Of a stretch of DNA of 30,498 nucleotides, positions 1 through 30,498 are shown one piece after another (within the stretch, counting starts at the first letter, position 1; each line of letters starts with the position of its first letter). The notes under the pieces were generated by a model. That model did not search any database. It was not told where the DNA came from and saw only the letters and a list, made by a program, of their open reading frames with translations. Source of the DNA: a virus; IMG/VR virus record IMGVR_UViG_3300020442_000106, positions 1 to 30,498 of that record; one strand, 5' to 3'. The translations under genes were made by a program, and so were the position numbers.

Positions 1-225
1 ACCTCCATGGGAATCTGCACTATGGCTTTCAACCTTAATGGTTTTAACTTCAACCAATCAGTAGTTGATGTTAATGGTAAAGTCATACCAACATGGGCAG
101 ATGTACTAAACAGAGCTAACCTTGGTTTCGAGGTTATGCACGAGCGTAACGCTCACAACTTCCCACTTGATTTGGCTTCCACCGAGTCAACACAAGTGGC
201 TTTATCAGCACCAACTATAGGATAA
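1..225 (+). CDS. psbA: Photosystem II D1 protein, C-terminal part (5' end outside window)
   Basis: This is the last 74 codons of the phage-borne D1 reaction-centre protein, open at the window edge. The sequence runs through the highly conserved [10 protein letters not shown] segment and the lumenal C-terminus. The manganese-cluster ligands are all present in MHERNAH and FPLDLA, corresponding to H332, E333, H337, D342 and the A344 carboxylate in standard D1 numbering. A 15-residue extension ([15 protein letters not shown]) follows A344; the host CtpA protease would normally remove it. In established cyanophage biology, phage psbA keeps photosystem II repaired during infection. Its TAA stop overlaps the ATG of the next gene (TAATG), so the downstream basic protein is probably translationally coupled. 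No defect is visible in the part seen. Confidence 0.97.
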
Positions 226-464
226 TGTCAAAGAACGTAAGCCTAAAGATAGGCAAACATAAATCGCGTACCGGTGGGCTTACGGCTGCTGGCAGAAAAA
301 AATACAACGCTGCGACTGGTTCCAACCTGAAGGCTCCACAGCCTCAGGGCGGACCTCGCAAACGTTCCTTCTGTGCTCGGATGAGCGGAGTCAAGGGACC
401 AATGAAAAAACCAAACGGCAAGCCTACTCGTAAGGCTCTTGCCCTTCGTAAATGGAAATGCTAA
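225..464 (+). CDS. Small basic conserved cyanophage protein (DUF6321-like)
   Basis: A 79-residue, strongly basic protein beginning on the stop codon of psbA. It carries a TGGLTAAGRKKYN segment, then a proline/glycine-rich stretch with PRKRSFCARMSG and a C-terminal ALALRKWKC. I recognise this as a small family recurrent in cyanophages, probably the DUF6321 type; that name is from memory. No catalytic motif is seen. The basic charge, two conserved-looking cysteines and GP/KP-rich middle fit a nucleic-acid-binding role, which is inference. It heads a run of similarly basic mini-genes leading to the oxygenase genes. Confidence 0.85.
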   Translation: MSKNVSLKIGKHKSRTGGLTAAGRKKYNAATGSNLKAPQPQGGPRKRSFCARMSGVKGPMKKPNGKPTRKALALRKWKC

Positions 465-466
465 TT

Positions 467-607
467 ATGCCAATGGGAAAAGGAACCTACGGTTCAAAAA
501 GAGGAAGACCTCCAGCAAAAAAGAAAATGTCAAAGGGTCTGGCAGCTCTCGCAAAAAAAAGACCTCAAGTTGCTGCTGCCATCATAAAAAATAAAAGGAA
601 AAAATAA
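467..607 (+). CDS. Lys/Arg-rich mini-protein, 46 aa
   Basis: The 46-residue ORF starts at ATG 467, two bases after the previous stop, and ends at TAA 605-607, which overlaps the next ATG (TAATG). It reads MPMGKGTYGSKRGRPP, then KKKMSKGLAALAKKRPQ and a basic tail. The GSKRGRPPAKKK stretch resembles an AT-hook (GRP core), which would bind the minor groove of AT-rich DNA; this is only motif-level evidence. Coding status is supported by its exact fit into a chain of coupled ORFs and by consistent frame tiling between neighbours. Confidence 0.7.
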   Translation: MPMGKGTYGSKRGRPPAKKKMSKGLAALAKKRPQVAAAIIKNKRKK

Positions 608-777
608 TGCCAGCTTATCAAAAGAAAACTAAGGCAGTTAAGTTAGAACCTAAAAAACTTAAATCAAAAGGTGCGAGAGTACTTAAAGATCAAGGAGTAA
701 GGAAACTTAAATCAAAAGGTGTTAAACAAATTCCAAAAGGTTTAAAAAAAATTACAAATCGTTTAAAAAGTAAATAA
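607..777 (+). CDS. Lys-rich mini-protein, 56 aa
   Basis: A 56-residue ORF between two TAATG junctions (607-609 and 775-779). It is extremely lysine-rich and contains an internal near-repeat, KKLKSKGARVLKDQG followed by RKLKSKGVKQIPKG, suggesting a duplicated unit of about 18 residues. No catalytic motif is present. The composition suggests nucleic-acid binding, as in the other small genes of this string. I cannot name it. Confidence 0.65.
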   Translation: MPAYQKKTKAVKLEPKKLKSKGARVLKDQGVRKLKSKGVKQIPKGLKKITNRLKSK

Positions 778-836
778 TGGCACACAAAGGTAAAGGCTCC
801 TGTGGGAGTAAAAAAAGTAAAGGAGGCAAAAGATAA
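777..836 (+). CDS. Gly/Lys/Ser micro-protein, 19 aa
   Basis: A 19-codon ORF (MAHKGKGSCGSKKSKGGKR) whose ATG overlaps the previous stop and whose TAA overlaps the next ATG. A run of GGAGG at about 822-826 inside it could serve as ribosome binding site for the gene starting at 836. The ORF could therefore be a genuine micro-protein or chiefly a translational-coupling relay. Single cysteine; no recognisable family. Confidence 0.5.
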   Translation: MAHKGKGSCGSKKSKGGKR

Positions 837-988
837 TGCCTGCTAAAAGAGGACTATACGCAAACATCCACGCCAAGAGAAAGCGCATTGCTGCTGGCTC
901 TGGTGAGAAGATGAGAAAGCCCGGAGCTAAAGGTGCTCCTACTAAAGCTAACTTTAAGCGTGCAGCTAAAACTGCAAAGAAAAGATGA
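836..988 (+). CDS. Small basic conserved cyanophage protein, 50 aa
   Basis: A 50-residue basic protein starting MPAKRGLYANIHAKRKRI, with GSGEKMRKPGAKGAPT and a KRAAKTAKKR tail. I recognise this as a recurrent short protein family of marine cyanophages with no known function. The start is fixed by the TAATG junction at 834-838 and a GGAGG at about 822-826. The stop TGA (986-988) overlaps the next ATG (985-987) as ATGA. It resembles a nucleoid-type basic protein in composition; a DNA- or RNA-binding role is inference. Confidence 0.8.
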   Translation: MPAKRGLYANIHAKRKRIAAGSGEKMRKPGAKGAPTKANFKRAAKTAKKR

Positions 989-1098
989 CACATCAGTCAA
1001 GTGTAATGAAAGCAAGCATCACCTACTATGCTCCTCAAAAAGAAGAAGAAGAAGAAACTGATAAAGAACTTTCTGACTCTGATAACACTGATAACTAA
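985..1098 (+). CDS. Acidic mini-protein, 37 aa
   Basis: The ORF starts at ATG 985, overlapping the stop of the basic gene before it (ATGA), with an alternative in-frame ATG at 1006. It encodes MTHQSSVMKASITYYAPQK, then a run of five glutamates and an acidic DKELSDSDNTDN tail. The switch from strongly basic to strongly acidic within an overlapping gene string is notable. No family recognised. Confidence 0.5.
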   Translation: MTHQSSVMKASITYYAPQKEEEEETDKELSDSDNTDN

Positions 1099-1142
1099 TA
1101 TCTTTATCATTTCTGGTGTCACACGACACTGGTATTCATCCA

Positions 1143-1718
1143 ATGATAACAATGGAAAATTTTATATTGAAAATAGATGACGCGCTGTCAGATGATCTAT
1201 GTGATTTATGTATAAATTATTACGACGATAAGAGAGCTCAATCCTACGACGACCCACACAATTATGTTCAGGCATATGAAATGGAGATAAAAGATGGGGT
1301 TATTATGAGTAAGTTAAATGAATCTTTCTTTCGTATAGTAAACTTTTACATGAGTAGGTTTCGTACATTTAGATGTCAATACGATTCAGGTATTACACTA
1401 CGTAAAATATTTGGACCTACCAAAGAACATACTGATGGTGTTGTTTCTAGCACACCTACTCCTTTAAGCCAAATAGGTGAACGTATGTCAAGTCTTATAA
1501 TAGGTTTGAACAGTGACTATGAAGAAGGAGTATTTAATTTTCCACTACAAGGTTGTCAAACTAGAGTAGAACGAGGACAAGCTATTCTCTTTCCTCCGTT
1601 CTGGACTCACCCACATGAAGTAAGTGCACCTGTTAATGGATTTAGATATACATTAAATACATGGCTTGTACAAGATATGTACCTTCCGTTCATCCCAAAG
1701 GGGACGCATGAATCCTAG
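1143..1718 (+). CDS. 2-oxoglutarate/Fe(II) dioxygenase (prolyl-hydroxylase-like)
   Basis: About 191 residues. The double-stranded beta-helix signature is visible: HTD (HxD metal ligands) within TKEHTDGVV, a distal THPHEV histidine, and the FRYTLNTWL arginine that would bind the 2-oxoglutarate carboxylate. Such enzymes couple 2-oxoglutarate decarboxylation to hydroxylation of a protein or small molecule. Phage versions are common in marine myo- and podoviruses, with mostly unknown substrates. An upstream in-frame GTG at 1116 would add nine residues; ATG 1143 or 1152 fits better, because the conserved-looking part begins at MENFILKIDD. No convincing Shine-Dalgarno is seen. It lies between psbA and the capsid gene, an accessory-gene position. 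Confidence 0.85.
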   Translation: MITMENFILKIDDALSDDLCDLCINYYDDKRAQSYDDPHNYVQAYEMEIKDGVIMSKLNESFFRIVNFYMSRFRTFRCQYDSGITLRKIFGPTKEHTDGVVSSTPTPLSQIGERMSSLIIGLNSDYEEGVFNFPLQGCQTRVERGQAILFPPFWTHPHEVSAPVNGFRYTLNTWLVQDMYLPFIPKGTHES

Positions 1719-1806
1719 ACATGGAACGGGGTCTAGGTATATGGAGATAGCAATGAAAGTTACTTTCGTATATCGTGGCGTTGCTTACACAAGAATAGTT
1801 AAATAG
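1708..1806 (+). CDS. Very small ORF with DUF4278-like YRG motif
   Basis: A 32-codon ORF starting inside the 3' end of the oxygenase gene; an internal ATG at 1753 would give 17 residues, MKVTFVYRGVAYTRIVK. The VTFVYRGVAYTR core resembles the short cyanobacterial DUF4278 pattern (YRG..Y). This is a motif-level resemblance only, and the ORF may not be expressed. It fills the gap between the two oxygenase genes. Confidence 0.35.
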   Translation: MNPRHGTGSRYMEIAMKVTFVYRGVAYTRIVK

Positions 1807-1812
1807 TAGCTA

Positions 1813-2391
1813 ATGAAATACACCCAACAACCTGTCTTTCCAAGTTTGATTCATATTATTGAAACAGACTTAGACACTGACATCAAACCTTTTTGCTATG
1901 AGGTAAAAGAACAGAACCCTGATAGTGTCCTCCAAAGTAATTATGGAGGGTGGCAATCTAAACCAGCATTAGGTCAAGACAATGATCTTATTAGACACAA
2001 ACTCTATAAGATATTTGACGAGACTATTAATAAACTACTTATAGGTAGAGTTATAATTGATGGCTGGTGGATTAATATAAACGGTCATGGAAGTTTCAAC
2101 TTATCTCATAATCATCCAAACTGTGATCTTGCTGGTGTCTATTATGTTCAAGTGCCTAAAGATTCAGGAGTGATTTATTTTGAAAATCCTCATAATTTTT
2201 ATGCTAGAAATGAATTAGACAATTATACTCCTGATGCTAAAACAGGATTATCACAAGGTATAGATAGTAGTTGTCAACCTACAGAGGGAATGCTTCTAGT
2301 TTTCCCTTCGTACTTACGACACGGTGTATCACTCAACGCATCACAAGAAGATAGAATTTCTATTTCATTTAACTTAAGAGTAATCGGTTAG
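1813..2391 (+). CDS. Putative 2OG-Fe(II) oxygenase (PF13759-like)
   Basis: 192 residues of the short phage/marine 2OG oxygenase type. The signature is dense: WWININGHGSFNLSHNHP supplies the first metal ligands in the HNH segment, then AGVYYVQVP and SGVIYFENP strands, LLVFPSYLRHGV supplies the distal histidine, and EDRISISFNLR supplies the 2-oxoglutarate-binding arginine. These are established features of this family; the substrate is unknown. The last codons run into an anticodon-arm/T-arm-like sequence (2383-2426), so the 3' end of the gene overlaps a potential structured RNA. It is unrelated in detail to the preceding oxygenase, so the two are not a recent duplication. Confidence 0.88.
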   Translation: MKYTQQPVFPSLIHIIETDLDTDIKPFCYEVKEQNPDSVLQSNYGGWQSKPALGQDNDLIRHKLYKIFDETINKLLIGRVIIDGWWININGHGSFNLSHNHPNCDLAGVYYVQVPKDSGVIYFENPHNFYARNELDNYTPDAKTGLSQGIDSSCQPTEGMLLVFPSYLRHGVSLNASQEDRISISFNLRVIG

Positions 2392-2426
2392 GCGATCATT
2401 AGGGGGTTCGAGTCCCCCTATCTCAA
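2383..2426 (+). other. tRNA 3'-half-like element (anticodon-arm-like hairpin plus T-arm)
   Basis: ATCG-GTTAGG-CGAT forms a hairpin, followed by a 5-nt spacer and a textbook T-arm: GGGGG, loop TTCGAGT, CCCCC. A 7-nt acceptor-like strand TATCTCA follows. A matching 5' acceptor strand and D-arm are not present at the right distance, so this is not an intact tRNA gene. It could be a relic of recombination with a tRNA, an attachment-type sequence, or a processing hairpin. It overlaps the last codons of the oxygenase gene. Confidence 0.5.
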
Positions 2427-2575
2427 TTTGGGAAAAGCCCTCTGAGGAGGATACCTTTTACCCGTCGACGGTGGGAAAAGACCACAAAACGTGCCAGTCT
2501 CACGTTAGACCAATTAAGACTGACAACATTCTAGGCTAGAAGACGATACATAATACCCTTAACTTTTAAGATAAA
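2427..2575 (+). promoter_or_regulatory. Structured leader upstream of the major capsid gene
   Basis: No credible ORF is seen here. The stretch contains several inverted repeats: GGG-AAAA-GCCC-type pairing near 2429, a perfect 10-bp palindrome CCGTCGACGG (2462-2471), and CAGTCT/AGACTG arms (2495-2500 and 2517-2522). The position corresponds to the strong phage promoter before gene 10 in T7. TAATACCCTTAACTTTT at 2551 begins like a T7 promoter but diverges after the first six bases. I treat the region as a likely promoter/5' UTR without assigning a promoter sequence. Confidence 0.4.
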
Positions 2576-3721
2576 ATGGCACAACAGTCATCTGCTAACC
2601 CTACCTCACTTACACGTCAGGGTCAGCTTAATTCAGCAGGCGACGCCAGAGCACTATACCTTAAATTGTTCAGTGGAGAAATGTTCAAAGGATTCCAGCA
2701 TGAGTCTATTGCTCGTGACTTGGTGATGAAGAGAACACTTAAGAACGGAAAGAGTTTGCAGTTCATTTATACTGGACGCACAACTGCTGAGTTCCATACT
2801 CCCGGAAACAGTATCTTAGGTAACAGCGACGGCGCACCTCCAGTTGCAGAAAAAACAATTACATGCGACGACCTATTAATTTCCAGCGCATTCGTATATG
2901 AGCTAGATGAAACACTAGCACACTATGAATTACGTGGTGAAATTTCCAAGAAGATTGGATACGCATTAGCAGAGAAGTATGATAGACTCATCTTCAGAGC
3001 TATTGCTAAAGGTGCTAGACAGGCTTCTCCTGTAGCAAAGACTAACTTCAAGGAGCCCGGTGGAACACAGATCAGAGTTGGTTCAACAACTAATGATTCT
3101 GATGCTTACAACGCAGGCAACTTAGTTAATGCTTTCTACGATGCAGCAGCAGCTCTAGACGAAAAAGGAGTCAGTGGCTCTGGAAGAGTAGCGGTTCTAA
3201 ACCCTCGCCAGTACTACGCTCTTATACAGGACATAGGTTCTAACGGTCTTATCAACAGAGACGTACAAGGTACAGCATTACAGTCAGGTAATGGAATCAT
3301 TGAAATTGCAGGCATCAAGATCTACAAGTCAATGAACATCCCATTCCTTGCTAAGCATGGTGTAGCTTATGGCGGAACTACAGGTGAGACATCTCCTTCA
3401 AACTTAGGAGACCACGTGGGTACAGCTCTAGCTGACGCACGTAAGTCTGTAACAGGACTAAACAACAACTACGGTAACAGCACAGACTTTGCTAAATCTT
3501 GTGGATTAATTTTCCAGAAGGAAGCAGCAGGGGTTGTAGAAGCTATCGGACCACAGGTTCAGGTAACTTCTGGTGATGTATCAGTTGTTTACCAAGGTGA
3601 CGTAATCCTTGGAAGACTTGCTATGGGTGCAGATTTCTTAAACCCAGCAGCAGCCGTTGAACTATATGTAGGCGCATCAGCACCTTCAGCGTTCGGTACA
3701 ACATACCCAGAGAACGGTTAA
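2576..3721 (+). CDS. Major capsid protein (T7 gp10-like)
   Basis: 381 residues forming the HK97-fold icosahedral shell. Recognisable T7-like cyanophage capsid segments include LYLKLFSGEMFKGFQHES near residue 28, GKSLQFIYTGRT near 61, the DDLLISSAFVYELDETLAHY stretch near 100, the RVAVLNPRQYYALI segment near 205, and the C-terminal VVYQGDVILGRLAMGADFLNPA. Length matches cyanopodovirus capsid proteins. The gene stands alone between a structured leader and a strong terminator, consistent with a separately controlled, highly expressed transcript. No -1 frameshift signal for a longer minor capsid form is evident. Confidence 0.95.
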   Translation: MAQQSSANPTSLTRQGQLNSAGDARALYLKLFSGEMFKGFQHESIARDLVMKRTLKNGKSLQFIYTGRTTAEFHTPGNSILGNSDGAPPVAEKTITCDDLLISSAFVYELDETLAHYELRGEISKKIGYALAEKYDRLIFRAIAKGARQASPVAKTNFKEPGGTQIRVGSTTNDSDAYNAGNLVNAFYDAAAALDEKGVSGSGRVAVLNPRQYYALIQDIGSNGLINRDVQGTALQSGNGIIEIAGIKIYKSMNIPFLAKHGVAYGGTTGETSPSNLGDHVGTALADARKSVTGLNNNYGNSTDFAKSCGLIFQKEAAGVVEAIGPQVQVTSGDVSVVYQGDVILGRLAMGADFLNPAAAVELYVGASAPSAFGTTYPENG

Positions 3722-3736
3722 TTTATACACTTATAC

Positions 3737-3760
3737 GGGAGCTTCGGCTCCCTTTTTTTT
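3737..3760 (+). terminator. Rho-independent terminator after the capsid gene
   Basis: GGGAGC-TTCG-GCTCCC is a perfect 6-bp stem with a stable TTCG tetraloop, followed by eight T residues. The T-tract ends exactly one base before the ATG of the tail tube A gene (3761). It therefore also occupies the whole region where a ribosome binding site would lie. Confidence 0.93.
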
Positions 3761-4378
3761 ATGGCTATTCAAATAAGCACCGATACCGAACTATCCGCAG
3801 TGAACTCTATCTTGGGTAGCATTGGTCAATCTCCTGTTACTAATATTACAGGTAATTCCCTACAAAATCCAGAAATAGCATATGTAGTTAATCTACTTGC
3901 TGAAGTAAATAAAGATGTCCAAACAATAGGGTGGACATTTAACACAGAACACAGAGTAAAGAAAACTCCTGATGCTCAAGGTAACTATGTAGTTCCTAGT
4001 AATGCAATCGTTTATGATATTAGTGATGGTCAAATTGACAGAAGCACTAACGTTGTAAAAAGAGATGGTAAATTGTTTGACACAATAAACCAGACAGATG
4101 TATTTACCGGGGAATATTACTTTGACATCGTTACACTATATCCATTCACAGATGTACCTCCAGCTATACAGAGATACATAATTGCAAGAGCATCTATGCG
4201 TGCTGCTACACAACTCGTTTCTAACGGCGACCTAGTTAAGTTACTTCAGGTAGAAGAACAACAAGCTAGAGCTAATGCTATGGAGTTTGAAACAGAACAG
4301 GGTGACCATAACTTTATGGGCTTCCCACAGCAGACTAACTATAGGGCTTATCAACCATACAAAGCACTTATTAGATAA
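3761..4378 (+). CDS. Tail tubular protein A (T7 gp11-like)
   Basis: 205 residues, the usual size for gp11-like tail tube A, the adaptor ring between portal and nozzle. It begins with the typical LSAVNSILGSIGQSPV motif, has VQTIGWTFNTEHR near residue 55, and TLYPFTDVPPAIQRYIIARASMRAATQLV near 130. The start codon abuts the U-tract of the terminator, so no Shine-Dalgarno is possible on read-through RNA except from within the hairpin. The stop overlaps the next start (TAATG at 4376-4380). Confidence 0.92.
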   Translation: MAIQISTDTELSAVNSILGSIGQSPVTNITGNSLQNPEIAYVVNLLAEVNKDVQTIGWTFNTEHRVKKTPDAQGNYVVPSNAIVYDISDGQIDRSTNVVKRDGKLFDTINQTDVFTGEYYFDIVTLYPFTDVPPAIQRYIIARASMRAATQLVSNGDLVKLLQVEEQQARANAMEFETEQGDHNFMGFPQQTNYRAYQPYKALIR

Positions 4379-7300
4379 TGGCAACTATTACACAAACTAT
4401 ACATAGTCTGAATGCTGGTATATCACAACAGCCTGACGAACAAAAGATTCCCGGTCAGGTAAAAGACATGCTAAATGCAATTCCTGATATTACACAGGGA
4501 TTACTAAAGAGACCGGCTGGTAAGTTTGTGTCAACTTTAGTTGGTTCTACGGATACCGGTAAATGGTTCCACTATTACAGAGATGAAAGTGAACAATATG
4601 TAGGACAGATACAACGAGACGGCACTGTTAAAATGTGGGCATGTGCGGAAGTTAGAGATTCACTAGGCAATGTTATACATCAGGCAGGCGCACCGGTTAC
4701 TGTAGTAGATGATACTGCTACAAGAGCATCAAATGATTTATATACATATGATGATGCTACTACAGGTAATAAATATCTGAAGCACTCAGCAGATGATATG
4801 ATTCAAACTCTAACTCTGAATGACTTTACATATATAAGTAATAGAAATGTCATTCCAGAGATGAGAACAGATACTGCTAATTTAGAACCTGAAGGAGATT
4901 TTTTAAAAGAAGTTTTTATTGAATTAAAATCTTTATCCTATGCAAAACAATATGCAGTAAACGTATTTGATAGTACAGACCCTGCTGATAACAGTACAGT
5001 AAATACTGCTACACGTATCAGGGTAACAATGGTAAACTCTAGTAATAATTATTGTGACTCTGGATTCCACATGAGAACACATGCAACTAGAGGTGATGGT
5101 AATAATGCTAGATGTGGTACACAGGCTGGTGATGGTAGAGATGCTTTCGCACCTAATGTAGGCACACGTATATTTTCAGTAGACAGTAATAAAACTCTTG
5201 TTGATGATGGAGCAACAGGTGGTACACTTGCTAACGGTAATCTTTCAGATATAAATTATGAATACCAAGTTAATATTCATAAGAAACCTTTTGGAGGTCA
5301 ATATACCCAAGCAAATAACAGTAACATTGTTACAGTAACTACAGCTACACCTCACGGATTATCAGTAGGAACATCAATGTTCTTTGATTTTGTTACTGGA
5401 GGTCTTGTTAATGAAGATACATTTAAAAATGTTACAAGCGTACCTAGTGCAACTACATTTACATTCAGTACTACTGCTACTAATACTTCAGGTTCAAACC
5501 ATTCTGGTGACGTAAACTCTTCAGAAACAGCTCAGACTGGAAGAAAGAATTTATACTTCCGTATAGCTACAACTGGTCAGTCGGTTCCTTACACAGAAGG
5601 TTCTGGTAGTAGTCAAACAACTACATACCAAGCTAGATATACAACTACATATGATTTATTGCATGGTGGTGAAGGCTGGTTAAAAGGAGACTTTTTCTAT
5701 GTCTTTATGAAAGATGCTTATTATAAAGTAGAAATAGAAGAATCTAGTGCATCTATTGTACAGGCAAACTTAGCTCTTGTACGACCAAACCCTACACCTT
5801 TTGACACAGAAACAACTATTACTGCTGAGAGTATTCTTGGTGATATAAGAGCAGAAATTACTGGAAATGATACAAATACAGGTAATGGATTTACTTGTAC
5901 ACAAATTGGTACAGGATTACATATAAAACGAACTAGCAACTTTAACGCTTCTACGCCCGTAGGAGAGCTGTTAAATGTTGTTGCTGGTAAAGTTAATGAT
6001 GTAGGTGATTTACCCTCTCAGTGCAAGCATGGAATGGTTGTAGAGGTTGTTAATAGCACAGCCGACGAGGATAATCATTATGTTAAGTTTTTTGGTAACA
6101 ATGATAAAGATGGTGAAGGTACATGGGAAGAGTGTGCTAAGCCGGGTAGAGCTATAAAGTTTAATGAAACTACTATGCCAGTAATTCTTATCAGAACTGC
6201 TGACGGTAACTTTAGACTTACAGAACAGAAAGGTGGTAACTACACCATTGCTGGTCAAAGCTATCCAGTTCCACAATGGGACAACGCTATAGTAGGTGAT
6301 GATGTAACTAACCCAGAGCCTTCTTTTATAGGTAAACCTATTACTCAAATGCTGTTTTTTAGAAACAGATTTGCACTACTGTCTGACGAACATATAGTTA
6401 TGTCACGTCCGGGAGACTTTACTAACTTCTTTGCTAAGTCTGCTATACAGTTAATAGCAAGTGACCCTATAGATATAGCTGCTAGTTCAGAATATCCAGC
6501 AATTTTATATGACGGAATACAAGTAAACACTGGTTTAATACTATTTTCTAAGAACCAGCAGTTTATGTTAACAACTGATAGTGATGTCTTTAGTCCTACA
6601 ACTGCTAAAATCAATGCGCTTTCTACCTATAATTTTAATTTTAAAACTAATCCTATTTCTCTTGGTACTACGATTGGTTTCTTAGACAATGCTGGTAAGC
6701 ATTCTAGATTCTTTGAAATGGCACAGGTACAAAGAGAAGGTGAACCACAAGTTATAGAACAGAGTGCAGTTGTAGCTAAGTTATTTGAGAATGATTTATC
6801 TTTAATTAGTAACTCTAGAGAAAACTCTATAATCTTATTTAGTGAAGACAACCAATCGACCTTGTATGGGTACAGGTATTTCGATCAGATTACAGAAAGA
6901 AAACTAGCTTCTTGGTTTAGATGGACTTTACCGGGAACTATTAAGTATCACTGTATGCAAGACGATGCCTTATTTGTAGTTATACAGAATGGTTCACAAC
7001 GTGAGTTATTGAAATTCTCTATAAGAATGGATAGTAATACTGTAGCTTTAGGTGACGACAGAGTACATTTAGATTACTTAATGCCAGTAACATCTTTAGC
7101 ATCTAGTGCTTATAGTGGTGGTAATACTACATTTACTAAACCTTCGGGTCTTAATGGCAACGGTCAGTTAGCTGTATATGATATAGACGACCCTGCTAAC
7201 CCAGCATTAACTATTGGTAATTATCAAGAAGCAACAGTTAGTGGTAGTAATATAGTCATACCCGGAGATTGGACAGGACAGAATTTTTATATAGGTTATC

Positions 7301-7674
7301 TATATACTATGTCTATTACCATGCCAACTATCTACTATGTAACTAAAGTTGGAGAAAACTTTAGAGCTGATACTAGATCTAACACTATAATACATAGAGT
7401 TAAACTAGGATTTGGACCTATAGGTATATACGAAACTGTATTATCTAGAGTAGGTAGAGACGACTATACAGAACTATTTGAGGTAACACCAGCAGATAGG
7501 CAATTAGCTAACAGAACAACTGTATTTGAAGATAATCTTTTAAGAACAGTTCCAGTATATGACAGAAATATAAACGCTACTTTAACAATAAAATCTACTC
7601 ACCCTGCTCCTGCTAACTTTCATACGTTAACATGGGAAGGAGTTTACAATAACAATTTCTATCAACGTGTATAA
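4378..7674 (+). CDS. Tail tubular protein B / nozzle (T7 gp12-like)
   Basis: 1098 residues. The N-terminus (TIHSLNAGISQQPDEQKIPGQ) is the classic gp12 signature; it continues as MLNAIPDITQGLLKRPAGK. The central part includes FIGKPITQMLFFRNRFALLSDEHIVMSRPGDFTNFF-type sequence (about residues 640-690), also conserved. Length exceeds T7 gp12 (794 residues) because of an insertion-rich middle (roughly residues 230-470) containing Ser/Thr/Gly-rich, fibre-like sequence. The protein builds the tail nozzle below the tube A ring. Translationally coupled to tube A. Confidence 0.92.
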   Translation: MATITQTIHSLNAGISQQPDEQKIPGQVKDMLNAIPDITQGLLKRPAGKFVSTLVGSTDTGKWFHYYRDESEQYVGQIQRDGTVKMWACAEVRDSLGNVIHQAGAPVTVVDDTATRASNDLYTYDDATTGNKYLKHSADDMIQTLTLNDFTYISNRNVIPEMRTDTANLEPEGDFLKEVFIELKSLSYAKQYAVNVFDSTDPADNSTVNTATRIRVTMVNSSNNYCDSGFHMRTHATRGDGNNARCGTQAGDGRDAFAPNVGTRIFSVDSNKTLVDDGATGGTLANGNLSDINYEYQVNIHKKPFGGQYTQANNSNIVTVTTATPHGLSVGTSMFFDFVTGGLVNEDTFKNVTSVPSATTFTFSTTATNTSGSNHSGDVNSSETAQTGRKNLYFRIATTGQSVPYTEGSGSSQTTTYQARYTTTYDLLHGGEGWLKGDFFYVFMKDAYYKVEIEESSASIVQANLALVRPNPTPFDTETTITAESILGDIRAEITGNDTNTGNGFTCTQIGTGLHIKRTSNFNASTPVGELLNVVAGKVNDVGDLPSQCKHGMVVEVVNSTADEDNHYVKFFGNNDKDGEGTWEECAKPGRAIKFNETTMPVILIRTADGNFRLTEQKGGNYTIAGQSYPVPQWDNAIVGDDVTNPEPSFIGKPITQMLFFRNRFALLSDEHIVMSRPGDFTNFFAKSAIQLIASDPIDIAASSEYPAILYDGIQVNTGLILFSKNQQFMLTTDSDVFSPTTAKINALSTYNFNFKTNPISLGTTIGFLDNAGKHSRFFEMAQVQREGEPQVIEQSAVVAKLFENDLSLISNSRENSIILFSEDNQSTLYGYRYFDQITERKLASWFRWTLPGTIKYHCMQDDALFVVIQNGSQRELLKFSIRMDSNTVALGDDRVHLDYLMPVTSLASSAYSGGNTTFTKPSGLNGNGQLAVYDIDDPANPALTIGNYQEATVSGSNIVIPGDWTGQNFYIGYLYTMSITMPTIYYVTKVGENFRADTRSNTIIHRVKLGFGPIGIYETVLSRVGRDDYTELFEVTPADRQLANRTTVFEDNLLRTVPVYDRNINATLTIKSTHPAPANFHTLTWEGVYNNNFYQRV

Positions 7675-7825
7675 CATCACCCTTACCGAACAAGAAGTAC
7701 GTATATACAGTCAATGGTTAAAAAAGAACCGTATGTATAAAGGTATGAATCTACCCTTAGGTAATCCATGGGAGTCTTGGATGCAAGATACCATAGATAA
7801 ATTACAACACGCATTAAATGAGTAA
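7667..7825 (+). CDS. Small hypothetical protein, 52 aa
   Basis: The ORF begins with GTG at 7667 inside the end of tail tube B and ends at 7825 inside the start of the gp13-like gene, so it overlaps both neighbours by 8 bases. It encodes MYNITLTEQEVRIYSQWLKK, then MYKGMNLPLGNPWESWMQDT and a helical DKLQHALNE tail. Its tight fit between two virion genes in the third frame, and its ordinary amino-acid composition, support coding. No family recognised. Confidence 0.65.
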   Translation: MYNITLTEQEVRIYSQWLKKNRMYKGMNLPLGNPWESWMQDTIDKLQHALNE

Positions 7826-8276
7826 ATACATTCACCCAGCAACGACAGAGGCTGCACTACGTGTAGCTTCTAACTTGCTCCCTGATGATTATCGGGAAGT
7901 AAAAGAAGGTCATGGACATGACCCTTTAAATGCTCTGGTTGTCGGAGTAAATAACTCTGAGTCAGTTTATTTTACTAACCCAGATAATGAGATATGTGGC
8001 ATTGCAGGAGTCTACACAGGTGGACAAATATGGATGCTATGTACCCCAGCTATTTTAAAATTTCCTCATACGTTTGCTAGAGAAGCTAAACGATATGTGA
8101 AGTCAAGACAAGACAAGTTACTGTGGAATTTTGTTGACGAAAGAAACAAAGTCCATATTAAGTTACTTAGGTTTTTAGGTTTTAAATTTCTTAGGAGATT
8201 TCCCTATGGACCAAACAATTTATCCTTTATAGAATTTTGCCGTGTGCAGTCCAGCAGCGATAGGACCAGCAGCTAG
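7818..8276 (+). CDS. T7 gp13-like internal virion / GNAT-like protein
   Basis: 152 residues. The segment LWNFVDERNKVHIKLLRFLGFKF aligns by eye with the C-terminal half of T7 gp13 (LWNYV...HIRFLKTIGAVF), an N-acetyltransferase-like fold protein needed for virion maturation. Position between tail tube B and the gp14-like gene matches T7 exactly. The downstream gene starts in another frame 35 nt before this one stops. Confidence 0.75.
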   Translation: MSKYIHPATTEAALRVASNLLPDDYREVKEGHGHDPLNALVVGVNNSESVYFTNPDNEICGIAGVYTGGQIWMLCTPAILKFPHTFAREAKRYVKSRQDKLLWNFVDERNKVHIKLLRFLGFKFLRRFPYGPNNLSFIEFCRVQSSSDRTSS

Positions 8277-9015
8277 TGCTATAGGCTCAGCAGCTCAAGC
8301 GTCCGCGAACAACAAACATAAGCGTAAGATGTACGCGCATCAACTTAAAGTTAGAGAACGTAGGTGGATGCAAACCAGAAGTACTTATCAATCTAAGAAA
8401 GTACAATTTGAACAAGAGGTAGATCTAGCAAACATTGCAGCTCAACGTGCATATACTAGAACTAACATACAATTAAATAGAGCTAGGTCTATGGCAATTC
8501 TAAAGAATCAAGAAGACTTTAAGAAGATGCTATCTAACGAAGGTATGATAGAAGCCTCTGCTGCTGAACGTGGTATAAGAGGTAAATCATTAGCTAGACA
8601 ATTAGTTATGAATCAAAGTAACTTTGGTGTTAGTCAAGCTATAAGATCTAGAGCTTTAGCTTCTGCTAGATTTGATGCTAAAGAAGTTATGGCAGATACT
8701 AATAGACAACTTAAGACTCAGTTAAACAGATCATTTAGTAAAGTCGCTGTTGCACCTGTACAAGACTTTGCACCACCACCACCACAAATGCAGAACGTAG
8801 GTTTAACATTAGCGGTTGGTATGGCTAAAGCGATAGGTGCTGGCATGGAAGGTGCTAGTGGCGGAGGCGATGGTCTAAATAATAATATGCAACAATCTAG
8901 TATGCCTACTTATCAAGCTCCTCCTCCAATGGCATCTGGAGCTTATGGAACCGGTATTCCTTATGCGTTACCACAAGGTTCATTCGGTATTACTCCCGGT
9001 TATCAAGGTTATTAA
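8242..9015 (+). CDS. Internal virion protein (T7 gp14-like)
   Basis: 257 residues starting at a GTG (MCSPAAIGPAASAIGSAAQA), the small hydrophobic MC-leader typical of gp14 proteins, which insert into the outer membrane during ejection. A long basic, helical middle follows (residues 25-165: KVRERRWMQTR, VDLANIAAQRAYTR, NEGMIEASAAERGIRGKSLAR), then a Pro/Gly/Met-rich tail with QDFAPPPPQMQNVGL. T7 gp14 is 196 residues, so this one has an extended low-complexity C-terminus. Overlaps the previous gene by 35 nt. Confidence 0.85.
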   Translation: MCSPAAIGPAASAIGSAAQASANNKHKRKMYAHQLKVRERRWMQTRSTYQSKKVQFEQEVDLANIAAQRAYTRTNIQLNRARSMAILKNQEDFKKMLSNEGMIEASAAERGIRGKSLARQLVMNQSNFGVSQAIRSRALASARFDAKEVMADTNRQLKTQLNRSFSKVAVAPVQDFAPPPPQMQNVGLTLAVGMAKAIGAGMEGASGGGDGLNNNMQQSSMPTYQAPPPMASGAYGTGIPYALPQGSFGITPGYQGY

Positions 9016-9017
9016 TT

Positions 9018-11078
9018 ATGATTCCACAATTTAATATTACAGGTCAGTCAGTCAATCCTGAAGAAATCGTGGACATCATTCCCGAACAGGAAAAATCTGA
9101 CGCTCAAATACAAGCAAACGAAGAAAATTATTTTAGACAACTACAACAAGTTGGCGAAGATAAACTAAGAAATGATGCTAAATTGTACGAAGGGCTGGCT
9201 GACCTTTCTTCTACATTTGGCGATATTATAAAGAAAAGACAAGATAAATATAGAGCTGATAGAGAAGCAGAGATATCTTTAGAGATTCTTACTAGAGGTG
9301 TTAGTCCAGAATTAGAAGCAAGATTTAGAGGAGAAAGATCAAACTTATTTGATGACGATATTGCTACTCAAGAATTTGCATCTAAATACGAAGAAGAAAC
9401 CGGTGACAGTATCACCGCTCAAGAATTTCGTAAGATGGCTGGTTGGGAAAAGTATATGGTTGCAGAACAATATGCTCTGCAAAAAGCCAAAGACTACGAC
9501 CAATATGTTTATAAAGCCTACGAAACTACAAAAATAGAAGTTATTAGAGATGGTCAAAGAGTGTCTGTTGGACACATGGATAATCTAACTTTACAAGAAC
9601 AAGCAGCTTTAGATACAAAAATTAAGTTTGAGTATGCTAAACAGTTTGCAGGATTAAATCCAGCTCTAGTAGCTACTGTTGTCAAACCTGAAATAGACAA
9701 GTTTGATGAAATGCGTAGGACAAAACAAGCTGTAGCTAGAGAAGAAAACTATCAGACAGAAATAGCAGCTTCTGATAGTAGAATGATACAGATGGGTTTT
9801 GTTACTGCTAATCCAGAAGACGGACACCAACTTGCACATGACTGGGCTGCTAGATATGCAGCTAGAAACAGAACTACTATAGGTGCTGGTAGGAGAGCAT
9901 TTGCAGATAACCTAGTTAGTTTGGTTAGTCAAAATGCTATTAGTTATGGAGAAGCTATGTCTATAGTTAATCACGAAATAACAGCTCGTGATGGTTCTAC
10001 TAAGACTATGGGTTCTTGGAAAGAATGGGCAGGCTTAGAAGGTGAATTAGCAGATGCAGCTAAACAAGGTGCTGCTGCTGCTGAAGAAGCAAAAGAAAAT
10101 CAGATAGCTGGTGACTTATCAGTTATAAAAAGTTTACAAGCTCCTACTAACGAACAAAAAGCACAACTATACGCATACTATAAAAACAAGTATGATGGAT
10201 ATGTGCCTATAGAACTATCAGATGCTTTGAAAGGTCATTTACCTGATGATGTTGCAGAAGATATGATTGCACAATCTTTACGCTATCAAGATGGTGTATA
10301 TGATTATGAAATGGCGAATGTAAGTACAGCAATATTTAATAAATACAAAGATAAAATTTTAACTACAGGTGCACTTGTACCGGGAACTGATTTACATGAC
10401 AAAGCAGCTAAATTTCTAAAGGCATACACTGACAGAGGAACAGGAGATACATTTGGAAGTACAGAAACTGCTTCAGTAGAGTGGCTAAATTTATATGCTG
10501 GTCTAGAAGAAGTATTTAATAGTGCTTACAAACAAGCTACTGTAAGAGATGGTCAGATTGTAGGTAGACCTGAAGATGGAATGCGAGCTGGTCAAGCTGC
10601 TGTAGTAGAAATATTAAACGATGAAAGAGCTGTGGATGCTTTAATGAATCCTAGTCTTGACCCATCAGATAATACATACAGTAGAAGTATTCAGAAAGGT
10701 ATGAAGCAATCTTCTAACGGTCAATGGAGAAAACAAAAAATCAATGCTGATAAAACATCACAACAAGAGTTATTGATGTGGAGTAAAACTCCATTAAAAC
10801 AGTCTAGAGATATACCAGCATACTATCGTGATCTAGCAATGAGAATAGGAGTTAATCCTATAGATCTAGCTAACTCACAATTAAAGTTTTACACAAATCA
10901 AGAAGTAGATGTAAAACCTCAAGAAAATAAATTTAATGATAAAATATTAAATCTTATTTACAAATTTCCTACACGTTCTCGTATAACAAGAGCAAAACTT
11001 GAAGACGAGGGAGCAGGAAATCAGAACGTAAAAACTTCTATTTATAACAAAAAAGCTGTAATGAGACAGAACCAGTAA
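9018..11078 (+). CDS. Internal virion protein (T7 gp15-like)
   Basis: 686 residues (T7 gp15: 747), almost entirely helical, rich in Glu, Ala, Lys and Gln. It starts two bases after the gp14-like gene and precedes the giant gp16-like gene, the fixed T7 order. gp15-like proteins form the periplasmic ejection tunnel with gp16. Visible segments include FRQLQQVGEDKLRNDAKLYE near residue 35 and KQGAAAAEEAKENQIAGDL near 350. Assignment rests on position, size and composition rather than on a catalytic motif. Confidence 0.82.
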   Translation: MIPQFNITGQSVNPEEIVDIIPEQEKSDAQIQANEENYFRQLQQVGEDKLRNDAKLYEGLADLSSTFGDIIKKRQDKYRADREAEISLEILTRGVSPELEARFRGERSNLFDDDIATQEFASKYEEETGDSITAQEFRKMAGWEKYMVAEQYALQKAKDYDQYVYKAYETTKIEVIRDGQRVSVGHMDNLTLQEQAALDTKIKFEYAKQFAGLNPALVATVVKPEIDKFDEMRRTKQAVAREENYQTEIAASDSRMIQMGFVTANPEDGHQLAHDWAARYAARNRTTIGAGRRAFADNLVSLVSQNAISYGEAMSIVNHEITARDGSTKTMGSWKEWAGLEGELADAAKQGAAAAEEAKENQIAGDLSVIKSLQAPTNEQKAQLYAYYKNKYDGYVPIELSDALKGHLPDDVAEDMIAQSLRYQDGVYDYEMANVSTAIFNKYKDKILTTGALVPGTDLHDKAAKFLKAYTDRGTGDTFGSTETASVEWLNLYAGLEEVFNSAYKQATVRDGQIVGRPEDGMRAGQAAVVEILNDERAVDALMNPSLDPSDNTYSRSIQKGMKQSSNGQWRKQKINADKTSQQELLMWSKTPLKQSRDIPAYYRDLAMRIGVNPIDLANSQLKFYTNQEVDVKPQENKFNDKILNLIYKFPTRSRITRAKLEDEGAGNQNVKTSIYNKKAVMRQNQ

Positions 11079-11124
11079 CTGCGGATTACTTGTCTCTCAT
11101 TCGGCAATAATTACCGTGGTAACT

Positions 11125-14100
11125 ATGAATGAAGAATTTGACCCTACACTAGAGATAGGAATTTCTGGTACGGGTATGTCCGATGAAGAGACAAAAAAGG
11201 CAGTACAAAATATACAAGCTGCTGATATTGAAAATGGTATTGTAGAACCAGAACAACCTGAAGTTGAGGTAACACCTGAAGTTGTACCTGAAAAACCTAA
11301 GGAAAAATCTACAGCACGCCTCTATGCAGAAGATACTTTAATTGGTCTTGGAGCTGGAGCTAGAGATATTGCTTCTAACATTATCACTACACCAGAAAGA
11401 GTTATTGACTTTTTTAATGGTGAAATGGAAGAAGAAGGTAAGACAGAAGAAGGATACCAAACAGAGTGGGACCAATTTATGTATGGCGACGGCGACCCTA
11501 TTGAAACTAAAACATGGTGGGGTGGTCTAGTCAGAGGCTCTACAGATGTCTTAGGTACTATCGCTCTAACAGGAGGATTTGGTAAACTAGCAAAAGGAGC
11601 TACACTTGCACAGCATCTAAGATCAGGTGCTATGATTGGTATGAGATATGATTTACTTGCAAAGAATGAAGAACAAGATAATTTAACAGGAATCCTAGCT
11701 AAAAAATATCCATGGCTTGATTCAGCTTTAGCTACAAAAGATACAGATCACCCAGCTTTAAATAAATTAAGACATGTTGTTGAAGGTATGGGTATAGGTG
11801 CTGTGTTTGACGCAACTATATTTAAGATGACACCACTAGCTCAAATGCTTGCTGGTGAAGTAGCTGATACTGGTAAGAGAGTTTATGATGAAAGAGCTGC
11901 ATTAGGTGCAGCATTGAAAGAAGATGTAAAACCTATTAGTGATGCAGTTAAAAGAGTATATGAGGCTAGAGGTGAACTAAAGGCAGCAGCAGGAGAAGAC
12001 ATTGCTGCAATTAGAGCTAAGTTTGAAGAGTTTACTGGTTCAAGAAAACAAAGTATAGAAGTACAAAAAAGAGAACAAGCTAAATCCCAGATGAAAGATG
12101 CAGGATTTAGAGCACCAAAGAACGAACCAATCGCTGACCCATGGCAAGGAGCTACAACTTCTAACAGCACAGCTTCAGATGTTAACAAAACTATGAAGCG
12201 TATGAAAAAAGAATGGGGTGCCGAAGAAGGTAGTACAGGTTCTATTCTTTCTAATACTCAGATTGATAGAATGTCTAAAGGTACAGGTGAATCTGAAAAA
12301 GTTATAAAAGAAGTTTTAAGTAATTTTAGAAGCCAAGGATTTATTAAGGAACTAGAAGCTAGTGCTAGAAGTGCAGGCAAAACATTGCAAGAAAGTATTG
12401 GTGAAGATCTTGATATGTTCAGATCAGTTTACGAAGGTAGAAATACAAGCGACGTAACTACTGAACAATTCTTTAAAAAGTTTACTAAAAAACAAAGACC
12501 AATATACGATAAGAAAGGTAAGAAAGTTGGTGAGTACATGCAGCCTATGTACATCAAAGCCTTAGATATGGTAAACACCTCTCTATTTAATGATATAAGA
12601 GATGCTGGTATTACTGCTAGAGAATTAGCCGACATAGCTGACCTAAAAGATATTGATGGTCCAGCTCAGCAAATGGTAGAAAAACTAATTGCTGGTTTAA
12701 GACTAAGAAAAATATCTGCTTATGAAGCATCTCAACAATTAGCAGAGATTGGTGACTCACGTTTAAGGAAAACAGGTAAAGCATTTACAGAACAGATTGA
12801 CCAACAAGTACAAGAAAGTGTAGATGCTTTCCGTACAGCTCTACAAATGACTACCGATCAAGACGGTGACGAAGTATTTAAGACTATATTTGAAGGTATA
12901 TCTATGGCTGACGGTGTACACACACTAGATGATCTTGACGTATTTATGCGTAAGAAAATGAGAGGTGGTACGTTTGCTGGCGATAAGAAAAAAACGGGTG
13001 CATTCTTAAGAGAGATGGGTACTATGTTTACTCATAGTGTGTTATCTGGACCTAAAACATCAGTTCGCGCAATCATGGGTACATCTACCGCAGCATTTTC
13101 TAGACCTATGGCTATGGCTATGGGTGGTTTAATGCGTGGTGATGCAGCAGTGACTAGAGCTGGATTAGCTTCTCTTAATGCAATGCGTGAGATGATTCCA
13201 GAATCTTTTAAATATTTTAGAAAAAGATTAAATAGTTACTGGGCTGGTGATTTATCTACACTAAAAACTAGATTTGTAGAGAGAAATAAACTAGATGACC
13301 AATGGCAAATGTATGGACATTGGGCTGAAACAAGAGGTAATGTAGTAGATAAAGCATTATATCGTACAGCTAACATGGTTAGAGGTTTAAATGATAGTAG
13401 TCTTCTTACATATTCTACTAAGATTATGGCAGCTACTGACGATACCTTTGCATTAATGATAGGTAGAGCTAGGTCAAGAGAAAAAGCATTTTTAGCTGCT
13501 GCTGACAGATTACCTGATGGTAACTTCAGTAACCTAGATCAAACATTTTTTAAGAATCAAGAAGATTTATTTAACCAACAAATATTTAAACCTGATGGAA
13601 GTTTAGCTGACGAAATGGCTGACTTCAGTAGAAGAGAAGCTACACTTACTCAAGACCTAACTGGTTTTAGTAAAAACTTAGCTAAAGCATTTGACGAAGC
13701 ACCATGGGCTAGACCTTTCTTTCTATTTGCTAGAACTGGTGTTAATGGATTAGCATTGACTGCTAAACATACTCCCGGTTTTAACTTCTTTGTTAAAGAA
13801 TTTAACATGATAGCTAAAGCTAAACCCGGAGATGATCTTTCTGACTTACTACAGTATGGTATAAAAACACCACAAGATTTGATGAATGCTAAAGCTATAC
13901 AAAATGGTAGATTAGCTATTGGTTCTGCTGCTATAAGTATGGCGTCTATGGCATATCTTGCTGGTAACTTACATGGTAATGGACCTACAGATAGAAAACA
14001 AAGACAAGCATGGTTAGACATGGGATGGAAACCAAGGACTATAAAACTTGGTAATGTCTGGGTTAACTATGATGCCTTTGAACCATACAACCAAATACTT

Positions 14101-14955
14101 GCATTAGTAGGAGATATAGGAGATCACCAACAGTTAATGGGTGAAGAGTGGGCTGAAGATAGATTATTAAAACTAGCTATGGCAATGGGAAGTACAGTTA
14201 CAAGTAAGTCCTATTTAGCTGGTATGCAATCATTTGTTGATCTATTTTCTGGTCAACCCGGACAGTCTAATAGAATCATTGCTTCTTTGATGAATAACAC
14301 AGTACCTTTATCTGGTCTTAGAAATGAGATAGGTAAAGTTCTAACACCATACACAAGAGAGCTAGGTTCTGATTTACAAAGTTCTATAAGAAACAGAAAC
14401 TTAATAACTGAAAACATAGCAGTAGACCCACTACCTATAAAATATGATATATTAACTGGTAAACCTATTAAAGATCATAACTTTATAACTCGTATGTTTA
14501 ATGCAGTTTCACCTGTTAACTTTAACTTAGACTACTCACCCGGTAGAGAGTTTTTATTTAACAGTGGTTATGATATGAGAACTTCTACATATACAGCTCC
14601 AGATGGAACAGATTTGTCTGACAGTCCAAAAGTAAGATCAATGTTCCAAAAAGCTATAGGAGATCAAAACTTACTAGCTAAATTTGATAAGATGGCTCAG
14701 TCAGAAAATATGCAAATATCTATTGCAGAAATGAACTGGCACCGTAAAAATGGATTAGCTGATGTCGAACCTAAATCATTCCCCCATTACAAAAAAATCG
14801 CGAGAGAGTTTGACCGAGCTAAAAAAAGAGCTTGGGCAAGCCTTAAAAATGATAGTGATGTCCAAAAATTACTCATTCAAGAAAGAAATCAAAAATTAAA
14901 AAATAGAAATGCAAACAGAGGCACGATAGATAAAATCTTAGAAATGCCTAAATAA
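11125..14955 (+). CDS. Large internal virion protein (T7 gp16-like)
   Basis: About 1276 residues (T7 gp16: 1318). I choose ATG 11125 ([12 protein letters not shown]) over GTG 11116, three codons upstream. The acidic, Pro/Glu-rich N-terminus (residues 1-60) lacks the lytic transglycosylase signature found at the N-terminus of T7 gp16. The C-terminal third shows the conserved [20 protein letters not shown] and [15 protein letters not shown]-type sequence I associate with gp16-like ejection proteins. These proteins cross the cell envelope and form the DNA translocation tunnel. Confidence 0.87.
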
Positions 14956-14983
14956 TCCGCCCGTCAAATTATCCCTAAGATAA

Positions 14984-17900
14984 ATGGCGACAAAAACTGA
15001 AGAATTTTTAACAGGAACCGGTACTACTATCGGTTTTACAACTCAATATATAAATGAATCTGACATAAAAGTCAGAGTTGACGGAGGTAATCCTTTAACC
15101 TTTATAGGTACTACAGGAACTCCGGGAACAGGAGAATACAAAATAGCTGCTAACAGCACAACCATTACTTTTGGTGATAATCAAAACGGTAAAAGTTTAC
15201 ACATTTATAGTGAAACAGATGTAAGTTCACCTACGGTAACTTTCACTCCGGGTTCATCTATTAAAGCTGCTGACCTAAATGCTTTAGAAGGTTTAGTCAG
15301 GCATGGTATCCAAGAAAGTAGAAATGAAATAGTTAAGCATGATATTAGAGATGGACAAGTTACATCTGCTAAAATATTAGATGGAACTATTGTCAATGCT
15401 GATATAAATGCAAGTGCAGCTATAGAAAATACTAAGATTGCTGATGGCTTATTAAAATCTGGTATTACAGTAAACTCAGCAAACATTGTAGATGGTTCTA
15501 TAGTAGATGCTGACATTAACGCTAGTGCAAATATACAAGGTTCTAAACTACTTAACGATAGTGTACCACTTACTAAGTTAGGTTCAGGTTCATTACCTTC
15601 AGATATAGTTGTAACCTCTACCAACATAGATAACGGAACTATAGTTGATGAAGATGTTAATGCAAGTGCAGCAATAGCTGGTACTAAAATAAATCCGAAC
15701 TTTGGCAGTCAAAACGTAGTAACAACTGGTACTGCTGGTACTGGTAATCTAACAGTTGGTGGCACTATTACTGTGTCCGGGACTGTAGATGGCAGAGATG
15801 TAGCACAAGATGGTACAAAATTAGATACCATAGAAAATGGTGCTACAGCAGATCAAACAGCAGCAGAAATAAGAACTCTTGTCGAAGCTGCTACAGACAG
15901 TAATGTTTTTACTGACGCAGATCACACAAAACTTAATAATATAGAAGCTGGAGCCACAGCCGATCAAACTAATGCAGAGATAAAAACTGCATATGAAGCA
16001 AATGCTGATACTAACGAGTTTAGTGATGCAGAGCAGAGCAAACTTGCTGGAATAGAGACAGCAGCTACAGCCGATCAGACAGCAGGAGAAATAAAAACTC
16101 TACTACAATCTGACAAACTTACTTTATCTGAGATAGATACTAGCTCTACAGATAGCAGATACTTTACAGAAACTGAATTAACTAACGGTGCTCTTGACGG
16201 TAGATACTACACAGAAACAGAAGCTGAAGCTAAATTCCTTAGACAAGACTCTTCCGAAACTCTTGCTAGTGGAACTGCATGGTCTAACTCAGACGCATTT
16301 GTAGCTACTACTGCTGCTATTAACGCTAGAATTATTGACCTTATTGACGAGGTTGGTGGTTTTACAGCTATTGCTAATGAGACTAGCTTTCCTGCAACAA
16401 ACCCACAGGGAGCTACAGGTCAGTCAGCTATACTAAGTATTCAAGCTGCAAGCACAACACTAACTCCTAGTGGTACGACTCTTACTATTGCAAATGGTGC
16501 AGGAACAGGAAACACAGTGACTGTGACAGGTGTGCCTGTAACTATACCACAAAACTTTGGTTTCTTAGTAGAGTCAACATCTACAACACATACATATGCT
16601 TTCCACAGGTTAGTACCTATAGCAACACAAATTAATACTGTTGCACAAAATATTACTAACATTGTTAATGCTGGTGCAAACGTAGCTGATATAAATAACT
16701 TTGCTGATTTATACATTATATCTGCAAGTCAACCTAGTCAAAGAAATGACGGTACAGCTTTACAAGAAGGTGACTTATGGTATGATAGTTCTAATGACAA
16801 CTTACAAGTTTATACTGGTAGTGCGTTTTCTATTATTACACCATCTCAGTCAGTTCTTGATGACGTAGCTATTGTATCAGGTGCTCTAACATACACTGAA
16901 GACTTAGGTCTTATAACTGATGCAGTATCAACAGGTAATTCTAATGGTTCATTAGAAATAGTTGCAGATGCACTGGAAGATGAGATTACATTTACTGTTA
17001 CAGCAGCCTCAGGTAAATTTATTATTGATGGTGTAGATAAACCAGCTCTTACTTTATACAAAGGTTGGACATACACATTTGATGTAAGTGACGCTTCTAA
17101 TGCAAACCATCCATTACGATTCTATGCTGGCAGTTCTCAGTACTCAACTGGAGTAACTGTTACTGGTACTCAGGGACAAGCTGGTGCAAAAGTACAACTT
17201 GTAGTACCAGAATCTCAACCTACTAACTTCCAATACTATTGTACAAATCATAGCGGTATGGGTAACACCATAACTGTTAAGGATGACCCAATAAAAACAG
17301 TATCTGACAATATAACTAATATAGTTGCAGTGGCTAATGACGCTACTGATATAGGAACTGTAGCTGGTAAAGCAACAGAAATTGGCAGATTAGGAACGGC
17401 TGATGCTGTTGCAGATATGGCAATACTTGGTACAACAGATGTTGTATCCGATCTTAATACTTTAGCTACTTCAGCTATTGTATCTGACATGGATACTTTG
17501 GCTGACATATCAAGCAATATTACTACTGTTGCTGGCATTGCATCTGACGTAACCACTGTTGCTGGTAACAATTCTAATGTTACAGCCGTAGCTGGAAATA
17601 ACTCTAACATTTCTGCTGTAGCAGGAAATGCAACTAACATCAATGCAGTTCAAGCGAACGCTACAAATATAAATGCAGTCAACGCTAATAAAACTAATAT
17701 TGATGCAGTAGCTGGTAATAATTCTAATATTACTGCGGTTGCAAACAACTCAAGTAATATAAACAGTGCAGTCTCAAATGCTTCAAACATCAATGCTGCG
17801 GTTGCTAACGCATCCAATATTAATAGTGTTGTTTCTAATGCAACCAACATTAACACTACTGCTGCTAATATTACTGACGTAAATACGTTTGCAAATAGAT

Positions 17901-18430
17901 ATCGTATAGGTTCTTCTAACCCAACAACTAGCTTAGATGTAGGAGATTTATTCTTTAACACATCTGCTAATGAGTTAAGAATATATAACGGTACACAGTG
18001 GCAAGGTGGTGTAACCGCTACTGGTAACTTATCGCAAGTTTCTGGTAGTGTGTTTACTGGAGACAACAGATACAACGACAACATTAAATGTAAGTTTGGT
18101 AACGACTCAGATTTACAAATATTCCATAATACTACAGATTCAATAATTAATGCGTCTGGTACTGGAAATATTAAATTACAAGATCAAGGTAACACAAAAT
18201 TAGAAATAACTTCTACTGGTGTTAGCGTTACAGGAAATGTTGCAGTATCAGGTACTGTAGACGGAGTTGATATAGCTGCTTTTAAAACATCATTTGACAA
18301 TCTAAGTACAGATATAGTTAATGATACAACGCCTCAATTAGGTGGTGCTTTAGATGGACAAAATAACAACATGTCGAACATCGGTACTATTGATGGTGCA
18401 AACTTACAACTTGATTTCGGAACTCTATAA
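14984..18430 (+). CDS. Tail fibre protein with T7 gp17 N-domain and cupredoxin domain
   Basis: 1148 residues. Residues 1-150 look like the T7 tail-fibre N-terminal domain (EFLTGTGTTIGFTTQYI; DLNALEGLVRHGIQESRNEI), which attaches to the tail. Then come VDADINASA-type repeats (about 120-240) and a triple ATADQT..EI repeat (about 285-370). A cupredoxin-like domain follows (about 665-770) with four type-1 copper ligand candidates: H709 (NHPLRF), C753, H756 and M759 (YYCTNHSGM). The Cys-x2-His-x2-Met spacing equals that of amicyanin. A long run of N-I-x-A-V-x-x-N repeats (about 790-965) comes next. A DLWYDSSNDNLQVYTG module (about 595) recurs as DLFFNTSANELRIYNG (about 985). The stop is directly followed by the next ATG. 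Confidence 0.88.
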   Translation: MATKTEEFLTGTGTTIGFTTQYINESDIKVRVDGGNPLTFIGTTGTPGTGEYKIAANSTTITFGDNQNGKSLHIYSETDVSSPTVTFTPGSSIKAADLNALEGLVRHGIQESRNEIVKHDIRDGQVTSAKILDGTIVNADINASAAIENTKIADGLLKSGITVNSANIVDGSIVDADINASANIQGSKLLNDSVPLTKLGSGSLPSDIVVTSTNIDNGTIVDEDVNASAAIAGTKINPNFGSQNVVTTGTAGTGNLTVGGTITVSGTVDGRDVAQDGTKLDTIENGATADQTAAEIRTLVEAATDSNVFTDADHTKLNNIEAGATADQTNAEIKTAYEANADTNEFSDAEQSKLAGIETAATADQTAGEIKTLLQSDKLTLSEIDTSSTDSRYFTETELTNGALDGRYYTETEAEAKFLRQDSSETLASGTAWSNSDAFVATTAAINARIIDLIDEVGGFTAIANETSFPATNPQGATGQSAILSIQAASTTLTPSGTTLTIANGAGTGNTVTVTGVPVTIPQNFGFLVESTSTTHTYAFHRLVPIATQINTVAQNITNIVNAGANVADINNFADLYIISASQPSQRNDGTALQEGDLWYDSSNDNLQVYTGSAFSIITPSQSVLDDVAIVSGALTYTEDLGLITDAVSTGNSNGSLEIVADALEDEITFTVTAASGKFIIDGVDKPALTLYKGWTYTFDVSDASNANHPLRFYAGSSQYSTGVTVTGTQGQAGAKVQLVVPESQPTNFQYYCTNHSGMGNTITVKDDPIKTVSDNITNIVAVANDATDIGTVAGKATEIGRLGTADAVADMAILGTTDVVSDLNTLATSAIVSDMDTLADISSNITTVAGIASDVTTVAGNNSNVTAVAGNNSNISAVAGNATNINAVQANATNINAVNANKTNIDAVAGNNSNITAVANNSSNINSAVSNASNINAAVANASNINSVVSNATNINTTAANITDVNTFANRYRIGSSNPTTSLDVGDLFFNTSANELRIYNGTQWQGGVTATGNLSQVSGSVFTGDNRYNDNIKCKFGNDSDLQIFHNTTDSIINASGTGNIKLQDQGNTKLEITSTGVSVTGNVAVSGTVDGVDIAAFKTSFDNLSTDIVNDTTPQLGGALDGQNNNMSNIGTIDGANLQLDFGTL

Positions 18431-20266
18431 ATGGCAAAATTATTAAGATTAAGACGAGGTACAACCTCACAACATAGTAGCTTTACAGGAGCCGAAGGTG
18501 AAGTTACTGTAGATACCGACAAGGAAACGCTTGTCGTACATGATGGCTCGACTGCTGGAGGACACCCTGTAGCAGCAGAAGACTTAGCTAATGTTTCGTC
18601 TTCTACTATTGCTGGTAGATTATCTAATGATTCTATAGCAACATCTAAGATTGCTGCTGGTGCTTTACCTTCAGACGTAACCGTAGCTAGTGCAAACATA
18701 GTTAACGGGTCAATCGTTGCTGCTGATATAGCTTCTGGAGCTATAACCAACACTAAAATAGCTACAAACGCAGTTGGTACTACAAGTATTGCAGCAGACG
18801 CAATTACTAACCCTTTAATTGCTGACAACGCAGTAGAAAACGCTAACATAGCTAACTTGGCTGTATCAACAGGTAAGTTAGTTGATGGTTCAGTTACTAC
18901 AGCTAAAATAGCTGACGGTGGAGTTACAAACGCTAAATTAGCTACTAACTCTATATCAAACGCAAAAATGCAAGACGACGCTATCAACTCAAATGAGATA
19001 GTTGATGGTGCAGTCACTACAGCTAAAATTCAAGCAGACGCAGTTACAAACGCTAAGATTGCTGACGGTGCAGTTGATACAGAACATTTAGCTACTGACG
19101 CAGTTACAACAGCTAAGATTGCAGGAGGAGCTGTTAATACATCTGAGATTGCAGAAGGTGGAGTTACAAATACAAAATTAGCTAACAATTCTGTTACTTC
19201 AGCTAAAATTGTAGACGGTACAATCGCTACTGGTGATATAGCAAACAATGCTATAACTAACGCTAAAATTGCAGACGGTCAGATTAGTACAGCTAAAATT
19301 GTTGATAATAATGTAACTACAGCTAAGATTGCAAACGCAAATATTACAACAGCTAAAATTGCTGATGGAAACGTAACCACAGCTAAATTAGCAACCGGAG
19401 CAGTTACTTCGGGTAAAATAGGTAGTGGTGAAATTGCAACTGGTAACATAGCAGCCGGAGCAGTTCATGGCTCTAAAATAGCAGCCGGTGCGATTGAAAC
19501 AGCTAAGATTGCAGATGACGCAGTTACAAACGCTAAAATTGCAGATGGAGCAATTCAGTTAGCTTCAATAGCAGATGGTATTATTACCAGTGCTAAAATG
19601 GCTGACCAGTCAATTACATTAGCAAAACTTACTCATGGAGATGGTTCTACTGCTGGTAAATTCTTACGAGCAAACAACGGAGCAGACCCTAGTTTTGAAA
19701 CAATAGACTTAACAAACTTATCTGCTAATAGTTTAGTAACTGGTACTATACCTGATGCAAGATTCCCTTCTACATTGCCAGCACTTAATGGTTCTAACTT
19801 AACTAACTTAAATGCTGCAAATTTAAGTGGTACATTACCAGCACTTGATGGTTCTAACCTTACAAACCTTTCTGGTGGATACAGAATATTTTATGCAACA
19901 GGTCAAAGTAACTATACTATTGCACAAAATAACCCACCAATATATAGGGACTACATGACCTTAACACTAACTAACTGTCCTAGTAATGCTAGATATATAC
20001 ATTTTGTTAGTTATTCAATGAGATCTTCATCTACTCACTATCAAAAGCAAATGCTAGGTAGCTATAGTGGTCAAGGTTTCCATGGATTTGGTCAGACACA
20101 TACTGGTGGTACAGGTTGGGTTAACTATAAGTTACCAGTAACAGCTAGTGTTCAAAGTCCTTCTAGTACAATCGAATTTAAAATCCAAGGTAAACCCGGA
20201 TATACAGCATATACAAACGGTTATATGAGTGATGGGTTTATATGGGTTATGGAGGTATTAACATAA
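18431..20266 (+). CDS. Second tail fibre / receptor-binding protein with Mtd-like N-terminus
   Basis: 611 residues starting immediately after the first fibre's stop. The N-terminal 50 residues (LRLRRGTTSQHSSFTGAEGEVTVD-type sequence, then LVVHDGSTAGG) match the small domain known from the N-terminus of the major tropism determinant (Mtd_N). From about 45 to 400 there are many copies of a roughly 15-residue repeat, consensus A-V-T-T-A-K-I-A-D-G, a fibrous trimer-type repeat. A distinct C-terminal domain (about 475-611) with aromatic-rich sequence (YRIFYATGQSNYTIAQ; GFHGFGQTHTGG; FIWVMEVLT) is the probable receptor-contacting tip. The stop overlaps the next ATG as TAATG. Confidence 0.82.
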   Translation: MAKLLRLRRGTTSQHSSFTGAEGEVTVDTDKETLVVHDGSTAGGHPVAAEDLANVSSSTIAGRLSNDSIATSKIAAGALPSDVTVASANIVNGSIVAADIASGAITNTKIATNAVGTTSIAADAITNPLIADNAVENANIANLAVSTGKLVDGSVTTAKIADGGVTNAKLATNSISNAKMQDDAINSNEIVDGAVTTAKIQADAVTNAKIADGAVDTEHLATDAVTTAKIAGGAVNTSEIAEGGVTNTKLANNSVTSAKIVDGTIATGDIANNAITNAKIADGQISTAKIVDNNVTTAKIANANITTAKIADGNVTTAKLATGAVTSGKIGSGEIATGNIAAGAVHGSKIAAGAIETAKIADDAVTNAKIADGAIQLASIADGIITSAKMADQSITLAKLTHGDGSTAGKFLRANNGADPSFETIDLTNLSANSLVTGTIPDARFPSTLPALNGSNLTNLNAANLSGTLPALDGSNLTNLSGGYRIFYATGQSNYTIAQNNPPIYRDYMTLTLTNCPSNARYIHFVSYSMRSSSTHYQKQMLGSYSGQGFHGFGQTHTGGTGWVNYKLPVTASVQSPSSTIEFKIQGKPGYTAYTNGYMSDGFIWVMEVLT

Positions 20267-20667
20267 TGGCACATACCATATTTGATGTCCTAGTCCAAGA
20301 CTACAGCGAATGTGGTTGGAGTATGGGACAGGTTGGAAATGAAGATAAAAATAACTATGAAGCATTAGAATGGTCTGAAGATAATACAGTAACTAAACCA
20401 ACTAAGTCAGCTCTTGAAGCTAAAGTTGCTGCTTTAGATGCAGCAGAACCTATGAGGTTATTACGTCTTGAAAGAAATAGAAGACTTGCTGAAACAGATT
20501 TTCTAGCTTTAGGTGATGTAACAATGTCAGATGAATGGAAAGCATATCGTCAAGCATTACGTGACTTACCAGCTACACAAACTCCAGTACTCGTAGATAC
20601 TGAAACAGAATTTGATGAATTAGAACTTGGTATTAAAAACGTTACTTTTCCAACTAAACCTAGCTAG
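20266..20667 (+). CDS. Phage tail assembly chaperone-like protein
   Basis: 133 residues from ATG 20266, chosen because GGAGG lies at 20251-20255 with good spacing and the ATG overlaps the fibre's stop; an upstream in-frame ATG at 20242 would sit inside the fibre gene. The C-terminal half (LRLERNRRLAETDFLALGD, then SDEWKAYRQALRDLPATQ) is the signature of the phage tail assembly chaperone family (PF16778-like). Such proteins follow fibre genes and help fold or assemble fibres. Confidence 0.8.
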   Translation: MAHTIFDVLVQDYSECGWSMGQVGNEDKNNYEALEWSEDNTVTKPTKSALEAKVAALDAAEPMRLLRLERNRRLAETDFLALGDVTMSDEWKAYRQALRDLPATQTPVLVDTETEFDELELGIKNVTFPTKPS

Positions 20668-21038
20668 TGGAAATACCTACTATATCTATTCCACCAATAG
20701 ATAAAATAGAAACAATATCTATACCTTTACCTACCGCAGACGTACCATCATACATTCCTATGGTGGTACCGCCTAGCGATCTAGAAGCTCCTGAGGGAGT
20801 ACAGGCAGAGGCAAAGGATGAACCGGAAGCAACGGGTATAAGAAAAGTAGACATACCGTTTACAGATCTTAAAATGCCTGTCCCGGAAAACGAAATATTA
20901 GTAACGGCTGGGACAACTGCGGTTGTGTCTGTCGCTGCAACCTTGACTGCTACAGCAGCTTTTAAATGGGTTGTTACAGCTATGAAACCAATACTAAAAA
21001 CAGCATGGAAGAAGTTAAGCCAAAGAAACAAGGATTAA
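20667..21038 (+). CDS. Hypothetical membrane-anchored protein, Pro-rich
   Basis: 123 residues starting at GTG 20667, overlapping the previous TAG by one base. The N-terminal 70 residues are Pro/Ile-rich and polar (PTISIPPIDKIETISIPLP). One hydrophobic segment lies at about residues 78-100 (ILVTAGTTAVVSVAATLTAT), followed by a basic tail (KTAWKKLSQRNKD). This suggests an inner-membrane anchor with a long external or periplasmic N-terminal arm, a topology seen in spanin-like or virion membrane proteins; function is not known. It overlaps the next gene in another frame. Confidence 0.7.
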   Translation: MEIPTISIPPIDKIETISIPLPTADVPSYIPMVVPPSDLEAPEGVQAEAKDEPEATGIRKVDIPFTDLKMPVPENEILVTAGTTAVVSVAATLTATAAFKWVVTAMKPILKTAWKKLSQRNKD

Positions 21039-21313
21039 TAAGTAAATTAAAAGACATAGGTGAAGAAAAAGAACATACATTAGAAGTTCTAGGAACCTTA
21101 GTTAGACTAGGCGTTGTTGTCTGGTCTGGTTTTATAATTACTATGAATTACATAGATATACCGATGGTAAAAAAATCTGGTAACTCAGATATCACTTTCG
21201 TAGCCAGCGTTTTTACGGGCGCACTAGCCACATTCGGCTTGACGACTGGAAAAAATGGCAACAGTAAACCACCTGTATGTCCTATGGCAAACAAAGACAA
21301 ACCTAAAGTATAA
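21005..21313 (+). CDS. Putative holin-like two-TM protein
   Basis: 103 residues from ATG 21005 (MEEVKPKKQGLISK); a longer in-frame start at 20966 lies deep in the previous gene and gives an unlikely leader. Two hydrophobic segments are visible: about residues 36-54 (LGTLVRLGVVVWSGFIITM) and about 68-85 (ITFVASVFTGALATFGLTTG). The ends are basic and polar. Small size, two membrane spans and a charged N-terminus fit a class II holin, but no endolysin is seen in the window to support a lysis cassette. The stop overlaps the next ATG (TAATG). Confidence 0.62.
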   Translation: MEEVKPKKQGLISKLKDIGEEKEHTLEVLGTLVRLGVVVWSGFIITMNYIDIPMVKKSGNSDITFVASVFTGALATFGLTTGKNGNSKPPVCPMANKDKPKV

Positions 21314-21888
21314 TGCAAACAATTCACCCAGTATCAGAGTTTTGGATTGAAACAAAACTAGACCAAGAAATGATGGATTATCTTTGGTCACAAATAAAAA
21401 TGGCTAGAGAAACAGAAAAAGAGTTAGAGGATAAATTAGTAGGTCATATAACAAGCAGTTTAACATTACCAGATACAGAAGGTAAGTTAAATGATTGCGT
21501 ATTAGAAAATGCAAAACATCTAAATTATATTTATCATCCACAATTTAAAATTAGAGAGTTGTGGGTTAACTTCCAAAAAAAATATGATTTTCAACCTTTG
21601 CATTCACATAATGGTGCATTAAGTTTTGTTATATGGATGAAAATACCATATACATACGAAGAAGAAGCTAAAACAACACAGACACAAAGTTTATCTGATG
21701 GTCATCTAAGTGGATGTTTTCAAATGCTTTACACAAGTTTATTAGGAACTACTAAACATTTTAACTATTTTTTAAATCCTGAATATGAAGGTACAATGAT
21801 AGTTTTTCCTGCTCCTTATCAACATCAAGTTCATCCATTTTATACAAGCGACGAAGAGAGAATATCCATCTCTGGAAATATATTTTAA
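21313..21888 (+). CDS. Third putative 2OG-Fe(II) oxygenase
   Basis: 191 residues. The family pattern is visible: FQPLHSHNGALSFVIWMKIP supplies first metal ligands in HSHNG, MIVFPAPYQHQVHPF supplies the distal histidine, and EERISISGNI supplies the 2-oxoglutarate arginine. It resembles the 1813-2391 enzyme in its C-terminal ERISIS motif but not over its length. It sits among membrane and exported proteins downstream of the fibres, so it may modify a virion or envelope component; that is speculation. Confidence 0.78.
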   Translation: MQTIHPVSEFWIETKLDQEMMDYLWSQIKMARETEKELEDKLVGHITSSLTLPDTEGKLNDCVLENAKHLNYIYHPQFKIRELWVNFQKKYDFQPLHSHNGALSFVIWMKIPYTYEEEAKTTQTQSLSDGHLSGCFQMLYTSLLGTTKHFNYFLNPEYEGTMIVFPAPYQHQVHPFYTSDEERISISGNIF

Positions 21889-21892
21889 AAGC

Positions 21893-22249
21893 ATGAAAAA
21901 ATTAATTCTGCTTTTAGCTCTGCTATCACCCAGCATAGCTAGAGCCAATACTGTCACTCCCCAGTTTACTTCAGGGAGTATGAACTCAACGACCACTACC
22001 ACTCAAACTATAGTGGAGACGGAGCAACGCCAAGTATGGGGTGCTGCCGTAAATACGTGGTCAGGAAATAATGTAACTGCATCTGGAAACTTAGCAGACA
22101 CAGCTACAACATTTTCAGTAACTAACACTTCACTACCGTGGAACTTAGAAACCACAACAAGAGCAGCAGGCTTAGTAGAACAGATAGATTTCACAAGAAA
22201 CTATACAATAAACTCTACTACTACATCGCTCTCTGTATTCTCTCAGTAA
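21893..22249 (+). CDS. Exported Thr/Ser/Asn-rich hypothetical protein
   Basis: 118 residues with a clear Sec signal peptide: MKKLILLLALLSPSIARA followed by NTVTP, with cleavage expected after ARA. The mature part is very Thr/Asn/Ser-rich (STTTTTQTIVETEQRQVWG; NWSG-type turns). The last 112 nt overlap the next gene in another frame. A secreted phage protein encoded next to membrane proteins may act in the periplasm during lysis or exclusion. No family recognised. Confidence 0.7.
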   Translation: MKKLILLLALLSPSIARANTVTPQFTSGSMNSTTTTTQTIVETEQRQVWGAAVNTWSGNNVTASGNLADTATTFSVTNTSLPWNLETTTRAAGLVEQIDFTRNYTINSTTTSLSVFSQ

Positions 22250-22716
22250 GTCCCGTATTTGCCGAAGGAGATACCAATAATAATAGTAACCCCGTGGCAG
22301 CCGCGACGGGAAATGTTACAAATCAAGCTGTCCAATTTCAAAATAATGGAGCACCAAGTCGACAAGCCTTTGGTAGCAACATATCTTGCAATGGCAGTAC
22401 TATGACATTTAGTCCATTTTATATGGGCAACGATACCGAGCCTCAAACAGAGGACGGTTATGTCATATCAGAAAACTGGGGGTTCCAAATTAATTTTATG
22501 GTACCTCTAAATAGAGATTTGACTAAGCAATGCGAACGCATGGCTGAGAGTCAGATACAAAAAAACAAATTAGACTTCGAGCTAGTTCGTGCACTCAAAT
22601 GTGCCGAGCTACAACAGAAAGGCTTTACCCTGCTACCCGGGTCACGTGTATATCACATATGCTCCGACGTAGTACCTATTCAATCATTATTAAAGAACAA
22701 TGTTAGCAATCCTTAA
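22138..22716 (+). CDS. Exported hypothetical protein, cysteine-containing
   Basis: 192 residues. The only start that retains the signal peptide is GTG 22138, so the gene overlaps its neighbour by 112 nt. A basic N-region is followed by a hydrophobic stretch (YYYIALCILSVSPVFA) with a likely cleavage site before EGD. The mature part has four or more cysteines (NISCNGS, KQCERMAE, LKCAELQ, HICSDV), suggesting disulphides in the periplasm. Together with the preceding secreted protein it forms an out-of-frame overlapping pair, reminiscent in layout of lambda Rz/Rz1 genes, though neither protein has spanin features such as a lipobox. Confidence 0.7.
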   Translation: MELRNHNKSSRLSRTDRFHKKLYNKLYYYIALCILSVSPVFAEGDTNNNSNPVAAATGNVTNQAVQFQNNGAPSRQAFGSNISCNGSTMTFSPFYMGNDTEPQTEDGYVISENWGFQINFMVPLNRDLTKQCERMAESQIQKNKLDFELVRALKCAELQQKGFTLLPGSRVYHICSDVVPIQSLLKNNVSNP

Positions 22717-22855
22717 ACCAGTAATCTTGAGCTTCGCAAAGTCAGAAAAATTCAAGGTTTTCGTTATTCAGTGCTTAGAAAAATTAGTAGCACAGACAGA
22801 TAACGATCTAGACGACAAAGCGGTAGCTGTGGTTAAAAAGGGTCTAGGACTCTAA
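22700..22855 (+). CDS. Small conserved-type hypothetical protein, 51 aa
   Basis: The ORF starts at ATG 22700, inside the last codons of the previous gene, and ends at TAA 22853-22855. It encodes MLAILKPVILSFAKSEKFKV, then FVIQCLEKLVAQTDNDLDDK and a VVKKGLGL end. I recall similar short amphipathic proteins with a TDNDxDD stretch upstream of terminase genes in cyanophages. Function unknown; amphipathic helix and position beside exported proteins would allow a membrane-associated role. Confidence 0.7.
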   Translation: MLAILKPVILSFAKSEKFKVFVIQCLEKLVAQTDNDLDDKAVAVVKKGLGL

Positions 22856-22861
22856 AATCAA

Positions 22862-23107
22862 ATGAAAAAGAAAGCAACTGAAGACCAGTTTAACGAGTTG
22901 CATAATCTAGTTACTAAAGAGTTTCTAAAGCGTATAAAAGCAGGAGAAGCCACTACACAAGATTTAAAAGCAGCTTGTGATTGGTTGAAAGCTAATGACA
23001 TTAGCGGAGTTGCTTACGACGGAAACCCTTTAGCAAAACTTGCAAAGGTTATGCCAACCGTTGACCCAGAATTAGTACAGGCTAAGCTCTATGGCAAAAA
23101 CCTCTGA
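22862..23107 (+). CDS. Terminase small subunit candidate (T7 gp18-like)
   Basis: 81 residues: an all-helical protein with ATEDQFNELHNLVTKEFLKR, IKAGEATTQDLKAACDWLK and NDISGVAYDGNPLAKLAKV. The TTQDLKAACDWLKANDI pattern is typical of small terminase subunits of T7-like and related phages (T7 gp18 is 89 residues). It would recognise concatemer DNA and regulate the large subunit encoded about 2 kb downstream. The stop overlaps the next gene by 17 nt. Confidence 0.7.
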   Translation: MKKKATEDQFNELHNLVTKEFLKRIKAGEATTQDLKAACDWLKANDISGVAYDGNPLAKLAKVMPTVDPELVQAKLYGKNL

Positions 23108-23342
23108 ATACTATAAATCCAACCCAAAAGCTAAAGCTAAAAGGCTAAAGCAACAAAAAAGATACAACAAAACTAAAAAGGGTTTAGCCCTACGTGTTAA
23201 TGCAAATAAACTTAATCGAAAACTTGGTACCTACGGAAATGGTGATGGGCGAGACGCTGCTCACTATTCGGGGAGTACTACCAAGGGAAGACTCCAAAGT
23301 CCATCCGAGAACAGAAAAAGCAGACTCAAAATACGTAAATGA
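23091..23342 (+). CDS. Basic conserved cyanophage protein, 83 aa
   Basis: 83 residues, very rich in Lys/Arg: EYYKSNPKAKAKRLKQQKRYN, NKLNRKLGTYGNGDGRDAAH and SPSENRKSRLKIRK. I recognise it as a small protein widely found beside HNH nuclease genes in cyanophage packaging regions; function unknown, nucleic-acid binding likely from charge. The stop overlaps the next start as ATGA (23339-23342). Confidence 0.8.
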   Translation: MAKTSEYYKSNPKAKAKRLKQQKRYNKTKKGLALRVNANKLNRKLGTYGNGDGRDAAHYSGSTTKGRLQSPSENRKSRLKIRK

Positions 23343-23668
23343 CCCCATTACTACCTAGTCCAAAACATTACTTACACAACTTAATAACCATGACAAGTTC
23401 AGATTCTAAACGGCTCTGGAGAAGAGCTATCAAAGAGCACTTTAATTGTACATGCGTTTATTGCGGAGAAACTTATGATTTTAACAAACTTACTCTCGAT
23501 CACGTCAAACCTCGTTGCAAAGGTGGGCAAGATCTTACACGAAATGTTGTATGCGCGTGCAGGAAATGCAATGCGGACAAAGGTAGTAGTCATTGGCTTG
23601 GATGGATGCGAAAAGCATTTGGAATACAGCCAACTAGAGAATTACTAATTCATCAACACATTAAATAA
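23339..23668 (+). CDS. HNH endonuclease
   Basis: 109 residues. The HNH core is clear: CVYCGE (first zinc-knuckle pair), KLTLDHVKPRCKGG (catalytic histidine in LDHV), NVVCACRKCNADKG (Asn and second Cys pair, terminal K). HNH nucleases next to terminase genes are known to stimulate terminase cleavage in several tailed phages, which fits this position. The start is the ATGA overlap at 23339; an internal ATG at 23390 would still retain the whole domain. Confidence 0.92.
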   Translation: MTPLLPSPKHYLHNLITMTSSDSKRLWRRAIKEHFNCTCVYCGETYDFNKLTLDHVKPRCKGGQDLTRNVVCACRKCNADKGSSHWLGWMRKAFGIQPTRELLIHQHIK

Positions 23669-23669
23669 A

Positions 23670-24194
23670 ATGACAGCAGCAGCACAACGATTAAAAAGTC
23701 GTAAAAAACGTAAAGAGAATCAAACTCAAATTAACAATTTAAAAAAGTTAGAGAGGCTCTCGAAAGAAAGAAGAGGTAAAAAAATAACTACCAGAAAAAG
23801 AGTAGACGGTAAACTAAAAAGCGTCAGTTACTATACTGGTGGTTCTAAAAAAATGTCTAACATTCCTAGCGAGGGTCAAAGAAAGTTAGTCTTAAAAGCA
23901 GGAGGAACTGGATTACCAGCCGACTATAAAAAGACAGAAAAAAAGGCATTTAAAGAAGCTGAAAAGTTTAAAAAAACACAAGCTAAAGATAAATTAAAAA
24001 TTAAGAAAGAAAAAGAAAGAAAGGCAAGAACAACATCTACAGGCGGTGGTTCAGCACCAAGAAGTTCAGCTAGAAACTTTATTAGATATAAGGGTAAGAT
24101 GATTAGAAGAGGCACCCCTATGGCTAAAAAAGCAGAAGAAATAGAAAGAAGACGTAAAGCTCTAGCTGCTAAAGGTTACATGAAAAATAGGTAA
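23670..24194 (+). CDS. Highly basic hypothetical protein, 174 aa
   Basis: 174 residues, with lysine and arginine throughout (RLKSRKKRKENQ; KKTEKKAFKEAEKFKKTQAK; EEIERRRKALAAKGYMKNR) and predicted charged coiled helices at both ends. A small central part has KKMSNIPSEGQRKLVLKAGGTGLP. No catalytic motif is visible. It lies in the packaging block, so a DNA-binding or internal virion role is possible. Confidence 0.75.
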   Translation: MTAAAQRLKSRKKRKENQTQINNLKKLERLSKERRGKKITTRKRVDGKLKSVSYYTGGSKKMSNIPSEGQRKLVLKAGGTGLPADYKKTEKKAFKEAEKFKKTQAKDKLKIKKEKERKARTTSTGGGSAPRSSARNFIRYKGKMIRRGTPMAKKAEEIERRRKALAAKGYMKNR

Positions 24195-24203
24195 ATAAAA
24201 CCA

Positions 24204-24995
24204 ATGGCAATAGATACCATAATCGCTAAAGCTCTTGGCGGAGGTAAACTTGCTAAAACTCAATACGTAAAGTCTGCACTTAGCAAACAAGGTATGCGTA
24301 AGAATTTAAAGGCTTACGGGTATAGAGCACGTGAACTAAATCCTGAGATTACACCTAAACAGATAACGCAACAATATGATGCTGAGTTTGGGAAAGGGGC
24401 ACGTACTTGGCAAGGTGAAGAGCAAATGTTTGTTAGTGGGGGTTCTACTCCTACTAAACAGACTGACATTTCTTTAGAAGGTCAAAGACCTTTACAGCTA
24501 CAAGATCAATCAAAAAACGCAGCTCGTAAACGTGCAAATCAGGCAAATAGAAATAAAGTAGGATTTTCTTCTCCAGCAGCAAGAGAAAACTATGCAAGAC
24601 TACAAGCAATAGTTAGAAACGAAAACGAAGCAACAAAAGCTGCTGGTGGAAGTTTTGTAGCAAGTATTGAACATGACATAGCTATTATGGGTGGTAAGCA
24701 ATGGTGGAAGAAAAATGGACCTTATGCTAACGACAATGCAAATCTATTTATAGCTAGAGATCATTACGCTAGAGAATATAAAAATAATTTTGAATATTGG
24801 TTCTATAACTGGATTAGAAAGAGAGGCAATAATGTTGTTGTCAAAACAGATAGATCAAATATGAAAGATTTAATTTTAGTAGAAGTTTCTACAGGAAAAG
24901 AACTAGGTGTTGTGCCAATGCCAAAAGGATACACATCAGGCGTTGGAAACGACCTCAAGAGGCTTACTGAGCAACTTATTAACCAATCTACATGA
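24204..24995 (+). CDS. Hypothetical protein, possible divergent HNH/His-Me nuclease fold
   Basis: 263 residues preceding the large terminase and overlapping it by an ATGA junction. The N-terminal 110 residues are basic and Gln-rich. The central part has ARLQAIVRNENEATKAAG, then VASIEHDIAIMGG and GPYANDNANLFIARDHYAREYKNN. The order H-D, then N-x-x-N-L-F, then H/Y-x-R-x-Y-K-N resembles the beta-beta-alpha core of HNH-type nucleases, but no zinc cysteines are present and I cannot confirm it. Confidence 0.6.
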   Translation: MAIDTIIAKALGGGKLAKTQYVKSALSKQGMRKNLKAYGYRARELNPEITPKQITQQYDAEFGKGARTWQGEEQMFVSGGSTPTKQTDISLEGQRPLQLQDQSKNAARKRANQANRNKVGFSSPAARENYARLQAIVRNENEATKAAGGSFVASIEHDIAIMGGKQWWKKNGPYANDNANLFIARDHYAREYKNNFEYWFYNWIRKRGNNVVVKTDRSNMKDLILVEVSTGKELGVVPMPKGYTSGVGNDLKRLTEQLINQST

Positions 24996-26719
24996 AAGAC
25001 GTTTTAACGTCCTTACAGGGCGATTTCAAGCTGTTTCTGCAAGCATTATGGGAGCAGCTTGACTTGCCTTCACCTACGAGGGCGCAATACGCCATTGCAG
25101 ACTATTTACAACACGGACCAAAACGTTTACAGATACAAGCCTTCCGAGGAGTCGGAAAAAGTTGGATTACTGGAGCGTTTGTGTTGTGGACTCTGTTTAA
25201 TGACGCAGAAAAAAAGATAATGATTATATCAGCTTCTAAGGAAAGAGCTGACAACATGAGTATCTTTTTACAAAAATTAATTATAGAGACACCATGGCTA
25301 AAACATCTACAACCAAAGAGCGACGACGCCAGATGGTCAAGAATTTCCTTCGACGTTCTATGCAGTCCTCATCAGGCTCCATCAGTCAAAAGTGTTGGTA
25401 TTACTGGTCAGTTAACGGGAAGCAGAGCAGACCTGATGATTCTGGACGACATAGAGGTTCCCGGAAACAGCATGACGGAGTTGATGCGTGAAAAGTTACT
25501 TCAACTCTGTACCGAAGCCGAGTCAATCCTTACGCCGAAAGACGATAGCCGTATTATGTATCTCGGGACTCCTCAGACTACTTTTACTATTTATCGTAAG
25601 CTGGCAAGCAGGAATTACAAACCATTTATTTGGACAGCGAGATATCCCAGAAACAATACACAATACGAAGGACTAATAGCACCACAGTTACAAGCTGATA
25701 TAGATAATGGCGCACTACCTTGGCAACCTACAGATGACAGATTTACAGATGAAGACCTTGTTGAAAGAGAAGCGTCCATGGGACGGAGTAACTTTATGCT
25801 TCAGTTTATGCTTGACACAAGCCTATCTGACGCTGAGAAGTTTCCTCTTAAAATGGCTGACCTTATCGTTACTGCTGTTAATCCTACTAAAGGACCCGAC
25901 AACATCGTATGGTGCTCAGACCCAAGGAACGTACTTAAAGATCTTCCCACAGTGGGATTGCCGGGAGACTGGTTCTATTCTCCAATGCAAATACAAGGGG
26001 AGTGGACAGATTACCAAGAAACAATTTGTGCCGTCGACCCCTCCGGACGAGGAGCCGATGAAACGGCAGCGTGCTACATCTCGCAGAAAAATGGCTTTCT
26101 CTATGTACACGAAATGCGTGCCTACCGTGACGGGTATTCCGACGAAACCTTGTTGGACATACTAAAAGGTTGTAAAAAATACAACGTAAGTACACTCGTT
26201 ATAGAGTCTAACTTCGGTGACGGTATAGTTGCTGAGCTATTTAAAAAGCATCTACAACAAACACAACAACGTATATTAGTAGAGGAAGTTAGAGCTAATG
26301 TTAGAAAAGAAGACAGGATTATTGATACTCTCGAGCCTATTCTTAACCAGCACCGTCTTATTATTAACAAGTCTGTCATCGACTGGGATTATAACTCCAA
26401 CAGAGAAGCTCCTCCAGAAGAAAGGCTTTTATACATGCTGTTCTATCAAATGAGTCGCATGTGTAGACAAAAATACGCAGTAAAGCACGATGACAGGTTA
26501 GACTGTCTAGCTTTAGGCGTAAAATACTACATAGATGCGTTTGGAATATCAGCTAGGGAACAGATCAAGCTAAAGAAAAGAGAAGAGTGGGATGATATGC
26601 TAGAAGCCTTTATAGACGACCCTCAGTCCGCTACTAACCACTTAGTAATGGGCATGTCTGTAGAGCAGCGTAGAGAGGCTAGAGGCAAGGAAACAGGTAA
26701 GTCTGTGACTTGGATTTAG
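24992..26719 (+). CDS. Terminase large subunit (DNA packaging ATPase-nuclease, T7 gp19-like)
   Basis: 575 residues, close to T7 gp19 (586). The N-terminal ATPase has Walker A in FRGVGKSW (about residues 51-58), the SASKERA motif near 80, and Walker B LMILDDIE (148-155), followed by YLGTPQT as a coupling motif near 195. The RNase-H-like nuclease has CAVDPSGRGADET near 350, LVIESNFGDG near 405 and HDDRLDCLALG near 495, giving the acidic residues expected for metal binding. It drives DNA into the procapsid and cuts the concatemer. Coupled to the preceding gene by ATGA. Confidence 0.96.
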   Translation: MKDVLTSLQGDFKLFLQALWEQLDLPSPTRAQYAIADYLQHGPKRLQIQAFRGVGKSWITGAFVLWTLFNDAEKKIMIISASKERADNMSIFLQKLIIETPWLKHLQPKSDDARWSRISFDVLCSPHQAPSVKSVGITGQLTGSRADLMILDDIEVPGNSMTELMREKLLQLCTEAESILTPKDDSRIMYLGTPQTTFTIYRKLASRNYKPFIWTARYPRNNTQYEGLIAPQLQADIDNGALPWQPTDDRFTDEDLVEREASMGRSNFMLQFMLDTSLSDAEKFPLKMADLIVTAVNPTKGPDNIVWCSDPRNVLKDLPTVGLPGDWFYSPMQIQGEWTDYQETICAVDPSGRGADETAACYISQKNGFLYVHEMRAYRDGYSDETLLDILKGCKKYNVSTLVIESNFGDGIVAELFKKHLQQTQQRILVEEVRANVRKEDRIIDTLEPILNQHRLIINKSVIDWDYNSNREAPPEERLLYMLFYQMSRMCRQKYAVKHDDRLDCLALGVKYYIDAFGISAREQIKLKKREEWDDMLEAFIDDPQSATNHLVMGMSVEQRREARGKETGKSVTWI

Positions 26720-26826
26720 TCGAGTGCATCCTAATAGGGGAGAGAAGGGTGGACTCTCCCTCCTAATACTACTATTAGCCGGATATCCATTAATGATATC
26801 ACCTCTAATTACTACCACTAACCTAT
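26720..26826 (+). promoter_or_regulatory. Non-coding spacer with two hairpins after the terminase gene
   Basis: GGGAGAG (26738-26744) and CTCTCCC (26754-26760) form a 7-bp stem with a 9-nt loop but no following T-tract, so a terminator is unproven. Just downstream, two GATATC palindromes flank CATTAAT. No ORF. This could be a processing, termination or promoter site separating the packaging gene from the talC pair. Confidence 0.4.
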
Positions 26827-27105
26827 ATGGAAAATAAATTAAAAATAAGTCATTTTAAAGAATTATATAAGAGTCTTAAAACTCCTTTCCCACCTATTAA
26901 TTTTTTAATACTTGGTATGTTAATCGGTCTCGAGCAGAGATGGATAGAACTAAAAACTAAGCAAACAGTAGATATGGCTATTGACGAATACCATGATAAG
27001 ATGGATGAACTGTCAGAACCTGTCTACAAAGCAGTGATAAAAGAGGTGGAAGACGGATATACTATAGGCTACTTCCCAGAAGACAAAGATGAAACTGTTT
27101 CTTGA
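26827..27105 (+). CDS. Hypothetical protein, 92 aa
   Basis: 92 residues beginning MENKLKISHFKELYKSL. One moderately hydrophobic stretch (PINFLILGMLIGLEQRW, about residues 23-39) could be a membrane-touching helix. The rest is acidic and helical (DEYHDKMDELSEPVYKAV; PEDKDETVS). The last 17 nt overlap the start of talC in another frame, so the two are probably co-translated. No family recognised. Confidence 0.65.
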   Translation: MENKLKISHFKELYKSLKTPFPPINFLILGMLIGLEQRWIELKTKQTVDMAIDEYHDKMDELSEPVYKAVIKEVEDGYTIGYFPEDKDETVS

Positions 27106-27739
27106 CACAGCGATTATTGAAGAAATAGACTCTAGACTAAGTTCTGGAGTTATTTCTGGGGTGACCACCAACCCTACGCTAATAAAGAAGAGTGGAAAAG
27201 ACCCTGACGACATATACGCAGATCTTATACAAGATATAGGTGTCAAAGACCTATCAATAGAGGTAAACGGACAGTTTGCTGACCAACTGATAGAGAATGG
27301 CATTAAGTATGGTAAGTTATGGGCACATGAAGCTACTATCAAGCTACCCTGTACACCAGAAGGTATAAAAGCCTGTAAAACACTTAGTTACATGGGCATA
27401 CGTACTAACATGACGTTAGTATTTAGTGTGTCACAAGCTATTCTATGTGCATTAGCAGGAGCAACCTACGTGTCACCTTTTGTTGGACGTTTAGACGACA
27501 ACGGACACGATGGTATAGGGTTGATTCGTGAGATAGCTAAAGTATTCTGCCATAATAGGACAGATACTAAAATACTAGCTGCCAGCATTCGTGATGCTGC
27601 TACAGTTGGTAAGGCATTTCAAGCCGGTGCACATATTTGCACCATACCGCCAAAAGTCTTTGACGATATGTACAAACATGTGCTCACTGATAAGGGATTA
27701 TTTCAGTTTATTATAGACTCAGGACAGATTAACCCTTAA
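27089..27739 (+). CDS. talC: Transaldolase, TalC/fructose-6-phosphate aldolase type
   Basis: 216 residues, the compact TalC/FSA length. It opens with MKLFLDTAIIEEI and GVISGVTTNPTLIKKSG, the TIM-barrel phosphate-side signature. The Schiff-base lysine is K85 in EATIKLPCTPEG, the same residue number as K85 of E. coli FSA. The IRTNMTLVFSVSQAILCALAGA, VSPFVGRLDD and ILAASIRDAATV strands follow. Cyanophage TalC is known to push host carbon through the pentose phosphate pathway for NADPH and nucleotide precursors. Position beside the terminase at the right end of late genes matches other T7-like cyanophages. Confidence 0.96.
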   Translation: MKLFLDTAIIEEIDSRLSSGVISGVTTNPTLIKKSGKDPDDIYADLIQDIGVKDLSIEVNGQFADQLIENGIKYGKLWAHEATIKLPCTPEGIKACKTLSYMGIRTNMTLVFSVSQAILCALAGATYVSPFVGRLDDNGHDGIGLIREIAKVFCHNRTDTKILAASIRDAATVGKAFQAGAHICTIPPKVFDDMYKHVLTDKGLFQFIIDSGQINP

Positions 27740-27847
27740 ATTTTGGCAAAAATGTCTCAGGTGTATTATATATATCGCGCACGGCAGGTTTCCCCCATAG
27801 GGGTCGCCCCGTTACCGCAGGCACGCGCACGCGTTAATTGATCGCGT

Positions 27848-27869
27848 ATGCGTGTCCAATGCGTGTCCA
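27848..27869 (+). repeat. Perfect tandem 11-bp repeat (ATGCGTGTCCA x2)
   Basis: ATGCGTGTCCA at 27848-27858 is followed immediately by an identical copy at 27859-27869, in the GC-rich part of the non-coding junction. Two head-to-tail copies are the minimum for an iteron-like or protein-binding arrangement; chance or slippage is also possible. Confidence 0.85.
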
Positions 27870-28065
27870 GCTCGCTTCGCTCGCACCGCCAAACCCAGTG
27901 ATAGCAAGGGTTCTCACGGTATGTAGTACTGTCAAGGAGACAGCACTGCTGGTGGAGCGAGGCGTAGCCGAGCGGATACAACTAAATCGCGCAGGCATGC
28001 AGGCACGCGGATATCTAGAACGCGCGTAAGCAGCGATCTGTTGCCTAGCCGAGACTCACTGAGAC

Positions 28066-28100
28066 AACAATAATATACTACTACGTAGTTATATATTGTT
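28066..28100. repeat. A/T-rich inverted repeat
   Basis: AACAATA (28066-28072) pairs with TATTGTT (28094-28100), continuing through TATA/TATA to a central CTACGTAG palindrome. No T-tract follows, so it is not a standard terminator. Confidence 0.75.
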
Positions 28101-28160
28101 ACAGAATGTTAAGATGAGTTGTAATGCTTGTCGGATAGGGTTTATACTGGGAAGGTAGAT

Positions 28161-28234
28161 AGAGTTGTTTACGTTATGTTATATTCTCTCTCCTAGAATA
28201 GGTGAGAGAGATAATATAACTTAACTACAACTCT
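28161..28234. repeat. Long 74-nt imperfect hairpin
   Basis: Nested arms: AGAGTTGT/ACAACTCT (28161-28168 with 28227-28234), GTTATATT/AATATAAC (28178-28185 with 28213-28220), CTCTCTC/GAGAGAG (28186-28192 with 28204-28210). The apex (CTA-GAA-TAG) can pair further. It would form in the 5' leader of the KTSC-like gene if transcription starts from the TATACT box just upstream. The layout recalls the RNase III-cleaved intergenic hairpins of T7 early mRNA, by analogy only. Confidence 0.8.
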
Positions 28235-28265
28235 CTACTCACTGTTCACTTTACAATTTTCGATT

Positions 28266-28574
28266 ATGTTCACTTCAATTCCAAATCCTCGTACATCCGA
28301 CGCTGTTGAGGCTATCAACGTTAACCCTTTTACAAGGGTTGTTAACGTCAGGTTCACCAATGGCTATGAGTACAAGTACTCAAACGTTAGCAGAGCTAAG
28401 ATTGTAAATCTTATGCTCAACCCTAACATGTCCTTCGGATTCTGGATTCAGGACTTGTCCAAGAACGCAGTCAGAGCTCTAAGTTACCTTAGAGGCAACA
28501 CTGTTGCGACTGGTAAGCTATGCTACCAGTTCACTGGTTGCACTAACGACAGCTCTGCTGTCCTACCTTTCTAA
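28266..28574 (+). CDS. KTSC-domain-like small protein
   Basis: 102 residues. The middle (VVNVRFTNGYEYKYSNVSRAKI) and NPNMSFGFWIQDLSKNAV resemble the KTSC domain (a short beta-hairpin plus helix module seen beside lysyl-tRNA synthetase and in many phage small proteins; its role is not established). Starts at ATG 28266 after a 500-base spacer. Its coding sequence is unusual at the nucleotide level: it holds a run of short perfect stem-loops (for example AACCCTT-TTAC-AAGGGTT at 28323-28340, AAGATT-GTA-AATCTT at 28398-28412, GACAGC-TCT-GCTGTC at 28548-28562). Confidence 0.75.
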   Translation: MFTSIPNPRTSDAVEAINVNPFTRVVNVRFTNGYEYKYSNVSRAKIVNLMLNPNMSFGFWIQDLSKNAVRALSYLRGNTVATGKLCYQFTGCTNDSSAVLPF

Positions 28575-28646
28575 CCTACGGTTAGTTTGCGTCGTTGGTC
28601 CTCGCTTGGGTTCGATTCCCAAGGACGCCGTTACCCTTTAGGGTAA
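28571..28646 (+). other. Three-hairpin intergenic cluster with tRNA T-arm-like core
   Basis: CTAACC-TAC-GGTTAG (28571-28585) is followed by a T-arm-like structure: TTGGG, loop TTCGATT, CCCAA (28606-28622), then acceptor-like GGACGCC and a G. GCGTC at 28589-28593 can pair with GACGC at 28624-28628, stacking an acceptor-like stem on the T-arm with the D and anticodon arms missing. TTACCC-TTTA-GGGTAA (28631-28646) follows. It is too short for a tRNA gene. It could be an attachment-type tRNA fragment, a structured RNA, or an mRNA processing site. Confidence 0.6.
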
Positions 28647-28672
28647 ACTGTCCACCTTACACCCATTCTGTC

Positions 28673-29362
28673 ATGCTAGTCCACATCACAAAAAAATCCA
28701 GCAATGCTAAAACAGGCAGAATGCCTGTAACAACTACCGAGGAATCCTCATGCCCAAGCACATGCCCACACCTACAGTCAGGAGGTTGCTACGCAAAATC
28801 CGGTCCAGTATCTTGGCACTGGAAAAAAGTGAGCTCCGGTCTACGTGGTGGTACTTGGTCTGACTTGACTGACTTCGTCAGCAAGTTAGAGCGCGGTCAG
28901 CTATGGCGTCACAACCAAGCTGGCGACCTTGGTTATACCAAGGCACAAGGACGCGAGTACATCAGACTTGACTTGCTCAAGTCTCTTGTTGATGCTAACA
29001 AATCCAGTGGTGCCAAGGGTTACACCTACACACACCACCAGCTACACGCTCACAACCTCGAAGCTGTAAAGTACAGTAACCGCAATGGTTTTACAGTCAA
29101 CGCCTCATGCGAGAGCATGCAGCAGGCAGACGCAGCCATAGCGCAAGGCGTACCAGCAGTGTGTGTTGTTGACAATAGTCAACCAGTAGCAGCAAGGACG
29201 CCAGCCGGTCACAAAGTTGTGATTTGCCCAGCGCAAACACGTGACACTAACTGCAACGACTGCGGTTTGTGCCAACAGTCCAAGCGCACTTGCGTTGTTG
29301 CATTCCTCGCACACGGCAACAAGTCCAAAAAAGTTAATCAGTCACTACAGGAGGTCGCTTAA
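28673..29362 (+). CDS. Cysteine-rich phage protein (DUF7227-like)
   Basis: 229 residues from ATG 28673; an upstream TTG start would run through the T-arm-like hairpin and is rejected. The N-terminus has TGRMPVTTTEESSCPSTCPH and SGGCYAKSGPVSWHW, giving three clustered cysteines. The middle has KGYTYTHHQLH. The C-terminus has VVICPAQT followed by CNDCGLCQQSKRTCVV, another cluster. The paired cysteine clusters imply a zinc or iron-sulphur site. I recall a phage family of this pattern (DUF7227) with no established function. SD-like ACAGGAGG lies at its 3' end for the next gene. Confidence 0.78.
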   Translation: MLVHITKKSSNAKTGRMPVTTTEESSCPSTCPHLQSGGCYAKSGPVSWHWKKVSSGLRGGTWSDLTDFVSKLERGQLWRHNQAGDLGYTKAQGREYIRLDLLKSLVDANKSSGAKGYTYTHHQLHAHNLEAVKYSNRNGFTVNASCESMQQADAAIAQGVPAVCVVDNSQPVAARTPAGHKVVICPAQTRDTNCNDCGLCQQSKRTCVVAFLAHGNKSKKVNQSLQEVA

Positions 29363-29529
29363 TGGATAACCATATTTATATGGTTTATGATGACAGCTCG
29401 CCCGAGTCTACACGACGCGCGGACGAAACCCATAAGTCCTTGCTAGACAAGGGCTTTCGGGTAATTCACAAGGAGGCAGGATATAATTCTGCCCGTTACG
29501 AATATGCGAGAGTTGTAGTTAATTCGTAA
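29362..29529 (+). CDS. Small hypothetical protein, 55 aa
   Basis: The ATG at 29362 overlaps the previous TAA (TAATG) and is preceded by an excellent GGAGG at 29350-29354. It encodes MDNHIYMVYDDSSPESTRRA, then DETHKSLLDKGFRVIHKEAG and a YARVVVNS end. A small alpha/beta protein; no family recognised. The coding sequence carries strong hairpins at its start (29368-29385) and end (29495-29530). Confidence 0.75.
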   Translation: MDNHIYMVYDDSSPESTRRADETHKSLLDKGFRVIHKEAGYNSARYEYARVVVNS

Positions 29530-29550
29530 CATTTAATATAATTAAATAAT

Positions 29551-29597
29551 CCCGAGATCCCTTGCTATGACAGGGGTTTCGGCTTTTTTATTTTTTT
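29551..29597 (+). terminator. Rho-independent terminator
   Basis: CCGAGATCCC (29552-29561) pairs with GGGGTTTCGG (29573-29582) over 10 bp, including G-T wobbles, with an 11-nt loop. A C, six Ts, an A and seven Ts follow. It closes the transcription unit of the KTSC-like and cysteine-rich genes. Confidence 0.9.
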
Positions 29598-29636
29598 CAC
29601 AAGCACACAATCATCACAATCAAGGACGCCACACTC

Positions 29637-29744
29637 ATGTCACAATCATTCACAAGCATGGACGCAGGGACGCAACAACCTACTAAAACTAAACGCAAGG
29701 ACGTACCCACCTACCCAGAGCCAGAAGGTGACCCATCATATTAA
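29637..29744 (+). CDS. Possible micro-protein, 35 aa
   Basis: The ORF encodes MSQSFTSMDAGTQQPTKTKR, then KDVPTYPEPEGDPSY. It is polar, Pro-rich and probably unstructured. It starts 40 bases after a terminator without a clear Shine-Dalgarno, and contains two GGACGC copies plus a near-match of the 9-mer repeat. Coding is uncertain. Confidence 0.4.
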   Translation: MSQSFTSMDAGTQQPTKTKRKDVPTYPEPEGDPSY

Positions 29745-29768
29745 GAATTGTTACAAATATCCACATAC

Positions 29769-29797
29769 TTGACCTTTACCGATTAGACTACTATTAG
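29769..29797 (+). promoter_or_regulatory. Sigma70-type promoter
   Basis: TTGACC (29769-29774), a 17-base spacer and TATTAG (29792-29797) form a good bacterial promoter, placed about 16 bases before the ATG at 29813. Host-polymerase promoters of this kind drive early genes in T7-like phages. Confidence 0.6.
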
Positions 29798-29812
29798 TTC
29801 ACTCCATCTATT

Positions 29813-29959
29813 ATGAACATTGATCTCTATTCTATCCTGTCACAAAAAGACAAGGACACAGTATGCGATATAGTCAACGAGACTATCGCTGAACATTATG
29901 GCGAGGACGCAGTCAATGACTTTGACTTTGACCTATCCGCAATACGCATTGAGGACTAA
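29813..29959 (+). CDS. Small acidic hypothetical protein, 48 aa
   Basis: The 48-residue acidic ORF reads MNIDLYSILSQKDKDTVCDI, then VNETIAEHYGEDAVNDFDFD and LSAIRIED. It follows a sigma70-like promoter closely and precedes two more small genes, so it is a typical early-region gene. Strong acidity is common among small T7-type host-takeover proteins, but no specific homologue is recognised. Confidence 0.75.
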   Translation: MNIDLYSILSQKDKDTVCDIVNETIAEHYGEDAVNDFDFDLSAIRIED

Positions 29960-29961
29960 CC

Positions 29962-30159
29962 ATGACTATCTTTGAATTTAACGAGCAGCTTTGCGAAATT
30001 ATCGCAGGCGAAGACGGTTACTACAATTATGACAAGCAAGAAATTCTTGACCTTGCCAAACAAATGAAAACATCAGCAGAAGAGTATCAAAACATGCTCG
30101 ACTGCAAGGACGCTGCCGAAGTGCACGAGTTAATGAATCCTGCGCTATGTGACGTATGA
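29962..30159 (+). CDS. Small acidic hypothetical protein, 65 aa
   Basis: 65 residues starting two bases after the previous stop: MTIFEFNEQLCEIIAGEDGY, then YNYDKQEILDLAKQMKTSAE and a C-terminal part with LDCKDAAEVHELMNPALCDV. Acidic and helical. The stop overlaps the next ATG (ATGA at 30156-30159). No family recognised. Confidence 0.8.
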   Translation: MTIFEFNEQLCEIIAGEDGYYNYDKQEILDLAKQMKTSAEEYQNMLDCKDAAEVHELMNPALCDV

Positions 30160-30362
30160 CTAAGTACGAAATACGCATAACGCAGACATGCAGAGACTAC
30201 TACCGCGTAGAGGCTACTGACGCCAAGGACGCGGAGCAACAAGTATGGGCAGCACTACGCAGTGGTATCATGGGCAATGTAGCTCTTGATGATACTATTG
30301 ACAGCGCACCAACTATCGACTACACTGTACAATTATCACCCGAAGGAGAGGTAATCCTATGA
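30156..30362 (+). CDS. Small hypothetical protein, 68 aa
   Basis: 68 residues: MTKYEIRITQTCRDYYRVEA, then TDAKDAEQQVWAALRSGIMG and a TVQLSPEGEVIL end. The pattern (beta strand, YRVEATDAKDAEQQV helix) resembles small single-domain phage proteins with a DpnD/PcfM-like outline (PF14207); I hold this loosely. The stop overlaps the next ATG, and AAGGAGAGG precedes that start. Confidence 0.75.
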   Translation: MTKYEIRITQTCRDYYRVEATDAKDAEQQVWAALRSGIMGNVALDDTIDSAPTIDYTVQLSPEGEVIL

Positions 30363-30498
30363 CAATCGACATCACCCAACAACTCAACTACTCTCAAGCA
30401 GTACGTAGAGCACGTCCAGAATGGGACGACGACAAAGTAAGAAGAGCAGCCGAGTACCTTGTACTATACATGGACGTAAGGCTCAAGCCATACAAAGT
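30359..30498 (+). CDS. Hypothetical protein, 3' end beyond window
   Basis: Starts at ATG 30359 on an ATGA overlap with a strong AGGAGAGG upstream, and is open to the window end (46 codons). It begins MTIDITQQLNYSQAVRRARP, then EWDDDKVRRAAEYLVLYMDV. Too little is present to name it. Confidence 0.75.
   Translation, partial: MTIDITQQLNYSQAVRRARPEWDDDKVRRAAEYLVLYMDVRLKPYK

Follow-up and report, generated by a model that had tools for sequence, protein, structure and literature searches.

Selection for folding within coding sequences is a known phenomenon. The ssRNA coliphages (MS2, Qbeta) and other RNA viruses carry local hairpins in their coding regions beyond the number found in shuffled sequences, and keep them in bulk. 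The early mRNA of T7 is a structured RNA with RNase III sites, ompA-type 5′ stem-loops stabilise bacterial mRNAs, and MS2-type operator arrays present stems with a small loop.

Here we describe a T7-like cyanophage whose first early operon is tiled with short, perfectly paired hairpins. The tiling shares with the RNA viruses the excess of coding hairpins and their retention in bulk, with T7 the setting in a first early operon, with ompA-type transcripts a strong hairpin where the 5′ end is predicted to lie, and with MS2-type operators the stem length and small loop. However, the hairpins lie in one operon of a dsDNA phage, hardly use G-U pairs and have loops of mostly 3–4 nt, which sets them apart from those of RNA viruses. 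The genome of T7 has no such hairpin-dense zone, and the stems seen here are short and mostly intragenic; a 5′ stem-loop of the ompA type would leave the tiling through genes unaccounted for; and, unlike operator arrays, the stems have no common loop, bulge or sequence. In pairing and in spread, the tiling departs from the ordered folding of RNA phages. Rfam gave no curated-family match (one chance match, E 0.44), defence-protein libraries gave no match, and among Rfam families, named systems and open-access papers we found none that describes the tiling.

Genomic setting

The window analysed here, the 30,498 nt of IMG/VR record IMGVR_UViG_3300020442_000106, comes from a T7-like cyanophage near Prochlorococcus phage P-GSP1 (nucleotide identity of about 79% across most of 27000–30498). 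The gene order runs from the terminase and transaldolase (talC) genes through the genome-end region to the first early genes; the record of phage P-SSP7 includes a terminal repeat of 206 bp, and the homologues of these first genes are placed there about 0.7–1.8 kb from the left end. The hairpin zone maps onto the first early transcription unit, which comprises a promoter, a 5′ leader hairpin, a KTSC-like gene, a T-arm-like element, a DUF7227 gene, a small ORF and a terminator, all on the plus strand.

A sigma-70-like sequence, TTGTAA-18-TATACT (28119–28148), found by consensus scan only, is the likely early promoter, with a predicted start at about 28155. The long leader hairpin (28155–28238; −36.6 kcal/mol, z −4.8) would stand at the very 5′ end of the early mRNA; variants of it occur across relatives, with more than one Watson–Crick type at four pairs, and P-SSP7 has a shorter version (L063, about 345–400). 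The first gene of the unit (28266–28574) encodes a 102-aa KTSC-like protein that scores below the Pfam cut-off (E 2.7e-4) and whose structural model resembles the KTSC structures 4rgi and 7x8c (E 3e-3 to 4e-2). KTSC genes are also present, without annotation, in the records of P-SSP7 (L063, 709–963) and S-CBP4 (L073, 866–1153). The second gene (28673–29362) encodes a 229-aa DUF7227 protein (Pfam E 1e-82), a structure search with the model of which gave no usable match. The last gene is a 55-aa ORF with no assigned function (29362–29529), and the unit closes with a terminator-like stem and T run (29551–29589), read directly from the letters and missed by a simple scan. Elsewhere in P-SSP7, Rfam places a Glutamine-II riboswitch aptamer directly after psbA (L063, 20522–20575).

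Between the KTSC-like and DUF7227 genes lies a tRNA-T-arm-like element (28589–28628) composed of GCGTC, a linker, CTTGGG-TTCGATT-CCCAAG and GACGC. Across 38 aligned loci, both sides changed in six of its 12 pairs, a number reached in none of 500 shuffles. The element resembles T-arm/acceptor minihelices of tRNA in its T-loop (TTCRAYT) and its covarying outer 5-bp stem, but it has no full cloverleaf and ARAGORN calls no tRNA. A copy of the T-arm with an acceptor-like minihelix is found at 6418–6457 of L002. In the KTSC leader of P-SSP7 (L063, about 605–655), a second tRNA-like stretch can be seen by eye, with a GGCAG/CTGCC acceptor, a hairpin and the T-arm GTGG-TTCAAGT-CCAT; ARAGORN makes no call there.

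A further motif, CAAGGACG / CATGGACG (CAWGGACG), is repeated between 28619 and 30234 of the window. Its copies are confined to the plus strand of the early region, where they lie in both coding and non-coding DNA and fall in several reading frames; the motif occurs also in S-RIP2 and S-SBP1. Among relatives, CANGGAC peaks about 1250–1500 nt past the KTSC start (3.4 per 250 nt versus 0.04 on the other strand). The motif looks like a CsrA-type GGA site, yet none of eight phage records was found to hold a CsrA gene, and we set this candidate aside.

An excess of short, perfect stems

Between 28318 and 29582, perfect stems with loops of 2–7 nt number 25 at 5 bp or longer, 17 at 6 bp or longer and 10 at 7 bp or longer. 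Dinucleotide shuffles gave means of 6.5, 1.6 and 0.42 for the same classes, with maxima of 16, 8 and 3 in 500, and synonymous-codon shuffles of the 102-aa and DUF7227 genes gave p ≤ 0.002 in all size classes. The stretch is the maximum of the window, where the mean per 1265 bases is 3.2 stems of at least 6 bp and 0.98 of at least 7 bp, and stem counts in talC and the terminase gene are near shuffle expectation. The excess is limited to short loops, and the zone extends from about 28290 to the terminator. An initial annotation, made from the sequence alone, had proposed that this zone is unusually dense in stems, with one or two of at least 6 bp expected by simple arithmetic; the shuffles bear out that estimate, and the density proves real and stronger than stated. 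Counting along the sequence, which it had suggested as a check, puts the maximum of the window at this zone, well above shuffled sequence.

From 5′ to 3′, the hairpins begin with AACCCTT/AAGGGTT (28323–28340; 7 bp, loop 4), TGAGTAC/GTACTCA (28367–28382; 7 bp around two bases, equivalent to 6 bp with a 4-nt loop), TAAGATT/AATCTTA (28397–28413; 7 bp, loop 3) and CTCTAAG/CTTAGAG (28477–28494; 7 bp, loop 4). They continue with ACCAGT/ACTGGT (28525–28538; 6 bp around two bases), GACAGC/GCTGTC (28548–28562; 6 bp, loop 3), CTAACC/GGTTAG (28571–28585; 6 bp, loop 3), which spans a stop codon, and TTACCCT/AGGGTAA (28631–28646; 7 bp around two bases). Next come ACAGGCA/TGCCTGT (28712–28728; 7 bp, loop 3), CCTTGGT/ACCAAGG (28927–28943; 7 bp, loop 3), which P-GSP1 rebuilds with other bases, AGACTTGA/TCAAGTCT (28964–28984; 8 bp, loop 5), GTTGAC/GTCAAC (29168–29183; 6 bp, loop 4) and TCACAA/TTGTGA (29209–29222; 6 bp around two bases). 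The series ends with AACCATAT/ATATGGTT (29368–29385; 8 bp around two bases), directly 3′ of a start codon and identical in P-GSP1, and ATTTAAT/ATTAAAT (29531–29547; 7 bp, loop 3). All five 7-bp stems named in the initial annotation were recovered, the one at 29368 as 8 bp around its 2-base centre; the stems at 28367, 28397, 28477 and 28631, which it had scored at 5–6 bp, are each 7 bp long.

A typical hairpin has 6–8 bp, a loop of 3–4 nt and often a C-G closing pair. In a set of 31 dereplicated regions, there were 252, 213, 202, 46 and 4 stems of 5, 6, 7, 8 and 9 bp, respectively, against 152, 40, 10, 3 and 0.8 in shuffles. Loops of three and four bases (177 and 171, against about 10 each in shuffles) dominate at every stem length, and C-G closes 69 of 149 distinct cores, compared with 20% of chance stems. 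The G+C content of the stems drops with length (0.48, 0.44, 0.39 and 0.36 for 5–8 bp), as a stability window would give. GNA triloops are present 12 times against 4.5 expected, UUCG loops are absent, GNRA loops are hardly enriched, and such hairpins cover about 22% of bases. Neither a shared stem sequence or loop motif nor regular spacing was found among the stems. An apparent 5′-bulge asymmetry was discarded because two conserved sequences had produced it.

Distribution and turnover among relatives

In P-GSP1, P-SSP2, P-SSP3 and P-SSP7, the genome-wide peak of tight stems falls in this same first region, at 10–18 per kb versus about 1.7–1.9. Tiling is weak in Tangaroavirus and the Synechococcus podoviruses, and a hairpin-dense zone is absent from the genomes of T7, Syn5 and SS120-1. 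The tiling recurs in most of the 57 IMG/VR loci that encode a KTSC gene; within the main group, synonymous shuffles have on average 1.0 stems in the KTSC gene and 0.9 in the DUF7227 gene, where the real sequences have 5.4 and 6.4. These loci share ancestry and are therefore not independent tests, and three named genera beyond the window's own kind concur. The mean profile across loci sits at background immediately 5′ of the KTSC start, at 1.4–2.2 stems per 100 nt in the 400 nt that follow, and at background again about 1300 nt downstream, at the terminator. The stems are not a property of the DUF7227 protein, because the DUF7227 gene of S-SRP01 is stemless and L057, which has another gene in that place, has stems. 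Pseudomonas phage PAK_P1 also shows a stem-dense stretch (L076, 27001–29500; about 67000–69500), partly without annotated genes, which is perhaps a tRNA cluster.

The P-GSP1 copy of the region carries 22 stems of at least 6 bp, many at positions that differ from those of the window, and mapping through codon alignments revealed stems common to some relatives alongside shifted or different stems in others. Where a stem was present in one sequence and absent from its nearest relative, both arms differed in 47 of 60 cases, with a codon-position pattern equal to background. Stems that were kept whole showed exchange on both sides at 37 pairs, the compensatory substitutions that the initial annotation had asked for, and 59 of 109 both-side changes relative to the nearest relative restored a Watson–Crick pair. 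Because stem positions turn over at a maintained density, with changes in both arms and with compensatory exchanges, these comparisons point to selection for hairpins as such: what is favoured is having hairpins, not particular ones. The proposal that folding of this region is under selection is supported alike by shuffles, relatives, compensatory exchanges and turnover, and we regard it as practically certain that the tiling exists and is selected.

Pairing rule and strand symmetry

If selection acted on the stability of the sense mRNA, the enrichment of hairpins with a G-U pair would be expected to come close to that of energy-matched Watson–Crick ones. Hairpins that contain a single G-U pair were enriched 0.7–1.8-fold, versus 4–13-fold for Watson–Crick hairpins, in every energy bin except the most stable, where the values were 4-fold and 15-fold. 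Against synonymous shuffles, the enrichment of G-U hairpins was 1.2–1.7-fold for the sense strand and 0.9-fold for the antisense strand, compared with 6–8-fold for Watson–Crick hairpins. The RNA phages served as positive control, with phiX174, T7 and late genes as further controls: the same procedure applied to MS2, Qbeta and PP7 coding regions gave 1.8–3.1-fold for G-U and 3.0–4.0-fold for Watson–Crick hairpins (2.7 and 5.2 over whole genomes).

As G-U hairpins are hardly enriched, the constraint is nearly strand-symmetric. The margin of sense RNA over its shuffles is 6.7 kcal/mol per 120 nt, compared with 1.9 in other genes, but sense and antisense RNA fold nearly alike, leaving a weak sense bias with other genes as the control. 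Either both RNAs are selected or the selected form is DNA. The initial suggestion of an early mRNA selected for folding holds as regards selected folding, but its plain sense-mRNA form is weakened by the near absence of G-U pairs, set against the RNA phages. The tiling has the coding-region folding excess of ordered RNA structure; we do not class it with the ordered folding of RNA phages, because wobble use and genome-wide spread are both lacking. RNA is favoured by the way the tiling coincides with a single transcription unit, by the leader hairpin, by the T-arm-like element and its six covarying pairs, and by the weak sense bias; the pairing rule, loop sizes and loop motifs are arguments for DNA.

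Candidate roles of the tiling

Selection in this phage group favours a first early operon that, as a single strand, forms numerous small hairpins, generic and perfectly paired. We infer, tentatively and with rather less than even confidence, that these hairpins act in the transcript. Each hairpin would fold on leaving the polymerase, so that the first mRNA, with the 5′ hairpin at its head and the terminator at its end, would remain locally folded. Such folding could slow single-strand endonucleases such as RNase E, as well as annealing to the antisense RNA that covers phage transcripts, while individual stems would be small enough for ribosomes to melt. The almost pure Watson–Crick pairing would follow if sense and antisense RNA both had to fold.

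P-SSP7 raises host RNase E, according to two reports (PMC9692554; PMC10989914), and its transcripts are described in one of them as almost completely covered by antisense RNA (PMC9692554), a coverage that selection on both RNAs would fit. In Qbeta-type RNAs, double-strand formation is limited by folding (PMC6913131). For a role in the transcript we count these three points, together with the density limits at the operon ends, the kept 5′ hairpin, the T-arm-like element, the energy of the sense RNA and the trend in stem G+C; against it we count the scarce enrichment of G-U hairpins, the near likeness of sense and antisense, the lack of UUCG loops, the hardly enriched GNRA loops and the low share of bases covered.

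It is possible, though on balance unlikely, that DNA is the selected form, as mini-hairpins or small cruciforms in a single-stranded or negatively supercoiled first transcribed region. These could arise in a transcription bubble or R-loop, during transcription-driven genome entry or in replication near the left end, and could serve as structural signals or torsion sinks. The near-pure Watson–Crick pairing, which holds on both strands, the dominance of 3–4-nt loops at every stem length, the frequent C-G closing and GNA triloops, and the position of the zone in P-SSP7, 0.5–2.4 kb from the left end of the genome, all fit such a form. However, the zone is bounded by a single transcription unit and includes neither the terminal repeat nor the 5′ leader, sense-strand RNA elements sit in the same unit, and arms of 7 bp are short for cruciforms. 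More specifically, and a little more doubtfully, a dsDNA phage may keep an array of shape-defined, strictly Watson–Crick DNA mini-hairpins in the coding sequence of its first operon for use during entry or first transcription.

Recognition of the hairpins by shape, by a phage or host protein, is improbable. The tight geometry of stem and loop would suit it, and a candidate exists in the KTSC-fold product of the first gene, perhaps regulating its own operon; KTSC has been described as DNA-binding (PMC9503650). Yet Synechococcus phages have KTSC genes without tiling, and the stems have neither common sequence nor regular spacing. The same absences, with that of a loop motif, speak against the sequence-specific binding array for one protein that the initial annotation had listed. 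A helical-phase dimer operator in duplex DNA was likewise rejected, with loops of 3–4 nt at all arm lengths and no shared half-site.

Mutation could also perfect the complementarity of arms without selection, through template switching at hairpins, and perfect pairing with small loops is what it would leave. We consider such a drive very unlikely: both arms differ in most gained or lost stems, with the background codon-position pattern, stem length does not tail off but has its mode at 6–7 bp, and only one operon is affected. Still less probable is the RNase III-type processing, as in T7 early RNA, that had been put forward for these stems. T7-type sites are long imperfect stems between early genes, whereas the tiled stems are of 6–8 bp with tiny loops and mostly intragenic, and T7 has no such tiling; the leader hairpin alone, upstream of the zone first described, resembles such a site and could be one. 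Chance or composition has a negligible prospect of accounting for the excess, being contradicted by dinucleotide and synonymous shuffles and by recurrence in many relatives, with no supporting point found.

The almost pure Watson–Crick pairing of these hairpins challenges the default view of such folding as selected in mRNA. If DNA were the selected form, the tiling would be a DNA-structure code overlaid on genes, without known counterpart. As it stands, the operon offers a concrete, recodable target for learning what protects or drives the early operon of a phage.
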